Position numbers and translations under genes: made by a program. From the NCBI RefSeq assembly GCF_003096415.1, contig NZ_QEKH01000002.1, positions 186,001-250,000 of the forward strand: a DNA stretch of 64,000 nt, read 5' to 3'. Under the pieces are notes generated by a model. The model was not told where the DNA came from, did not search any database, and saw only the letters and a program-made list of their open reading frames with translations. Below, piece after piece: positions 1-64,000 of this stretch; the first letter of the stretch is position 1; every line of letters begins with the position of its first letter. This stretch comes from Victivallis vadensis. GTDB lineage: Bacteria; Verrucomicrobiota; Lentisphaeria; Victivallales; Victivallaceae.

Positions 1-279
1 CGCGATGCCGATGAACTGCAGCTCCTTTTCCCCGAACTTGTTCGCGGTGGCGATGATGCGTGGAAACACATCCAGACTGCGCTGGCCGATGGTCCAGAAG
101 AACAGAACCGCGTGCTTTTTGCCTTTCAGGTCGGCGAGGTTGACCGGCTTGCCGGAGAGCCACGCCCGCAGGTCCAGTTCGGGAACCTCCGCTCCGGTCT
201 CCAGCGTCGCGCCCGGGGCGGAGAAGATGCAAAACAGCGCGGCTGCCGCCGCAACGAACAGTTTGAGGGAGTTCTTCAT
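1..279 (-). CDS. Redoxin/TlpA-like secreted thioredoxin-fold protein, 3' end cut by the window
   Basis: Translating the minus strand from the ATG at 279 gives a signal peptide ([20 protein letters not shown], then APGA) followed by a thioredoxin-like start: PELDLRAWLSGKPVNLADLKGKK and AVLFFWTIGQRSLDVFPRI. The layout beta-strand, 'NLADLKGK', 'VLFFW' is typical of AhpC/TSA-redoxin (TlpA/ResA) proteins. Where a CxxC would be expected after FFW the sequence reads TIGQ, so a classical dithiol site appears to be missing in the visible part. The protein is probably exported. The start overlaps the stop of the murB-ddl gene (ATGA at 276-279), so it is translationally coupled and last in that operon. 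Only 93 codons are visible. Confidence 0.7.
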   Translation of the reverse strand, partial: MKNSLKLFVAAAAALFCIFSAPGATLETGAEVPELDLRAWLSGKPVNLADLKGKKHAVLFFWTIGQRSLDVFPRIIATANKFGEKELQFIGIA

Positions 280-2384
280 TTCATTTTCTCCAATCGGTCA
301 AACCATTTGAACAGAAATTCGGCGCAGAGCACGAAAAGTCCCGACACCAGCAGCGGCCAGCCGGTATAGCCCGCCCGCATCGCCTGAATGCCGCTGACGA
401 TCAGCGGCACCGCGCAGAGGACCAGCGCCAGCCGGAACAATAAGTGGCAGAGCTTCACCAGCAGCGGATTGGGCTTGTTCGCAAGCCGGGCCGGTGCGGG
501 GGAAGCCGGAGCCGCCGCGTTTTCCGGTTCCGGCCGGGGTTCGTGGCGGCGCATCGCTGCATAAACCAGCGTGGCGGTCATCTTCTCAAAGGAGATGCCG
601 GAAACTTTAGCCGCTTTCGGCACAAGACTGGTGGCGGTGCAGCCGGGGATGGAGTTTCCCTCCAGCATATAGGGCACGCCGTCTTTGCCGACGATGAAAT
701 CCACCCGCAGGATGTCGCGGCAGCCCGCGCCCAGATAGAACTTGACCGCCTGCCGGGAGGCGTCGGCGACCTGTTCCGCGGAGAGGGAGCGGGCCGGGCA
801 GAAGTATTCGGTGTGCCCGTCCTTGTAGACGTATTTGGCGTCGTAGTCGTAGAAGCCGTGGGGGCTTTTGATCTCGATCGCCGGGAGCACTTCGCCGTTC
901 ACGATCGGGACGGTGATCTCGATGCCGTCGATGTACTCCTCGACCAGCAGCTCGCCGGCCATCGCGAACTCTTTTTCCAGAGCGGCGTCCCACTCTTCGG
1001 CGCGTTCGACCTTCACGATGCCGAAGGTCGAACCTTCCATCGGGACCTTGAGGATCAGCGGCAGTTTCAGGTTCTGCGGCAACTCCCGGCGGTCGCGGGT
1101 CACGACGCTCCACTTCGCGGTCGGGATGCCGAGCCGGTCGAGCAGCCGCTTGGTGGCGATTTTGTCCATGGTCAGCAGACTGGCGGCGCTGCCGGAGCCG
1201 ACGAAACGCAGGCCGGCTTCCTCCATCACCTTCTGGATGCGGCCGTCCTCGCCGAAGCCGCCGTGCAGCACCGGGTAGACCACGTCGGCTTCGCGCATCT
1301 CCGGGAGGAGGCGGCATTCGGTCACATCCGTGACCGTCACGTCGAAGCCGCCGTTGCGCAGGGCCTGCGCGACCGCACTGCCGGATTTCAGCGAAATTTC
1401 ACGTTCGTTGCTGGCGCCGCCGAGCAGGAGGTTGATTTTCGGGGCCTCGACGGCGGCCATCACTTTGGGCAGTGCGTCCGGGTTCAGGAATTTCACTTCG
1501 GGACGCAGGTAGAAGCCGTGCTTTTCCGCGACGGCGCAGCGCAAATGGCGGACCAGCTCCACATAGTCGGATTCCCTGCCGGAATCGAGGTTCACGATGA
1601 AGTTGGCGTGTTCGGCGCTGACCGCGACGCCGCCGATCCGGTAATTCTTCAGGCGGCACTGGTCGATCAGTCTGCCCGCCGGTTCAAATTCGGAGACGTT
1701 GCGGAAGGTGCAGCCCGCGCTGCGGCCGGCGGGTTCGCGTTTGCGCCGCGCCTCGACTTCGGAGCGGAGCGCGGCGATTTCGGTTTCGCGGTCGGCGGCG
1801 GGCAGTTTCAGCTCCGCACCGGTGATCACGACGTCGTCGGGAATGGAGCTGCCGCGGTAGCGCCACTCGATTTCATCGTGGCCGGCGCTCCACGGATTGC
1901 CGCGGAAGTCGAAGCCGCTGACTTTGACGATGAAATCGCCGATCGAGACGCCGTTGGCACCGGCGTTCATCCGGAGCGCGCCGCCGAGGGTGCCGGGGAT
2001 GCCGGCCAGCCGGGCCAGCCCGCCGAGACCGAGTTCGACGGTGCGGCTGGTCAGGTCGGGCAGCCGCAGGTGCGCACCGGCGCGGATGATGCCGTTTTCG
2101 CTGCTGAATTCGGAAAAGCCGTTGCGGTGCAGCCGGATGCCGAGCATCGGGCAGGGGGCGTCCATGCCGACGAGGTTGGTGCCGCCGCCGATCACAAAGA
2201 CCGGAATCGCGTGTCCGGAGGTGAAGCGGAGCAGTCCGGCCAGCTCCTCCGGGTCCTGCGGTTCGGCGAGCACCGGCAGCGCGGAACCGACGCCGAGCGA
2301 AGTGATGTCGCGGTATGAAACGTTTTCACGGATGGCGAGCCGGGGGAGGGCGCGCTTGAGGTCGTCGAGATATTGCGCTTTCAT
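276..2384 (-). CDS. murB-ddl: MurB-Ddl fusion: UDP-N-acetylenolpyruvoylglucosamine reductase joined to D-Ala-D-Ala ligase, with C-terminal membrane hairpin
   Basis: This 702-residue protein carries two peptidoglycan precursor enzymes. Residues 1-300 are MurB: FAD-binding [10 protein letters not shown] (63-72), [16 protein letters not shown] (128-143), the YRGSS substrate segment (176-180), SAGCTFRNV (222-230) with Cys where many MurB have the proton-donating Ser, and a terminal PEV with the conserved Glu. Residues 316-610 are Ddl: [22 protein letters not shown] (374-384), the ATP-grasp core, and [13 protein letters not shown] with metal and substrate ligands. After an Ala/Pro-rich linker come two hydrophobic segments (about 643-666 and 673-693), so the enzyme is probably tethered to the inner membrane. 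The ATG at 2384 overlaps the hisI stop (ATGA); longer in-frame starts lie inside hisI and are unlikely. Known fusions in this pathway include MurC-Ddl in Chlamydia and MurB-MurC in Verrucomicrobium; this pairing differs. Confidence 0.93.
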
Positions 2385-2761
2385 TGCTTGTTGTACACTT
2401 TCTTCGGATCGAACACGGTTTCGCCGGTTTCCACAAGCGTGCCGCCGTCGACTTTGCGGTAGAAGCAGCTGCGGTGGCCGGTGTGACAGGCGGCGCCGCC
2501 GATCTGTTCGACCTTGAAGATCACGCTGTCGCCGTCGCAGTCGACGAGGATTTCGCGGATCAGCTGGACGTTGCCGCTCTCTTCGCCTTTGCGCCACAGC
2601 CTTTTGCGGCTGCGCGAGTAGTAGACCGCGCGGCCGGTCGCGAGGGTTTCTTGCCAGGATTCCGGGTTGATGTTGGCCAGCATCAGCACTTCACCGGTCC
2701 GGAAATCCTGGGCGATCGCCGGGATCAGGCCGCCGTACTTGCTGAAATCGAGTTCGATCAT
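2381..2761 (-). CDS. hisI: Phosphoribosyl-AMP cyclohydrolase HisI
   Basis: The 126-residue protein catalyses the third step of histidine synthesis, hydrolysing the purine ring of phosphoribosyl-AMP in the cytoplasm. It has the whole family signature: VDCDGD (Asp74, Asp76 and Asp78, Mg ligands; Cys75) and [12 protein letters not shown] (Cys92 and Cys99, zinc ligands). Length matches stand-alone HisI; no HisE domain is fused. The start at 2761 begins the conserved [14 protein letters not shown] region, and the upstream in-frame codons lack family similarity. The gene ends in an ATGA overlap with murB-ddl. Its partner step gene hisF lies about 52 kb away at 54540-55307, so histidine genes are scattered here. 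Confidence 0.95.
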
Positions 2762-2885
2762 TCTTTCTTGAGCCTTGCAGAATAGTTTTTGGGGATACGC
2801 CTTTATTAATGTGGTCGCATTTGTCGTTTTTTGCAAGTCGCCGGAAGCAGGTAATTGGAAAAATGATCGAAGTATGAAAGCGCGT

Positions 2886-3674
2886 TCAGCCAAGCGGAAC
2901 GGTCATGCCGTCGGAGGCGAACAGCACGCCTGCCCCCCACGCCGCGTCGGCCTTCGCCTTCTCTCCGGCGGGATCGCGGAGGATTTCGAGGCCGTGGTGG
3001 AGAAAGAGAAGCCGTCTGACCGGCCAGTGCCGCGCCCGGACCAGTGCACACAGTTCGGCGGCCCGGTGGTGGCCGGTCTCCGCCATCAGCAGTTCGGTCG
3101 GCTGTTCCAGCCATGCCGCCAGCTCGTCGAGCGAACCGACGTCGCCGGTGTAGACGATGTGCTTGGGGCTGAACCGGAGCCGGAAGGAGTAACTGCGCGG
3201 CTTGCCGCTGCGGGGATCGGGCGGCATGTGGCGGTTGGGCAATGCTTCGACCGCCGTTTCGCCGTCGCGGTGGAGTTCTCCGGGGCGGAGTTCACGGACG
3301 ACCGGCGTGAAATCCCATTCGTCCCCAGCCGCCGCGTCGGCTTTCAGGAACACGTCGGCCGCGGCGATGACCTCCGGCGCGGAGGTGTGACAGGGAAGCT
3401 CCCGGAACTCCCGGTCGCCCCGGAGCCATTTCTCCTTGCGGATCGCCTGAAAAATTCCGGGCAGCCCCGCGGTGTGGTCCAGATGCGGGTGGGACAGGAA
3501 GAGGGCCTTGACCTTCAGCGGCGAAAGTCCTTTCGCATAGGCGTGGGAAGCGCATCCGCCGCCCGCGTCGAACCAGAGCAGTCCGCCGTCGTTCTCTTCG
3601 AGAATCCACGACGTGTAATCCCGTCCCGGCATCGGTTCGGTGCCGGAACAGCTTCCGAGAATGTGGAGCAGCAT
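2886..3674 (-). CDS. MBL-fold metallo-hydrolase, RNase Z/PhnP-like
   Basis: A 262-residue metallo-beta-lactamase-fold hydrolase. The N-terminal [18 protein letters not shown] and FDAGGGC are the first strands of the RNase Z/PhnP type, followed by the metal motif SHPHLDH (HxHxDH), YTGDVG (bridging Asp) and LLFLHHG near the end, with the later His ligands. No signal peptide is seen, so it is cytoplasmic. SD AAGGAG precedes the start at 3674. It lies 30 bp downstream of the GH38 gene and may be the last gene of that operon. A 124 bp gap follows before hisI. Substrate cannot be read from sequence: cyclic phosphodiesters or RNA are possibilities. Confidence 0.8.
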
Positions 3675-3704
3675 TGTAATCTCCTTGTCTGATTTCAGGT
3701 CGGG

Positions 3705-5792
3705 CTAGACCAGGTCGCGGCGGACTCCGAGGGTGGATTCGGAGAAGACGACCGGATCGGTCTGCCGGAAGATTTCGCGTTGGAGCTCTTCGGGGGAGGG
3801 ATCGGCCAGCAGCGCGATTTCGTACTCGTGTTCCCCCTGATCGGTGATCCGGTAAGTGTTGACCGCCGGAACGCGGTAGGGATCATGATGGGCGTAATAG
3901 GGGGTGCGCAGCAACGTCAGGCGCAGCTCGCCGCCGGGCTGGACGTCGCAGGCGAAACAATCCTTCGACACGACGGCGAGCGACTGTTCCCGTCCGCGCA
4001 GCAGAGTGTAGTTGAAAAACGGAAATTCCTCGCCGTTGAGTTCGCGGCGGATTTCGCCGCCGGGGCAGCCGTCGCGGCGTTCGAGGACCGGGAAGGCGGG
4101 AGTGAGCGCCAGCTTCACGATCTGCTGTGCGCCGTTCCAGTTCAGGCGGAGCCGGAGCCGCAGTCCGCGGAATCCCGCTTCGCGGCGCAGGGCGGCATGG
4201 ATGGTGTTGCCGCGCCCGTCGCTGAAGCGGCCGAGCGACTGGGACAACAGCGGCCCGGTGAAGTGGCTGTGGAATTTCCCCGCCTGCCGGAAGGAGCGGC
4301 CGGGTTGGGCCGGATAGCCGTTCAGCCCGTGACTCCAGGTGTCGGAGCGGTCGTGGATCACGTCGAAGCGCAGCGGCGCGCCGAAATATTCGCGGCCGCC
4401 GCATTGCAGGGAGGCGACGCCGCCGGGAGCCGGGAGGCTGCCGGAACGGTCCGGGGCGGCGGAACCGGCATAGTCGAGGTACAGGATTTTCCGGCCTTGA
4501 GGCGGCAGTTCGAGCGGAAAAGCGAGGCGGGCCAGCCGCATCACGGCGGCTTCCGGCGGCAGCGGCTGGAGCGGCACCGTCCGTTCTTTTTCATCCAGCA
4601 GCCGGATGGTTTCGATGCCGCGCCTTCCGCGTGAATACTCCCATGAGACCCACGGCTCGACCTCGAACAGCCCGCGATAGGGTTCAGGGCCGGTGTTGTC
4701 GAAGACCAGCCGCTGCCGGGAGTCGGGGCGGAACCGCACGTTGCGGCGGCGGACCGCGCGGATCTGCGCAGTCCGAGCGAGGCTGCGCACCGCCCCGAGG
4801 CTGTCGAGTATCCCGTCGTAGGCGGAGGCGATGGAGCTGCCGGGCAGGAGGTCGTGGAACGTTGCGAACAGCAGCTGTTTCCACGCCTTTTCCCGCTCGG
4901 AGCGGCTCAGGAGGCGTTCCGACTGAAGCAGCCGGTTTTCGGTCAGCCGCACTGCGCGCTTGATCGCGGAACAGGCGGAATAACAGCCGATCGCGTGGTG
5001 GAGGAGTTCCCCGGTCACCACCGGCAGCTTCGCGCCGGAGCCGCGGACCGCGTCGAAAAAGGCGTCGGGATGGCTGAACCGGATTTCGGCGTCCTGGCGG
5101 CCGCGCTGCGTGAGGAGGTAGTCGATTTCGGCGCGGGCGGGGCCGCCGCCGTGGTCGCCGACGCCGCAGAAACACATGATGTGGCCGACCGCCGGATCGA
5201 CGGCGGCGATCACCCGTTCGAGGTGGCCGGGAAGGTATTCGGGGGAAGAGCTGTAACTCTCGAAAATGCGGGCGGCCAGCAGTTCCGCGCCGTTCGGGGA
5301 GCGCCAGCGGAAGAGTTCGCCCGGCAGTGTTTTTTCCTGCGGGGAGGGGCGCATCATGCAATAGTTGACGACCCCGGCTTCGCGGTAGAAGTCCGGCAGG
5401 AAAGCGCCGTGGCCGAAGCTGTCCACATTGTAGCCGGTCCTGACTTTGACGCCGAATTTTTCCCGGAAATACGCTCCGCCGAACTCGTTGTGCCTGCGGT
5501 AGGTTTCCGGCGACGCGAGATTGCAGTCGGGCTGGACGTACCAGCCGCCGACCACATGGAGACGTCCGGCGGCGATATGGCCGCGCAGCCTCTCGAACGT
5601 GGCGGTATCGTGCCGCTCGACGGTCTCATAGAACCACGCTTCGCCCCGGGTGAGGTGGATTTCCGGGTAAGCGTCCAGCAGGTCGCAGGCGGTCCGGGCG
5701 GTGGAAAGGGCTTCGTCGATGCCCTGTTCCAGCCTCCAGAGCCAGACCGGGTCGAGATGGGAATTGAGGATGATGTGAACGATCGGCTTCAT
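3705..5792 (-). CDS. GH38 alpha-mannosidase-like glycoside hydrolase
   Basis: A 695-residue family 38 enzyme. The N-terminus has the zinc motif NSHLDPVWLW (His12, Asp14) and GYNVDSFGH with Asp124, the expected nucleophile and third ligand; FCGVGDHGGGP supplies the downstream region that closes the zinc site. The C-terminal half is the beta-sandwich expected for GH38. Known family members cleave alpha-mannosides of glycans, by retention. No signal peptide is visible, so the enzyme is probably cytoplasmic and acts on imported oligosaccharides. The ATG at 5792 overlaps the stop of the LamG gene (ATGA); an upstream in-frame extension lies wholly inside that gene and is rejected. Confidence 0.9.
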   Translation of the reverse strand: MKPIVHIILNSHLDPVWLWRLEQGIDEALSTARTACDLLDAYPEIHLTRGEAWFYETVERHDTATFERLRGHIAAGRLHVVGGWYVQPDCNLASPETYRRHNEFGGAYFREKFGVKVRTGYNVDSFGHGAFLPDFYREAGVVNYCMMRPSPQEKTLPGELFRWRSPNGAELLAARIFESYSSSPEYLPGHLERVIAAVDPAVGHIMCFCGVGDHGGGPARAEIDYLLTQRGRQDAEIRFSHPDAFFDAVRGSGAKLPVVTGELLHHAIGCYSACSAIKRAVRLTENRLLQSERLLSRSEREKAWKQLLFATFHDLLPGSSIASAYDGILDSLGAVRSLARTAQIRAVRRRNVRFRPDSRQRLVFDNTGPEPYRGLFEVEPWVSWEYSRGRRGIETIRLLDEKERTVPLQPLPPEAAVMRLARLAFPLELPPQGRKILYLDYAGSAAPDRSGSLPAPGGVASLQCGGREYFGAPLRFDVIHDRSDTWSHGLNGYPAQPGRSFRQAGKFHSHFTGPLLSQSLGRFSDGRGNTIHAALRREAGFRGLRLRLRLNWNGAQQIVKLALTPAFPVLERRDGCPGGEIRRELNGEEFPFFNYTLLRGREQSLAVVSKDCFACDVQPGGELRLTLLRTPYYAHHDPYRVPAVNTYRITDQGEHEYEIALLADPSPEELQREIFRQTDPVVFSESTLGVRRDLV

Positions 5793-7108
5793 TGGTTGTG
5801 TTGGTCCTTGGTGGTGGTGGTTTGTTCGATGGCTGCGATCTCTTCCGGGAGGAGGGCGATGCCGTAGATCCGGCAGTCGTAGATCCGGCAGTCGAGCGCG
5901 GAACGCACGCCGCCTTTCCCGTCCGGGAAACCGCCGGCGAAGAATGTTCCGCCGTAGGGAAAGACGGGGCCGGCGATCGAGTCGCGGGCCTCTTCCTGCC
6001 CGTTGACGTAAAGTACGGCGACGGTTTCGATGCCGCGCCCTTCGGCGACGCCGGTTACGCGGTACTGCCTGCCGGGGACGAGCCGGGTCTTGCTGTGGAT
6101 CATCAGGCTGTCCGAACGGAAAGCGTTCCACACATTGAAAAAGACGCGGCCGTCCGGCATCACGCCGAGCGCGTTGTCGAAGCCGGGCCGCCCGGCGATC
6201 ACGCCGTTCTGCTTCGGGAGTGCGTCAAGTTGCACGGCGGCGGTGACGGTGACCGATTCCGGGGCGTTGCCGGGTTTCCAGGCGGCGGTCGAGCCGCCGG
6301 TGAAATGCCACGCTCCGTCCTGACGGCGGACGTTTCCCGAAAACACCGGTTTCGCCGTGCCGGTTCCGTCGAGGGCGGCGACCGGGGACATCACCGGCCA
6401 CGCCTCCTTGCCGGTTGCGCCGGGAAGTGCGCAGATTTCACTGGGAGTCAGCGCCTTGTAGTGGAAGTAAAAATTGCCGACCGCACAGGCTGCGGGCGAT
6501 TTCGCGTTGCCGTCGCGGTCTGCGTCGATGCCGCCGAGGAAAAGTTCCCGGCCGTAATGGCGCGGCGGCATCGGCAGGGTGTCGGCGGCTTCCAGCGCTC
6601 CGTCGATGTAGAGTTTCATCGCCGTATGGTTGTCGCGGGAGCAATCCATCGTACCGGCGACGCGGTGGCGCCTGCCGGGGATCAGCGGATTCCGGGAGAT
6701 CAGCAGGCGGCTGGTTTTGCCGTCGCGTCCGAAGCAGGAGAAAGTCACCCGTCCGTCCGGGCGGACCGCGAGCGCGTTGTGGAAGCCGGGCCGCCCGGCG
6801 ATCACGCCGCTTTTTTCCGGCAGGCGGTCAAGGGTGAGGTCGACGACATAACTCGCCGACAGGGGGCGGTCCGGGTAGAGCCACGGGATCGAAAAGCGGC
6901 AGACCGAGCGTTGCCCGTCGAATTTCAGCGCATCGCCTGTTTTTTCCAGCGCGGTGCGCAGCGTGACCCGGACGTCGTGCCCGACGTACCCCGAGATGTC
7001 GCCGTTGTGGAAAAAGACGACCGGGGGCCGCTCGAACGGCGGTTTCGCGGCGAGCGTCCCGGCGCACGACAGCAGGGTGGAAAACACAAGGATCGTGAAC
7101 AGCTTCAT
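5789..7108 (-). CDS. Secreted protein with two tandem LamG/concanavalin A-like domains
   Basis: 439 residues with an N-terminal signal peptide (MKLFTILVFSTLLSCAGTLA). Two homologous jelly-roll domains follow. Each carries the same sequence landmarks: GVIAGRPGFHNALAVRPDGRV in the first and GVIAGRPGFDNALGVMPDGRV in the second, plus 'PGR..RV.G' and 'LYI/VNG' strands typical of LamG_3/ConA-like lectin domains. The duplication looks internal and recent in structure, though not at DNA identity. No catalytic motif is visible, so a glycan-binding role at the cell surface or periplasm is inferred from its place between a GH42-like and a GH38 gene, with ATGA overlaps on both sides. Confidence 0.75.
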   Translation of the reverse strand: MKLFTILVFSTLLSCAGTLAAKPPFERPPVVFFHNGDISGYVGHDVRVTLRTALEKTGDALKFDGQRSVCRFSIPWLYPDRPLSASYVVDLTLDRLPEKSGVIAGRPGFHNALAVRPDGRVTFSCFGRDGKTSRLLISRNPLIPGRRHRVAGTMDCSRDNHTAMKLYIDGALEAADTLPMPPRHYGRELFLGGIDADRDGNAKSPAACAVGNFYFHYKALTPSEICALPGATGKEAWPVMSPVAALDGTGTAKPVFSGNVRRQDGAWHFTGGSTAAWKPGNAPESVTVTAAVQLDALPKQNGVIAGRPGFDNALGVMPDGRVFFNVWNAFRSDSLMIHSKTRLVPGRQYRVTGVAEGRGIETVAVLYVNGQEEARDSIAGPVFPYGGTFFAGGFPDGKGGVRSALDCRIYDCRIYGIALLPEEIAAIEQTTTTKDQHNQ

Positions 7109-9333
7109 CGGGCGTTTCCTCCTGTATGGATTTTATCGAGCAGAATCTTTCTGCACGCGGTGAAGGTTTCGGCGGGCTTGAGGTTGAGCTTCAATTGCGG
7201 GCCGCGGCCGATCGGCCTGCCGGTATAAGCATCGAACCACTCCTCCGCGCCGCCGACGTTGAGGTCGTACAGGCCGCCCTCGCCGGCGGTGACGGCGACG
7301 AAGTCGCGCCCCTTGTGAATTCCCGCGTTGCGCGAACAGTAGACGTGCGCTCCGGCCTTGCGGGCGAAGGCGCGGATCGTCGCGGCGGGCAGGTCGGCCG
7401 CGCCGCAGAATACCGAAAACGGTCTGCCGTCTCTGCCGGGCCGGAGTACGATCGCCGGGGTGCCGTAGCTGTCGCGCCAGTAGGCGAGCACGAGGTCGCC
7501 CTTTTCCGGGACCGGGGCGAAGACCGGCCGGAGGGTTTGTCCCCACCCGTAGTGATCGGGCAGGTTGAAGTCGAATCCCTCCGGGCGCGCCCAGACCGTC
7601 CAGGTGGCCGGCTGGACCGGGCGGACTTTGAAGCCGGTCGTCTCCTCGATCGTTTTCAGCGAAAATTCATTGCGGTCGAGGTCGATGTAACCGGGGGCCC
7701 ACATCCAGACCGTCGGGATTTTTCCGGCGCGGTCGCGCAAGGCGCGCCGTTCTTCACCGGTCAGCGCGACGGCGTTGCAGTGGATGTCCAGCTTGCTGTA
7801 ACCGGCCTTGTCGGAAACGATGTCGTCGAGGAGCCGGACGCCGGAAGCGCAGCCGGAGCGGGACACGCGGTCGCGCATCGCGCTGACGCCGCCCTCAAGG
7901 GTGTAACGCGGTTCGTTCGCAGAAACGATGAAATCGGCGTTCTTTTCGTCGAAAAACAGCGTCACGTCGGGGCGGTAGGGTTCCGGATCGTCCAGAACGG
8001 CGGCTTCGAGCCGGTCTGCGAAGGCCTTTTCCTCCCAGAGCGCGGGATCGTTCCACATGCCGCGCGAATGGTGGTCGTACCACCAGACGCCGTAGTTGCG
8101 CGCGAGGTTGAACAGGAAGTTGCGCCGCAGCAGCAGGCGGGTCTCTTCGAGGGTGCGGTCGAAGGCGGCGCGGTGGCTGCCGTCCTCGGGCATGCGCTGG
8201 CGCATGGAAATATGGGTCGCGGTGTCGTCCTCGTTGAACCAGATTTTGCCTGCTGCCGTGATGCTTTCGCCGACGGTGTGGGTGAACTGAGGGCCGCCCG
8301 GCACCCGGGCGAGGTTGGAGTAGCTGTATGGGCCGCAGAGCACGTCGATGTCGGGGGAGCGCAGCAGCCGGGCGAGCGCGAAGTGTCCCGACTGCGAGGG
8401 GCCGTTGCTCTGCGGCATACACTCGAAAAGATAGCCGTAGAAGACCGAGACGATGCGGGTTTTGCCGCACTCCTCGCGCACGACGCGCGCCAGTTCCAAT
8501 GCGAAGTCCGCCATGTCGCGGTTCAGGAACGCATTGAAATCGATGCTCGCTTGTTCGGTGTGCGGGTCGTGGAATACCTCGCCCTCGCGTCCGCTGCGGA
8601 GCGTCGGCGGCGGAACCGGCGCGTTTTCAAACGTGAGGTGGTTCTTCTTCCACGCCCTGCACAAGGCGGTCAGGTCGTTGCGGTACTTCTCCTTCAGGAA
8701 GTTGCGGAAGGCCGCGCCGGTCGCGTCGTCGTAGCCGAACAGGTTGCCCCGCCGCGCGAAGTTGCAGTACTGGAATTCGCCGTGGTGTCCGGCGGCGACG
8801 TGGTAGCCCATCATGTGATCGCCGTACTTGCGTTCCATATAGCGGATGAAGTCGCGCAGCGCCCCGGCGGCTTCGCGGCGGTAGCGCGCGGAGGCGATCG
8901 CAACCTGATCCCGGCTGCCGTCGGCGGAGAGATTCTTTTCCCGCATATCCGCCTCGGCGAACGGCGGCTCCTGAAACTGGACGCGGGGCATGAAGAAGGC
9001 GTCGGGATCGGATTTCAGGATTTCGCCGCAGATATGGTCGGCGAAATCGGCGGCGGCTTTCCGCTGCGCTTCGTCGCCCCACAGCGGCAGGAAGCTGACC
9101 GAATAGACCCGGACGCCGTGCTTCCGGGCCAGCTTGACTTCGGCGGCGACGCTTTCCGTTTCCACCGGATCGCCTTTGGTGATCCGCGCGGCGGAAAAGA
9201 TGAAATTGCTTTCGGCCTCGCCGTTGCGCGTCAGCCGCGGCACGCCGTTGATGGGGCGGACGCTCCAGTCGTCGGCGTGCAGCGCCGCGGAAACGGGTAG
9301 CAGTAACGCCGCCAGGAGAGAGAGTCTGTTCAT
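7105..9333 (-). CDS. Secreted GH42-like (beta-galactosidase-type) glycoside hydrolase
   Basis: 742 residues. The ATG at 9333 starts a signal peptide (MNRLSLLAALLLPVSAALHA); a TTG two codons upstream is possible but less likely. The mature protein has an N-terminal TIM-barrel part with YHVAAGHHGEFQY, where an acid/base Glu would lie, LKEKYRNDLTALCRAWKK as in GH42-type enzymes, VWWYDHHSRGMW, and a C-terminal Rossmann-like 'trimerisation' region (DVTLFFDEKNADF). It resembles the product of 41365-44088, a paralogue in another regulated locus. Substrate specificity is unknown. It is probably exported and works with the LamG protein and GH38 enzyme encoded downstream. Confidence 0.72.
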   Translation of the reverse strand: MNRLSLLAALLLPVSAALHADDWSVRPINGVPRLTRNGEAESNFIFSAARITKGDPVETESVAAEVKLARKHGVRVYSVSFLPLWGDEAQRKAAADFADHICGEILKSDPDAFFMPRVQFQEPPFAEADMREKNLSADGSRDQVAIASARYRREAAGALRDFIRYMERKYGDHMMGYHVAAGHHGEFQYCNFARRGNLFGYDDATGAAFRNFLKEKYRNDLTALCRAWKKNHLTFENAPVPPPTLRSGREGEVFHDPHTEQASIDFNAFLNRDMADFALELARVVREECGKTRIVSVFYGYLFECMPQSNGPSQSGHFALARLLRSPDIDVLCGPYSYSNLARVPGGPQFTHTVGESITAAGKIWFNEDDTATHISMRQRMPEDGSHRAAFDRTLEETRLLLRRNFLFNLARNYGVWWYDHHSRGMWNDPALWEEKAFADRLEAAVLDDPEPYRPDVTLFFDEKNADFIVSANEPRYTLEGGVSAMRDRVSRSGCASGVRLLDDIVSDKAGYSKLDIHCNAVALTGEERRALRDRAGKIPTVWMWAPGYIDLDRNEFSLKTIEETTGFKVRPVQPATWTVWARPEGFDFNLPDHYGWGQTLRPVFAPVPEKGDLVLAYWRDSYGTPAIVLRPGRDGRPFSVFCGAADLPAATIRAFARKAGAHVYCSRNAGIHKGRDFVAVTAGEGGLYDLNVGGAEEWFDAYTGRPIGRGPQLKLNLKPAETFTACRKILLDKIHTGGNAR

Positions 9334-9367
9334 TTGCAAACCTGTCTGTTGGTGGTGGAGGGGGATT

Positions 9368-10138
9368 CTAGGGATACCATTTGCTGCCGCTGTCGGCCAT
9401 CAGATAATAGACCAGGGGAACATATTCCTGTCCCAATTCACGTCCGGAAGCGGCTTTCGCGTGGCCGTCGAAAAAAGCTACTGTCGCCCTGCCGAGATGG
9501 TGTTCCTTGACCGAGTTGGTGTACGAGTCGCAATAATAGGTGATCCGGTAGTGTCCGACGGAAGCGGGCTGGCCGTTTCCACTGTCGCCGCAGGCGATCG
9601 TGCCGCCGGGAGACTTGAAGCGGCCGGGCTGGTAGACGCCCCACTGCTTATCCGGGTCGATGCCCACAATGCCGGTTCCGAGCCGGGCTTTCACATCGCT
9701 GGTGGGCCATCCCTTCAGGACCGGCACGATGTCCATCCAGCCGATGGTTCCGTTCAGGTCGGCCGCCCCGACGCGCGGTGTCCAGTTCGGGTCGAAGTCT
9801 CCCGAGGGAGCTCCGCTCTTGGTGCAGGTGAAGGTCCCCCACGGCGCATAAGGGGTCAGGCCGGAGTCGGTGCCGTCCCATTTGATGCCGGAGAGAACGA
9901 ATGCCGTCAGGGCGGTTCCTCCATATGCCTGCGGCCCCTGATAGTACATATAATCCTTGAAATCATTGGCATAGAGCTGGTTGGCGAGGATCGCCTGCTT
10001 CTTGCGGTTGAGGCATGCGCTGGTCTGAGCCGATTCGCGGGCCCGGTTCAGCGCGGGCAGCAGCATGGAAGCGAGAATCGCTATAATTGCTATTACGATC
10101 AACAACTCAATGAGGGTGAATCTACTTGTTTTTTTCAT
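9368..10138 (-). CDS. Pseudopilin-like H-X9-DG protein
   Basis: 256 residues. The N-terminus [20 protein letters not shown] is a prepilin leader with the peptidase site before F, Glu at mature position 5 and a hydrophobic helix. The C-terminal end has [13 protein letters not shown], the 'H-X9-DG' signature of prepilin-type processing-associated proteins. In this family the leader is cut and methylated and the protein is displayed or used by a type II secretion/pilus-like machine; that is family knowledge. The start at 10138 is chosen because GGAG lies 6 nt upstream; the ATG at 10150 has no SD and overlaps this SD. It lies 54 bp after the regulator gene and 34 bp before the GH42-like gene. Confidence 0.88.
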
Positions 10139-10192
10139 GTTTTTCTCCATGCGGTTGATTGGGGGGCGGATGAAAGTTTCAATTTCTCCTGT

Positions 10193-11275
10193 TCAACCTC
10201 CTTTCTGCTGTGGATTCAGGTTTTTCACGGAGGCGCGCTCGATCAGCAGGCTGGGAACGCGGCGGATGCCGAACGGTTTTCCGCTGAAAAGATTTTCCAC
10301 TCCGGTGCGGACCTCCCGCACATAGCCGTCGAAGTCTCTTGCCACGGTCGTCAGCGGCGGATCGCACCGGGCGGCAGAGGGAACTTCGCTGTTGGCGATC
10401 ACGCTGATATCGCCCGGAATCGAATAACCGAGCGACTGTACCGCCTGATAGAGGCCGTTGGTGGCAAAAACACCTTGCACGAAGCAACCGGTAAAGATTG
10501 CCCCGTGTTGTCGCAAATGGCGGTAAACAGCTTTTTCGGTGGTGATCATGCTTGATTCTCCCGTGTGATGCCGGCAGTTGATGATCTGCGGCCTGATGCC
10601 GTGCAGTTGCAGATAAGCGACAAAGCCGCCGGTTTCCCGCCGGACGCAGAGGTCGGCGGGTTCGGAGACGATCGCCGCAATTTTCCGGTGCCCGTTCCGC
10701 AGCAGGCTGTCGGCGGCGAGCATGCCGGTGTACTCCGGTTCGCTGTCGATGGCGTTGACTCCGTCGCAGGAGATGTGGTTTTCCAGAAAGACCAGCGGGA
10801 TTTCGCAGGAGAGCAGCCGGGCGACGTCCTGTTGCGTGCAGTCGGAAAAGGCATAGGTCAGCAGCGCGACATCGCCGAGTTCGCGGTTCAGCCTGCCGAA
10901 GAGGAACTCTCGCTCCTTCCCGGGCGGAATGAGCGCGCGTGAAAAAACGCAGCCGGAGAGGGTGCTGAACGCCTCCTCGAATTTCGCATCCAGCGTCTGC
11001 CAGTATTCGGAAGGCCAGTCGCTGTGGACCACGACGATGCGCCGCACGGCGGGATCGGGCCGTTTCCGCACGAAAATGCCGACCTGCGGTTCGATGCGGA
11101 TCAGCTCCTCGGCTTCCAGCCGGGCGAGAGCCTGCTCCAGAGCCCGCCGGGAGGTCCGGAAACGGCCGATCAGCGTCTGGTAGGAGAAAAAACGGTCGCC
11201 GGGCGCATGGTCCGTCAGGGCCGCGCGGAGTTTTCCATAGAGCCGCCGGATTTCCGGCTGTATGTCTTTAGGCAT
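10193..11275 (-). CDS. GntR-type winged-helix regulator with LacI-type sugar-binding domain
   Basis: 360 residues. Residues 1-70 form a GntR-type winged helix (FFSYQTLIGRFRTSRRALEQALARLEAEELIRIEPQVGIFV), and the remainder is a periplasmic-binding-protein-like sensor as in LacI (RRIVVVHSD, NGHRKIAAIVSE, SIPGDISVIANSEVP, VPSLLIERASV). The AraR type of B. subtilis has the same domain order. SD AAGGAGATG precedes the start. It is divergent from the RACo gene and upstream of the pseudopilin-GH42-LamG-GH38 operon, so it probably controls that operon in response to a sugar. Two direct copies of TATGYCACAA at 11315-11346 in its promoter region are candidate operator halves. Confidence 0.87.
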   Translation of the reverse strand: MPKDIQPEIRRLYGKLRAALTDHAPGDRFFSYQTLIGRFRTSRRALEQALARLEAEELIRIEPQVGIFVRKRPDPAVRRIVVVHSDWPSEYWQTLDAKFEEAFSTLSGCVFSRALIPPGKEREFLFGRLNRELGDVALLTYAFSDCTQQDVARLLSCEIPLVFLENHISCDGVNAIDSEPEYTGMLAADSLLRNGHRKIAAIVSEPADLCVRRETGGFVAYLQLHGIRPQIINCRHHTGESSMITTEKAVYRHLRQHGAIFTGCFVQGVFATNGLYQAVQSLGYSIPGDISVIANSEVPSAARCDPPLTTVARDFDGYVREVRTGVENLFSGKPFGIRRVPSLLIERASVKNLNPQQKGG

Positions 11276-11314
11276 TTTTCATCTCCTTATCCGTACTGTG
11301 AGTTAATCTATTGT

Positions 11315-11346
11315 TATGCCACAACCATCGCAAAACTATGTCACAA
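11315..11346. promoter_or_regulatory. Candidate operator: two direct repeats spaced 22 bp
   Basis: TATGCCACAA (11315-11324) and TATGTCACAA (11337-11346) are direct repeats whose starts are 22 bp apart, two helical turns, upstream of the GntR/LacI regulator gene and in the divergent region shared with the RACo gene. The spacing fits a dimer or tetramer binding one DNA face. This is inference from pattern only. Confidence 0.35.
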
Positions 11347-11558
11347 TAAATATAAAGCGGAGGTGAAATTCATTCCAGCCGGAAGCAATGATTTGTCTTT
11401 CCCGGCTCGGGGGACATCTGCCATGTGAAGGGAACGGAAGAAAGATAAAAACTACCTGTTTGATTACGTTTTGGTCATAAAGTGGATTGTATCTATTGAA
11501 AATACAAAGAAAAACAGTATGTTTATATTATGCTAATAAGAATACATTGAAAGGATGT

Positions 11559-13115
11559 ATGAAACTGCTGGTACACACCGGTGGCGGAATTTCGTCCTGC
11601 GAGGCGAAAGAAAGCCGTCCGTTGAGTGAAACCCTGCGGGAAGCGGGGATAGGGCTGGATTTGCGCTGCGGCGGCAACGGGCGTTGCGGCAGGTGCCGGA
11701 TCGAGCTGGTTCGCGGCGATTTCGTCGCGGCGGGCCGCCAGGTTTCCCTGCGGGGCAAAGAGACGGCGGCGGTGAACGCCTGCACCTGTTTCCCCGCCGG
11801 AGCCGAGGGGGAGATCCGGATTCCGGCGGCCTCGCTGCACCGGAGCGACGGGGCGGTGGAGGTGAACTTTTCGCCGGTGCCGGATCTGTCCGGGGGGCCC
11901 GGAGGCCTGTCGGTTGCGGTGGATATCGGCACCACGACGGTGGCCGCATTGCTGGTGGAGGATGGGCGGATCGTCGCATCGGCGGGGATGCCGAACCGGC
12001 AGTTCCGGTTTGGAGACAATGTGATCGACCGGATCGCCGCGTGCCAGAGTTCGCCCGGGGCGCAGCGGGAGCTTCACCGGGCGGTGGTCGATGAGACGAT
12101 CAATCCGTTGCTGGCGCAGTTGGCGGTCGATCCCCGCCGGATCAGCCGGATGGCGGTCGCCGCCAATACTGTGATGACCCATCTGTTTTACAATGAAAGC
12201 CCGGTTTCGATCGGGACGGCGCCGTTCACGCCGAAGTTCCGCCGTTTCCCGGAAGTCGCCGCCGCGTCGCTCGGAGTGGCGATTCGGCCGGAGGGAAGGA
12301 TCATCGCGGCTCCGGCGATCTCCGGCAACGTCGGCGGCGATATCACCGCCGGGCTGGTGGCGACGGGCTTCGGCGCGTCCGGCGGAACGGAGCTGCTGCT
12401 GGATCTGGGAACCAATTGCGAGATGGTATTGGCGCACCGGGGGAAGGTCTGGGCCTCCAGCGCGGCGGCGGGACCTGCTTTCGAAGGGGCGAACCTGAGC
12501 TTCGGATGCCGCGCCGCGCCCGGAGCGGTCGAGCATCTGACGCTGTCGGCGGCGGGCAAGCTGGAGTTGCAGGTTTCCGGGGGCGGAGCACCCATCGGCC
12601 TGTGCGGTTCCGGGGCGGTCGATTTTCTGGCGGAAGCCCGCCGCGCGGGGGCGCTGGATGAGTACGGAAGACTGGAGCCGGGGGTGCTGCGGCGCTGGGG
12701 ACGGCTGGTGACGCGCAACGGCGGGAACGGTTTCCGGATTGCCTCCGGCATTGTGGTGACGGAAGCGGATATCGAGCGGCTGTTGAAGGCCAAAGCGGCT
12801 GTCGGCGCGGGAATCGCGTCACTGCTGCGCCATGCCGGAGTGGAACCGGAAGAGATTCGGATATTTCATCTGTGCGGCGGTTTTGCCCGTTGCCTGGATT
12901 TGGATGCCGCGCAGGCGATCGGGATGCTTCCGCGATTGGAGCGGCCGGTATTCCGGATCGGCGGCAATACCTCTCTGGCGGGTGCCGTGTTGCTGGCGGC
13001 GAGGCCGGACCGGATGGCGGAATTCGAGAAATGGGCGGATTTGCCGTGCGATTTGCCGCTGAATTCGCTGAAAGGTTTCGAGGAGAGTTATATCGATGGG
13101 TTGCTTTTAGGCTGA
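11559..13115 (+). CDS. RACo-like reductive activator: 2Fe-2S ferredoxin plus ASKHA ATPase domain (DUF4445)
   Basis: 518 residues. The N-terminal domain has a plant-type 2Fe-2S cluster pattern, LRCGGNGRCGRC (Cys37, Cys43, Cys46) with Cys75 as the fourth ligand. The rest is an ASKHA-type ATPase: VAVDIGTTTVAALLV (phosphate 1), AANTVMTHLF, ELLLDLGTNCEMVL (phosphate 2), GLCGSGAVD, LCGGFARCLD. This architecture is that of RACo/RamA proteins, which use ATP to reactivate oxidised corrinoid cofactor in methyltransferase systems. The start at 11559 follows SD AAAGGA; longer upstream reading is AT-rich and not protein-like. No corrinoid protein or methyltransferase lies nearby, so its partner must be elsewhere. 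An imperfect inverted repeat (TTGTAT...ATACAA, 11487-11509) lies in the upstream region. Confidence 0.85.
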   Translation: MKLLVHTGGGISSCEAKESRPLSETLREAGIGLDLRCGGNGRCGRCRIELVRGDFVAAGRQVSLRGKETAAVNACTCFPAGAEGEIRIPAASLHRSDGAVEVNFSPVPDLSGGPGGLSVAVDIGTTTVAALLVEDGRIVASAGMPNRQFRFGDNVIDRIAACQSSPGAQRELHRAVVDETINPLLAQLAVDPRRISRMAVAANTVMTHLFYNESPVSIGTAPFTPKFRRFPEVAAASLGVAIRPEGRIIAAPAISGNVGGDITAGLVATGFGASGGTELLLDLGTNCEMVLAHRGKVWASSAAAGPAFEGANLSFGCRAAPGAVEHLTLSAAGKLELQVSGGGAPIGLCGSGAVDFLAEARRAGALDEYGRLEPGVLRRWGRLVTRNGGNGFRIASGIVVTEADIERLLKAKAAVGAGIASLLRHAGVEPEEIRIFHLCGGFARCLDLDAAQAIGMLPRLERPVFRIGGNTSLAGAVLLAARPDRMAEFEKWADLPCDLPLNSLKGFEESYIDGLLLG

Positions 13116-13242
13116 ATACAAGTGATTTGTGATGGTGTTTATAATTTGATTTCACTAAAAAAGAATAATTTTGCCTTTTTTATATCTTTTTTTACAATTT
13201 TTTGTTTGCTTTGTTCGTTTTTTATAAAAATGGAGTTATATT

Positions 13243-14067
13243 ATGCCAGAGTTACCAGAGGCTGAGAATATCGGAAGGGCTTTGAAGCGCGCGTTGGTGG
13301 AACGCCGGATCGTAAAGGTGGAGGTGTTTACTCCGGCCATGCGCGAACCGCTGACGCCGCTGCTTTCGGCCGGATTGGAGGGGCGCCGGATCATCGATGT
13401 GCGCCGGCGCGCGCGTTATGTCGTGGTGGAACTGGATGACGGGCGCGGGCTTCTGATGCACTTCGGGATGTCCGGGGTGGTTCGGGTGGAGTCGCCGGAG
13501 GTGCCCCGGCGGAAACATGAACATGTGTTCCTGCACCTGGACGACGGGCGTGCTTTCCGGTTCGAATGCACAAGGCGGTTCAGCGTGCTGAAAGTTTGCG
13601 AACTCCCGCGGCCCGGCGGGTGGCCGTCTGAACTGGATGCTCTCGGTGTGGAGCCTCTTACCGATGCGTTTAACGGAAATTATCTTTATGAAAAGTCGCG
13701 CGGCCGCACGGGATGTGTCAAAAATTTTATCATGAACAATGAAATAGTGGTCGGGATCGGCAATATTTATGCGACGGAAACGTTATATGCATCAGAAGTC
13801 AGTCCGTTGCGCGAAACCGGTTCCGTGACCCGCGAGGAATGTTCGAGAATCGCCGAGTGCGCGAAACGGATTCTGGCGCGGGCCATCGAACTGGGCGGCA
13901 CGTCGATCTCGGATTTTTTGAATGTGGATGGTTCGGAAGGAAAATTTGCCCTGGAGCTGGCGGTGTACGGCAGGAAGGGGCAGGCGTGTCCGAAGTGCGG
14001 AGAACGGATTGAGATGAGGAAGCTCGGCGGCCGCAGTTCCTGCTTCTGTCCGGTGTGCCAGAAGTAG
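13243..14067 (+). CDS. mutM: Formamidopyrimidine-DNA glycosylase (Fpg/MutM)
   Basis: 274 residues, the normal family length. It removes oxidised purines such as 8-oxoguanine and nicks the abasic site. MPELPEAENI supplies the catalytic Pro2 and Glu3; HFGMSGVVRV, the NNEIVVGIGNIYATE helix-two-turn-helix, and a C-terminal zinc finger (CPKC ... CFCPVCQK) are all present. The Lys that E. coli Fpg has in RRAKYLLLEL is Arg58 here (RRARYVVVEL). An SD (GGAG) lies 9 nt upstream, after a T-rich 127 bp spacer. It probably heads a small run with the lipoprotein gene and lexA, which gives it a DNA-repair context. Confidence 0.95.
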   Translation: MPELPEAENIGRALKRALVERRIVKVEVFTPAMREPLTPLLSAGLEGRRIIDVRRRARYVVVELDDGRGLLMHFGMSGVVRVESPEVPRRKHEHVFLHLDDGRAFRFECTRRFSVLKVCELPRPGGWPSELDALGVEPLTDAFNGNYLYEKSRGRTGCVKNFIMNNEIVVGIGNIYATETLYASEVSPLRETGSVTREECSRIAECAKRILARAIELGGTSISDFLNVDGSEGKFALELAVYGRKGQACPKCGERIEMRKLGGRSSCFCPVCQK

Positions 14068-14118
14068 ATGGGCCGGGGTTCCGTAAAGTAAGTAACTCAT
14101 GCTATATAGGAGGACGAT

Positions 14119-14607
14119 ATGAAGTTCCGGGTCATGCTTATGACTGGACTGTTGCCGCTCGGTTTGGGCTTGGCCGGCTGTGCGGCGATCGGAGAGAAAC
14201 CGGAATCCGAAGCGGCGGCGGAGCTGTTGCCCGCCGCTCCCCAGCCGGAAGCGAAGGCGATTGCCTCCGCTTATGTCGCCGGGCTGGCGGAAGCGATCGA
14301 ACAGGATGATTTCGCAAAGCTCAAGGCGGTGATTCCGCGGGAATCGAAGGACAAAGTGACGGAGGAGATGTTCAAACAGATGGCCGGAGAACTTTCCGAA
14401 GGGCTTGGAACCCTGAAGAAAACGGAGTATCTGGGAGAACTGAATCAGAGCGTGGTAATGGATTATATCTGGAAATTCACGTTCGAAAAAATGAGTGCCG
14501 ACAAGGATGGCAAAAGCCGCAATCTGTGCAAAGAGGTGCTGTACATGGTTCGCATGGGGCGAGTCGACGGGCGGTTTGTCATTGTCGGTTCCGGTTTCCG
14601 ATTTTAA
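14119..14607 (+). CDS. Lipoprotein of unknown function
   Basis: 162 residues with a lipoprotein signal: MLMTGLLPLGLGLAGC, the lipobox LAGC putting the lipidated Cys at residue 21. The mature part begins with a low-complexity Glu/Ala/Pro stretch and then a helical domain (ASAYVAGLAEAIEQDDFAKLKAVIP) and a small beta-rich end, reminiscent of DUF3887/NTF2-like accessory domains, but I cannot assign a family. SD TAGGAGG is perfectly placed. It lies 51 bp after mutM and 35 bp before lexA. Confidence 0.75.
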   Translation: MKFRVMLMTGLLPLGLGLAGCAAIGEKPESEAAAELLPAAPQPEAKAIASAYVAGLAEAIEQDDFAKLKAVIPRESKDKVTEEMFKQMAGELSEGLGTLKKTEYLGELNQSVVMDYIWKFTFEKMSADKDGKSRNLCKEVLYMVRMGRVDGRFVIVGSGFRF

Positions 14608-14642
14608 CAGAATCTTTTAAATAATAACAAAAGGGATTTAAG

Positions 14643-15272
14643 ATGAAAAGTTTGACTGAAAAGCAAAAGAACATTCTGGAATTCATCGAGGAGTTTCTTG
14701 ATCGCGAAGGAATGGCGCCGACGGTTTATGAGATTGCCGACAATTTCCAGATCAAGACTTCGACGGTCTTCGCCCATCTGCGGGCGCTGCAGAAGAAAAA
14801 GCAGCTGTCGCGCAGCTCGAAGGCCCGCAGTATTTCGCTGATGTCCCGCGCGCGCGGAAGCCGGACGATGCCGAATTGCGCGCTGGCGATTCCGTTATTG
14901 GGACGGGTCAATGCCGGACTTCCCTCTGAAAGCATTGAATTCAAGGAAGGCGAGGTCTGCATTTCGAATACGATGCTCGGCGAGCATACGCCGGAGCAGA
15001 TGTTCGCGCTGCGGGTGCAGGGCGAAAGCATGCGTGATCTCGGTATCTACGACGGCGACATCGTGATCTGCGGACAGGGCGCTTCAAAGCCGCGTCCCGG
15101 TGATATCGTGGTTGCGTTGGTGCAGGGGGAAGTGACGGTCAAGAGTTATTTCCCGAAAACGGGCGGCCGTATCGAGCTGCGTCCGGCGAATCCGGACTTC
15201 TCAGTACAGGTTTATCCGATTGCCGACGTGACGATCCAGGGCAAGGTGGTCGGCCTGCATCGCAAGTATTGA
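14643..15272 (+). CDS. lexA: LexA SOS repressor
   Basis: 209 residues, a full-length LexA. Residues 1-65 are the winged-helix DNA-binding domain (LTEKQKNILEFIEEF, APTVYEIADNFQIKT). The autocleavage site is Ala91-Gly92 in GRVNAGLP. The Ser/Lys dyad is Ser129 (VQGESM) and Lys167 (EVTVKSYF). RecA filaments stimulate self-cleavage, which releases SOS genes. The position behind mutM supports a repair-linked unit. SD AAAGGG lies 8 nt before the ATG, and a strong intrinsic terminator follows at 15290. Confidence 0.96.
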   Translation: MKSLTEKQKNILEFIEEFLDREGMAPTVYEIADNFQIKTSTVFAHLRALQKKKQLSRSSKARSISLMSRARGSRTMPNCALAIPLLGRVNAGLPSESIEFKEGEVCISNTMLGEHTPEQMFALRVQGESMRDLGIYDGDIVICGQGASKPRPGDIVVALVQGEVTVKSYFPKTGGRIELRPANPDFSVQVYPIADVTIQGKVVGLHRKY

Positions 15273-15289
15273 GCAATCTGAAGTTGAAA

Positions 15290-15331
15290 GGGCTGTTGCA
15301 AAAACTCATGGTTTTGCAACAGCCCCTTTTT
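15290..15331 (+). terminator. Rho-independent terminator after lexA
   Basis: GGGCTGTTGCAAAA pairs perfectly with TTTTGCAACAGCCC around an 8 nt loop, followed by C and five T. It lies 18 bp after the lexA stop and should end the mutM-lipoprotein-lexA transcript. Confidence 0.92.
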
Positions 15332-15372
15332 CATTTCTTCAACTTACGTTCTGTAGAGAATTCAAGTACAAT

Positions 15373-15394
15373 CGGCACCATAACGGCACCATAA
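15373..15394. repeat. Two abutting 11 bp direct repeats beside tRNA-Arg
   Basis: CGGCACCATAA occurs twice, back to back, at 15373-15383 and 15384-15394, about 60 bp from the 3' end of tRNA-Arg. Short direct repeats next to tRNA 3' ends are often integrase arm sites or remnants of integrated elements, but no integrase gene is visible here. Confidence 0.5.
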
Positions 15395-15453
15395 TGCTCT
15401 GGGATTGAGTTTTTTTTTAATATGTAAGTCAATGTATTGTAGTTGTTTAGATA

Positions 15454-15529
15454 TGGTAGCCCGGGCGGGAATCGAACCCACGGCCAACTGCTTAGAAGGC
15501 AGCTGCTCTATCCTCTGAGCTACCGGGCC
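15454..15529 (-). tRNA. tRNA-Arg (anticodon TCT), CCA encoded
   Basis: The minus strand folds into a full cloverleaf: acceptor GGCCCGG with CCGGGCT (one G-U pair), D stem GCTC/GAGC, anticodon stem GCTGC/GCAGT with loop CTTCTAA (anticodon TCT), variable TGGCC, T arm GTGGG-TTCGATT-CCCGC, discriminator A and genomic CCA at 15454-15456. It decodes AGA/AGG. Confidence 0.96.
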
Positions 15530-15542
15530 GGATGATGACTTA

Positions 15543-15572
15543 TTAATATCGTCCGTTTTTACTGATTTTCAA
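15543..15572 (-). promoter_or_regulatory. Candidate promoter of tRNA-Arg
   Basis: On the minus strand TTGAAA (15572-15567) and TATTAA (15548-15543) are separated by 18 bp, about 14 bp upstream of the tRNA 5' end. The position is right for a short-leader tRNA promoter. Confidence 0.5.
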
Positions 15573-15575
15573 GCG

Positions 15576-18086
15576 CTAATGAAGCATTTTCGACAGGATT
15601 GATGCGATTTTGTCGGCGGCTCCCGCCGGATGTGTGGTATATTCATTCAAACTGCCGGGACGCTGATAGGTGATGGCGGATTTCAGCAGCTCCTCCAGAG
15701 GGGGGCGGAGGTCCAGCGCGTTTGTGTTGTATTCGCGCGCCAGGCGGCGCAGCGCCGAAGCCAGTTCCGCGGATTCCGCGCGCAACGATTCCGGGCCGGG
15801 CAGAGCCGCAAGCGTCACCTGCCGGATGTTCGGATTCGCCTTGAGCTTCTCAATCAATGCCGAAATATAGCGGTCGCGCAGCCACGGTTCGGTTCCGGCA
15901 AGGTGGGACGGGCAGGGGAGCAGCAGCAGCGCGCTGGTCGCATCGCTGGCGGAGATCCGGGGCCAGGAAGCCGCTATCATCGCCGGAAGCGGGGACGGTT
16001 CGGACGGAGCAGGCACGAAATCCAGTTCGCGCCCGGAGGCTTTCAGGTTGAGTTCCAGCTGATGGCTGAAACTCATCTCGCCGGTTCCGAAATCCTCGCC
16101 GATCACCAGTATCTTACGGTCCTTGCGCAGTTCGTCATCGAGCTTGCGCAGCAGCTCCCAGTTGCGCAGTTCCGCCAGCGTCGGACGGTGCTGCAGCAGG
16201 ATCGCCCGGTTGCCTTCCCCGTCGATCAGCCCCTCCGGGGTCGCCGTCAGTTTCAGATCGGCTCCGACCGGCACGATCCGGATCTTCCGGCTGTCGAATT
16301 GCAGGCCCGGCATTTCCAGTGTCAGCTCGTAGGTCTCGGTCTTCCTGAGCGGCGTGCCGCGGAAAGTCAACGGCAGCTTGAGAGAGAGGTCAGCGGCGAA
16401 ACGGTCGAAGCGTTCATCCGGCTTGGCCGGGAGCGACAGCGTTTTGCGCTCCTGCTGCAGGATGGTTGGGGCGTCCGCGATGGAACGCAAGCTGAAGGTG
16501 ATGTCGATGGCTTCAGGAAGTTTGGAACAGATTTCCGCCTGACCGTCGAGCGTCTCATGATCGTACAGCGTAGCGGGCAGCCACAGCTTCAGGAAGATAT
16601 CCGCCGGAACCGGGACGACCGCGTCCTGCCGGTCGCGGCTTTCCACCGGCAGCATCAGCGGTTCGCCGTTTTTGCAGGTGAAAGCCAGGCCGGTATTGCC
16701 CCGCGTCGGCAACGCAATCCGTTTGGGAAGTTCGGAAAGCGGCCGGGATTCGGAGCCGTTCCAGGTGAACTCCACTCCCTCCTGTTCGCCGCGGACCGTG
16801 AATTGAGCCAGTTCCAACTTGCTCTGCTTGCCGGTGTAAAGCTGGTAGTGCGCGTGGCGGTTGATGACCGGCAGTTTGCGGCCTTCGCGGTTTTCGAGGG
16901 CGGAAATGCTCAATGGCCGCGCCGGTTCGAAGTCGTCGGAAGTCAGCAGCCGGAACGGCTCGTTCTCTCCCCGGCGCATGGAGAGCAGCATCCGCCCCAC
17001 GCCGGTATTCAGGCGGTGGTAAAGCTCGAAATCGTGGCTGCCGCGCGTCAGCTTGCGCTTGAAACGGACGGTTTCCGCCGGAGTTCCGCCGGTCCCGTGG
17101 TGGCGGCCGACGGTTTCGCCGTCCAGCCGGACCAGGGTGAGGGCGTTGCTCAGCAGTTCAAATTCATATTCCCCGTCCTCCGGAATCTGCAGCATCCCGT
17201 AGAAGCGGCAGCTGTAGTATTCCGAGGTTTCCGGGGGGCGGGTCATCATCTGCACTTCGGTCGCGATATAGTCGCGCCGCCAGCGGCGCGAGACGATGCC
17301 GAGCAGGTCCCGTTCCGGTCCCTCCGGCGCATCGATTTGCACCTGCTGATAGCGTTTGGCCAGCTTGGCGCTTTCATTGATCACCCATTTCAACTGGTTC
17401 TTCAACTGCTGCTGCCGGTTCCGTTTCCGGTTGGCCAGTTCGCGCGCCGTGCTGCGGCCTCCCGACAGGATCGCCAGATATTGGGCGCGGCGCTGGCCGG
17501 CGTTGCGGGAGGCGATCCGGCGGCTGTTGCGTTCAAGCGCCTGCAACTGCTGTCTTGCGCGGGGCGGTTCCAGCGGCAGGTCGGAGTTGAGATGGAGCGC
17601 CATCAGCAGCCGGTAGGTCTGCCAGGCGGAGTGCCGGATCATCCAGCGGCTGCTCCGGGCGATGGCGTTGTTCCGGTTGCTGATGAATTCCGGCACGGTG
17701 CAGATCTGTCCGCCGCCGCCGAAGAAAGTCATATTCAGACGCTCGGGGGGAGGACAGGGAATGCCGGGATTTCCCCATTGGTCTGCAGGCTGTTCCGGCG
17801 TGACCCCTAGGTAAATCCGGTACTCCGGGGCGCCCTTCGCCGGATGGACCGCCAGCGAACCGTTGTCGCGCAGCCGGAAGCCGACCGGTTTGCCGCCGGC
17901 GAACACCTTCAGGGATTTCGCCGGAACCGGCAGCAGAATTTCACTGAGGTCCAGCGAGGAGGGGGCATCGGCCTTTTCCGGTTTCGCCGTGATCCGGTAG
18001 GGAGCCTCCGGCACCTGCCAGTCGGCGGCATTGAGTCCGGTGAGGGTAAGCAGCAGGAACAGGATTCTACAGGAAGGACGCCGCAT
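15576..18086 (-). CDS. Secreted PA14-domain protein, function unknown
   Basis: 836 residues with signal peptide (MRRPSCRILFLLLTLTGLNA). An N-terminal beta-rich part is followed by a basic, Gln/Arg-rich helical region (LANRKRNRQQQLKNQLKW) and a PA14-type carbohydrate-binding module (YYSCRFYGMLQIPEDGEYEF ... LVRLDGETVGRH ... GSHDFELYHRL). The C-terminal third (KILVIGEDFGTGEMSF ... LLLLPCPSHLAGTEPWLRDR ... ASALRRLAREYNTNALDLRP) looks alpha/beta and could be an SGNH-like or Rossmann-like domain, but no sure catalytic motif is visible. The ATG at 18086 shares one base with the previous stop (TAATG), so it is coupled to the GH5-like gene. Probably an exported polysaccharide-binding protein. Confidence 0.7.
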   Translation of the reverse strand: MRRPSCRILFLLLTLTGLNAADWQVPEAPYRITAKPEKADAPSSLDLSEILLPVPAKSLKVFAGGKPVGFRLRDNGSLAVHPAKGAPEYRIYLGVTPEQPADQWGNPGIPCPPPERLNMTFFGGGGQICTVPEFISNRNNAIARSSRWMIRHSAWQTYRLLMALHLNSDLPLEPPRARQQLQALERNSRRIASRNAGQRRAQYLAILSGGRSTARELANRKRNRQQQLKNQLKWVINESAKLAKRYQQVQIDAPEGPERDLLGIVSRRWRRDYIATEVQMMTRPPETSEYYSCRFYGMLQIPEDGEYEFELLSNALTLVRLDGETVGRHHGTGGTPAETVRFKRKLTRGSHDFELYHRLNTGVGRMLLSMRRGENEPFRLLTSDDFEPARPLSISALENREGRKLPVINRHAHYQLYTGKQSKLELAQFTVRGEQEGVEFTWNGSESRPLSELPKRIALPTRGNTGLAFTCKNGEPLMLPVESRDRQDAVVPVPADIFLKLWLPATLYDHETLDGQAEICSKLPEAIDITFSLRSIADAPTILQQERKTLSLPAKPDERFDRFAADLSLKLPLTFRGTPLRKTETYELTLEMPGLQFDSRKIRIVPVGADLKLTATPEGLIDGEGNRAILLQHRPTLAELRNWELLRKLDDELRKDRKILVIGEDFGTGEMSFSHQLELNLKASGRELDFVPAPSEPSPLPAMIAASWPRISASDATSALLLLPCPSHLAGTEPWLRDRYISALIEKLKANPNIRQVTLAALPGPESLRAESAELASALRRLAREYNTNALDLRPPLEELLKSAITYQRPGSLNEYTTHPAGAADKIASILSKMLH

Positions 18087-20419
18087 TATTTCGCCTCCGT
18101 TTTTTCCAGTTTGAATGCAAGGTCGAGACGGAATGACGGGACGGCGAAGGTGACCGGCTTGCCCGCTTCCACATTCAGCTTGAGTTCTCCCGGAAGGCAC
18201 TCCCCGGTGAGAGGAACGAACCAGCGCAGCAGATAAACGCCGCCGGTCAGGTTGTGGCCGGCGAGTGTGACGGAACCGGGTCGGGTTTCGGGAAATTGGT
18301 TCGGATCGTCCGGATACTCAAGCATCGCGTTGCGGTTGTAGATCCAGCCGTAGGCGGCTGCGGGCAGGGAGAGGCCGAGCGACTCATATTTCTGCTGGTT
18401 GGCCGGAACCGCGACGGCCGGCGTAAAATAGACTCGCTCTTTGCCGCGCAGGTCGATTCCCGCCAGATAACGGGAGAAGCCGAGGTAGTGTTGGTAATGA
18501 TTCCGGAGATGGACGAAGTCGTGCCACCACAGGAACGGAGTTCCGGCGAGGCGCACGAAAAGCGAACTCCACAGTCCGCTGTGGATGTCGGCGAGAACCT
18601 GGCGTTCGCTGCTGCCCTGCGGGTTGCCGCCGAATTCGGTGATCAGCTGCGGCTTGTTGTAACGCATATTCTGCTCATAACCGCGCAGGTGGTCGACGAA
18701 ATGAATCTGCGGGGAGCGGTAGGCATCCCCCGCCAGATGGGTGATCGAAGGGTTGTCGAAGAGCTTGATGAAACGCCGCACGTTGTTGTAGTCGCTGCAG
18801 AAGTGGATGCTGACCGGCAGGTCCGGCCGGGAGTTGGCCTGCAGGAATGCGGCGGCTTTTTCCGCCCACCGGATTGCGCTGCCGTCGTTGTAGCGGCCCC
18901 AGTAGTCTTCGGTCAGGTCCACCTCGCTCCACAGTTCGACAGCCATCAGGTTGGGGGCGTTCCCCCAGCGTGCGGCGATATAGCGGGCCCGTTTGCGGTC
19001 GTTCTTTTCCGCGGCTTCGCTGCGGAAGAAGTCCGCGGGGTTGGCGAGGAAGCCGCCGTTGGCCTTCGCATACGGGGTGGTCGAGTTGATCGGATTGTCC
19101 TGCCACTCCGGGTCGGAGCGGTCGCTGAGGCGGCCGTGGTTGTCGAGGATCAGATTCAGGTAGATGCCGTTCTTGCGGGCCTGCTCGAAAATGTGGTCGA
19201 GCTTCCAGGCGGCTTCGAGGTTGTAGCGGCCGACACCGTAGTTGCCGGCGCGGGTCGCGTCGTGTTCGATCGCGTAGGTCCAGCCGGCCATCCAGATTTC
19301 CACCGCGTTGATGCCGCCCCTGCCGCAGGCTTCGAGGTAGTCGTCGTAGTCGAAGGTGCCGCGGTCGGGGAGCTGGCCGAACTTGAAGCCGAATTCGCTG
19401 CGCCGGTCGGTGTTGGTATGAATGTTCAGGCCGACCGGAAAAAAGAACTCTCCGGTTCCCAATTCGAAGAACGGATCTTTCTCCGAGGCGCGGACAAGGC
19501 CGGGACGTCTGGAGGGCAGTGCGGTGAAGCTTTTCCAACTGCCGGTGACCGTCTCTCTGGCCGTTTTATCTGCAATGACCGCCCGGAGTCGATATTCGCC
19601 GGGAACGGGAGGAGTGAAACGGAATTCCCAGAACCCCTGTCCTATCGGCGTGGCCGTTTCACGGGTATGGTGGAGCCGGCGTTCGTAATCACGGCTGTAA
19701 AAGGCGGGCAGCCGGGTGAGCTTCCCATTCGGCGCTTTGATTTCAAAATCCACGGTGACTTCATCCGGATCGAAGGGATTGAAAAACTCGCGCAACAGCC
19801 GGAAGCGGCCCTGGAACAGGGCGTTGGCTTCTCCCTGTTCCGGGAAGTGGCAGTCGAGCAGCGCGAGCTTGCCCGGTTCCCGTTTGCCGGTGCGGGCCGC
19901 GTTGCGGACCTCCAGGGTGAATTCACGCTTTTCTTCCCCGTAGACGGAGATGCCGCCTGCGTAAAATTCGGTTGCGGCCATCGCGTCGAAAGTCGCCGTA
20001 TGCCCGACGCCGCGCCAGACCGCGCCGGTGCGGTCCAGCCGGGCGGAGAGCTTCTGCCAGACGCCCGGCGCCAGACGGTACTCCTCGATGGTCTGGTACC
20101 AGCGGCCGTCCTTGTCCTTGAAAAACAGCCAGGCGCGGACCGGATCGGGAGTATCGGTAATTACCCGCGCTTCCAGCTCGAATTCGGCTGCTTCAAACGC
20201 TTCGCGGGAGGGGCGGAACGTGGCGCGGTCCGGCTCCCGGTAGAGTTGCGCGGAGCCGGGGAAACGCACGGTGACGGCGGCTTCGCCGGGGGCTTCCGGG
20301 GAGGAATGCGGCGTATTCGTGCCGTCCGCTTTCCACACACCGGTAAGTTCCGCCGCATTCAGCAGCGGCAGGAAGGCAAGTGACAGGATCGTCGGGAACA
20401 GCGCGGAAATTCGTCGCAT
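18086..20419 (-). CDS. Secreted GH5-like glycoside hydrolase with N-terminal beta-sandwich (DUF5060-type)
   Basis: 777 residues. Signal peptide MRRISALFPTILSLAFLPLLNA, then two beta-rich domains (the second, 'FRGRFRLLREFFNPFDPDEV'-like with 'GEYRLRAVIADKT', resembles DUF5060) and a TIM barrel of the GH5/cellulase clan. Conserved acids are visible: LWSEVDL near residue 499 as acid/base and LITEFGG near 594 as nucleophile. LLWRWFVPLTG-type beta-sandwich sequence closes the protein. The start at 20419 avoids an upstream extension that lies in the yihY gene. It follows yihY by 4 bp and overlaps the PA14 gene by 1 bp. Substrate unknown. Confidence 0.8.
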   Translation of the reverse strand: MRRISALFPTILSLAFLPLLNAAELTGVWKADGTNTPHSSPEAPGEAAVTVRFPGSAQLYREPDRATFRPSREAFEAAEFELEARVITDTPDPVRAWLFFKDKDGRWYQTIEEYRLAPGVWQKLSARLDRTGAVWRGVGHTATFDAMAATEFYAGGISVYGEEKREFTLEVRNAARTGKREPGKLALLDCHFPEQGEANALFQGRFRLLREFFNPFDPDEVTVDFEIKAPNGKLTRLPAFYSRDYERRLHHTRETATPIGQGFWEFRFTPPVPGEYRLRAVIADKTARETVTGSWKSFTALPSRRPGLVRASEKDPFFELGTGEFFFPVGLNIHTNTDRRSEFGFKFGQLPDRGTFDYDDYLEACGRGGINAVEIWMAGWTYAIEHDATRAGNYGVGRYNLEAAWKLDHIFEQARKNGIYLNLILDNHGRLSDRSDPEWQDNPINSTTPYAKANGGFLANPADFFRSEAAEKNDRKRARYIAARWGNAPNLMAVELWSEVDLTEDYWGRYNDGSAIRWAEKAAAFLQANSRPDLPVSIHFCSDYNNVRRFIKLFDNPSITHLAGDAYRSPQIHFVDHLRGYEQNMRYNKPQLITEFGGNPQGSSERQVLADIHSGLWSSLFVRLAGTPFLWWHDFVHLRNHYQHYLGFSRYLAGIDLRGKERVYFTPAVAVPANQQKYESLGLSLPAAAYGWIYNRNAMLEYPDDPNQFPETRPGSVTLAGHNLTGGVYLLRWFVPLTGECLPGELKLNVEAGKPVTFAVPSFRLDLAFKLEKTEAK

Positions 20420-20423
20420 GCGG

Positions 20424-21737
20424 TTAAAGCTCCCTGATTTTGAGGTTGCCGGGACTCGCCGCGGCGGATTCCCGGATCCGGTCCAGTTGAGGACCGATAT
20501 TGGAGAGGGCGCGAGCCGCCAGATGCTCGGGGACGGTTGCTCCGTTCCGGTCGAGCTGGTCGAAAAGATCGCAAACCGTCTGGCGTTCTGTGGGCCGCCC
20601 CGGCATGAAGAGTGCAACGCTGCCGGAGTTCTCTACGCGCTCAAACACCCCGGCCTCCACCAGTTCCCGGGCCAGCGGCTGCAGCCGGATCATCGGGATC
20701 GGCAGCGCGGCGCACAGTTCGCTGAAGGCGGTCGGCCCCTTGCCGTCGTCGAAATTGCGGTAGACGATCCGGGCCAGCGCGAGCTGGTATTCGCGGCGCA
20801 GCCGCAGGCTCAACGGGCCGGTATCCATCCGGTCGAAGAGTCCGGACGAGGCGTTCTGGTGCACGTAGCCGATCTCCGCTCCGAACAGCGCGATCTGCCA
20901 CGACCATTGCAGCCAGATCAGGAAAAGCGGCAGCGCCGCGAAGCTGCCGTAGATGGTGTTGTAACGGTAAAGGGCGCTCTGTACATAGATGAAGCCGTCC
21001 TGAAGCAGCTGGTAGAGCATTCCGGCGACGATTCCGGAGAGCAGGGCGGAGCCGAAGCGCACCTTCGTATTCGGCACCAGAAAGTAGATCAGCGTGAAGA
21101 GCAGAATCACCAGCAGCAGCGGAAAAAGCTTGATCATGATCGAAAACAGGATGAAACCCGCCCCGCCGAGCCACGGCATCCCCGCGAGGATGTGTCCCAT
21201 CATGCTCCGCATGAACACTCCGGCGCTGCTCATCACCACCAGGATGATCGGAGTGACCAGGATGATCGCCAGATAGTCGCTGAACCGGCGGAACATATTC
21301 TTGCGGGTCGGCAGGTTCCAGACCGCGTTGAACGCGCGTTCGATGTTGGATGCCAGCCAGATCACCGTCCAGATCAGCGCGATTACGCCGACGCCGGCGA
21401 CCACGCCGCCCTGCGCTTCCTTGAGGGTGGTATCGGCGAACTGGTAGATCCAGTTCAGCACATCCTGATGGTTCGCGAATTTTTCCTCCAGGAACACCTG
21501 GAGCTTGTCTTCCAGCGAAAACCCTTTGGCAATGCCGAAAACCAGCGCCATCACCGGCACCACCGCAAACAGTGTATAGTAGGTGAGCGCCACCGCCCGC
21601 TGGCTCTGGTGGTCGCTGCCGTAGCGGCGCGCGCTGCAGTAGAAGGTACGGCTCAGCTTGCCGAGCCACGAAAGCTGTGTATAGGGAATATCGTCCCCGA
21701 GTACGTTGTGGTGAATCCAGGCTGAGCGGTCCTTCAT
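20424..21737 (-). CDS. YihY/BrkB family inner-membrane protein with C-terminal helical domain
   Basis: 437 residues. The first about 300 form the YihY/UPF0761 membrane domain with six hydrophobic segments (ALTYYTLFAVVPVMALVFGI, GVVAGVGVIALIWTVIWLAS, LAIILVTPIILVVMSSAGVF and others) and the conserved NTIYGSFAALPLFLIWLQWSW-type motif. The remaining C-terminal part (LALARIVYRNFDDGKGPTAF ... VCDLFDQLDRNGA) looks like a winged-helix domain, which occurs in a subset of the family. The molecular role of the family is not settled; envelope or transport functions are discussed. It sits 6 bp downstream of glnS and 4 bp upstream of the GH5-like gene. Confidence 0.87.
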   Translation of the reverse strand: MKDRSAWIHHNVLGDDIPYTQLSWLGKLSRTFYCSARRYGSDHQSQRAVALTYYTLFAVVPVMALVFGIAKGFSLEDKLQVFLEEKFANHQDVLNWIYQFADTTLKEAQGGVVAGVGVIALIWTVIWLASNIERAFNAVWNLPTRKNMFRRFSDYLAIILVTPIILVVMSSAGVFMRSMMGHILAGMPWLGGAGFILFSIMIKLFPLLLVILLFTLIYFLVPNTKVRFGSALLSGIVAGMLYQLLQDGFIYVQSALYRYNTIYGSFAALPLFLIWLQWSWQIALFGAEIGYVHQNASSGLFDRMDTGPLSLRLRREYQLALARIVYRNFDDGKGPTAFSELCAALPIPMIRLQPLARELVEAGVFERVENSGSVALFMPGRPTERQTVCDLFDQLDRNGATVPEHLAARALSNIGPQLDRIRESAAASPGNLKIREL

Positions 21738-21743
21738 CGGCGG

Positions 21744-23447
21744 TCACTTTCCGTTTTTGGCGGCGTTCAGTTTGTTGCCCCACGAATCCTTCAGCGTCAC
21801 CGTGCGGTTGAAAACCGGCTTGCCGGGGGCGCTGTCCGGGTCGACGGTGAAGTAGCCGAGCCGCTCGAACTGCACCGTGCTGCCGGAGGCGAGCTTGGCC
21901 AGTTCCGGTTCGAGCCGGCCGGTCACGACCTTCAGCGAATCCGCATTGAGCTGGGTCAGGAAGTCAACTCCGTCGGCGCCGGGCTGTTCGACGCTGAACA
22001 GCCGGTCATAGAGCCGGACCTCTGCCGGAACCGATTCGGAAGCGGAAACCCAGTGGATCGTTCCCTTGACCTTGCGGCCGTCCGGCGCGCTGCCGCCGCG
22101 GGTGGCCGGATCGAAGCTGCATTTCAGCTCGATCACGTTGCCCGCCGCATCGGTGACGACCTCTTCGCACTTGATGAAGTAGCCGTAACGGAGACGGACC
22201 TCTTTGCCGGGAGCGAGGCGGAAATAGCCCTTGGGCGGTTCCATCATGAAGTCGCTCTTTTCAATATAAAGTTCGCGTGTGAAAGCCAGCTTGCGGCAGC
22301 CCGCCGCCGGGTCTTCTGGATTGTTGACCGCGTCGAGCGGCTCCACTCCCTCCTCCGGGAAATTGGTGATGGTCACCTTGAGCGGGTCGAGCACCGCGAG
22401 GAAACGGGGAGCGGAGGAGTTCAGCTCTTCGCGGACGCAGTATTCCAGCACCGCCACGTCGGTCAGGCCGTCGAATTTGGTCACGCCGACCATCTTGCAC
22501 AGGCGGCGGATCGCGGAGGCCGGAATGCCGCGGCGGCGCATGCCGGACAACGTGGGCATGCGCGGGTCGTCCCAGCCGTGCACATGATTCTCCTTGACCA
22601 GCTGCAGCAGTTTGCGCTTGCTCATCACCGTGTAGGTCAGGTTCAGCCGCGAGAATTCGGTCTGCTGCGGCCGGTCCGGGAATTTGTAGCCGAGCGAGTC
22701 GAGCACCCAGTCGTAAAGCGGCCGGTGGATTTCAAACTCCAGCGTGCAGAGCGAGTGCGTGACTCCTTCGAACGCATCCTCCAGCGGGTGCGCGTAGTCG
22801 TACATCGGGTAGATGCACCATTTGTCGCCGTGGCGGAAGTGGTGGGCGCGGCGGATGCGGTAGATCACCGGGTCGCGCATGTTGATGTTGGGCGAAGCCA
22901 TGTCGATCCGGGCGCGCAGCACCTTGGCGCCGTCTTCGAATTCCCCGGCGCGCATCCGGGCGAAAAGGTCGAGGTTCTCCTCGACGGAGCGTTTGCGGCC
23001 GGGCGACTCCTTGCCGGGATTGGCGAGGTCGCCGCGGTATTCGTCCCACTCCTCGGCGGAGAGGTCGCATACGTAGGCTTTGCCGCGTTTGATCAGCTCG
23101 ACCGCGCACTCGTACATCCGCTCGAAGTAGTCGCTGGCATAGTAAAGATGTTTGCCGAAGTCGAAGCCCAGCCAGCGCACGTCGTTCTGGATGGACTCCT
23201 CGTACTCGGTGTCCTCCTTGGTCGGATTGGTGTCGTCGAAGCGCAGGTGGCAGACGCCGTTGTTTTCCGCCGCGATGCCGAAATCCAGGCAGATCGCCTT
23301 GGCGTGGCCGATATGCAGATAGCCGTTGGGTTCCGGCGGGAAGCGGGTGACGACCTTGCCGTTGTATTTGCCGCTTTTCATATCCGCCGCGACCATCTCG
23401 CGGATGAAATCCAGCGGCGCCGCGTTGTTTTCAGTAGTTTCAGCCAT
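21744..23447 (-). CDS. glnS: Glutaminyl-tRNA synthetase
   Basis: 567 residues, normal length for bacterial GlnRS. It charges tRNA-Gln directly. Class I motifs: [14 protein letters not shown] (HIGH) and VMSKRK (KMSKS form). The catalytic core continues through [34 protein letters not shown] and [21 protein letters not shown], then two anticodon-binding beta-barrels. The C-terminal [18 protein letters not shown] and [12 protein letters not shown] complete the family pattern. It heads a compact minus-strand cluster with yihY, a GH5-like gene and a PA14 gene. A candidate small RNA or attenuator (23587-23711) lies 140 bp upstream on the same strand. Confidence 0.97.
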
Positions 23448-23586
23448 GATAAAATCAAACTCCGTAAATCAGTTGCACGATATTTTTGAAAAAATATACC
23501 ATCATAAGTGCGGTTTGCCAAATCGGGACCGGGATATTCTTGAAGGAAAAAATAGAACCGCGACAATTTCCGTACTCCGGCGGGAG

Positions 23587-23711
23587 AAAAAAGCGAACCT
23601 GACCGTTTCAACCGGCCGAACGGAGCCGGCGGGAGGTGTGGGGGGGGCCGGGTACGTACGGACTGTCGATTCCGTCAGGTTCGCAACAGCATCAACATCA
23701 TCAGTCTGCTG
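23587..23711 (-). ncRNA. Candidate small RNA or glnS leader with terminator
   Basis: On the minus strand, a good promoter (23745-23717) is followed by two hairpins. The first is AACAGCA/TGCTGTT (23713-23707 with 23691-23685). The second is closed by GCGAACCTGAC (23684-23674) with GTCAGGTTCGC (23603-23593), 11 perfect pairs, enclosing an inner CCGGC/GCCGG stem, and is followed at once by six T (23592-23587). This would give an RNA of about 125 nt ending at an intrinsic terminator. No ORF is inside. It may be an independent sRNA or an attenuated leader of glnS. I see none of the marks of SRP RNA, 6S RNA, tmRNA or RNase P RNA. Confidence 0.55.
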
Positions 23712-23716
23712 TTTTC

Positions 23717-23745
23717 AATATAGCCTGAAAAGTTGACTGAATCAA
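23717..23745 (-). promoter_or_regulatory. Sigma70-type promoter for the small RNA/glnS leader
   Basis: TTGATT (23745-23740) and TATATT (23722-23717) on the minus strand with an exact 17 bp spacer. Transcription would begin near 23711. On the plus strand the same segment has TTGACT (23733) and an A/T-rich stretch that may serve the divergent gene at 23860. Confidence 0.65.
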
Positions 23746-23859
23746 GTTTATCATAAAAATAAATTATTTAACACCGTGTGCAAGTTTCCTTATGACACGC
23801 GGCGACAGGAAAGGAGAACAACTCTTTCCCGAAATCCTCTTGAATAATAAGAGGGGAGG

Positions 23860-26286
23860 ATGTATTTTTACTGGCGGAAATTCACAGGCACAGGAAATGG
23901 AGCAGCGGAACCGATGAACATGGTCAGGCGGATTTTGATTCCGGAACAGCCGTTCCGGGAAAGACGGCCCGGGGCGGCGTGGCCGGAGTGGGGTGTATGG
24001 CCCGCGAAATGGATTGCTCCGGCAGAAGGTGAGGCGGCAGGAATGCGTGCGACCCTGTTCCGGTGTGACATTGAGATGGAACGGCAGGAGACGGTGCGGC
24101 TGCATCTGGCGGCCGACGCGGTTTACCGGTTCTGGATCGACGGTGTTTATGTGGCCTCCGGGCCGGAGCAGGGGGACCGGAACCATACCTTTTTCGATAC
24201 GTTCGACTGGGAGGCCGGAGCGGGAGCGCACCGGCTGACGGTGCTGGTGACGAGCTTCGGCGGTTCGGGGCCGTTTTCCCGGATGGAGTTCGCCCACGGG
24301 CTGCTGCTGGCGGCGGAGGGCGCGGCCGGAGCGCGGCTGAACAGTTGCGCCGCCAACTGGCGCGCCGCAGGAATTGCCGGGATCGCCGGGAGGAATGTGC
24401 TCTATGGCGCCGGGAGTGTGGGGCAGGAGTTGGTGTTCGACCTTGCCGGATGGCCGGAGGGGGCGGAGCGCGGCGAAGGAGTCGCGTTCGGGCCGGTCGT
24501 CGAAGGCGAATCGGGGAGCAATGCCGGAATGCGCAACGAGTACCGGCCGGTTCCGCTGCTGGAACCGGCGGCCCTGCCGGAGATGGCGGCAGCTCCGGTC
24601 GGCGGCTGGCGCGTGGTGTGCGTAAGCCCCAGCGAAGGGCGACGGCTTCCCGCGGACGGCGGCGATTCGGAGCGCGCGGCGGAGTGGGAGAGGGGGCTGA
24701 AGCAGGGAAATATGCGCGTGCCGCCGCATTGCAGTCTGCGGGTGCTGCTTGAACTGGATGATTATTACTGCGGCTGTCCGGAGCTGACCGTTTCCGGCGG
24801 CGCCGGTTCCGAGCTGGCGGTCGGCTGGTGCGAGGCGCTGGCGGTCACCGACGAGCCGTCCGGGCGCAAAGACGACCGCCGGGAGTGGCGGGGGCGGTAT
24901 TTCCACGGCATTTACGACCGTTTCCGCATGGACGGGCGGCTGGGCGCGGAATTGTTCACGCTTCACTACCGGGCGGGGCGGTTCGTTTCAATCGAGGTGC
25001 GGACCGGGGCGGAACCGCTGGTGATCGACCGTTTCAGCCTGCGCGAAAGCCGCTATCCGGTGGAGTTTGCCGCTGCTTTCGAGTGCGGGGACGACCGGTT
25101 CGCGGAGTGTTTCCGCCTGGCTTGCCGGACTTTGGAAATGTGTTCGCACGATACCTTTATGGATTGCCCGTTCTACGAGCAGCTGCAGTATGTCGGCGAT
25201 ACCCGGATTCAGGCGCTGGTCACGCTGGCCGCGACGCCGGACGACCGGCTGGTGCGCAAAGCGTTGCGGCTTTTCGCCTCCAGCCAGCTGGAATCCGGGC
25301 TGGTGCAGTCGCGCTATCCGTCGCGGGTCACGCAGGTGATTCCGACTTTCACCCCGTACTTTGTCGGGATGGTGCTCGACTGGGCGAAGTGGCGCGGCGG
25401 AGCGTTGGCGCGGGAGCTTTTCCCGGCGGCGCGGCGCGGAACGGACGCCTTTGAACGGTGGCTGAACCGCGACGGCCTGCTGGAAATCAACCGCAGCTGG
25501 AACTTTGTGGACTGGCCGGGCTGGAAGTGGGGCGTGCCGCCCGACGGGGAGTTCGGCGTTTCCGGCGTGCTGAATGCGCAGTATCTCTATACGCTGGAGA
25601 TGACGCGTGAACTGTGCGAGTTGATGGAGGCCCCGGAGCTGGCGGCCCATTACCGGCGGCGGCTGGCGGAGCAGTCGGAGCGGTTCGTGCGCGCTTTCTG
25701 GCGGCCCGATGCGGGGCTGTTCGCGGATTCGCTTGCCGGCGATGCGTTTTCGGAGCATGCGCAGGTGTTCGCGCTGCTTTCCCATGCGCTGCCGGAGGAG
25801 ATCCGTGAGCGGTGCGCGGCGACGCTGTTCCGCCGCCGCGACCTGACGGAGGCGACGGTCTACTTCACGTTTTATCTGTTTGAGGTGTACCGCGAGTTCA
25901 ACCGCCCGGATCTGCTGGTCGAGCGGCTGAAGATTTTCTTCGATATGAACACGCTCGGGCTGAAAACCATGCTGGAGGCGCCGGAGCCGTCGCGCTCCGA
26001 CTGTCACGCATGGAGCGCCCATCCGATCTGGCACTTCCTGACTTCGCTGCTGGGGGTGCGCCCGGCGGGAGCGGGATTCCGGCAGGTCGAGGTGCGGCCG
26101 CAGTCCGGCCCGCTGCCGTTCGTGCGCGGGAAAGTGTGCCACCCGGCGGGGATGATCGAGGTCGAGTGCGATGCGCATTCGGCCCGGGTCGTGCTGCCGG
26201 CGGGCGTGACGGGAAGGTTTATCGCGCCGGACGGCCGGAGCTTTGCGCTCGGCGGCGGCGCGGATCAAATTGAATTTCAACCGTAA
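23860..26286 (+). CDS. GH78-like alpha-L-rhamnosidase family protein
   Basis: 808 residues from the ATG at 23860; ATG codons at 23914 or 23920 are alternatives, because the GGGGAGG before 23860 abuts the start with no spacing. The protein has the GH78 arrangement: N-terminal beta-sandwich (WPAKWIAP ... RFWIDGVYVASGPEQGDRNH), a concanavalin-like module, then an (alpha/alpha)6 barrel with MDCPFYEQLQYVGDTR (family DCP.RE...GD motif), NFVDWPGWKWG and HAWSAHPIWHFLTSLLG, and a C-terminal beta-sandwich. Family enzymes release alpha-L-rhamnose by inversion. No signal peptide is seen, so it is probably cytoplasmic. It is followed after 18 bp by an esterase gene, likely an operon for decorated plant polysaccharide. 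Confidence 0.82.
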   Translation: MYFYWRKFTGTGNGAAEPMNMVRRILIPEQPFRERRPGAAWPEWGVWPAKWIAPAEGEAAGMRATLFRCDIEMERQETVRLHLAADAVYRFWIDGVYVASGPEQGDRNHTFFDTFDWEAGAGAHRLTVLVTSFGGSGPFSRMEFAHGLLLAAEGAAGARLNSCAANWRAAGIAGIAGRNVLYGAGSVGQELVFDLAGWPEGAERGEGVAFGPVVEGESGSNAGMRNEYRPVPLLEPAALPEMAAAPVGGWRVVCVSPSEGRRLPADGGDSERAAEWERGLKQGNMRVPPHCSLRVLLELDDYYCGCPELTVSGGAGSELAVGWCEALAVTDEPSGRKDDRREWRGRYFHGIYDRFRMDGRLGAELFTLHYRAGRFVSIEVRTGAEPLVIDRFSLRESRYPVEFAAAFECGDDRFAECFRLACRTLEMCSHDTFMDCPFYEQLQYVGDTRIQALVTLAATPDDRLVRKALRLFASSQLESGLVQSRYPSRVTQVIPTFTPYFVGMVLDWAKWRGGALARELFPAARRGTDAFERWLNRDGLLEINRSWNFVDWPGWKWGVPPDGEFGVSGVLNAQYLYTLEMTRELCELMEAPELAAHYRRRLAEQSERFVRAFWRPDAGLFADSLAGDAFSEHAQVFALLSHALPEEIRERCAATLFRRRDLTEATVYFTFYLFEVYREFNRPDLLVERLKIFFDMNTLGLKTMLEAPEPSRSDCHAWSAHPIWHFLTSLLGVRPAGAGFRQVEVRPQSGPLPFVRGKVCHPAGMIEVECDAHSARVVLPAGVTGRFIAPDGRSFALGGGADQIEFQP

Positions 26287-26304
26287 CTGACGAGGACATG
26301 TAGT

Positions 26305-27120
26305 ATGGATGTATTTCCGCTCTGGAGCAAGATCGAATCGGCCGGCACCGGCAACCCGAAGGATGATTTCGATCCGTGTATTCAAACCTATCTTCTGGAA
26401 AAAAGCGATAAACCGCGCGGCGCGGTCGTGGTGTTCCCCGGCGGCGGCTACTCCTGCCGGGCGCCGCATGAAGGCGAACCGATCGCACTCAAATTCAATG
26501 AGCTCGGCTTCCACGCGTTCGTGGTGCAGTACCGGGTCGCGCCGTACCGCTTCCCCGCGCCGCAGCGGGATGCGTTCCGGGCGATCCGGCTCATCCGCAG
26601 CCGGGCGCAGGAGTGGGGCGTGAATCCGAACCAGATCGCGACGCTCGGCTTTTCGGCGGGCGGACATCTGTGCGCCTCGACCGGAACGCTGTACCGGGAG
26701 ATCGACGCGGACGCGGGGGACGAGGTGGACAACTTCCCGTGCCGCCCGGATGCGATCATCCCGTGTTATCCGGTGATCAACCTGACCGACGGCATCGCCC
26801 ACCGCGGCAGCGGCGAAAACCTGCTCGGCGACAAAATCAATACGCCGGAAGCGGCGAAGTTGGATCTGGACAAGCGCGTTTCGCCGGATGATCCGCCGGC
26901 GTTTCTGTGGCACACCGCGGACGACGGCGCGGTGAATGTGGAAAACTCGATCCGTTTTGCGCAGGCGATGTGGAAGGCGGGCGTGACCTGTGCGTTGCAT
27001 GTGTTCCCGCATGCGCCGCATGGCGTCGGCCTCGGGCTGGATTACCCGGACATCGCGGTGTGGCCGGAGCTGGCCGCGAAATTCCTGACCGTGAACTGCA
27101 AGTTCACTGCGGGGAAGTAA
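26305..27120 (+). CDS. Alpha/beta hydrolase, acetyl-xylan-esterase-like
   Basis: 271 residues. FPGGGYSCRAPHEGEPIA forms the oxyanion-hole region, GFSAGGH holds the nucleophile Ser117, HTADDGAV the acid (Asp206 or Asp207) and HVFPHAPHGVGLG the catalytic His. This is the BD-FAE/acetyl-xylan esterase type, usually removing acetyl or feruloyl groups from plant polysaccharides. No signal peptide. It follows the GH78-like gene by 18 bp with a weak SD (GAGGACATGTAGT) before the ATG. Likely works on the same imported oligosaccharides. Confidence 0.85.
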   Translation: MDVFPLWSKIESAGTGNPKDDFDPCIQTYLLEKSDKPRGAVVVFPGGGYSCRAPHEGEPIALKFNELGFHAFVVQYRVAPYRFPAPQRDAFRAIRLIRSRAQEWGVNPNQIATLGFSAGGHLCASTGTLYREIDADAGDEVDNFPCRPDAIIPCYPVINLTDGIAHRGSGENLLGDKINTPEAAKLDLDKRVSPDDPPAFLWHTADDGAVNVENSIRFAQAMWKAGVTCALHVFPHAPHGVGLGLDYPDIAVWPELAAKFLTVNCKFTAGK

Positions 27121-27152
27121 CCGGATTTTTTTCAGAAACGTGAGGAGGTTTT

Positions 27153-27842
27153 ATGTACTTTGATCCTGTCTATTTCCTGTTTCTGCTGCCGGGCCTGCTG
27201 CTGGCGGCATGGGCGAGCTGCAAGACCAAGACGACCTTCGACCGTTATTCGGAGGTGACGACGGCGGCGGGGATGACCGGGGCGCAGGCGGCGGCCCGGC
27301 TGCTGGCCGACGCCGGAATCCGCGACGTCCGGATCGAAGAGGTCGGCGGTTTCCTCTCCGACCACTACGATCCGGCGAACCGGGTGCTGCGGCTGTCTCC
27401 GTCGGTGTACGGTTCCAATTCGATCGCCGCGATCGGGGTGGCCTGCCATGAGGCGGGCCACGCGATCCAGCATGCGACCAGCTACGGGCCGCTCGGGATG
27501 CGCAGCGCGCTGGTGCCGGTGGTGAATTTCTCCAGCCCGGTCTCCTATATTCTGATGGTGCTGGGATTCATTCTGGCGGCGCCGGGGATGATCTGGCTCG
27601 GGGTGATCCTGTTTTCGATGGCGGTGCTGTTCACGCTGGTCACGCTGCCGGTCGAATATGACGCGAGCCGCCGGGCGAAGCTGCTGATGGTGGAGGCCGG
27701 GATCGTGACGCCCCATGAGGAGCGGGCGGCGGCCGAGGTGTTGAACGCGGCGTTCCTGACCTACGTGGCTTCGGCGGTCAGCGCGCTGCTGACGCTGCTT
27801 TATTACCTTTACCGGCTCGGGGTATTCAGCCGGCGGGATTGA
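27153..27842 (+). CDS. YugP-like zinc metallopeptidase, membrane
   Basis: 229 residues. An N-terminal hydrophobic segment (YFLFLLPGLLLAAWASCK), a soluble region with the zinc motif CHEAGHAIQH (His99, Glu100, His103), then two or three hydrophobic helices (ISYILMVLGFILAAPGMIWLG-like) and a conserved LPVEYDASRRAKLL segment define the YugP/neutral zinc metallopeptidase family. It is probably an inner-membrane protease; substrates unknown. SD GTGAGGAGG is well placed. It begins a plus-strand stretch leading into LPS genes. Confidence 0.9.
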   Translation: MYFDPVYFLFLLPGLLLAAWASCKTKTTFDRYSEVTTAAGMTGAQAAARLLADAGIRDVRIEEVGGFLSDHYDPANRVLRLSPSVYGSNSIAAIGVACHEAGHAIQHATSYGPLGMRSALVPVVNFSSPVSYILMVLGFILAAPGMIWLGVILFSMAVLFTLVTLPVEYDASRRAKLLMVEAGIVTPHEERAAAEVLNAAFLTYVASAVSALLTLLYYLYRLGVFSRRD

Positions 27843-27901
27843 AAAAGGGCGCTTGAGGATGTATATTGTCCCTGAACTGATTGTTCCGGGATAAGGGAAG
27901 G

Positions 27902-28378
27902 ATGGCTCGTGTGGCAAAAGAACAGTTGAGATATTCCGCGAAATTCAAGCGCGATTACGTCGCGATGCTGGCGGTGGCGATTTTTTTCGCGATCATTTTC
28001 TGCGAGGTGGCGCTGGCGGTCAGCATTCCGGCGTATCTGCATAAGGAGAATGCGATGGCGCTCGAGGTGAGGCGGCTTCAGCTGCTGGAGTCGTTCGACG
28101 GGGCGCGCAGCCTGGCGAACAACGTGAAACCGGCCCAGGAGGCGGCGGAGCTGGAGGCGCGGCTGCTGCGCTGGGACCTGAATCTGCTGGCGAATTACCT
28201 GCGGACCGAAGCGCCGAAGCTCACAAGCTCCGAGATTTCCGAACTTCAGGCCACGGTGCGGGACATCACTTATTTCCTGGCCCGGCTGCGGGAAGGCAGG
28301 AGCTTCTGTTCGGAACGGAAGCTGGATACGTCGATTTACATGGATTCCTTGTTGGAGGCCTCTGCGGCGAAGCAATGA
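27902..28378 (+). CDS. Membrane-anchored hypothetical protein
   Basis: 158 residues. One transmembrane helix near the N-terminus (MLAVAIFFAIIFCEVALAVSI) precedes a charged helical domain with heptad-like spacing (LEVRRLQLLESFDGARSLAN ... LEARLLRWDLNLLANYL), so it may be a small coiled-coil envelope protein. I do not recognise a family. The ATG at 27902 is preferred with SD AAGGGAAGG; GTG at 27911 also fits. Its TGA overlaps the ATG of hldE1/rfaE1 (ATGA at 28375-28378). Confidence 0.7.
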   Translation: MARVAKEQLRYSAKFKRDYVAMLAVAIFFAIIFCEVALAVSIPAYLHKENAMALEVRRLQLLESFDGARSLANNVKPAQEAAELEARLLRWDLNLLANYLRTEAPKLTSSEISELQATVRDITYFLARLREGRSFCSERKLDTSIYMDSLLEASAAKQ

Positions 28379-29400
28379 ACGATATTTCACGTCTGGAAGC
28401 GGTCATCAGTGGATTTTCCGGCAAGCGCATCGCGGTACTGGGCGATGTGATGCTGGATGTGTATCTGTGGGGCAAGGTGACCCGGATTTCGCCGGAAGCG
28501 CCGGTGCCGGTGGTCAATGTCGAGCGGCGCACGAGCTGTCTCGGCGGCGCGGCGAATGTGATGCGCAACGTCGCGACGCTGGGGGCGAAATCCTTCGGTT
28601 TCGGGATGGTCGGGGCCGATCCGACCGGCGACGAGGTGATTCAGGCGCTGGGGGAGTACCGGATCGATGCGGCGGCGGTGCTGCGCGACGCGAACCGCCG
28701 GACCACGGAGAAAAAGCGGGTGATCGCGGGCGGCCAGCAGTTGTTCCGCGAAGATTACGAGGATACTTTCAGCGCGGACGACGGACTGCGCCGCAAGCTG
28801 GTGGACGGGATCATCGACCTGATCCGCAAGCGGGAGCTGGATGCGGTGATCTTCGAAGATTACAACAAAGGCATGCTGGCGGAGTGGATGCTTGAGGAGA
28901 TTATCGTCGAGGCGAAAAAGGCCGGGGTGGTCACGGCGCTGGATCCGAAGCCGAACAGCATGCGTCCGGTCAGGGGGATCACGGTGATCAAACCGAACCG
29001 GCTGGAGGCGTTCGCGCTGGCGGGAAGGCCGGACCGGAGCGGCGGGACGGTGGCTCCGGCGCAGGACCGGGAGCTGACCGCGGTTGCCGCGGAGCTGTTG
29101 AACGCCTGGGAGCCGGAGCATCTGCTGATTTCGCTGGCGGCGCAGGGAATGGCGCTTTACGACCGGAGACATCCGGAGCCGCAGGTGATTCCGACGCGGG
29201 CGCGGGAGGTGTTCGACGTGTCGGGTGCGGGCGATACGGTGACCGCGACGTTCGCGTTGTCGCTGGTTTCGGGAGCGACACCGGTGGAAGCGGCGGAGCT
29301 GGCGAACCGGGCGGCAGGCGTGGTGGTTGCGAAAGTGGGCACGGTGCCGGTGCTGTTCGAGGAGCTGAAACAGGCGCTGTTGTGCTGCGAAAAAAAATAA
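28375..29400 (+). CDS. rfaE1: D-glycero-beta-D-manno-heptose-7-phosphate kinase (HldE N-domain/RfaE1)
   Basis: 341 residues, a PfkB/ribokinase-fold sugar kinase. VLGDVMLDVYLWGKVTRISPEAPVPVV is the classic RfaE1 N-terminal motif, CLGGAANVMRNVATLG the second, and FDVSGAGDTVTATFAL the anion hole and catalytic Asp. It phosphorylates heptose-7-phosphate at C1 on the way to ADP-heptose for LPS inner core. The adenylyltransferase domain found in E. coli HldE is absent, so a separate RfaE2 is expected elsewhere. ATGA overlap with the upstream gene; a 333 bp hairpin-rich spacer separates it from kdsB. Confidence 0.94.
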   Translation: MNDISRLEAVISGFSGKRIAVLGDVMLDVYLWGKVTRISPEAPVPVVNVERRTSCLGGAANVMRNVATLGAKSFGFGMVGADPTGDEVIQALGEYRIDAAAVLRDANRRTTEKKRVIAGGQQLFREDYEDTFSADDGLRRKLVDGIIDLIRKRELDAVIFEDYNKGMLAEWMLEEIIVEAKKAGVVTALDPKPNSMRPVRGITVIKPNRLEAFALAGRPDRSGGTVAPAQDRELTAVAAELLNAWEPEHLLISLAAQGMALYDRRHPEPQVIPTRAREVFDVSGAGDTVTATFALSLVSGATPVEAAELANRAAGVVVAKVGTVPVLFEELKQALLCCEKK

Positions 29401-29733
29401 AAAAATTAAAATAAAATAAAGGCCGCGAAGCGGCCGACCCGCATCGGCACGTTGCCGGTCGCAGTCCGCGCGCGAATTGCGCCGGTCGCTGTGACCGCGC
29501 AGGCGCGGGTCCGGAGCGCAGCGAAATGTAAGGTTTGCGAAGGCAAACCGCATTGCAACAGTACCGCATCGGCGGAGCGCCCGGTTTTCCCAAAGAGCAG
29601 AGCGATTTTGGGAAAAACGGCAACAAGCGGAGCCGCCGGGCGAGGGGCGTCCCGGAACGAAATGTATGGCCAACTCCGCACCGCAGTCGCGCCGGCGGAA
29701 TCGGTAAGGAAATAATGAGGTGAAGAGGCACTT
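29401..29733 (+). repeat. Hairpin-rich intergenic region after rfaE1
   Basis: A 333 bp gene-free stretch. After an A-rich start it contains perfect hairpins: GGCCGCGAAGCGGCC (29421-29435), GGTTTGC-GAAG-GCAAACC (29532-29549) and a 10 bp stem TTTTCCCAAA/TTTGGGAAAA (29585-29616). Nearby is CGGCACGTTGCCGG (29444 region), close to the GGCACCTTGCC core of the other intergenic elements. Short reading frames are not protein-like. It resembles, loosely, the elements at 37032, 50500 and 53824. Confidence 0.55.
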
Positions 29734-30489
29734 ATGAATAAGAAAAAAGAGACGGTGGCGGTGATTATTCCGTCACGCTATGCGAGTACGCGTTTTCCGG
29801 CAAAGGCGCTGGCGCCGCTGTGCGGCAGGCCGATGGTGCAGCATGTGGTCGAAAAGGCGACCGCGTCGCAGGCGGATCTGGTGCTGGTCGCCACCGATCA
29901 TGAGCTGATCCGGGATGCGGTGGAGTCTTTCGGCGGCCGGGCGGTGATGACGGCGGTGGACCATCCCTCCGGAACCGACCGGATCGCGGAGGCGGTGCGC
30001 CGTTCCGGCGAGGATATCGACATTATCATCAACGTGCAGGGGGATGAGCCGTTGATTCCGACTTCGGTGATCGATGAATTGATCGATATCATGAAGTCCG
30101 ATCCGACGCTTGAGATGGCGACGGTCGCGGTGCCCGGCAACCGCGAAACGATGACCGAGAACAATGTGAAAGTGGTGTTCGGGGCGGACAAGTTCGCGCT
30201 CTACTTCAGCCGTTCGATGATTCCGTTCTGCCGTGCCGGGGGCGTTCCGGCGCAGGTCTATTTGCACTGGGGCATCTACGCGTACCGGCGCAGCGCGCTG
30301 GAGAAGTTCGTGAAGCTGCCGCCGGGCGTGCTGGAAAACTGCGAAAAGCTCGAACAGCTGCGGGCGCTGGAGAACGGCATAAGGATTTACGTGCATGTTT
30401 CCGACCTCGAAAGCATCGGCGTGGACACGCCCGCCGACCTGGAACGGGCGGAACGCAAACTGCGGGAGATGATGGAAAATGGAAATTAA
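29734..30489 (+). CDS. kdsB: 3-deoxy-manno-octulosonate cytidylyltransferase (CMP-Kdo synthetase)
   Basis: 251 residues. VIIPSRYASTRFPAKALAPLCGRPMVQHVVEKA is the nucleotide-binding signature; VMTAVDHPSGTDRIAEA and NVQGDEPLIP are the other KdsB motifs. The enzyme activates Kdo with CTP for transfer to lipid A. The last codons overlap kdsA by 11 nt, and kdsA and kdsC overlap in turn, so the three Kdo genes form one translation unit with the Lpt genes. SD GAGGTGAAGAGG lies before the ATG. Confidence 0.97.
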   Translation: MNKKKETVAVIIPSRYASTRFPAKALAPLCGRPMVQHVVEKATASQADLVLVATDHELIRDAVESFGGRAVMTAVDHPSGTDRIAEAVRRSGEDIDIIINVQGDEPLIPTSVIDELIDIMKSDPTLEMATVAVPGNRETMTENNVKVVFGADKFALYFSRSMIPFCRAGGVPAQVYLHWGIYAYRRSALEKFVKLPPGVLENCEKLEQLRALENGIRIYVHVSDLESIGVDTPADLERAERKLREMMENGN

Positions 30490-31312
30490 ACCGGTCAATC
30501 CGATTCAGTGCGGGCCATTGACGATCGGCGACGGCCGTCTGACCCTGATCGCGGGCCCCTGCATGGCCGAGACGCTGGAAGTCTGCCTCGAAACTGCGGA
30601 GTTCCTGAAGAACCTGACTGCCGAGCTGAATGTGCAGTATATCTTCAAGGCTTCCTACGACAAGGCGAACCGCACCAGCAACGATTCGAAGCGCGGTCCC
30701 GGCATGGAGCGCGGCCTTGAAATGCTGGCGGAGGTGAAGAGGCGGTTCGATGTGCCTGTGATCACCGACGTGCATGAGCACGAGGAGGTGCCGCGCGTGG
30801 CGGAGGTCGCGGATGTGCTGCAGATTCCGGCGTTCCTGTGCCGCCAGACCGATCTGCTGCACGCGGCGGGCGAGAGCGGCCGCGCGGTCAATATCAAGAA
30901 GGGGCAGTTCATGGCCCCCGAGGATATGCTCGGCGCGGTGGAGAAGGTCCGCTCGACCGGCAACGACCGGGTGATGCTGACCGAGCGCGGCACCACTTTC
31001 GGCTACCATAATCTGGTGGTGGACATGCGTTCGTTGATGACGATGCGTTCGTTCGGCGTGCCGGTGGTGTTCGATGCAACCCATTCGGTGCAGCTGCCCG
31101 GCGGGCTCGGCAATGCCTCCGGGGGGCGCCGCGAATTTGTGTACCCGCTGGCGCGCGCGGCGGCGGCGGTGGGGATCGACGTGCTCTTCACCGAGGTGCA
31201 TCCGCGTCCGGACGAAGCGTGGTCGGATGGACCGAATTCTCTGGACTTCAGGCAAATACGTGAAATTCTGACCAAGGTGAAAGCAATTCATGATCTCGTC
31301 GGAAACATTTAA
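30479..31312 (+). CDS. kdsA: Kdo-8-phosphate synthase
   Basis: 277 residues, standard length. LIAGPCMAET, FKASYDKANRTS, GPGMERGLEML, ITDVHEHEE, QIPAFLCRQTDLL, NIKKGQFMAPEDM and FDATHSVQLPGG are all canonical KdsA motifs. It condenses phosphoenolpyruvate with arabinose-5-phosphate. An unusual Cys (GPCMAE, Cys near residue 28) is the conserved metal-ligand position of metal-dependent KdsA enzymes, so this is likely the metal-dependent class. It overlaps kdsB by 11 nt and kdsC by 23 nt. Confidence 0.97.
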   Translation: MEIKPVNPIQCGPLTIGDGRLTLIAGPCMAETLEVCLETAEFLKNLTAELNVQYIFKASYDKANRTSNDSKRGPGMERGLEMLAEVKRRFDVPVITDVHEHEEVPRVAEVADVLQIPAFLCRQTDLLHAAGESGRAVNIKKGQFMAPEDMLGAVEKVRSTGNDRVMLTERGTTFGYHNLVVDMRSLMTMRSFGVPVVFDATHSVQLPGGLGNASGGRREFVYPLARAAAAVGIDVLFTEVHPRPDEAWSDGPNSLDFRQIREILTKVKAIHDLVGNI

Positions 31313-31808
31313 ACGGATCAGAGCCGTGGTGCTGGACGTCGACGGCGTCCTGACCGACGGCCGGGCCGGTTACGGCGCGGCGGAGGAGATCAAATTCTTC
31401 AACATGCGCGACGGCCACTGGATGAAGCTGGCGATGCGGGCCGGGCTGAAAGTCGGGCTGCTCTCCGGGCGCGGCTCCGAAGCGAACCGCAAACGCGCCG
31501 CCGAGCTGGGGCTGTCGTTCATCTATGAGAACTGCAAAGACAAGCTCGAAGGTTTCGAGCGGCTGCTCGCAGAGCATGGACTGCGGCCGGAAGAGTGTCT
31601 CTATATCGGGGACGATGTGATCGACCTGCCGGTCCTGCGGCGGGCCGGGGTGGCGGTGGCGGTGGCCGACGCGGTGCCGGAGCTGGACGAGGCGGCGGAC
31701 TTCCGCACGCAGCTTCCGGGCGGACACGGCGCGGTGTACGAAGCGATTCGGCGGCTGCTGATCGAGCAGGAAAAACTGGATTCCGTGATGGAACGTTACC
31801 GCCGTTGA
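31290..31808 (+). CDS. kdsC: Kdo-8-phosphate phosphatase (HAD family)
   Basis: 172 residues, the small C0-type HAD phosphatase. VLDVDGVLTDG (catalytic Asp pair), LLSGRGSEANRKRAAELGL, and YIGDDVIDLPVLRRAGVAVAVADA (motif IV) match KdsC, which dephosphorylates Kdo-8-P. The start overlaps kdsA; the sequence AAGGTGAAAGC gives an SD inside kdsA. Downstream it is followed after 17 bp by the OstA-like gene. Confidence 0.95.
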   Translation: MISSETFKRIRAVVLDVDGVLTDGRAGYGAAEEIKFFNMRDGHWMKLAMRAGLKVGLLSGRGSEANRKRAAELGLSFIYENCKDKLEGFERLLAEHGLRPEECLYIGDDVIDLPVLRRAGVAVAVADAVPELDEAADFRTQLPGGHGAVYEAIRRLLIEQEKLDSVMERYRR

Positions 31809-31825
31809 ACGGCCGGGAGGTAAGG

Positions 31826-34411
31826 ATGAACAAGCAATTATGGGCGGCGCTGCTGACCGGCGCCGCCGTTTCGATACAGGCGGCCGGGGATCTCGAAGAC
31901 CTGCGCGGGCTGATCCTGACCAACGCGAAACTGCCCTTGTACAACAAACAGGTGCTGCAGTCGATGGTGTTCTGCGACAAGGCGGAGCGGCAGGGCAAGC
32001 TGGTGGTCGGGCAGAACGTGGTGCTCGATCTGGTGCGCCGCACCGCCGATGTGGATGAGATCAAAGACGGCTGGGGGGTGAAGTTCTACCCGCTGGGGGC
32101 GAAGCTGCCGGAGATTTTCAATTTCTGGAAGGGGCGGCTTTACAGCGAGGGCGTGATGTTCACTCCGCGCGCCGATATCGAACAGGAGACGAAGATGGCG
32201 GCCGGCGGCGAACCGGTCTATTTCCGCTCCCCGGTGATCGACCTTGATGGCGTCGGCTTCGAGGCTGACCTCGACAAAAAGACGATTCTGGTGAAGTCCG
32301 ATGTGCGCATCGTGCTGCGCATGGGCGGCAGCGACCCGCGCAAGCTCTTCGAAGCCGGAGCAAAGCTCCCGCCGAAATACGAGTACATGACCGCGACCAG
32401 CGATTCGATGCTGATCGATATGAACAACAACCAGATCCTGCTGATCGGCAATGTGCGCGTGGATGAGGAGAACTCCGGCGTGGATTGCGACCGGATGACC
32501 ATTTTCATCGACCGCAGGAGCGATCAGGAGCTGGCCGGGGCGAACCGCACCGCACCGGTCAACGCCGAGGACACCCTCGAAGGGGTGTCGCGGATTCTGT
32601 GCGACGGCAACGTGGTCGTGTCGCGCAAGCTCACCGCCGAAGAGGCGAAGGAGGGCGACCAGAAGGCGTTCGCCGACCACATGGTCTACGACGTGAAAAC
32701 CGCGTCGGTCACGCTGACCGGCGAAGAGAAGAAGAACCCGCGGGTGATCCGGGGACAGGAGTCGCTGACGGGACAGCGGATCGTGATGTTCCGCGAGGAG
32801 CAGCGCGCGACCGTGACCGGCGACTGCGAAATCCTGGTGATCCAGGAGCCGGAGAATCCCGGCGACAAGCCCGGCGTGATGAAGGTGAATTCCGATATCG
32901 CCCAGATGGATTACCGCAACAACTACAGCGATTTCATCGGCAATGTGAAGGTGGATGAACCCCGCATGACGCTGGAATGCGACAAAATGCGCGTGACGCT
33001 GCGCGAGCTGGCCGGCGGACCGGCCGTGGAGAGTGTCGGCGACACCGCTTCGCTTTCCGGTCTGCCGGACTTCGGAACCACCGGCGGCAAGCGGGAACTC
33101 GACAAGATCAAGTGCTCCGGGCGGGTCAAAATGGTCCGCAAGGATGACGCGGGTAAATTGATGCCCGACCAGAAAGCGGAGGCGTCGTTCGCGGATTTCA
33201 ACTATGCGGACCGCACGGTCCGGATGTACGGCGGCGAACCGAAACTGACCCGCGGCCTGGAAGAGATGAGCGGGCGCGAGCTGCTGATCTGGATCAATGA
33301 GGAGCGGCTCGCCGCGAAGGAGGAGAGCAAAATCGTGCTCTGTTCCGCTCCGGCGGAAGGCGCGAAGGAGCAGGCGCCGTCGCAGACCGTGATCACCTCG
33401 GATGAAAGCGATCTCAATTACGGCGGCAACAGCCTGGTATTCACCGGCAATGTACAGGTGCGCGATCCGCGCATGATTCTGGACTGCGACCGGATGGAGC
33501 TGGTGATGATGCCCCGGGAGAGCGCCGCGAAGGCGGAGAAGAAGGACCCCGCGAAAAAGGCGGATGAACTGGGCGGCGCTTCGGAGAGCAAGTTCCTGAG
33601 CAAGGTGATCTGCACCGGCAACGTTCACGCGGTGGAGGACCGGATGGACCTGAAAACCGACAAGCTGACGCTGCTTTTCCGCGAGCTTCCGCCCGGAACC
33701 GTGGTGGAGCCGGGGATGTTCCAGTCCAACGGCACCCAGTTGACCAAAATCCTGTGTGACGGCCGCGTGGTGATGGTGAACCAGCCCGACCCGGACGCCG
33801 AGAAGAAGTCGGCCGAGGCCCGCCCCGGCGCATTGAGCGGCATGTTCGGCAACTCGAAGAGCGCCCGGACGCTGAAATCCGGGCACGCGGTCGTCGACAT
33901 GCTCAAGAACGAGTCCGAGTTTCACGAAAAGGTCGAGATGGTGGACGATCAGGGCACGCTCAAGTGCGAGGATATGTTCGTCTATGCCGAAAAGAGCGCC
34001 CCCGCGGCGGCGCAGACGGCGGCAAAGAGCGCCGCCAAGCCCCATTCCCCCGACCTGCCGCCGGATGACGACGGGTTTGCGGTGGAGGAGTCCGGCAGTG
34101 AAGTGCCGGAGCGGATCGAATTGGCCGAAGGGTTGGAACTGTCCCGCATTCTCTGCTTGAAGGATGTGGAACTGACCCGGCGGACCAAGACCGGTGAAGT
34201 TCAGCGCGCCGGCGGCCAGAAGGCCGATTATGTGGTGGCCGATAAAAAGATCATCATGACCGGCGACGACAGGGAGAAACCGTGGATGAGCGCTTCCGGC
34301 GGCCGTCTGAAAGGCAAGCGGATCATCGTCTATGTGGACAGCGAACGCATGGAAGTGGACGGCGGAACGCAGGTCGATTTCTCCAACGGCATAAATTTCC
34401 CGGCGAATTAG
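31826..34411 (+). CDS. Large LptA/OstA-like protein with multiple OstA repeats
   Basis: 861 residues, about five times normal LptA length. A signal peptide (MNKQLWAALLTGAAVSIQA) is followed by at least five OstA-type units recognisable as 'A...Y......F.GNV.V.D......CD.M....': LIDMNNNQILLIGNVRVDEE, QMDYRNNYSDFIGNVKVDEP, LNYGGNSLVFTGNVQVRDPR, KVICTGNVHAVEDRMDLKTD and MLKNESEFHEKVEMVDDQGT. LptA and LptC use this beta-jelly-roll to bridge LPS across the periplasm. No separate lptC or lptA is present; this protein lies exactly where they stand in E. coli (kdsC-lptC-lptA-lptB), so it may do the job of both, as a self-contained bridge. Ala/Lys-rich linkers separate units. SD GGGAGGTAAGG. Confidence 0.85.
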   Translation: MNKQLWAALLTGAAVSIQAAGDLEDLRGLILTNAKLPLYNKQVLQSMVFCDKAERQGKLVVGQNVVLDLVRRTADVDEIKDGWGVKFYPLGAKLPEIFNFWKGRLYSEGVMFTPRADIEQETKMAAGGEPVYFRSPVIDLDGVGFEADLDKKTILVKSDVRIVLRMGGSDPRKLFEAGAKLPPKYEYMTATSDSMLIDMNNNQILLIGNVRVDEENSGVDCDRMTIFIDRRSDQELAGANRTAPVNAEDTLEGVSRILCDGNVVVSRKLTAEEAKEGDQKAFADHMVYDVKTASVTLTGEEKKNPRVIRGQESLTGQRIVMFREEQRATVTGDCEILVIQEPENPGDKPGVMKVNSDIAQMDYRNNYSDFIGNVKVDEPRMTLECDKMRVTLRELAGGPAVESVGDTASLSGLPDFGTTGGKRELDKIKCSGRVKMVRKDDAGKLMPDQKAEASFADFNYADRTVRMYGGEPKLTRGLEEMSGRELLIWINEERLAAKEESKIVLCSAPAEGAKEQAPSQTVITSDESDLNYGGNSLVFTGNVQVRDPRMILDCDRMELVMMPRESAAKAEKKDPAKKADELGGASESKFLSKVICTGNVHAVEDRMDLKTDKLTLLFRELPPGTVVEPGMFQSNGTQLTKILCDGRVVMVNQPDPDAEKKSAEARPGALSGMFGNSKSARTLKSGHAVVDMLKNESEFHEKVEMVDDQGTLKCEDMFVYAEKSAPAAAQTAAKSAAKPHSPDLPPDDDGFAVEESGSEVPERIELAEGLELSRILCLKDVELTRRTKTGEVQRAGGQKADYVVADKKIIMTGDDREKPWMSASGGRLKGKRIIVYVDSERMEVDGGTQVDFSNGINFPAN

Positions 34412-34422
34412 TGATTTCCCGC

Positions 34423-34450
34423 TTGACGGGCGGCAAAGCACGTGTATAAT
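34423..34450 (+). promoter_or_regulatory. Sigma70-type promoter in front of lptB
   Basis: TTGACG (34423-34428) and a consensus TATAAT (34445-34450) with a 16 bp spacer, between the OstA-like gene and lptB. Start near 34457 would give a leader of about 48 nt to the lptB ATG. So lptB, hpf and following genes can be transcribed apart from the Kdo genes. Confidence 0.75.
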
Positions 34451-34504
34451 AGTAACAGGCACAAGGCCGCTCGGCGGCGATTTTTTGAGGAAACTGAGAA
34501 AACG

Positions 34505-35248
34505 ATGAGTGAAGCGAACGAACAGGAAGTTCTGATCAGTGCGCGCAACCTGGTGAAAACCTATCATGGACGCCGGGTGGTCAGCGACGTTTCGATCACG
34601 GTGAAGGCCGGCGAGGTGGTCGGCCTGCTCGGTCCGAACGGCGCGGGCAAAACGACCAGCTTCTATATGGTGATGGGGCTGATCCGGCCGGATTCCGGCG
34701 AGATCACTTTCCGCGATGTGGACATCACGCATATGCCGATGTACAAGCGGGCCCGCATGGGCATGGGATATCTGGCGCAGGAGCCGTCGATCTTCCGCAA
34801 GCTGACCGTCGAGGAGAATATCATGGCGATCCTCGAAACGCTGGCGATTTCGGCGGCGGAGCGCCGGCAGCGCTGCAAGGAGCTGCTCGACGAGCTGGAG
34901 CTGACCCGGCTGGCCAGGCAGAAGGCGATGACCCTCTCCGGCGGCGAACGCCGCCGGCTGGAGATCACCCGGGCGCTGGTCACGAATCCGTCGTTCATCA
35001 TGCTGGACGAACCGTTCAGCGGCGTGGACCCGCTGGCGGTGTACGATGTGCAGCAGATCATCCTGCAGCTGAAGCAGCGCAATCTGGGGATCCTGATTAC
35101 CGACCACAACGTGCGTGAAACGCTGTCGGTGGTGGACCGGGCCTACCTGATGTGCCAGGGAAAAATCCTGGTCGAGGGACCGAGCGATTTTCTGGTCAAC
35201 GACGAACAGGCGCGCGAAATCTATCTCGGGCCGCAGTTCTCAATGTGA
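34505..35248 (+). CDS. lptB: LPS export ABC transporter ATP-binding protein
   Basis: 247 residues. Walker A GLLGPNGAGKTTSF, Q-loop YLAQEPSIFRKL, signature LSGGERRRLEITRAL, Walker B FIMLDEPFSGVDP and switch ITDHNVRETL, the standard LptB set including the 'HNVRET' end. It powers LPS extraction by LptFG, not encoded here. The ATG at 34505 matches the usual LptB N-terminus; a GTG 21 codons upstream lies in the promoter. hpf follows after 71 bp. Confidence 0.96.
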   Translation: MSEANEQEVLISARNLVKTYHGRRVVSDVSITVKAGEVVGLLGPNGAGKTTSFYMVMGLIRPDSGEITFRDVDITHMPMYKRARMGMGYLAQEPSIFRKLTVEENIMAILETLAISAAERRQRCKELLDELELTRLARQKAMTLSGGERRRLEITRALVTNPSFIMLDEPFSGVDPLAVYDVQQIILQLKQRNLGILITDHNVRETLSVVDRAYLMCQGKILVEGPSDFLVNDEQAREIYLGPQFSM

Positions 35249-35319
35249 CGGCGGCGCGGGAAAAATTTGGAACAGGACCGGGAATAGATTCCGGTTTGTG
35301 AATAGAAGGAGAGAAGACT

Positions 35320-35664
35320 ATGAAAATTTCAGTAACCGGTCGGCAGTTTGAGATCACTCCATCGATCCGTGAATATGTCGAATCCCGGATTCAGGCTCTG
35401 GTGGAAGACAAGGCGCTGGATTTTTCGAGCGCGAAAGTGGTGATGGACTATCAGAAGAACAGTTTCAAAACCACTCTGGTCGTGAACTGCAAGTATCACG
35501 TGGTTCCGGCGGAAGTCGAGGACTTCGATCTGTACAAGTCGTTCGACGCCTGTGTGGCGAAGGTCGATACGCAGCTCAAGACGATCCGCGAAAAGATCCG
35601 CAGCCATCAGGCGCCTCCGCTCCGTGAAGTGGCGGAAGTGGAAGAGGAAGCCGTCGAAGAGTAA
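35320..35664 (+). CDS. hpf: Ribosome hibernation promoting factor (short HPF/RaiA family)
   Basis: 114 residues. MKISVTGRQFEITPSIREYVESRIQAL, then a beta-alpha-beta fold and the C-terminal helix DLYKSFDACVAKVDTQLKTIREKIRSHQ, the pattern of the short HPF. It binds the small ribosomal subunit in stationary phase and helps 70S dimerise or become idle. Acidic tail VAEVEEEAVEE. SD AAGGAGAG. In E. coli hpf also lies downstream of lptB (with rpoN between), so this is conserved gene order without rpoN. Confidence 0.93.
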   Translation: MKISVTGRQFEITPSIREYVESRIQALVEDKALDFSSAKVVMDYQKNSFKTTLVVNCKYHVVPAEVEDFDLYKSFDACVAKVDTQLKTIREKIRSHQAPPLREVAEVEEEAVEE

Positions 35665-35705
35665 AAGATGGTATCCGGCCTTGTGCCGGAGTTAATTCAA
35701 ACAGC

Positions 35706-35745
35706 GGAAATGGCCTGAGTCAACCTGATTCGGGCCGTTTCCTTT
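35706..35745 (+). terminator. Hairpin after hpf, weak terminator or attenuator
   Basis: GGAAA and GGCC pair with GGCC and TTTCC (35706-35742) around a central loop, followed by a short TTT. It lies between hpf and the NifX-like gene and could end transcription or attenuate it. The T tract is short, so termination is uncertain. Confidence 0.4.
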
Positions 35746-35765
35746 GATGGTAAGGAGGATACAGA

Positions 35766-36188
35766 ATGATTATCGCGGTGGCTTCGGAGAACGAAGAGGT
35801 ATTCCAGCATTTCGGGCATACGCCCGAATTCACGATTTTTGAAATCGAAAGCGGCAGCGTCAAAAACAAGCAGGCCGTTTCCACCGAAGGCGAAGGCCAC
35901 GGCGCTCTGGCGAAGTTCCTGTTGGATCACGGCGTGGATCTGCTGATCTGCGGCGGCATCGGCGCCGGTGCGCAAAAGGCGCTGGCCGACGAGGGGATCA
36001 AACTGGTCGCCGGAGTTTCCGGCAAGGTCGAAGGCGCGATGTCCGGCTATCTGAACGGTACGCTGGAGTTTCGCACGGATTTCACCTGCAATCATCACCA
36101 CGGCGACCATGCGCACGGCGAAGGCCACACCTGCGGCGGTCACGGACATGGTGAAGGCCACTCCTGCGGCGGCGGCTGCAAGCATTGA
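35766..36188 (+). CDS. NifX/NifB-type dinitrogenase iron-molybdenum cofactor family protein
   Basis: 140 residues. MIIAVASENEEVFQHFGHTPEFTIFEIESG, then LLICGGIGAGAQKALADEGIKLVAGVSGKVEGAMSGYLNGTL is the ribonuclease H-like NifX/NafY domain fold. The C-terminus is a His/Cys/Gly-rich tail (HHHGDHAHGEGHTC, HGHGEGHSCGGGC), a probable metal-binding tail. No nif genes are present; small NifX-like proteins accompany Mrp/NBP35 proteins in many anaerobes, and the next gene is such an ATPase 18 bp downstream. Likely works in iron-sulphur or metal cofactor handling. Confidence 0.9.
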   Translation: MIIAVASENEEVFQHFGHTPEFTIFEIESGSVKNKQAVSTEGEGHGALAKFLLDHGVDLLICGGIGAGAQKALADEGIKLVAGVSGKVEGAMSGYLNGTLEFRTDFTCNHHHGDHAHGEGHTCGGHGHGEGHSCGGGCKH

Positions 36189-36206
36189 AAAAAGGGGGGA
36201 TGGAAA

Positions 36207-37031
36207 ATGAGTAGTTGTTCCGGTAATTGCGGCAGCTGTTCCTCGAAGGGCAGCTGTTCCGAAGAAAAAGAACCGATCCTGAAATCGGTCAAAAAAGCGG
36301 TGCTGGTGCTTTCCGGCAAGGGCGGTGTCGGCAAAAGCACCGTGGCGGCTTCCCTCGCGGTCACGCTGGCGAAGCAGGGAAAGAAAGTCGGGTTGCTCGA
36401 CGTGGATTTTCACGGTCCCTCGCAGCCGACGCTGTTCAACGTGTCGCATCTGCGCATGAGCGGCACCGCCGACAACAAAATGGTGCCGCTGGAAGTGGCC
36501 GGGATCAAACTGGTTTCGATCGGGCTGCTGCTGGATAATTCCGACGGCGCGGTGATCTGGCGCGGCCCGGTCAAGATGGGTGTGATCAAGCAGCTGCTCG
36601 AAGAGGTGGAGTGGGGCGAACTCGACTATCTGGTGCTCGACTTCCCGCCGGGAACCGGCGATGAATCGCTTTCGGCGTGTCAGTTGATCGATTGCCCGAA
36701 GTGTGCGGTGATCGTGACCACCCCGCAGGAGGTGGCGCTGGCGGATTGCCGCAAGTGTCTCGATTTCTGCAATCAGGTCGAAGTGCCGGTGGCCGGAATC
36801 GTCGAAAATATGTCCGGCTTCGTCTGTCCGGATTGCGGGCACCGTCACGAGCTCTTTTCCTCCGGCGGCGGCGCGCGTCTCGCGGCGGCGGCCGGAGTAC
36901 AGCTTCTGGCGCAGCTTCCGCTGGAACCGGTGTTTTTGCAGCAGTGTGACGCCGGCAATCTGGTCGACGGCCTTGCCGACAGCCGCATTATCTCTTCGGA
37001 AATGGAGCGGGTCGCGTCAGCGGTTCTGTGA
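36207..37031 (+). CDS. Mrp/NBP35-family P-loop ATPase (Fe-S carrier)
   Basis: 274 residues. N-terminal Cys-rich segment (SSCSGNCGSCSSKGSC), deviant Walker A SGKGGVGKSTVAASLA, GLLDVDFHGPSQPTLF, DYLVLDFPPGTGDE, ECPKCAVIVTTPQEVAL-like and a C-terminal CPDCGHRHELFSSGGG, the pair of Cys used for bridging a 4Fe-4S cluster in the ApbC/Mrp dimer. It moves Fe-S clusters to target proteins. SD GGGGGGATGG lies before the ATG. Co-transcribed with the NifX-like gene. Confidence 0.94.
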   Translation: MSSCSGNCGSCSSKGSCSEEKEPILKSVKKAVLVLSGKGGVGKSTVAASLAVTLAKQGKKVGLLDVDFHGPSQPTLFNVSHLRMSGTADNKMVPLEVAGIKLVSIGLLLDNSDGAVIWRGPVKMGVIKQLLEEVEWGELDYLVLDFPPGTGDESLSACQLIDCPKCAVIVTTPQEVALADCRKCLDFCNQVEVPVAGIVENMSGFVCPDCGHRHELFSSGGGARLAAAAGVQLLAQLPLEPVFLQQCDAGNLVDGLADSRIISSEMERVASAVL

Positions 37032-38081
37032 CGCGAAGCGTCTTTGAAGTGCGTCGCGGGGGGGCTTGTTCCTTCGACGCGAAGCGTCTTTGGAGTGCGG
37101 AGATTCATCTCCGCTTTCAAATCGCACGTGAGTTTTATGGTTGGCTTGTCATTGCATTAAGAACAGGCAAGGTGCCCTGAGGGTAACAACTTTTGAGCAC
37201 AGTAACAGGCGGGGTGCCCGGAGGGTAGTGAGCGCCGCGCCTTCGGCCTGCGGATGGCTCCGGGGGACGTCGCGCACGTCCCCCGGACCCCCTCGCCGGT
37301 GGCGGAGGCCGGTCCGGTTGCAAGGCACTTCCGCTCGCGGGCGCGGCTTTGCCGCTTACTTGTCCGCCTACGGCGGCCAACCCTTCATCGTTCGCTTCGC
37401 TCACTACGCCAGGGGGGCTTCGCTCACTACGTTCGGCTTCGTCACTACCGTTCCTCGTTACTTGCCGGAGGCAAGTAATTCCCTCACATTCGTTCGCGGC
37501 GCTGACCGCGCTTGTTGTGCGCCGCGTAAGTGGTTATACTGCCTTATTTGTGCGCCGCTTAAGTGGTCATGCAGACCGACCGATGCCTTGCCTGTACTGG
37601 TTGTCCGCACGCCCCCCGGAGGGGCATTGGCGGGCGCACCCGGCAGCGGCACCTTGCCGCCCGCGCAAATGGTGATGCAGACCGACCGATGCCTTGCCTG
37701 TACTGGCTGCCCGCACGCCCCCCGGAGGGGCATTGGCGGGCGCACTCGGCAGCGGCACCTTGCCGCCCGCGCTTGTGTGCGCCGCGTAAGTGGTGATGCA
37801 GCCTTATTTATGTACCGTGTAAGTGGTTATGTAGACCGCCCGATGCCTTGCCTGTACTGGCTGCCCGCACGCCCCCCGGAGGGGCATTGGCGTGCGCACT
37901 CGGCAGCGGCACCTTGCCGCCCGCGCAAATGGTGATGCAGACCGACCGATGCCTTGCCTGTTCTGGCTGCCCGCACGCTCTCCGGAGGGGCATTGGCGTG
38001 CGCACCCGGCAGCGGCACCTTGCCGCCCGCGCTTGTTGTGCGCCGCGTAGAGGGTGAGTTGGCTTATTCAGGGATCAGCTC
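37032..38081. repeat. Kilobase hairpin-rich repeat field with tandem 106 bp units
   Basis: A gene-free kilobase between the Mrp gene (plus) and the phosphoesterase gene (minus), both ending into it. It opens with GACGCGAAGCGTC repeated at 37032 and 37076 and a GCGGAGAT/ATCTCCGC hairpin. Further in are several other palindromes, for instance GGGGGACGTCGCGCACGTCCCCC and ACTTGCCGGAGGCAAGT. From about 37575 there are four near-identical units starting at 37575, 37681, 37835 and 37941 (106 bp within each pair) and a pair-joining linker (tgtgcgccgcgtaagtgg motif) near 37516 and 37777. Each unit has a GCCCCCCGGAGGGGC palindrome and the CGGCACCTTGCCG core found in the elements at 50500 and 53824. Reading frames across it are low-complexity and not gene-like. 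Confidence 0.85.
37575..38030. repeat. Tandem pair repeats (two pairs of 106 bp units)
   Basis: Units begin ACCGACCGATGCCTTGCC at 37575, 37681 and 37941, and ACCGCCCGATGCCTTGCC at 37835. Pair members are 106 bp apart; the second pair begins 260 bp after the first, because a 48 bp linker intervenes. Single-base differences between copies (for example TTGTCCGC or CTGCCCGC) show slow divergence. Homologous recombination or slippage could change copy number. Confidence 0.9.
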
Positions 38082-38084
38082 TTA
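38064..38084 (-). repeat. Copy 1 of a 20 bp motif at an element edge
   Basis: TTATTCAGGGATCAGCTCTTA. A near-identical sequence (TTATTCAGGGATAAGCTCT) lies at 50491-50511. Both mark an edge of a hairpin-rich intergenic field. Here it touches the stop codon of the minus-strand gene (TAA at 38084-38082). Confidence 0.6.
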
Positions 38085-39908
38085 TTGTCTGGAAATGCGG
38101 ACGATCTTTCCTTCGAGCAGTGTGGCGTAAACGTCGCCGCTGGGAGCGGCGGTGAAGCTGTTGACGGACGTGGTGCCGACTTTGTAGGTCCAGAGCAGTG
38201 CGCCGGTGGCGGCGTCGACGGCGGCGATCACGCCGGAGCGGCTGCCTGCGTAGACGACCCCGTTCGCTTCCAGCACGGGGCAGGGTGCGTGTTCATAACC
38301 GAATTTCAGGTCGCACTGCCAGCGCAGGGTAAATTCCGGTTTGCCGGTTTCGACGGCGATCAGGAGTCCATCCATGGTCTTGGCGTAGACGGTTTTGCCG
38401 TCGGCGGAGCGGCCGAAGGATTCGCGGACCTTGAAGCGGTTGGTGCGCCAGACCTGCTTGCCGGTGGCGGCGTCGAGTGCGGTCATGTAGCGGTCGGGGG
38501 CGACGAAGAGCACCTGTCCGGCGGCGATGGCGGGAACCACGTTGCCGGGGGAGAACAGGACCTGGGTGGAACCGCTGCTCCATTTCCAGAGCTGCTTGCC
38601 GTTGACGGCGTCAAGAGCGTAGAGGCGGGTATCCCATGCACCGAACACCACGATTTTGCCGTCGGTGGCGGGAGCGCCCTGAAAAGTGCCGTAGCCGCCG
38701 TCGGTCTGCCAGACGATCTTGCCGGAGTGCGGTTCAAGCCGGGCGAAGCTGCCGGAACCGAGTCCCATGAAAACCGAACCGTCGGCGAAGATCCCGGTAT
38801 TGGTGACCGGCGCGTTGGCGGGGAGTTCCCAGCGGATTTTCAGTGTGCCGGGATCGATGCCGAGGATTTTCCGCTGCAACGAACCGATGATGACGGTGTC
38901 GTCCGCATAGACCGGGGTGGAGTAGAATGGTGTGCCGAGCTCCAGGGTGCGGACCGGCCGCACCGCGGGATTCTGCAGTTTGGTGGTGAGCAGCCGGACG
39001 AGCATCCCGTTGCTGGTTCCGTAGAACAGCTCAGTGCCGTGAACGGCGGCGCCGGTGTAGATGGAGGCGCTCTCCTCCCAGATGGTTTCAACCCTGACAT
39101 CCACCGGGAGGTTGCCGCCGAAGACGATTTCCGGCTTTTTGAGCGGCGGCCGCACATTGAAATCCTTTTCCACCGGGTCGCCGAGCCGCTTTTCCCACGC
39201 TTCGAGCTTGCCGTTGTCGTAGACGATGAAGTTGTAGCCGAAGGTCTTGCCGTCATTGGAGGTCAGCGGCCGGCAGACGATGTTGTCGATGCCGTAGATG
39301 TTCCGGCGGAACTGGACGTGGGTGTGTCCGCAGACCAGGCCGAGCACGTGGTAGGGAGCCAATACCTCGGCGACTTCGACGCCGTTGGAAAGTTCATCCG
39401 CGAGCGGATAGTGGCAGAAGACGATGACCGGCTTCTGATCGGCGGCGCGTTCCGCGAGAGTATCTTTCAGGAACGCGATATCCTCGGCGCGGACATGGCC
39501 GTCGCCCATTTTCAGGTAGGGACCGGTGGAGAAGCCGATCAGCAGCACTCCGTTCCGCTCGAAAGCGAACCGTTCGGATCTGAATAGTTCGGCGAAAGCG
39601 AGCGCGCCGCTGTCGGACCAGTTGGTTTCATGGTTGCCCGGGAGGGCCCGGTAAGGCTTGTTGAGCTGGTCGAGCAGCTCTTTGACGCGGGTGAGTTCGG
39701 CGGTGGCGCCGCGGTTGGAGAGGTCGCCGGTCACGATCACCTGATCGACGTCGGACTCATTGATTTCGGCGATGGCCTGTTGGAGCCGCTGTTCATTGGG
39801 ATTGCCGGGCGAGACATGGATGTCGGAGAGGATGGCGACCTTCAACTCCGCCCCGATCAGGGAAAAGGCGGTATAGAGCAGTACAGCCGGCTGCAGCAGG
39901 AATTTCAT
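38082..39908 (-). CDS. Secreted metallophosphoesterase fused to PQQ-like beta-propeller
   Basis: 608 residues with signal peptide (MKFLLQPAVLLYTAFSLIGA). Residues 20-240 are a calcineurin-like phosphoesterase: AILSDIHVSP (DxH), VIVTGDLSNRG (GDxxxxG), LPGNHET (GNHE), FCHYPL and VCGHTHVQF, all metal ligands present. From about 290 to the end are repeats of the PQQ/outer-membrane propeller type (FGAWDTRLYALDAVNGKQLWKW, LDAATGKQVWRTN, VIAAVDAATGALLWTYKV). The propeller may bind substrate or an envelope partner. ATG at 39908 is preferred; TTG at 39914 has a better-spaced AAGG. A good promoter lies at 39946-39974. Confidence 0.88.
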   Translation of the reverse strand: MKFLLQPAVLLYTAFSLIGAELKVAILSDIHVSPGNPNEQRLQQAIAEINESDVDQVIVTGDLSNRGATAELTRVKELLDQLNKPYRALPGNHETNWSDSGALAFAELFRSERFAFERNGVLLIGFSTGPYLKMGDGHVRAEDIAFLKDTLAERAADQKPVIVFCHYPLADELSNGVEVAEVLAPYHVLGLVCGHTHVQFRRNIYGIDNIVCRPLTSNDGKTFGYNFIVYDNGKLEAWEKRLGDPVEKDFNVRPPLKKPEIVFGGNLPVDVRVETIWEESASIYTGAAVHGTELFYGTSNGMLVRLLTTKLQNPAVRPVRTLELGTPFYSTPVYADDTVIIGSLQRKILGIDPGTLKIRWELPANAPVTNTGIFADGSVFMGLGSGSFARLEPHSGKIVWQTDGGYGTFQGAPATDGKIVVFGAWDTRLYALDAVNGKQLWKWSSGSTQVLFSPGNVVPAIAAGQVLFVAPDRYMTALDAATGKQVWRTNRFKVRESFGRSADGKTVYAKTMDGLLIAVETGKPEFTLRWQCDLKFGYEHAPCPVLEANGVVYAGSRSGVIAAVDAATGALLWTYKVGTTSVNSFTAAPSGDVYATLLEGKIVRISRQ

Positions 39909-39945
39909 TTTCAATCTACCTTGTTAGAATGGAACACTGAGTTGA

Positions 39946-39974
39946 AATTTACCACGTTTTCCCGCCGGTGTCAA
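39946..39974 (-). promoter_or_regulatory. Sigma70-type promoter of the phosphoesterase gene
   Basis: On the minus strand TTGACA (39974-39969) is a consensus -35 and TAAATT (39951-39946) a -10, with exactly 17 bp between. Transcription start near 39940, about 30 bp upstream of the start codon. Confidence 0.75.
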
Positions 39975-40043
39975 GCTGTTTCCGGAAAAACACGGTTCAG
40001 CGGGAGATCGTTTCATGCGGCAGTTGCAATGACATTTCCGATT

Positions 40044-41045
40044 TCAGCTTTTCCCTTTGTCGGCGAGAACGCCGGAGCGGATGTTGCGCACCGATTTTCG
40101 CTCAATCAGCTGACTGCAGTTCAGAACACGGCATTCCGGGACTTTGGGCCACCTGAATTCGGAAGCACACAGGTCTGCGATGGTTTCCGCCACCGCCTGT
40201 CCCAGTACGGCAAAATTCTGAAAAACCGTCGTCTGGGGAGGTGTCATATATTGCGAGTTCATCGGATCTTCAAAGGTGATCACGGAGAGTTCTTCCGGCA
40301 CCTTGATTCCGAGGCGGTAAAAGGCATAGTTGAGTGGAACGCCCACCGTTTCACCTTCCGCAATAACCGCTGTCGGCCGGAACGTCCACAACTGTTGAAC
40401 GATCCGTACCGGATCATCGGCTTCCTTGTACTGGATGATCAGGGATGAATCCGGCTCAACTCCCATCTGTTTCAAGGCTGAGCGGAATCCGCTCTCACGT
40501 TCATTGCTTCCCCAATTGTCCGTCAGGCGCAGCAATCCGATCCGGCGATGGCCGTTTTCCAGCAGATGGCGTACCGCGAGAGCGATTCCCTCGCGGTGAT
40601 CCGTAACGATTGAGTGCATCCCCGGTATAATCCGGTTGACCAGGAGCACCGGAATCCCGGATTCCCGGATTTCTTCGGCGACGGTGCTGTCGGTCAGAAT
40701 CACACCGGCGAAGGAATGTTTGTGAAGATATGGCAATTGATTTTCCCCGAAAATCCGGATGTTGAATCCCCGGCGGAAAAGCTCCTGCGACACATGATGC
40801 AGCAGTTGGTTGTGGTACGGATTGAACAAAATTCCTTCATCGATGCTCCGCATCATCACACCGATGAGATAGCGCGAGCTTGTAATGGTCGGTGCATAAT
40901 GAAGTTTTCTGGCAATCTCCAGCACTTTTTGCCGGATCTCTTCTGAAACATAAGGATGACGGCTGAATACTCTGGAGACAGTGGCGGTTGAAACTCCTGC
41001 CGCTTCAGCGATATCCCGGGTTTTAGCCTGCTTGAAGGGATTCAT
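40044..41045 (-). CDS. LacI-family transcriptional regulator
   Basis: 333 residues. TRDIAEAAGVSTATVSRVFSRHPYVSEEIRQKVLEIARKLHY is a standard LacI helix-turn-helix and hinge start; the rest is a sugar-binding sensor (HSIVTDHREGIALAVRHLLENGHRRIGLL, VPEELSVITFEDPMNSQYMTPPQTTV). The ATG at 41045 follows AGGAAGC; a GTG ten codons earlier is possible. It diverges from the GH42-like/pseudopilin/DUF4434 operon. The clear palindrome at 41306-41324 on the operon promoter is the probable operator. Confidence 0.92.
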   Translation of the reverse strand: MNPFKQAKTRDIAEAAGVSTATVSRVFSRHPYVSEEIRQKVLEIARKLHYAPTITSSRYLIGVMMRSIDEGILFNPYHNQLLHHVSQELFRRGFNIRIFGENQLPYLHKHSFAGVILTDSTVAEEIRESGIPVLLVNRIIPGMHSIVTDHREGIALAVRHLLENGHRRIGLLRLTDNWGSNERESGFRSALKQMGVEPDSSLIIQYKEADDPVRIVQQLWTFRPTAVIAEGETVGVPLNYAFYRLGIKVPEELSVITFEDPMNSQYMTPPQTTVFQNFAVLGQAVAETIADLCASEFRWPKVPECRVLNCSQLIERKSVRNIRSGVLADKGKS

Positions 41046-41275
41046 AAAAATTGCTTCCTGATCTGAATGGTTCACTCCGACGGATGAAAAATCGGATTTT
41101 TCGCCCAGTCCGTTTCCGCTGATTCCAACCGCCAGAGCCGATATTTCATTTCCTACTATACCTTTCTCACGGAGAATTTACAACCGCCTCTTTGCTTCTT
41201 CTGTCCGGCTTCCGGCAAAAAACAACGGAAAGACCTGACGATTCCGAATATTTTGGACTTTTTTGAGTGAAGGAC

Positions 41276-41304
41276 TTGAAATATAGAAACTGCCGGCATA
41301 TAAT
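41276..41304 (+). promoter_or_regulatory. Promoter of the GH42-like/pseudopilin operon
   Basis: TTGAAA (41276-41281) and consensus TATAAT (41299-41304) with a 17 bp spacer. Transcription would start near 41311, inside the operator palindrome. Confidence 0.82.
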
Positions 41305-41305
41305 T

Positions 41306-41324
41306 ATATGTAACAGTTACATAT
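41306..41324. promoter_or_regulatory. LacI-type operator, 19 bp perfect palindrome
   Basis: ATATGTAAC and GTTACATAT flank one central base, nine perfect pairs. It begins one base after the -10 box and covers the transcription start, an ideal repressor position. The divergent LacI gene (40044-41045) is the evident source of the binding protein. GTAAC half-sites with odd spacing fit a LacI family dimer. Confidence 0.8.
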
Positions 41325-41364
41325 TCAAAGACGGGAATATTTTACAACTACGGGAGAATGAAGC

Positions 41365-44088
41365 ATGCTTTTTGCTTACAGGATCGGAACAATGCTGAGA
41401 AAGAGTACCGTTTGCCTGATATTAGCCATTTCCTGCGAAGCCCTGGAGATCGACGATGCCAGAAATCAGAGATTGGAAACAAGCTGTGCCCGTGATATTT
41501 CAATCTGGCGTTCCGCGCTTTATCCGGTACATCCGAAAACAGGCAGTGCAGTCAGGTTGAGGGCCTATGTCGAATCAAGGACTCCAGGCGCGGCCTTGTC
41601 GCTGCAGGCGGTTTTGCTGGACGCATCGGGAAAGGAACTGAAACGGGTGACGGAGTTGGATTTCCGGACTCAATTGCTGTCCCGCTGCGGCGAACTCCCT
41701 GAACTCACCCGGCGGGTTCCTTATGTCGCGAATGCCGAAAAAATTCGGATCGAAGTAAAACTGGCCGGGAATCCGGCAGCCGTAAAGATACGAAGCCTCT
41801 CCCTGCTTCCGGATCGTCAGATGCCGCATTTCAGCGGAATTTACGATCCGCCGGATCCGGCTCCCGATCTGCCGGAGGCATTGCGGAAGCTTTCGCGGAT
41901 TGCTCCGGCAGAGGCATGGGTGGAGCGCGGCGGGAAACGTCCCCGCCTGATTGTGGACGGGCGGGAAACCGCTTATTGCACCTATAAGGGGCGAACGGAT
42001 TTCAAAGTGTTCCGGCGAGCCGGCGCCGATCTGATCCTGTCGCACGTCAGCGGAACGACATTGTTCTGGAGCAAGCCGTGGGATCCCGCCGCCCGAAGGC
42101 CGGACGGGACATTCGATTTTTCCCGCCTGGAAACGGAATTGGCAAGAATGCATGCCAACAATCCGGAAGCCCGGGTAATCCTGTCGGTGGAGTGTGATCC
42201 CGATGACCGTTTTCTGGAAGAACATCCCAACTGCATTTTCACCAACGAGCATGGCGAGTTTGGAGTGCGTTTCGACTGCGCATTCAGAGGATTCCGAAAG
42301 AAGCATGAGTCGCCGGACGCTCAGAAACAGGAACATTGGGCGGTCTCTTATGCTTCGGCGGAATTTCAGGAACATATCGCAACCGGCTTGCGCGCCTTGA
42401 CTGATTTTCTGAAAAAATCTCCGGCGGGAAATATCGTAATCGGCTTTTGCATTGTCGGAGGACACGACAATCAGTTTGTGCAGTGGGAATACGGCGGCGA
42501 ACGCGGCAATGCGGATTATTCCCCGTCCCACCGGCGGGCGCTTCAGGCCTACCTGAAAGAAAAATACGGAACCGATGAGGCTTTGCAACAGGCTTGGGGC
42601 GACAGTGGCGTGACGCTGGAGAACGCGGCGGTGTTTACTCCGGAGGAGTGGCGCGCTCGACCATTGAACGGACTGCGGAACGGAACCGGTTTGAAAATCA
42701 GAGATTGCCGTGAATTTATTTCCATCAGTACCGCGCGGATGCTTCGCCGATTCGCAGGAGAGCTCAAGCGGAATTTCGGACGGCGTTGTGTCGTACAGGC
42801 CTTTTACAGCAGCGCGATATGGCCGCAGGCCGGTCGGTTGGCGCTTGCGGAATTGGCGAAAAACGGTGAAATCGATATTGTCGCACAAGTGAGCAATTAT
42901 GCGCCGGCACGCCAGATCGGTTTTCCCGGCGCCAGTGCCAATTTCTGCATCGGCGCCGCGCACATGCAGAATCTGATCTATGTTCAGGAATTGGATCATC
43001 GCACCTGGAGATCGCAGATAACGGGATCGTGGTTCGGAGCCTGCGAACCGGATACCCCGGAAAAATTCCGCGCCCAGGTGCTGCGTGACGCCGGAATGTC
43101 TCTGGCGTATGGCGGAGACGGCTTCTATTTTTATGATATGTACGGAAGCTGGTATCATGACAGACAGGCCGAGGCCGTGATTGCGGAAGTAGTCCGCGCG
43201 GCTCGCTGGAGCCAACGGTTTCGCGATGCGGTTCCGGCTGCGGAAGTCGCGGTTTTTCTGGACGAGCGGGAACGGATCAGCAGCACGGAAACTGCTGGAA
43301 ATGCAGCAGTCACGGCCTGGCAATTGAGTGGCCTGACTCCCGACCTGTATCATCTTGATGACCTCTGCGATCCGCGGCTCGGCACCTATAAACTCTACGT
43401 GATTTTATCTCCGAGCACTATGACGGCCGCCCATTGGAACGCATTGAAAAGGCAGGCATTTCAGCCTGGCAAAGTGGTGCTTATGACTGGCAATCCGGGC
43501 CGTTACAGTTCGGAGAGCATTGAATTGCCGATACGCCTTCGGCCGATGAAGGAGAGTTGGAACGAGGTTGCGGAATGGATTCCGGACGCTGACGATCCCC
43601 TGACGGAGAAGTGTACGGGACGACTTGGCGTGAGCGAGATTTCAATACCCGGTTCCGGGGAAGTCCGTTTCAACACGCAACGCCTTCGCCATTGTCTCGA
43701 CGATTCTTCGGCGAAAATACTGGCCCGCTGGAAAAACGGCGCACCGGCGGCGGGAGTGAAGCGTTCTCCGAAATATGGAACATTCTTCTATTCCGCCCCG
43801 GTTGACGGACTGACGCCGCAGCTGCTTTACAATGCCGCCAGGGAAGCGGGGATTTTGCCGGTATCGCGTCCCGGCAACGCGGTATTCGCCGGAAACGGCA
43901 TCTTAGCCGTTCATCGGTTGGACGCTCCGGTGGAAGTGGAATTTCCGGCGGATATGGAATTCTTCAGTTCCGAGTCGGGATGTAAAATCGGGGAAGGACG
44001 CAAACTGGCGCTTACATTAAAAATCGGTGAAAGCAAGGTGGTGTTGTATCGCCCCAAACTCGAAAGGATCGACGATGAAAAAAAGTAA
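41365..44088 (+). CDS. Secreted GH42-like glycoside hydrolase
   Basis: 907 residues. The N-terminus has a signal peptide (hydrophobic core [16 protein letters not shown] at 41365 after SD GGGAG, or ATG at 41392). A beta-rich N-terminal domain precedes a TIM barrel with [47 protein letters not shown] and [23 protein letters not shown]. The landmarks match those of the paralogue at 7105-9333. The Rossmann-like region ([15 protein letters not shown] ... [12 protein letters not shown]) follows. Probably an exported enzyme acting on a beta-galactoside-like glycan; substrate unproven. Its end overlaps the start of the pseudopilin gene by 14 nt. Confidence 0.74.
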
Positions 44089-44866
44089 CTGTTTCCGCAC
44101 GTTATCTTCCTTGGTCCACTTCATTTCACGGAGAGCGGATACGCCCCCCGCATACCGCCATGTAAGGCCGACCATCGCAAGATTTACGCTGATTGAGCTG
44201 CTCGTTGTGATCGCGATCATCGCGATTCTGGCGTCAATGCTGATGCCGGTTCTGGGCAAAGCGCGCAATGCGGCGAGAACGGCGAAATGTCTCAACAATC
44301 TGAAGCAGATATCGAGTGGTCATCTCTTGTATCAGGGAGATTATAACGATTACTTCATACCGGGATTCAGATATGAGATAAGCAGTTCGGACTACTGGAA
44401 CTGGAGCTGGGGATACGAGATGACCCGCTCCGGATATATGTCGGCCAAGCTGTTCCGTTGTGATATCATGCTGGCACAGGCACAGCCGGATTTCGTCGCG
44501 GCCCTGAACAATATGCTGACCGCTCCAGGGGATGTGTGGAATTACCCCTATAACTCCTACGGTTATAACATTGCGTACCTCGGCTTGGGCTTGCAGGAGT
44601 CTCCGACTCGTACGGCGCCGATCAAAACTTCCCAGGTGAAATATCCCTCACGCATAATTACCATGGCAGAATCGAACATGAGCTATACCCCTTCTTATTC
44701 CGCATTCATCAAGAACATACCCGAAAACGTCAGTCCGGGATACCACAGCAGCGCCACTCCGATTCTCTGGGTGGACGGTCATACGACAATGTGGAAAAAA
44801 CCTCATGAGACACTGTGGATCACTCAAAGATGGGATCCTTATTATCTGATCGGGTACAGTAAGTAA
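44075..44866 (+). CDS. Pseudopilin-like H-X9-DG protein
   Basis: 263 residues. A long, basic, 40-residue pre-sequence leads to [20 protein letters not shown], the prepilin peptidase site and methylation motif (Glu5), so the leader is unusually long for this family. The C-terminal signature is [13 protein letters not shown]. The body is a small beta-rich domain with many Tyr and Trp ([10 protein letters not shown]). It overlaps the GH42-like gene and is under the LacI-controlled promoter. Confidence 0.87.
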
Positions 44867-44901
44867 TCCTGCTTTTTTCAACTTATAACAAGGAATTTTC
44901 T

Positions 44902-45951
44902 ATGTCGCAGATTCATTCCGCATCGGCCGGCACCAGACTTATCACGGGCACTTTCCTGCAATTGGATCATTGGGATGACCAGGAGGGTCGACGCTTTCAA
45001 GAACAGTTGCGGTCACTTACCCCGGACCATTGGCGACAGATGCTTCATGATATGGCTGCCATCGGGATTGATACGCTGATCTTCCAACAAGGTACGGACG
45101 CCCGGGAGGGAGTTGAAAACACCCGGGCGTATTATCCGAGCGCGAATTGGCCGAATCCCGATTGGATGCGGGGAAAGGAGAGATTGTATTCTGAAATCAT
45201 CGAAGAGGCGGATGCCTTGGGCATGAAGGTCTTTCACGCGATTTACTCGATGTATTGGCCCGATCCGACCACCCGGACGGCAGAGGCGATCACGCTTGCG
45301 GAACGGTTGCTTCTGGAGCTTCAGGAACTTTATGCGGCCCATCCGAGCTTTGCAGGCTGGTATTGGACTTATGAGTATCCGCCGTCCTCACCTGCCGGGC
45401 GCGATGCTTTACAGAAAATCGTTCCGGCTGTCCGGAAACTTTCAGAAGCTCCGTTTCTGATCGCACCGAATGCGGACCGATCCATGTGTGCAACGATATT
45501 GCAGGATATCGACGTCGACATCATTGCGTATCAGGACTCGGTTGGACTGGGAGTCGAACCGGATATTTTCAATCGGTATGCGCGTGCGGACCGGTTCCGC
45601 AGTCTGGCGCGGCTGCCGTTTCTGTACGAGGAACTGCGATATGCTCACAATGCGTGGAATGCTCCCAATGCGTGGAATTCCTACCGGCGGGCCCGGGGAA
45701 GGACCCGGCTTTGGAACGATTTGGAAATTTGGGAGTTTGATTGCCACAAGGAGCTGATTCCAACAGAGTTGTCACGCATTGCGGCACAATTGGAGCTGAC
45801 AGCGCCGTTCGTTGATAAACAGATCATCTACCAATATCCGGGATTGATGCACCATCCGGATCATCCGGTGAAAGTCGGTGGCGAGCGCGCTGCGACACTT
45901 TACGAAAATTACGCCTTATACCGGGAGGCTGTGTTGGCCGGACGAAAATGA
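44902..45951 (+). CDS. DUF4434-type TIM-barrel glycoside hydrolase-like protein
   Basis: 349 residues without a signal peptide. ITGTFLQLDHWDDQEGRRF ... WRQMLHDMAAIGIDTLIFQ, then YYPSANWP, GWYWTYEYPPSS and VDIIAYQDSVGLG are characteristic of DUF4434, a family of presumed barrel-fold glycosidases. Acids in YEYPPS and DQ are possible catalytic residues but not proven. It follows the pseudopilin gene by 35 bp with SD AAGGA. Third member of the LacI-controlled operon. Confidence 0.75.
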   Translation: MSQIHSASAGTRLITGTFLQLDHWDDQEGRRFQEQLRSLTPDHWRQMLHDMAAIGIDTLIFQQGTDAREGVENTRAYYPSANWPNPDWMRGKERLYSEIIEEADALGMKVFHAIYSMYWPDPTTRTAEAITLAERLLLELQELYAAHPSFAGWYWTYEYPPSSPAGRDALQKIVPAVRKLSEAPFLIAPNADRSMCATILQDIDVDIIAYQDSVGLGVEPDIFNRYARADRFRSLARLPFLYEELRYAHNAWNAPNAWNSYRRARGRTRLWNDLEIWEFDCHKELIPTELSRIAAQLELTAPFVDKQIIYQYPGLMHHPDHPVKVGGERAATLYENYALYREAVLAGRK

Positions 45952-46051
45952 CAACACGCCAACCAATACAGAGTGCAAGTTCCCAATACCGGGAATTCCG
46001 GTGCAGTTCGTTGTGAGCTGTACCGAAATCCCCGGTGCCGGGGCGGCCGGG

Positions 46052-47629
46052 TTATTTTGCGTCAGGGGCGGCCTGTTCGTCGCGCTTGTCAGTCTTGACT
46101 TTGCCGAGATAATCGGGCAGGTCGAGACCGGCCATGCCGGCGACGTCGTGCAGCGGAGGCAGGCTCTGCAGCATGCCGGAGAGGAAGTTCGCGGTCGTGG
46201 TCTTGCCGTCCGCGCCCTTGTTGCCGCCATCCCAGACGGTGACCTTGTCGATCTTGATGCCCTTGATCGCTTCGGTCTGCAGCGATACGATCTCCTGAAG
46301 TTTTTCGATCAGCAGCATCTTGCTGGCCGCATTGGAGTCGTTTTCGCAGGCTTCGATGATCGCCTTGTAGCCTTCGCCCTTGGCCTTGAGGATTTCAAAG
46401 TTGCCTCGCGCCTGGGCTTCGAGCTTGGCGTAGATCGCGTCGGCGGCGCCTTTGGCCTCGCGGCGGATTTTTTCGGCTTCGGCGTCGGCGGCGATTTCGA
46501 CCTGGCGCTTGTTGATTTCGGCCGGGACGATCACTTCGGCATTCTGGCGCTCCATCTCCATCTTGGCGCGGGAGATCTGGGCTTCTGCCTCGGCTTCGAA
46601 CTGCGCCTTTTCGATCTGGGCGGCCGCGATTTTGCGGGCGGCTTCGGCGCGCCGGTAGGCTTCGGCTTCCTGCTCCTGACGGGTCGCGTTGGACTGGGCG
46701 ATTTCGATCATGGAGACGTTCTCACCCTGCGTTGCGGTCGAATCCGCCTGTTTGACCGCGATACGGCGGTCGCGCTCGGCGTTCGCTTCACCGGCGGCGG
46801 CTTCTGCTTCGGCCTTTTTCACCGCGATGCGCTGGTCGCGCTCGGCTTCGGCTTCGCCGGAAGCGGCGGTCGCTTCGGCGTGCTTGACCGCGATACGGCG
46901 GTCGCGCTCGGCGTTCGCTTCGCCTGACGCGGCTTCTGCTTCGGCCTGCGACACGGCGATGCGTTCGAGCTTCTTGGCCTCGGCGGAACCGATGCTTCCC
47001 TTGCGCTGTTCTTCGGCCACGTCGACGCGGGCCTTGTTGATGGCTCCGGCGGCGGCGCGCTGTCCGATCGCGGCGATGTAGCCGGATTCGTCGGTGATGT
47101 CGGTGATGTTCACGTTCAGGAGTTCGAGGCCGAGCTTTTTGAGCTCTTCGGCCACGTTGGCTTCGACGGCGCGCAGGAAGGTTTCACGGTCGGCGTTGAT
47201 CTCTTCGATCAGCATCGACGCGATGACCAGGCGCAACTGGCCGAAGATGATGTCCTTGGCGAGCTCCGCGATCGCTTCCGGGGTCTGGCCGAACAGACGT
47301 TCGGCGGCGTTGCCCATGATTTCCGGGCTGGTGCTGACGCCGACGGTGAAGATCGACGGCACGTTGATGCGGATGTTCTGTTTGCAGAGGGCGTTGTCGA
47401 GGTTCACCGGAATCTGCAGCGGGCGCAGCGAAATGTAGCCGTAGTCCTGAATGATCGGCCATACGAATTTGGCGCCGCCGTGGATGCAGCGCGCCGCCTG
47501 GTTGCCGCCGGTTTTACCGTAGATGATCATGATCCGGTCGGACGGACACTTGCGGTACCAGGTGACCACCGAGATGAAGATCATCAGCAGTACAAAGGCT
47601 GCCAGAGCGCCAAGAACGGCAATAATCAT
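46052..47629 (-). CDS. floA: Flotillin-like SPFH protein
   Basis: 525 residues. One N-terminal transmembrane segment (VLGALAAFVLLMIFISVV), the SPFH/PHB domain (30-200), then a long coiled coil rich in Ala/Glu, ending with a C-terminal flotillin domain. It organises membrane microdomains in known systems. Residues 223-303 are four near-identical 22-residue units starting RIAV.. (coded at 46721-46963). The nfeD gene lies upstream in the same direction, as in many flotillin operons. Confidence 0.93.
   Translation of the reverse strand: MIIAVLGALAAFVLLMIFISVVTWYRKCPSDRIMIIYGKTGGNQAARCIHGGAKFVWPIIQDYGYISLRPLQIPVNLDNALCKQNIRINVPSIFTVGVSTSPEIMGNAAERLFGQTPEAIAELAKDIIFGQLRLVIASMLIEEINADRETFLRAVEANVAEELKKLGLELLNVNITDITDESGYIAAIGQRAAAGAINKARVDVAEEQRKGSIGSAEAKKLERIAVSQAEAEAASGEANAERDRRIAVKHAEATAASGEAEAERDQRIAVKKAEAEAAAGEANAERDRRIAVKQADSTATQGENVSMIEIAQSNATRQEQEAEAYRRAEAARKIAAAQIEKAQFEAEAEAQISRAKMEMERQNAEVIVPAEINKRQVEIAADAEAEKIRREAKGAADAIYAKLEAQARGNFEILKAKGEGYKAIIEACENDSNAASKMLLIEKLQEIVSLQTEAIKGIKIDKVTVWDGGNKGADGKTTTANFLSGMLQSLPPLHDVAGMAGLDLPDYLGKVKTDKRDEQAAPDAK
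46721..46963 (-). repeat. 66 bp in-gene tandem repeats in flotillin
   Basis: Three full 22-codon units (protein 223-244, 245-266, 267-288) and a shorter fourth, sharing RIAV..AEA.A..GEA.AERD. Codon choices differ slightly between units. They extend the coiled coil in phase; 22 residues are about six helical turns. Copy number could vary by recombination. Confidence 0.85.
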
Positions 47630-47691
47630 GTTGGGTTATCTCCTATTTGGTTGTTGGGTTGTGGAAAAAAAGGTTGTGAAATCGGATGGAT

Positions 47692-48261
47692 TCAATCGAG
47701 GCGCCGGACGAGGAACAGGCCGCCGCCCAGATCGCTTTCGATCACCACTTCGGTTCCCGTTTTCAGTTCTTCATCGCTGCGGGCGCTGATCTGCCGGGTC
47801 CGGTCGGGGAGGGTGACCGTCACAAGGCCGCCCGGACCGCGTTCGGCGGGAAGCGTCAGGTAGACCACGCCGCGTCTGCCGATCATATCCTGCGTGCTGA
47901 CATTGCCGGACTGCTGCATCTTGAGCAGCAGCCAGAGCACCAGCGAAGTCAGCGCCATCATCACGGCGCCGGAGAGGAAGGCGATGCCCAGCCCGCCCCA
48001 GCCGCGGTCGGCGAAGAAATAGCCGGCCCAGCCGAAGAAGGTGATGAAAGCGACGATGCTTTTGATCGAGAAGAAGTTCAGGCCGTGAATGTCCGATACA
48101 TCGTGCGCATCGACCTGAAAGTCGGCATCGAAATCCGTTTCGCCATGCAGTCCGGCCAGGCTGAGGATGAATTGCAGAATGAAAATCACGCTGCCGAAAA
48201 TGGCGAGAAACAGGTAAATATTGCTGCTGTTGGCAAGAAATTCACCGATGTTTTCGATCAT
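47692..48261 (-). CDS. NfeD-like membrane protein
   Basis: 189 residues. Three hydrophobic helices (YLFLAIFGSVIFILQFILSLAG, IVAFITFFGWAGYFFA, IAFLSGAVMMALTSLVLWLLL) and a C-terminal OB-fold-like NfeD domain (DMIGRRGVVYLTLPAERGPGGLVTVTLPDR). Family proteins pair with flotillin. The ATG at 48261 has SD GGAGGGGGAA. The flotillin gene starts 62 bp downstream, so the two are an operon. Promoter at 48315-48342. Confidence 0.9.
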   Translation of the reverse strand: MIENIGEFLANSSNIYLFLAIFGSVIFILQFILSLAGLHGETDFDADFQVDAHDVSDIHGLNFFSIKSIVAFITFFGWAGYFFADRGWGGLGIAFLSGAVMMALTSLVLWLLLKMQQSGNVSTQDMIGRRGVVYLTLPAERGPGGLVTVTLPDRTRQISARSDEELKTGTEVVIESDLGGGLFLVRRLD

Positions 48262-48314
48262 CAGTTCCCCCTCCATTCGTTGAAAGTTGAATGCACCCCA
48301 CTGCATCTGCATTT

Positions 48315-48342
48315 AGAATAGTACAATCGGGGGTGATTTCAA
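48315..48342 (-). promoter_or_regulatory. Promoter of the nfeD-flotillin operon
   Basis: On the minus strand TTGAAA (48342-48337) and TATTCT (48320-48315) with a 16 bp spacer, about 54 bp upstream of the nfeD start codon. Confidence 0.55.
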
Positions 48343-48364
48343 ATGAAAATCGGACGGGAAGGGG

Positions 48365-48426
48365 AAAAAAATCCGTATTTTTTCCGCAACGGTTGTTTTT
48401 CGGAGTGAAAACCGTTGCGGATACGG
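48365..48426 (-). terminator. Strong intrinsic terminator of the beta-helix gene
   Basis: On the minus strand CCGTAT, CCGCAACGGTT, then the loop, AACCGTTGCGG and ATACGG form two perfect stems in series (48426-48373), followed by a T-rich run of seven (48371-48365). It lies just after the stop codon at 48434 and separates this gene from the nfeD promoter. Confidence 0.9.
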
Positions 48427-48433
48427 ACAAAGT

Positions 48434-50467
48434 TCAGACGGTTTTCCCGGAGCGTATTCCGGCCTGGTCAATTGTTTCGGCGGGGTCGGGGAAGAACTCC
48501 CGGCGCAGCGCGGAATCCGGTTTCAGATGGAAATCGCGCTTTTCCGGCGACACGAAGCCGGGATCGAGAAATTTCGAGTGGCGGTCGAAGCCTCTGGCGC
48601 GCCATTCGGAGCAGGTGAGAAAGGCCTCCCCCACTTGGGCGAACTTCCGGCGGCTGCCGCCGTGGAAAAAGTTGCAGTCGGAGGAGAACTGCTCCGGATC
48701 GACCGCGAGCGGAGCCGCCGCCCGGAAAAACGGATGCCCCGGTGCCTGCAGAAACACATTGCCGAGCAGGTTCAGGTTGTTCTGGTAGTTCGTTCCCGGC
48801 AGTTCATAGAGTTCGCGGCGGTCGTTCCCTGAAGTGATTGCGAGGGCGGAGTTCGCGTTGAATGCGAAGATGTTGTAACGCACGATATTCTCGCGCCCGT
48901 AGTGCTGGTGGTAGCCGTCGCGGGTGCAGTTGAAGCAGACATTGCGCTCCAGCACCATGTGCGCCGAGCCTTCGTCGGTGTAGAGCGCCCAACCGCCGTA
49001 AAAGCGGCAGCTTACGTCGTGGATCAGGTTGTTGTAAACCCGGGTGCCGGGCTGGATGCCGAGCAGATAGACGCCGCCCATGTCGCAGAGCAGCTGTTGG
49101 CCGAGGTCGTGGATGTGGTTGAAGCCGATCCGGTTTTCGCGGGCGGCCTGCTCGGCGTAGCCCCAGCTCCAGCCGCAGGAGATCCCGGTGTAGTAGAGGT
49201 CGTGGATGTGGTTGTGTTCGATCAGGTTGCCGAAGGCGTGCCCGATCAGGATTCCGGCGGCGCTGTGCTGAAGGCGGCCCGCATGGGCGATTTCGCAGTC
49301 GGCGACCGTGACGCGCCCGGTGCGCCGCCGGACGGTGTCGGCGGAGGGCGCGCCGGAGATCACGATTCCGCCGCCGCCGAGGTCGGAAAAGCGGCAGCGC
49401 CGGACGGCGATGTCCGAGGAACCCGGACCGATGTTGAGCCCGTACCAGCCGCAGTGTTCGATCACGCAACCGGAAAGCTCCGCATTGCGCACTCCGCGCG
49501 CCATCAGCACCGCCGGGAACTGCACCGCCGCCTGTCCCGCGTTGGCGGCGTCGAGGCCGTCGAACGGGGACTGGTCGGCACGGTGGAAGGTGTTGCTCCA
49601 ATCCGCGAGCCGCCCGTCGCCGAGGTCGTAGCAGGAGCCGCTGCGGGAGAAACCGGCGCCGCCGTAGCGGAACGTCAGGTTTTCCAGCCGGACGCCGGAG
49701 AGCAGGCCCGGTTCGCACGCTTCGCCGCCGCCGTCCAGCGCCAGCAGCGCGCCGACCGCCGGGACGACCGTATCGGCGCTGTCCGGCTCCACGCCCTCCG
49801 GCGGAATCCACCAGAGCTGCCGGGCGGTGCGGTCGAACCAGTATTCGCCCGGCCTGCGGAGCGCCTCCTTCACGTTTTCAAAGTGGAACCGGGCGTATTC
49901 CGGATCGGCCGGAAAGCGGGAGTAACGGCGGAAGGCGAGAACGTTTTCCCGCGCGTCGAAGCTCTCCACCGGCAGCCGCGATTCCACCCATTTGGTGAAC
50001 AGCACCGTTTCGATTCCGGCTGGTTCGCTCCACGCCGGATCGAAATCACCGGCTTTCACCCGGAAGCTGCGGGTCGGCACGAAAAGCCGCCCCTCCGAAG
50101 CCGGAAAGGTTTCAGCCGGCGTCAGGTCGCCGTTTTCCGGCCACCGGCTCCGTTTCTGGCGGATTCCATCCGCGAAAAACTGGTTGACCGTGCCGTCGGA
50201 AACCGCCTGTTCCGGCACGGCGGCGCGCCAGGCGGCACGTCCGTTGATCCTGTCCCTGACCCAGCCGGTGAGGCGGCAGCCGCCATCCAGCACCGTGCTG
50301 CCGTCCGCCGCGCCGCGCACCGTCAGGCCGCGGCGGGAAGCGGGAATCACCAGAGGGCGGTCGAGGCGGTAAACTCCGGAAGCAAGTTCCAGTTCCAGCG
50401 GTTCGTCGATCAGGGCGGAATCGATGGCGGCGGCGATGTCGTCGGATGCGGTCAGTCGGATCAGCAT
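48434..50467 (-). CDS. Right-handed parallel beta-helix protein (no signal peptide)
   Basis: 677 residues. MLIRLTASDDIAAAIDSA ... LELELASGVYRLDRPLVIPASRRGLTVRGA.DGSTVLDGG is the start of a pectate-lyase/parallel beta-helix family, with long stretches of ISGCVIEHCGWYGLNIGPGSSDIAVRRCRFSDLGGGGI-type coils. Histidine-rich coils (EHNHIHDLYYTGISCGW, NHIHDLGQQ, NLIHDVSCR) are like the DUF1565/right-handed helix group. Glycan or peptide targets cannot be read. SD GGGAGGAAATTTC. The absence of a signal peptide is unusual for a fold that is mostly exported. A 443 bp structured spacer lies upstream. Confidence 0.84.
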   Translation of the reverse strand: MLIRLTASDDIAAAIDSALIDEPLELELASGVYRLDRPLVIPASRRGLTVRGAADGSTVLDGGCRLTGWVRDRINGRAAWRAAVPEQAVSDGTVNQFFADGIRQKRSRWPENGDLTPAETFPASEGRLFVPTRSFRVKAGDFDPAWSEPAGIETVLFTKWVESRLPVESFDARENVLAFRRYSRFPADPEYARFHFENVKEALRRPGEYWFDRTARQLWWIPPEGVEPDSADTVVPAVGALLALDGGGEACEPGLLSGVRLENLTFRYGGAGFSRSGSCYDLGDGRLADWSNTFHRADQSPFDGLDAANAGQAAVQFPAVLMARGVRNAELSGCVIEHCGWYGLNIGPGSSDIAVRRCRFSDLGGGGIVISGAPSADTVRRRTGRVTVADCEIAHAGRLQHSAAGILIGHAFGNLIEHNHIHDLYYTGISCGWSWGYAEQAARENRIGFNHIHDLGQQLLCDMGGVYLLGIQPGTRVYNNLIHDVSCRFYGGWALYTDEGSAHMVLERNVCFNCTRDGYHQHYGRENIVRYNIFAFNANSALAITSGNDRRELYELPGTNYQNNLNLLGNVFLQAPGHPFFRAAAPLAVDPEQFSSDCNFFHGGSRRKFAQVGEAFLTCSEWRARGFDRHSKFLDPGFVSPEKRDFHLKPDSALRREFFPDPAETIDQAGIRSGKTV

Positions 50468-50490
50468 GAAATTTCCTCCCGGCTAAGAGT

Positions 50491-50511
50491 TTATTCAGGG
50501 ATAAGCTCTAA
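50491..50511 (-). repeat. Copy 2 of the 20 bp edge motif
   Basis: TTATTCAGGGATAAGCTCTAA, matching the copy at 38064-38084 in all but a few places. Here it lies 24 bp before the minus-strand start codon at 50467, at the boundary of the structured field. Confidence 0.6.
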
Positions 50512-50910
50512 GTTGCACTTTCTTTCAACATATCGGAAGATTTCGGAATTGCAAGCTGCATTTCCGCATTTTCGGGGAATGCCCCGGAAAGCCATGCCGC
50601 TTTCGCGGCAGGCGGGTCTGCAACCCTGCGGTTTGCAGACCTTGTGCGCTACGCGGCCTGATTTGCAATCAGGCACCGGTAGCTGGGCGCTGTAGCGCAC
50701 AAATTACCTCCGGTGGCAAGTGCGCTTCGCCCCTTGACCCCGACCGGGTAGCACCCGGTGGCGTATACCGCTGATAGACCTCTCGCTACCCATTATTAAT
50801 CCTCCGGTTTTGAGATTTTTGCGCAGCAAAAAACTCGAAACCGTACTCGGCGCCGGCACCTTGCCGGTCGGGGGGACCGGGGGGCGAAGCGCCCCCGGCC
50901 GCCGGAGGCA
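50500..50910 (-). repeat. Structured intergenic element, copy M
   Basis: The spacer follows the stop codon of the YejM-like gene directly (in transcript sense 50910 to 50500). The first part has GGGGGC-GCTTC-GCCCCC (about 50880-50896), the conserved CCGACCGGCAAGGTGCCGG core (50855 region), GCGCC and a hairpin of about 11 pairs with a three-base loop at 50836-50812. Further on are CCGGGT-AGC-ACCCGG (50743-50757), a 10 bp outer stem TGTGCGCTAC/GTAGCGCACA enclosing CCTGATT-TGC-AATCAGG, and GTCTGCAA/TTGCAGAC. Its first 120 bases match the arms at 53824 and 54242. No gene is seen in this stretch. Confidence 0.75.
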
Positions 50911-52812
50911 TCACTTGACGAAGCGGGTGAGATCGCGCTGAATCTGGAAGAGTTCGGCTTTGTTTTCGTTGTAGAAGGGGTCGAGCGAGGGCAGGGGATT
51001 GTCGTTGCCGTCGGTCAGCTTCTGGGTCGCGAAAGCGATGGAGTTGCTGGGGAGCAGGGTCTTGTATTTGGGACTGGCGTAGAAGACCTGCGACCAGTTC
51101 GCGATGATGGTGTAGGTGCGCTTCTGGGCGGGATCGAGCAGGTTGTAGCCGAGGGAATAGTCCGCGATCGGATTGGTGACGCCGAAGTAGGGGGCGAGGA
51201 TCGGGACCACGTCGAGATGGCTGCTCATGCCGGTGTAGACCTGAGGCTTCATGCCGGGGATGTGGATGACCAGCGGGGTGCGGACCTGTTCCTGGACGAA
51301 AGTGGAGTTGTGGCCGAGGCGGCCTTTTTCGTAAAATTCCTCGCCGTGGTCGCCGACGAGCACGACGATGGTGTTTTCCCAGAGGTTGCCGTCGTCGAGT
51401 GCCTTGAAAACTTCGGCGAGGCGCATGTCGAGGTGGTGATTGGAGTTGATGTAGCGGTTTTTGATCATGGTGCCGTCGCCGCTGGAAACCTTGGCGTAGT
51501 TCAGCTCCTGGGCGTACTCCTTGCGGATGACCGCTTCCTCGGGGAATTCATACGGGGCGTGGGGGGATTCAAAGAACATGAAGGCCATGAAAGGGCGGCT
51601 GCGGTCGGCGTTGCGGATGAATTCGGTCAGCAGCTTCACGTTGCGCTGGTCGCGGGTGTAGGTCGGGCCGTGGTCGTCGCTGTGGAGCGCTTCGGAGGGG
51701 ACGCGGCAGAAAACGGTCTGGTCGAATTCGGGATAGCTGAATTTGGCCGAGGTGATGCACTTGAAGTTGTAGTTGTCTTCGATCAGCCAGTCGATGAAGA
51801 CGGGGCCGCGGCGGCTCTTGAGGAAGCTGTCCCAATAGTTGCCGTAGATGCTGTAGAACATCGTGAAGATGCCCTGCCGGGTGCCGTTGCCGCCGGAGTA
51901 GTTGTTCTTGAAATTCACAGATTTTTCGGCGAATTTGCTGGCGTTGGGCATGATTTCCGGGGTGAGCATGTCGGCGCGCCAGGATTCGCAGGCGAGCCAG
52001 ACCACGTTGTATTTCGGCCGGTCGGCGCTGCGCTCGATCGGATGGGCGGGATAATTCAGGTTCTTGTATTTTCCGGCGTTGGCCTTGACCTGCATCACCT
52101 CGCGGTTCGGCGGGCGCACGCCGAGGCCGGAAAGGAACCGGGACATCGTCGCTCCCTGAAACAGCGGGATCGTGGCGGTCGCGACCAGCGGAGTCGAACG
52201 CAGCATGTAATGCTCGTATCCGTAGGCGAACATCGAAAAGAGCAGACAGACAAGGCACAGCCCCCCCAGCGCGTACTTGCGCCACGACTTCAGCACGGCG
52301 GCGATCACGCGCAGCTTCGGCAGCCAGACGAAGGCGGCCATGATTCCGGCATGGACCAGAAGCAGCAGCACGATGCCGCCGACCAGCGTCAGGATCGTCC
52401 CGGCGCGCAATCCCATCGAAGCGAAACCGCCGGGAGTGGTCAGCAGATTCCAGACCAGGAAGTTGAAGTGAAAACCGAAACCGTGGTACAAACCCGCATC
52501 CATCAACAGCAGCAGGTGCGACAGGAACATGGTGCCGACCGCGCATCCGGTCACCAGCCGCCGTCGCCACGCGGCTTCGCCCGCTTTCACGGTCGCGACG
52601 GAGACAAGCGCGGTCAGGAGCAGGCCGGGAACCATATACAAAAAGGAGTAGGAGAGGGCCGCGGCAGCCATGATGGCCACCGTGATGCCGTTCCACTCAG
52701 TCACGCGCGAAACGAAGAAACCGACGACGGCGAGCATCAGTACATAAACGACCATCAGGTACGGGGCGATCGCGTCCCAGCCGGGAAACCACAACTTTTT
52801 TTGCTTATCCAT
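50911..52812 (-). CDS. YejM/LtaS-like inner-membrane sulfatase-fold protein
   Basis: 633 residues. An N-terminal membrane part (about 1-200, five helices with MDAGLYHGFGFHFNFLVWNLL) resembles the DUF3413 domain of YejM/PbgA. The periplasmic part is a sulfatase fold: ACESWRAD (Glu276), NNYSGGNGTRQGIF (Thr311), GDHGEEF (Asp488, His489), TPLVIHIPG. These fit the metal and nucleophile positions of LtaS-type enzymes; E. coli YejM lacks the DH pair. So it may be an active phosphotransferase/hydrolase rather than a sensor. In E. coli YejM regulates LPS level. A gene-free structured spacer follows its stop. Confidence 0.85.
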   Translation of the reverse strand: MDKQKKLWFPGWDAIAPYLMVVYVLMLAVVGFFVSRVTEWNGITVAIMAAAALSYSFLYMVPGLLLTALVSVATVKAGEAAWRRRLVTGCAVGTMFLSHLLLLMDAGLYHGFGFHFNFLVWNLLTTPGGFASMGLRAGTILTLVGGIVLLLLVHAGIMAAFVWLPKLRVIAAVLKSWRKYALGGLCLVCLLFSMFAYGYEHYMLRSTPLVATATIPLFQGATMSRFLSGLGVRPPNREVMQVKANAGKYKNLNYPAHPIERSADRPKYNVVWLACESWRADMLTPEIMPNASKFAEKSVNFKNNYSGGNGTRQGIFTMFYSIYGNYWDSFLKSRRGPVFIDWLIEDNYNFKCITSAKFSYPEFDQTVFCRVPSEALHSDDHGPTYTRDQRNVKLLTEFIRNADRSRPFMAFMFFESPHAPYEFPEEAVIRKEYAQELNYAKVSSGDGTMIKNRYINSNHHLDMRLAEVFKALDDGNLWENTIVVLVGDHGEEFYEKGRLGHNSTFVQEQVRTPLVIHIPGMKPQVYTGMSSHLDVVPILAPYFGVTNPIADYSLGYNLLDPAQKRTYTIIANWSQVFYASPKYKTLLPSNSIAFATQKLTDGNDNPLPSLDPFYNENKAELFQIQRDLTRFVK

Positions 52813-53026
52813 TCAATATGCTCCGGAAAATAAATGTGTATGCGAAACAAAACCCTAATATATCAGTGATTCGGAGATATTCCAGAGAAAATGACAAAAA
52901 GGTAATCACATCATCATTTCGCAACGGAAGGAGGCAATTTGAATAAAACTGAGAATCCGCGGTTGGCGCGCTTGCATTTCTCCGGTTTCCGGTTTAATTT
53001 GTGCAGGGGGGAAGAGTGGAGGAAGT

Positions 53027-53797
53027 ATGAAACGAATTTGGTGTGGTATCGGCGGAGCAGTGCTGTTGAGTGTTTTGGCAGGGTGTCACTGGGGAGAAAA
53101 ACAGGATACCGGGCGGCCGGAGGGATTTTTACCTCCCGAAGTGGTCACGAAGGACTGGTCCGCTTATAAAAAACGAACCGAAAAACTGGTCGTTGAAAAA
53201 CGTTACGCCGAGGCGTTGGAGCATTATCAGTGGTTCATCGATCATATCCCCGGAGATATGGACATGGCCGGGGAGCGCCGGATCTGGGGACTGGGCGGCT
53301 GGGCCCGGCTCGGCAAGCTCTATCCGCCGGCCCGGACGGCTCTCGCGGAATTGCGCGACCGCAAGGAAGCAGGTCTGCGTTCACAGAAACCTGTGTCATC
53401 GGCTGAAACTGTAACTGTCCTCCCCGACCTGCAGGACATCGGTTCCATTAACCGCTATCTCGGCGAAGAGGAGCGTACTCTTGCCTTGTTCCGCCGGCTG
53501 GACGCTGAACAACCGGTATTGGCTCAACTCTACTGGCCCCACGTCGAAGGCTGGATGATCGATCACGATCAGATGGAGTTGGCAGAAAAGTACATTCCCG
53601 ATATCAACGAACGCTGGGAAGCCCTGAAAGGGCATATCGGAAAAAATCCGGGATATCACGCCCGGATGATCGAAGAGGACGCCGTCCGGCTGGCCAAAGT
53701 CGCCCGTTCCGCCGGTCAAAAGGGGTTGGCCGACCGGATCAGGCGTGAGTTGAAAGAACAGCTTCAGAATACGGTTCCAACCGTTCCGAGTGAATAA
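53027..53797 (+). CDS. Lipoprotein, TPR-like
   Basis: 256 residues. MKRIWCGIGGAVLLSVLAGC is a lipoprotein signal with LAGC lipobox (Cys20). The mature protein is helical with TPR-like pairs (YAEALEHYQWFIDHIPGDMDMAGERRIWGLGGWARLGKLYPPA; YLGEEERTLALFRRLDAEQP). It is probably anchored at the outer or inner membrane; I know no family. SD GGAGGAAGT. The 709 bp palindrome begins 27 bp after its stop. Confidence 0.75.
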   Translation: MKRIWCGIGGAVLLSVLAGCHWGEKQDTGRPEGFLPPEVVTKDWSAYKKRTEKLVVEKRYAEALEHYQWFIDHIPGDMDMAGERRIWGLGGWARLGKLYPPARTALAELRDRKEAGLRSQKPVSSAETVTVLPDLQDIGSINRYLGEEERTLALFRRLDAEQPVLAQLYWPHVEGWMIDHDQMELAEKYIPDINERWEALKGHIGKNPGYHARMIEEDAVRLAKVARSAGQKGLADRIRRELKEQLQNTVPTVPSE

Positions 53798-53823
53798 TTC
53801 TCCTCGCGCCTGTTCGCATCGGT

Positions 53824-54114
53824 GATTTCGCTCCTTTCGGAGCGACCAAGGCGCTTCGCCCTTGGAACCCGACCGGCAAGGTGCCGGCGCCGGGTACGAG
53901 AGCCGGGAAAGGCGGCACGCCTTTCCCTCCGGGAGGGGGAGGCTCCGGTAGAGACAGGCAAGGTTGTACAGGAGCGGCACACCGCTCCGGTCGGCGACCG
54001 CGTCGGCTTTTTTGCCGACGCCGGGCACTCCCTGCGGTGAGCTGCCGCCGGAGGTCACGCGCGGAACAGCCAGATGCTGACCATCTGATGTGAAGTTACC
54101 CTTATGGAGGCTGA
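53824..54114 (+). repeat. Structured element arm L (left arm of a 709 bp palindrome)
   Basis: This 291 bp arm begins GATTTCGCTCC and is inverted relative to 54242-54532. In transcript sense it has GCGCTTCGCC-type hairpins, the core CCGACCGGCAAGGTGCCGG, a 10 bp stem with three-base loop (53905-53927), GGAGCGG-CACA-CCGCTCC, and GCGTCGGC-T6-GCCGACGC (54000-54021), ending in CAGATGCTGACC and GGAGGCTGA. No gene lies in it. It follows the lipoprotein gene directly. Confidence 0.9.
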
Positions 54115-54134
54115 ACTCTGCCTATCCTCATAAT

Positions 54135-54181
54135 ACAGGCAAGGTTCAGTAAGGCTCGTACTCAAAGATATGCTTGCCTGT
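54135..54181. repeat. Central inverted repeat of the palindrome
   Basis: ACAGGCAAG (54135-54143) and CTTGCCTGT (54173-54181) invert around the middle of the 53824-54532 palindrome. The middle 127 bp (54115-54241) otherwise differ between the two sides. No gene is visible. Confidence 0.7.
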
Positions 54182-54241
54182 GATATGGCAATTGTATTGT
54201 TGCCTGACCGCGCTTTGCGTATACCGGCAGATAAATTCTTA

Positions 54242-54532
54242 TCAGCCTCCATCAGGGTATCTTTCTATTACCCGGTCAGCATCTGGTTGTTCCGCGCGTG
54301 ACCTCCGGCGGCAGCAGGCGCAGGGAGTGCCTAAAGCCCGCAAAAAAGCGGGCTTTGCGCCGACCGGAGCGGTGTGCCGCTCCTGTACAACCATGCCTGT
54401 CGCCATCAGGGCTCCCCCCACCCGGAGGGAAAACCGGAACGGTTTTCCCGGATCTCAAGTATTCGGCACCGGCACCTTGCCGGTCGGGTTCCAAGGGCGA
54501 AGCGCCTTGGTCGCTCCGAAAGGAGCGAAATC
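54242..54532 (-). repeat. Structured element arm R (right arm of the palindrome)
   Basis: The inverted partner of 53824-54114, also 291 bp. In transcript sense (minus) it begins 8 bp after the hisF stop. It has the same core (54464-54490 region), but different stems: GGGAAAACCG/CGGTTTTCCC (54427-54449) and AAAGCCCGC-T6-GCGGGCTTT (54333-54356). Stem changes are compensatory against arm L. Confidence 0.9.
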
Positions 54533-54539
54533 CCTGCTG

Positions 54540-55307
54540 CTACTGTTTGACGTTGACGCCGTTGGCGCGCAGATAGCTTTTGAGTTCGGGGATGTCGATC
54601 AGGTGGAAATGGAAGACGGAGGCGGCCAGCAGGACGCCCGCCCCGGCCTGGGCGGCTTCGAGAAAGTGTTCCATCTTGCCCGCGCCGCCGGAGGCGACCA
54701 CGGCGGCATCCGGGCAGGCTTCGTGAATGGCGCGGATCACAGGCAGGTCGTAGCCGGTGCGGGCGCCGTCTCCCGCTTTGCTGGTCGGCAGAATGGTTTC
54801 CACGCCGAAGCCGCGCACTTTTTTCGCCCATTCGACCGCGTCGGCTCCGGTGGCGGTGCGGCCGCCGTCGATGTAGACCTCATAGCCGGAGGGCAGGGCG
54901 GGATTCACGTCGACGTCGATTGCGACGGTGACCCGGCCGGGGCCGAATTCACGGATCATTTCGGCGATCACTTCCGGGCGGCGGAAGGCGGCGGAGCTGG
55001 TGGAAACCTTGTCGGCTCCGGCTTCGAGCACGGCCGCCGCCGAGGCGACGTCGCGGATGCCTCCGCCGACGGTGAAAGGCACGGTGCAGGCCGCGGCGAC
55101 CCGGCGGACCACATCGTGCAGCGTCGCGCGGTTTTCTACGGTCGCGGTGATGTCGAGCAGCGCGAGTTCATCGGCGCCGGCGGCGCAGTAGGCGCGGGCG
55201 CACTCCACCGGATCCCCGGCGTCGGCGATATCGACGAAGTGAACACCTTTGACGACCCGTCCATCCCGCATATCCAGACACGGCATGATCGAAACAATCT
55301 GATCCAT
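54540..55307 (-). CDS. hisF: Imidazole glycerol phosphate synthase subunit HisF
   Basis: 255 residues, a (beta/alpha)8 barrel. [29 protein letters not shown] (Asp near 12), VTVAIDVDV (the second catalytic Asp), [33 protein letters not shown] and [13 protein letters not shown] ... LAASVFHF identify HisF rather than HisA. It makes imidazole glycerol phosphate and AICAR with HisH. hisI lies 52 kb away and hisH is not in the window. Promoter at 55348-55376. The stop is 8 bp from arm R. Confidence 0.94.
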
Positions 55308-55347
55308 AATTCAGCCTTTCCTGTACATCGTAAGATAAAATTATAAA

Positions 55348-55376
55348 AAAATAGTGCCGGAATCACTCTTTTTCAA
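55348..55376 (-). promoter_or_regulatory. Candidate promoter of hisF
   Basis: On the minus strand TTGAAA (55376-55371) and TATTTT (55353-55348) with a 17 bp spacer, about 40 bp upstream of the hisF ATG. A second AT-rich stretch downstream (TATAAT) could serve as an alternative. Confidence 0.5.
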
Positions 55377-55418
55377 GCGGATGAACCAGTTTTTTCAGGA
55401 GGAAACGGGTCGGAACGG

Positions 55419-55458
55419 AAAAAAGCTCCGTTCCCCCTGGGAGAAGGGGGAGCGGAGC
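55419..55458 (-). terminator. Terminator of the three-pseudopilin operon
   Basis: On the minus strand GCTCCG and CCCCC pair with GGGGG and CGGAGC in a 13-base stem, followed by six T (55424-55419). It lies 56 bp after the stop codon of the third pseudopilin. Confidence 0.88.
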
Positions 55459-55513
55459 CGGGAAAACAGCCGGAACCGCGGGGACGGCGCCGGCCTTGGG
55501 CATGGGGCGTGTT

Positions 55514-56218
55514 TCAAAATTCGCGAATCGCCAGATTGGAGTCCCGCCACTGCTTGACGCAGGGATTGCAGTATTTGGCGCGTTCTTCGGTCAGCTGCTG
55601 ATAGCTGAGCGGCTCGGCATGGCCGTCGAACATCACCACGTTGGCGCGATCCGCATGACGGACATAGGCCGGATAGTAGGCTTTCGCCGAATCCTTCGGG
55701 GCGACCGGCGAAGTCGATTCGTAGTAGGCGGCCTGTCCGGCCCGGTTGCGGATCTTGCCGTTGTAGGCGTCGCAGACCGGCGGGGTGTCGATGAACATGA
55801 TCAGCTGCGCGTCGCGCCCGAACTTGCTGATCTCATCGACCCGGTGCGGCACTTTCTTCTGGCCGTTGCCGAACGTTTCGCCGAAGGTCAGCACGTTCAG
55901 TCCGTAATTGAGTTGTTTGGAGTTGAACGCATAGTTCGTTTCGGCCGGACACTGGAACGCCTTTTTGTCCACCTGATAGTTCTTTTCAAATACCGCGAAC
56001 CAGTTGCCGATGCCGCGGCCGAGGTAGCCGGTGACCGCCCAGCCGTCGGAATCTGTCGCATACTGTGCGGCTGCTTTGCCCATGCGGGAGAGATTGTCCC
56101 GGCAGCCGACCTCTTCCGCCGCCTCGCGGGCGGCAGCCAGCATCGGGTGAATCATTGCCGCCAGCAGCGCCACCACTGCAACGATAATCACCAACTCAAC
56201 AAGCGTAAATTTCTTCAT
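55514..56218 (-). CDS. Pseudopilin-like H-X9-DG protein
   Basis: 234 residues. MKKFTLVELVIIVAVVALLAAM: short leader, prepilin peptidase site before F, Glu5 and hydrophobic helix. The C-terminal signature is H-ADRANVVMF-DGH. The body includes CPAE, typical of the family. The leader is only three residues, much shorter than in the 44075 protein. It follows the next gene upstream by 27 bp; a terminator lies downstream. Confidence 0.88.
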   Translation of the reverse strand: MKKFTLVELVIIVAVVALLAAMIHPMLAAAREAAEEVGCRDNLSRMGKAAAQYATDSDGWAVTGYLGRGIGNWFAVFEKNYQVDKKAFQCPAETNYAFNSKQLNYGLNVLTFGETFGNGQKKVPHRVDEISKFGRDAQLIMFIDTPPVCDAYNGKIRNRAGQAAYYESTSPVAPKDSAKAYYPAYVRHADRANVVMFDGHAEPLSYQQLTEERAKYCNPCVKQWRDSNLAIREF

Positions 56219-56245
56219 AAGTCCTTGCCTTCAATCCAAATACTT

Positions 56246-57019
56246 TTACTTTTTCCACTGGGCCCAGAAATAATTGGGATCCTTTTTCTGTTCACCGATT
56301 CCGGTTTGGGTGTCGCCGGGAATATCGTGATATCCCATCATTTTGGTATGACCGTCGACAAAAACGACATTCATACCTTTATTTTCCATATGCCGCCAGA
56401 GATCCAGCGGGGCAATGGAACTGCGTTGACCGACTTCCGGGCTGTCAGCATCTGCTCCGGCGGCTTTGCCCGTGTCCATGACGATCATACGGGAGGACGG
56501 AGTCTTTACCCGTGCAATCAGAAAACCATTGGGTTCATTTTGGCTCCAGCCATTTTTTCCGGCAGCATAATCGGAATTGCCATGGTGGGAATTCATGCTG
56601 TAATGCTGGGCAATTCCCTTATTGTAAGGAGCGACCAGCGGTTGGGAAGGGCAGGCAAAAAACGCTTTGGGGCGGTTGTTTCCCTTGATTTTATCCCGAG
56701 TTTCCTCCGGCCGGTCGTAGTGCATCAGGTCGAATGGAGTGAGATTGGGTTTGGAAAGGGCGTAAAGCATGTCCTGCCACTTTCCCTGGCCGTGCCATTC
56801 ATAACTGGAGAGGTTGCCGTTGTATTTCGGGAACCTGCCGTTATTGTTGTCGGTGTAGATCACCATGTAATTGCCGATCTGCTTGAGATTGTTGGTGCAG
56901 GAGATGTCTTTCGCCCGGTTGCGGGCCTTGTTCAGGGCCGGCAGCAGCATGGCGGCGAGGATCGCGATGATCGCTATCACGACCAACAGCTCAATTAGGG
57001 TGAAGTTCTTAGTTTTCAT
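56246..57019 (-). CDS. Pseudopilin-like H-X9-DG protein
   Basis: 257 residues. [33 protein letters not shown], then [31 protein letters not shown], a conserved region of this family. The terminal signature is FVDGH with the His eleven residues before DG. ATG at 57019 with SD AGGAGAGAG; an upstream extension (MRFTTGERI) is out of SD range. 27 bp before the next gene; middle of a three-gene run. Confidence 0.9.
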
Positions 57020-57078
57020 AATTCTCTCTCCTGTTGTAAAACGCATTTGGGGTATCCATAATATAAGGGGTAAATTGT

Positions 57079-57813
57079 CTATTGGGCGACGGTTCCGGTA
57101 GCTCCCTGCTGATAGGGCTCATGGGCGTTGAAAGCGGTATTGTTGATACCGGAATTTCCGCTGTTCATCCAATGGCTCTGGCTGATTCCGCCCGCGTGTC
57201 CATCTACGAACAGCGTGCCGTTGGAAGTGCCGTGCGCGCCTTTCCGGTCCGCTTTGAAACTGGAACTGGTACTGGCGTTCTGCGGACGGAAGTACAGCTT
57301 ATCGTTGATATTGCCTTTTACGGTATCCAGCGAATCGAACATCAGGATTTTGCTAGACGGATCTTTGGTTTGGGAAAGCATCCGGCTGCTTTTGGCATCC
57401 TTGGTGTAGAAAAGGTATCCGTTCAGCCATCTGCCGCAATAGAATTTGGTGCCCCATGTGGCGGTATAAGGAAGCCGCGGACATTCCCAGAGTTTGTCCA
57501 CTTCCTCATTGCCGGAAATCATGAATTTTTTGGCTACGTAAGGAGCGACGGATTTGGGAATGGAGCCTTTGCTGTTGGCAAACAGCTGTTCCGAACCGCT
57601 GCCGTTTCCGGCAATATAGGGAAGCAGGCCCCGGTAGTCATCGGTATACATCTGGATGCCGGTTCCCAACTGCTTGTAACGACTGATGCAGTCGATGTCC
57701 TTGGCGCGGTCGCGGGCCTTGTTCAGGGCCGGCAGCAACATTCCCGCAAGGATCGCGATGATCGCTATCACGACCAACAGCTCAATGAGGGTAAAATGCC
57801 TGTTCGTTTTCAT
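57079..57813 (-). CDS. Pseudopilin-like H-X9-DG protein
   Basis: 244 residues. [34 protein letters not shown], then [28 protein letters not shown], close to the previous protein (duplicate in origin), and [13 protein letters not shown] near the end. ATG at 57813 has SD AAAGGAG. First pseudopilin after the LacI gene, 58 bp downstream of its stop. Confidence 0.9.
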
Positions 57814-57871
57814 TTTTCGACTCCTTTTCTGCTTTGAATGGAAACTTTCGATCATTCTGCCAAAGGACCTT

Positions 57872-58852
57872 TTATTTTAATGAAATTACGGAGTTGCGCT
57901 CAATCAGCCGATTCGATAATCTTACTTTCTTCAAGGTGTCGGAGTCGTCGCTCAACACGATCTCCACCGCTTTCTCCGCGGCTTCGTGCAGCGGGCTGGC
58001 GATCGTGGTCAGGGAGGGACGCTGGAATTCGGAAATCCCCGGATTCTCAAAACCCATCAGCGAAATTTCCTCCGGGACACGCTTGCCGGCCAGCTCCTGG
58101 ATCAGCCAGTTGACCTCCAGCACCTTCATATCTTCGCCGGTTACCCAGACCGCGGTGCACCCGGCATCGATCAACTGCTTCACCGCCAGGTGCAACGGCA
58201 TTTTGTTGCTGATCTTCAGCAGGTTGGCCGCAGGATCGCAACCGCAGCTCCGCAACGCTTCCGCCACGCCGTCAACCCGGCCGAGCCCGGTGTAGTCGGA
58301 CTCATGGATCACCGCGATTTTCCGGTGTCCCTTGCGGGTCAGGTAGTCCCCGGCCAGGCGGCCGGTTTCGTGGCAATCCACATAGATCGTGTGGAAAAAT
58401 TCACTGAAATTGTCGCTCAGCCACACGATCGGGATATTGCGGATCGATTTGAGAATATCGATGGTTTCCGGTTCCCACGCGATACCGATGATGCCGTCGA
58501 ACCAGCAGTCGGTCAGATTGCCGATCCGGTCTTCGGTGATCATCGTGATTCCGGCATCGGCACGGGAGAGCGCAAAACAGATATGCTGGGTCAGCGTGTT
58601 CACGTAGCCGCCCATCACGGTTTTGTGCGGCGGCTCGGTGACCAGCGCAATCTGTTTGCTGCGGACCCCGACGCGCGGCCGGAAGCCGAGTTCCCGCGCC
58701 GCCGACAATACCCGGCAACGGGTTTCCGACGGGATCAGAGAGCTGTTGTTGAAGACCCGGCTGACTGTCCCGGCGGAAACTTTGGCACGGTGCGCCACTT
58801 GCGCCAACACCCCTGAGGTTCCCGTTCCGTTTTGTGTTCTTACTTCCGCCAT
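57872..58852 (-). CDS. LacI-family transcriptional regulator
   Basis: 326 residues. [44 protein letters not shown] is the LacI-type helix-turn-helix and hinge; [10 protein letters not shown] ... [24 protein letters not shown] and [16 protein letters not shown] make up the sugar-binding part. A consensus promoter lies at 58894-58922 and an inverted repeat just downstream may let it control itself. Three pseudopilin genes follow on the same strand. Confidence 0.92.
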
Positions 58853-58870
58853 TTTTCCGAATCCTGTTTA

Positions 58871-58893
58871 ATTAGTTCCGAGCTTTCACTAAT
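58871..58893. promoter_or_regulatory. Candidate operator at the LacI promoter
   Basis: ATTAGT (58871-58876) and ACTAAT (58888-58893) are an inverted pair around 11 bases, just downstream of the -10 box. The arms are perfect but the inner part is not symmetric. Possible autoregulation. Confidence 0.4.
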
Positions 58894-58922
58894 ATTATAC
58901 CAAATTCTTATGCAAATGTCAA
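58894..58922 (-). promoter_or_regulatory. Consensus sigma70 promoter of the LacI gene
   Basis: On the minus strand TTGACA (58922-58917) and TATAAT (58899-58894) with exactly 17 bp between. It is the only perfect consensus promoter I see in the window. Confidence 0.9.
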
Positions 58923-58976
58923 GAGTGAAAAACAAAATTTTTAAAGATTATGCAATTTTTGCACAGATATGGCAAG

Positions 58977-58999
58977 AAAAAACGGAGCAATGCCCCGTT
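58977..58999 (-). terminator. Terminator of the Cys-rich membrane protein gene
   Basis: On the minus strand AACGGGGC and GCTCCGTT (58999-58981) pair around ATT with one G-U, followed by a T run (58982-58977, overlapping the stem end). It lies 15 bp after the stop codon at 59014. Confidence 0.78.
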
Positions 59000-59013
59000 T
59001 CCTCACTGTAATG

Positions 59014-59262
59014 TCAGCGTCTGCAGTGTTTCTGATCAGATGCGGCGCAGCCGGAACAACAGGCGCAACCGCCTTGTTTCACCTTGCGCCGGAAGTTCCA
59101 GATCATGCCGCCGATTGCGGCGGCGAGCACCAGAATTGCGACGGCGGTGCCGAGCCGGTCGGAATCGCCCTGCGCCCCGGCTGCGGGGGCGGCTTTTTCC
59201 GCCATCGCCGCCAAAGCCGCCGGAACCGTCAGAATAAAACCGGTTATTTTCGTATGATTCAT
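59014..59262 (-). CDS. Small Cys-rich membrane protein, FeoB-associated-type
   Basis: 82 residues. A hydrophobic N-terminal segment (TKITGFILTVPAALAAMA), a second helix (TAVAILVLAAAIGGMIWNF), and a basic Cys-rich tail (RRKVKQGGCACCSGCAASDQKHC). The tail after a single helix resembles FeoB-associated Cys-rich membrane proteins, but the extra N-terminal hydrophobic part and the missing feoA/feoB genes weaken the name. The Cys cluster may bind iron or another metal. SD AGGAG and a following terminator make it a real single gene. Confidence 0.62.
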   Translation of the reverse strand: MNHTKITGFILTVPAALAAMAEKAAPAAGAQGDSDRLGTAVAILVLAAAIGGMIWNFRRKVKQGGCACCSGCAASDQKHCRR

Positions 59263-59347
59263 AGGTTTGACTCCTGAAAAAAAACTTGTTAGCCTTTTCT
59301 AATAATATAGGCGGTTCCGACGTTTTTTCAAGTGGCGCCCCGGAATT

Positions 59348-61417
59348 TTACCGGGACGCAGGTGTGCCGCGCAGGATCACGGTGCCGAAAGGAGGGATGC
59401 CGAGCCTCCCGGCGGCGGACGTGCAGCCGGGCGAGGTGTAGACCGGCTCGAACCGCCCCGGTTCGGCTTCGGTGAATCCGCCCGCGTTGAACAGGAAACG
59501 GTATTCGCAGGACTCCGAATAGCGGGAGCAGCGCCACAGCAGGCTGTCGCATGCTTCCAATCCGGCGAGTTCCATCGCCAGCGTGCAGGCGGGCGGGATG
59601 GCGCTGCGGTCGGGCTGCCGGAAGAACGCCATCGCAAAGTTCCCGCCGCAGGTGACCACCTGTCCGTTGCCGAAGGCGTGCCGGACCGCCGCGGGGGAGC
59701 CGTCTTCCCAGCGCCCGACCACGTCGGCATCCTCGGCGGGGGCCAGAATCACCTGCCAGCCGGCGGCGGCCTGCATGGCGCCGTTTTCCCAGCGGATATT
59801 CCGGATTTCTCCGGCCGGAAGCGCGATGCGGAGGGTTTCGCGACAGCCGGTCAGGGCCTCCAGTCCCCGCGCGGGGCGCTGCGGCGTGACCCAGGTGCGT
59901 TCGTCGCGGCAGGCGAACGGGTAACCGATCAGCAGCGTCCCGCCGTCCCGGACGAATCCGGTCAGCCACGCCGCCGCCGCTTCGTCGACCAGCTCGACCG
60001 CGTCGGCCACCAGCAGCCGGCAGCCGGAGAGGTCGTCGCCGCTGACCACGAAATCGGCGGTGACGCCGAGCCTGCGCAGGATCGTATGGTCGGCCGCCGC
60101 GGCCTGCTTGCAGGAGTAGTCGGTCGAAGCGCGGATTTCCTCAATATGATTCAGTTCGCTGCGCATTTCCTCGATCCGCATCAGCAGGTCGTTGCGCAGG
60201 TCGAACCAGATCGCCGCCTTGCTCCGGGCCGGACGGCTGGCGGCGAAATCCGCGCCAAGCTCCTTCAGCACGCCGGCGATCCGGTCGCACCGCTCGCTGC
60301 GGCGGGTCGGGGAGCCGTCGATTTCGCGCATTCCCCAGCCATTTGACTCCTCGCCGAAGCGTTCGGATTTGTACTGCCAGAAGGTCAGGCCGCGGCAGCC
60401 GGAGGCGATCGCCATCCAGATGGCCTGCTCGATGAAATCCGGCTCCGGCTCTTTGTGCCAGTTCGCGTAGTTGGTGTAGAACTCCTGGCACCAGTAACCG
60501 GGATCGACCCGGCGCAGCCAGCTCGACTGGTAGAGCGGCGCATTGCGGTCGATCAGGTTCGCCGGATGCAGTTCGATCGGGAATGAACAGCCGTAGCGGT
60601 CGACCTCGGCGGCATTCAGGAAATCGTTGCTGGTATCGCAGGCCGGATCCTGGACCAGGCTTGAACAGCCGACGTGGCACATCACGGTCCGTTCCGGGTC
60701 CGCCGCGCGGAAGCCGCGCACCGAGAGCGCCACCTGTTCCGCCACCGCTTCGGCCGCCCACTGCCGCCACAGGAAAAGCTCCGCGTAGTCGGAGTGCGAG
60801 TGGGGCGGAAACACCGTGTCGAACGCGGTCCACGCCTTGCCGAATGCGGCGTTCAGCGCCTCAATGGTGCCGTAGCGTCCGCGCAGCCAGTCGCGGTAGG
60901 AGGCGACGGAGTGTTCACACCGGCACTGGCCGAGCGGACGGCTGCGCGGTTCGTTCCATGCGTTGTAGAACCAGAGCGCCGGGTGTCCTTTATAGCGTTC
61001 CGCCAGTTGCCGGGTGAATTCGGTCGCCGCTTCGGCCACGCGCGGATTGTCGAAGCAGGGCCACCAGCCGCCGACGTAGAAGGCGGCGTGGGCGATCGGG
61101 TCGAGCGGCTGGTTGTGGAAACCGATCCGGGTGCCGCCGAGCTCGGTGAAAACCCAGTCGGGCGCGTTTTCGAGCTGCGCCTTGAGGATGACCCGCAGCC
61201 GGTTCCGGGCGGCGAGGTCGAACAGCCGGTCGAGGTCGTCCCAGACGAATTCGCCGCGCCGCCGCTCATGGCACCGCCACTGCGGGCGGAACTGCACGTG
61301 GGTGTAGCCGGCCCGGGCGATCTCGGCGAGGTCGTCCTCCCATTCCTCGCGCGGCGGAGTCGGTGCGCGGTGGTACTGGCAGCCGTAGGGAAAGAAGTCG
61401 AAGGTTTCGGTTTTCAT
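59348..61417 (-). CDS. GH42 beta-galactosidase
   Basis: 689 residues without a signal peptide, length typical of GH42. N-terminal barrel YGCQYHRAPTPPREEWEDDL, FYNAWNEPRSR (acid/base Glu156), YWCQEFYTNY (nucleophile Glu312), and HPALW. The C-terminal part has the Rossmann-like subdomain. The family cleaves terminal beta-galactosides. It diverges from the GntR/LacI regulator gene at 61600, 182 bp apart, which probably controls it. Confidence 0.9.
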   Translation of the reverse strand: MKTETFDFFPYGCQYHRAPTPPREEWEDDLAEIARAGYTHVQFRPQWRCHERRRGEFVWDDLDRLFDLAARNRLRVILKAQLENAPDWVFTELGGTRIGFHNQPLDPIAHAAFYVGGWWPCFDNPRVAEAATEFTRQLAERYKGHPALWFYNAWNEPRSRPLGQCRCEHSVASYRDWLRGRYGTIEALNAAFGKAWTAFDTVFPPHSHSDYAELFLWRQWAAEAVAEQVALSVRGFRAADPERTVMCHVGCSSLVQDPACDTSNDFLNAAEVDRYGCSFPIELHPANLIDRNAPLYQSSWLRRVDPGYWCQEFYTNYANWHKEPEPDFIEQAIWMAIASGCRGLTFWQYKSERFGEESNGWGMREIDGSPTRRSERCDRIAGVLKELGADFAASRPARSKAAIWFDLRNDLLMRIEEMRSELNHIEEIRASTDYSCKQAAAADHTILRRLGVTADFVVSGDDLSGCRLLVADAVELVDEAAAAWLTGFVRDGGTLLIGYPFACRDERTWVTPQRPARGLEALTGCRETLRIALPAGEIRNIRWENGAMQAAAGWQVILAPAEDADVVGRWEDGSPAAVRHAFGNGQVVTCGGNFAMAFFRQPDRSAIPPACTLAMELAGLEACDSLLWRCSRYSESCEYRFLFNAGGFTEAEPGRFEPVYTSPGCTSAAGRLGIPPFGTVILRGTPASR

Positions 61418-61599
61418 AAGATGGATTCTCCGGAGGTTGATGATACCGGATTGTGCCGCGACAGGCGGCGGTTTCCGGCGGTTTCGGTAAAATTACGGGA
61501 AAAAACAGGAAGCCCTGTGGACTTTTTCATTCTTTGTGTTATGGTAAAATCATGTATTATCAAGGATACCTGATTCGCATTGCACGGGAGGGCCGCACC

Positions 61600-62730
61600 A
61601 TGTTTGAAGCATTTTCCGTCCGCCTGACGGACGACAAATCCTATCCGAAGTATATCCAGCTGCGCGACCAGCTCGCCGAATTCATCAAGGCCAACGACAT
61701 CGCTTCGGGCGAACAGCTGCCGGACATCGTCAGCATGTGCCGGATCGCCGGGCTGAGCAACCGGTCGGTCGAACGCGCCTATATGATGCTGATCAACGAC
61801 GGCATCTGCTTCCGCCGCCCCAAAAAGGGGACGTTCGTGCGCGGGGCGGTGTCGCCGCACCACGGCGGCGTGCGGCCGCGCATCTGCGCGATCTTCTCCC
61901 GGTACGACCCGATGCGCTTTGAAAAGGACGACGTGACCGGGCGCATCTACGCCGGAATTCAGGGCGAGGCGCGCCGCGCCGGAATCGACCTGCTGATCCT
62001 CTCCGAGCGCAGTCTGCCCTTCTATCTGGATAACGGCAGCTTCGACCTGGTCGGGATCGTGATGCTGTCGTGGTATGATTTCAAGGAGGCGCACGCGGTC
62101 GTCTCCCGGTATCCGGGCGTGCGTTTTTTGTTTGTGAACTATCATTTCGCCGGTTTTGAGAACATGCCGCCGAATGCGGGCGGCATCTTCAACGATGATT
62201 TCGCGGGCGGGTTTGAAGCCGCCGAATACCTGATCGGCCGCGGCTGCCGCAAGCCGCGCGCGATCACCGTCCGGCTCGACAGCGACGACAACTACCAGCG
62301 CCGTCTCGACGGCTTCCTGCTCTCCGCCCGGCTCAACCGCCTCGACGTGACCGAACGGGACATCTGTGTCTGCAACCGGGGAGCCAACCCCGCAAAGGAG
62401 GATCAGATTGCGATGGGGCATGAGTTTCTGCGACAGATTCTCGACGACGCGCCCGACACCGACGCGGTCTTCTGCACCAACGACCTGCTGGCCGCCGGAG
62501 CCGCTTCGGCGCTCGATAAACTCGGGCGCCGCGACCGGGTTGAAGTGACCGGTTACGACAACATCCTGCCGCACCTGAGCGCCGACGGCCGCTTCACCAC
62601 CGTTTCGATCAATCTCGAACAGATGGGAAGCCGGGCGATCACTCAGTTGCTCGACGGCGGAGCAGTCTACCCGCGCGTGGTCAACGTCGCGCCGCAGCTG
62701 CTGCCGCGCCGCCCGTCGCCGGAAGCGTGA
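61600..62730 (+). CDS. GntR-type winged-helix regulator with LacI-type sensor domain
   Basis: 376 residues. KSYPKYIQLRDQLAEFIKANDIASGEQLPDIVSMCRIAGLSNRSVERAYMMLINDGICFRRPKKGTFV is a GntR wing; from about 85 the sugar-binding sensor follows (RRAGIDLLILSERSLP, DAVFCTNDLLAAGAASALDKLG, VEVTGYDNILPHLSADGRFTTVSINLEQMGSRAITQLLD). ATG at 61600 has SD GGGAGGG. It faces the GH42 gene and the converging 62752 gene. Same domain order as 10193-11275. Confidence 0.88.
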   Translation: MFEAFSVRLTDDKSYPKYIQLRDQLAEFIKANDIASGEQLPDIVSMCRIAGLSNRSVERAYMMLINDGICFRRPKKGTFVRGAVSPHHGGVRPRICAIFSRYDPMRFEKDDVTGRIYAGIQGEARRAGIDLLILSERSLPFYLDNGSFDLVGIVMLSWYDFKEAHAVVSRYPGVRFLFVNYHFAGFENMPPNAGGIFNDDFAGGFEAAEYLIGRGCRKPRAITVRLDSDDNYQRRLDGFLLSARLNRLDVTERDICVCNRGANPAKEDQIAMGHEFLRQILDDAPDTDAVFCTNDLLAAGAASALDKLGRRDRVEVTGYDNILPHLSADGRFTTVSINLEQMGSRAITQLLDGGAVYPRVVNVAPQLLPRRPSPEA

Positions 62731-62751
62731 AGCGATCCTTCGCATGGAGGT

Positions 62752-64000
62752 TCATCCTTTGAGTCGGGTGAGGCGCGCCGAGGAGACGTTGCGGAATACG
62801 GCGGTCGCACCCCGTTCATCAAGCTTCACCTCGGCTTCCGGCGGCTCGCAGCCGACCGGGGCCGGGGCTTCCCCCGCGTAAAAAGGCAGCGTCAGCGTCA
62901 GCTCTTCGACCGGTGCTTCGGCTGTGAATTCGAGCTCGTGCGCGTCGAGCCGGAAGCCTCCGGCGACGCGGCGGCCGCGGTGAACGCCGAGCGCCCGGTT
63001 CCGCACCTCGGCCACGGCGGTTCCGGGCAGGCGCGGAGCCGCTTCGACCTTGCCGCCGCCGGCGGAAAAGCCGAGCACGTCGCCGGAAAAGCAGCCGAGA
63101 AAGACCGCACACTGTTCGCAATTGCCGCTGTCGACGGTGTAGTCCGCCGCCGGGTCTTCGGCAAAGCCGTTCCACACGCCCTCGAACTCTCCGAAGAACC
63201 AGTCCAGATAGGGGGACTGGCCGGGGGAGGGCAGGTGGTGCAGCCAGTATTCCGGATAGAGGTCGGCGGGGCGGCGGACGGTCCGCCGCAGGAATTCGAG
63301 CAGCACCTCCAGCCGCCGGTCGTCCCCCGAACGGGCGGCGAAGCGCAGCATCTGCCCGATCACCTTGCCCATCGTGCGCAGCTTCATGAAACCGGTTTCG
63401 CCGCTCGGCACGCGCAGGCCGCCCCAGTCGTTGCAGTGTTCGGCGCGCCACAGTTCTTCAAAGGCGCGGCGCCACGCGGAACGCCGCCCCGGATACCAGC
63501 GTTCCGGGTAGAGGTTGATCCAGTTGAGCGGCCGCTCCTCAGCCTTCCCGTCGGGGCGCAGCGCGGCGCGGTAGAGGTCGGCGGCGGGGTCGTAAAGCCA
63601 ATGGTCGATGCCCCGGTCGAGCAGGGCGGCGCGTTCGAGATACCGTTCGGTGACGATGGCGGGGCGGTTCAGCAGCCGGGCCGCCTCTGCCATCGCGAGG
63701 CAGCCTCCGTACATCGCGCCGTTGGTGAAAAGATCCAGCAGCGGTTCGGTGCCGCCGCCGAGCTGTTCGTTGTAGTTGCCGGAATCCAGCAGCCGGAATG
63801 CCGCGTGGAAGTGATGGCGCCAGGTGTCGTCGAACACCCGGTCGAGCCGGTCGAAGCAGCGCGGCAGCGCCGGATCGTCCGCCCCCGTCTCCAGCAGCCG
63901 GGCCAGCGCCCGGGCCGGATGGGCCGGCGTGTCGATCTGAATTTTATTGTGCAGCGGCGTGCCGTCCGGGCGGTAGGCGTGGACGATGAAGTACTGCCCC
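62752..64000 (-). CDS. Partial gene, probable (alpha/alpha)6-barrel glycan-active protein, 5' end beyond the window
   Basis: Reading is open on the minus strand to the window end, so the true start is outside; a GTG at 63837 is not the start. The visible 415 codons include NGAMYGGCLAMAEAARLLN, DHWLYDPAADLYRAALRPDGKAE, NWINLYPERWYPGR, DWGGLRVPSGETGFMKLRTMGKVIGQMLRFAARS, which resemble helical-barrel glycosidases, and a beta-rich C-terminus. No catalytic pair can be named. Converges with the regulator at 61600, 21 bp apart. Confidence 0.6.
   Translation of the reverse strand, partial: GQYFIVHAYRPDGTPLHNKIQIDTPAHPARALARLLETGADDPALPRCFDRLDRVFDDTWRHHFHAAFRLLDSGNYNEQLGGGTEPLLDLFTNGAMYGGCLAMAEAARLLNRPAIVTERYLERAALLDRGIDHWLYDPAADLYRAALRPDGKAEERPLNWINLYPERWYPGRRSAWRRAFEELWRAEHCNDWGGLRVPSGETGFMKLRTMGKVIGQMLRFAARSGDDRRLEVLLEFLRRTVRRPADLYPEYWLHHLPSPGQSPYLDWFFGEFEGVWNGFAEDPAADYTVDSGNCEQCAVFLGCFSGDVLGFSAGGGKVEAAPRLPGTAVAEVRNRALGVHRGRRVAGGFRLDAHELEFTAEAPVEELTLTLPFYAGEAPAPVGCEPPEAEVKLDERGATAVFRNVSSARLTRLKG

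Follow-up and report, generated by a model that had tools for sequence, protein, structure and literature searches.

Within the window, the 64,000-nucleotide stretch of Victivallis vadensis DNA analysed here, two genes, a 256-aa open reading frame on the plus strand and hisF on the minus strand, converge on a 709-bp palindrome composed of two inverted arms and an asymmetric centre. As named in the original prediction, the minus-strand gene is hisF (PF00977, E=2e-66), while the label 'lipoprotein' given there to the 256-aa product has a signal-like N-terminus as its sole basis, because the product has no Pfam match. The features of the locus are the following:

50585–50912, no strand: element M, of a second family, a multi-hairpin repeat of ~325 bp that has H2+H3
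53027–53797, plus: 256-aa open reading frame, whose stop precedes the left arm by 26 bp
53824–54114, plus: left arm, 291 bp, inverted copy of 54242–54532, in sense after the 256-aa open reading frame, with 70 homologous arms in the genome
53828–53845, plus: hairpin H1, GCTCC/GGAGC type, mirrored at 54511–54528
53846–53865, plus: hairpin H2, CCAAGGCGCTTCGCCCTTGG, 20 of 60 arms having GCAGGG..CCCTGC instead
53873–53887, plus: hairpin H3, CCGGCAAGGTGCCGG, invariant; the H2+H3 module is common to element M and repeats of related genomes
53905–53927, plus: hairpin H4 (stem 1) of the left arm, with two stem types and inverted loops
53974–53985, plus: hairpin H5, GCGGCACACCGC, from the 60-arm stem analysis
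53986–54052, plus: three-way junction, TCCGGTCGGCG ... TGCCGCCGGA, around H6 and H7, from the 60-arm stem analysis
54000–54021, plus: hairpin H6 (stem 2) of the left arm, GCGTCGGC-T6-GCCGACGC, with a conserved T6 loop
54115–54241, minus: asymmetric centre, ~127 bp, conserved in every copy, with a tandem duplication in some; its canonical orientation is here minus
54242–54532, minus: right arm, 291 bp, in sense after hisF
54333–54356, minus: hairpin H6 (stem 2) of the right arm, T6 when read on the minus strand
54427–54449, minus: hairpin H4 (stem 1) of the right arm, counterpart of the left-arm H4
54540–55307, minus: hisF, whose stop lies 7 bp away from the right arm

The predicted coordinates and equal lengths of the inverted arms were reproduced. 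The arms are 83.6% identical over the whole 291 bp (blastn E ~1e-84), so that their match is not due to chance, and their complementarity falls into blocks of 99, 87, 74 and 31 nt at 81–91%. Stem 1 reads GGGAAAGGCG-GCA-CGCCTTTCCC in the left arm and, on the plus strand, GGGAAAACCG-GAA-CGGTTTTCCC in the right, which gives the described ten pairs around a loop of 3 nt, exactly two of the pairs being compensated, and stem 2 likewise keeps its T6 loop while most of its pairs are replaced. Both arms fold more stably than shuffled sequence (z -4.1 and -3.6), and the linkers between the hairpins are strongly conserved as well. H1 is of the GCC/GGC or GCTGC/GCAGC type in other copies. Elsewhere in the window, two tandem direct copies of 260 bp, 92% identical and with GGCACCTTGCCG motifs, lie at 37516–38035, and three adjoining prepilin-like open reading frames with N-terminal FTL(I/V)EL motifs occupy 55514–57855 on the minus strand.

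Further copies with covarying stems, which the original prediction named as support, are abundant in the source genome, a 5.2 Mb draft in 87 contigs. An arm query matched at least 40 full-length arms, a centre query reached further ones, and at least 35 complete elements with about 70 arms were extracted, in addition to copies cut by contig ends. All 35 complete elements are two-armed palindromes with a common asymmetric centre (~290 + ~127 + ~290 bp), and their core measures 651–957 bp between the GATTTC ends. The centre is without any gene across the at least 35 dispersed copies, and the element is thus non-coding. An ~86-bp unit of the centre is doubled in six copies of ~800 bp (L052, L054, L081, L088, L089 and L090); these possibly represent the most recently active lineage, and five of the six have kept the outer terminal repeat described below. 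Three others (L051, L062 and L082) carry a structured insert of ~125 bp, a nested hairpin module, which sits at the T6-loop hairpin in a single arm or in both.

The whole element was found in none of the 197 other genomes of the class, the source genome standing alone among 198. Phage and plasmid records gave no match to the element, viral contigs scanned for the outer repeat and named genomes scanned with a centre pattern gave nothing, and a scan of named genomes with an H3 pattern hit, for the most part, unrelated genomes of high GC content once each, which we read as chance, and gave two matches in Lentisphaerae. No Rfam family matched positions 50400–54700 at E<=1 or the palindrome at the gathering threshold, and the literature searched describes no such repeats for Lentisphaeria. 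Only the H2+H3 module, of ~50 bp, recurs in other genomes, above all in genome G005 of the family. Element M belongs to a family scored at about 40 places or more in the source genome, several of them in tandem arrays; one such array, at G000:C32:34399-35346, has a period of ~332 bp. A few copies (L069, L115) are composites of the outer repeat and M-type sequence.

Other copies have additional terminal bases beyond the ends given for the palindrome, and their common end is at the CCGG/GATTTC junction. Outside this core, many copies carry a terminal repeat of ~27 bp, ACGCCGTGTGCAAGTTTCYTGAACCGG, which the palindrome of the window is without. The outer repeat stands at both sides of five full copies and of short derivatives, which have lost the centre of the palindrome, and at neither side of 22 copies, the window's included. 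Among nine copies readable at both outer repeats, five are flanked by an exact direct duplication of 6 bp (GAAATA in L090, CAATAC in L065, ATATTC in L067, AAAATA in L068 and GAAAAT in L114) and of no other length, with a chance probability of about 2e-14; one of the five is a full two-arm element (L090) and four are short, and matching flanks are absent in the other four of the nine. A sixth short copy, L116, has TTATTA on both sides. Where the outer repeat is missing, target duplications directly at the core ends were not above the control. A target duplication of fixed length marks insertion by a transposase of the cut-and-paste type, and the exact 6-bp duplication therefore indicates an element family that is or was mobile. 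For the 22 copies without outer repeat, the window's among them, we infer the mode of insertion from the other copies.

One short deletion derivative occupies the same site, with the same duplication ATATTC, in two species of the genus (L067 at G000:C7:25706 and L129 at G002:C72:266). In another copy, L086 (3036–3744), the 29 bp beyond each end (AAAATAAACCTATCCGCCTTCGGCATYGG) form a further inverted pair, the stop codon of the gene among them; here the palindrome seems either to have grown through the copying of a flank or to have a variant end. Judged by arm distance, copies with the outer repeat are not significantly younger (p=0.2). No empty site was found in relatives through hisF, whose neighbours differ in the other species. 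Profile searches of the source genome (PF01797, PF01609) found no transposase with matching ends, and none was seen at any of the outer-repeat matches inspected in that genome. The single DDE_Tnp_1 gene was rejected as the element's transposase, as its ends are unrelated.

When the neighbours of the elements were called with a codon model, 24 of the 35 elements proved to have convergent genes on either side, an arrangement shared by 9 of the 126 other neighbouring pairs in those stretches (Fisher 3e-13). A gene 3′ end is faced by 55 of 68 element sides, at a median distance of 19 bp, so each arm is in sense after a stop; the arrangement predicted for the window, with the left arm read past the 256-aa open reading frame and the right arm past hisF, is thereby that of most copies. 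Sides close to a stop rarely carry the outer repeat: it stands on 2 of the 37 sides less than 28 bp from a stop, compared with 15 of the remaining 31 (p=5e-5). Either the outer repeat has been lost beside genes or the copies that adjoin stops were inserted in another way.

These observations lead us to believe, with a probability of about three in four, that the palindrome belongs to a family of non-autonomous, terminal-inverted-repeat-type mobile elements that resemble large MITEs or foldback elements. A position downstream of genes or between convergent genes, and pairs of units in opposite orientation, also characterize REP/BIME-type palindromic repeats moved by a RAYT (Y1) transposase (PMC3733652), but it is very improbable that the palindrome is one of these: Y1_Tnp (PF01797) is absent from the source genome while the same search was positive in five control genomes, the duplications of 6 bp go with outer inverted repeats, and the units are multi-hairpin structures of 290 bp instead of 20–40 bp with a GTAG/CGTC tag.

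The stems of the arms remain paired to a striking degree. Over 60 arms, the 49 pairs of seven local helices are paired in 99.6% of cells, compared with 93.4% in shuffled and at most 54% in slid alignments, and the 204 cells with both sides changed give a covariation of 0.208, where shuffled alignments reach 0.098 and slid ones no more than 0.063. H6 alone has changes on both sides in six of its eight pairs and is 99.8% paired. However, pairs in which a double change occurs at all are no more numerous than in shuffles (10 against 9.1), and the double changes make up a few whole-hairpin haplotypes: two at H2 (CCAAGG/GCAGGG), two at H4 (AAGGCG/AAACCG), about four at H6 (GCGTCGGC, AAAGCCTGC, AAAGCCCGC and AGAGCCGAT) and several at H1. 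The independent events were therefore few, and the haplotypes were presumably spread through copying and recombination. Mispairs of the G.U and A.C kinds are similarly rare (10 and 6 of 2758 cells), with G-U wobble intermediates almost absent, and thus they show no clear RNA-strand signature or preference for an arm-sense RNA.

The loop of H4 occurs in four reverse-complement pairs (TTC/GAA, TTT/AAA, TAC/GTA and GCA/TGC), for which the random probability, among nine loops, is 7.5e-5. Inverted loops together with multi-base compensations have been set out by Monttinen and Loytynoja (PMC8794818) as footprints of replication template switching, and template switching, whose predicted footprint the H4 loop pairs match, would be a mutational route that keeps the stems perfect. 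That template switching in quasi-palindromes does so by itself, in the absence of any selection on structure, is a doubtful proposition, albeit one in keeping with the replacement of whole hairpins and the scarcity of wobble intermediates. It is opposed by the loops of H2, H3 and H6, which always have one orientation (no T6 or CTTCG loop is inverted in 60 arms) and so speak for a one-strand constraint, and by the conservation of the linkers between the hairpins. Because the H4 loops invert yet the T6, H2 and H3 loops do not, both template switching and selection on the folded arm probably act. The original prediction held that such covariation shows selection on structure. The compensated changes themselves are real, but, given the few haplotypes, the scarce wobble pairs and the inverted H4 loops, covariation alone is no proof of RNA selection.

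The two arms of an element are hardly more alike than unrelated arms, the distance being 0.137 to the own partner and 0.138 to unrelated arms over the full arm, and 0.116 and 0.123 without the side-specific inner end. The association of alleles with the side defined by the centre decays outward, from ~0.9 at the inner end to 0.33 at H6, and lies below 0.15 across most of the outer half, with a few columns as exceptions. Taken together, this similarity and this decay of linkage suggest that the arms recombine, exchanging sequence by recombination or conversion. In a draft of 87 contigs, a short-read assembly could have joined arms of different copies and so imitated a mosaic of arms, against which the few contig ends within the repeat speak, and the mosaic claim alone remains exposed to such an artefact. 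As an account of the palindromes in general, fold-back chimeras or arm shuffling during assembly are highly improbable, since the flanks are unique to each copy and the arms have diverged, contig ends fall within the repeat in only two or three cases, and compensated pairs lie within 25 bases.

A further alternative is that the arms are host-selected RNA, a bidirectional 3′-end module (a terminator, an mRNA end protector or a processing site) whose copies persist through this use. It would account for the sense orientation of the arms past stops in most copies, for folding, pairing and covariation beyond shuffled and slid controls, and for the one-strand constraint on the T6, H2 and H3 loops. 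We nevertheless consider it unlikely: no canonical terminator with a stem and U tract stands out at the arms, where a terminator scan gives matches by taking either the H4 stem or the T6 loop as the tail; G.U is not clearly favoured over A.C; the element occurs in one of 198 genomes of the class, as expected of a recent parasite; and the converging gene is missing on one side of several copies.

Under the preferred reading, that of a mobile element, two multi-hairpin arms of ~290 bp and a centre of ~127 bp would originally have lain within outer terminal repeats of ~27 bp, and the whole would have been moved by a transposase acting in trans. Insertion would produce the 6-bp target duplication seen at several copies. 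Insertions survive mainly between convergent genes just past their stops, as the present positions show, presumably because harm is least there, and target or host may in addition favour 3′ ends. The outer repeats may then be lost after insertion on the sides that abut genes, in line with their correlation with distance from the stop, while the arms, judging from the linkage decay, would swap sequence across sides and copies by recombination or conversion, and hairpin pairing would be maintained by replication template switching together with selection on the folded arm. A bolder synthesis, which we hold only tentatively and think improbable as a whole, would make the element a foldback-type transposon of bacteria. 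Its arms would be interchangeable cassettes, built of hairpins constrained in orientation and reassorting among copies, its spread would supply convergent genes with a double 3′ end ready for use, and template switching and one-strand selection would keep the hairpins perfect; it would be both a transposon and a dispersed RNA 3′-end module.

With this element, the Lentisphaeria gain a large palindromic mobile repeat and, beside it, a second related repeat family. The approximately 70 arms in one genome also constitute a natural collection in which selection and template switching can be weighed as sources of compensated changes, a distinction usually presupposed when RNAs are discovered from covariation.

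Among known systems, the element is MITE-like in its ends and duplication, foldback-like in its build and BIME-like in its location. Prokaryotic MITEs (QMITE1/2, Chunjie, NEMIS/Correia, Bcr1 and ERIC) are, like the element, non-coding and intergenic, with terminal inverted repeats, target duplications and stable hairpins, and they too have truncated copies that miss ends and duplications (PMC10969869). The family shares with them its terminal inverted repeats, fixed 6-bp duplication and non-coding dispersed copies, but at 651–957 bp the element is outside their usual size of 50–500 bp (PMC10969869), and nearly all of it consists of its two arms, each a series of six or seven separate hairpins. 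The foldback-like DNA transposons of eukaryotes (FB, Galileo and Tetris) likewise have long inverted arms, a short centre and exchange between copies (PMC4168063), whereas the element is bacterial, non-coding and far smaller; the likeness is one of architecture, and homology is not expected. BIMEs and REP repeats (GTAG, CGTC) also comprise inverted palindromic units downstream of open reading frames, at convergent or tandem genes (PMC3733652), but the element has no RAYT, units about ten times longer and target duplications of 6 bp. The element M family of the source genome and the multi-hairpin repeats of G005 have the H2+H3 module and the multi-hairpin design of the palindrome; the M family differs in being ~325 bp long and often tandem, with the outer terminal repeat confined to a few composites.
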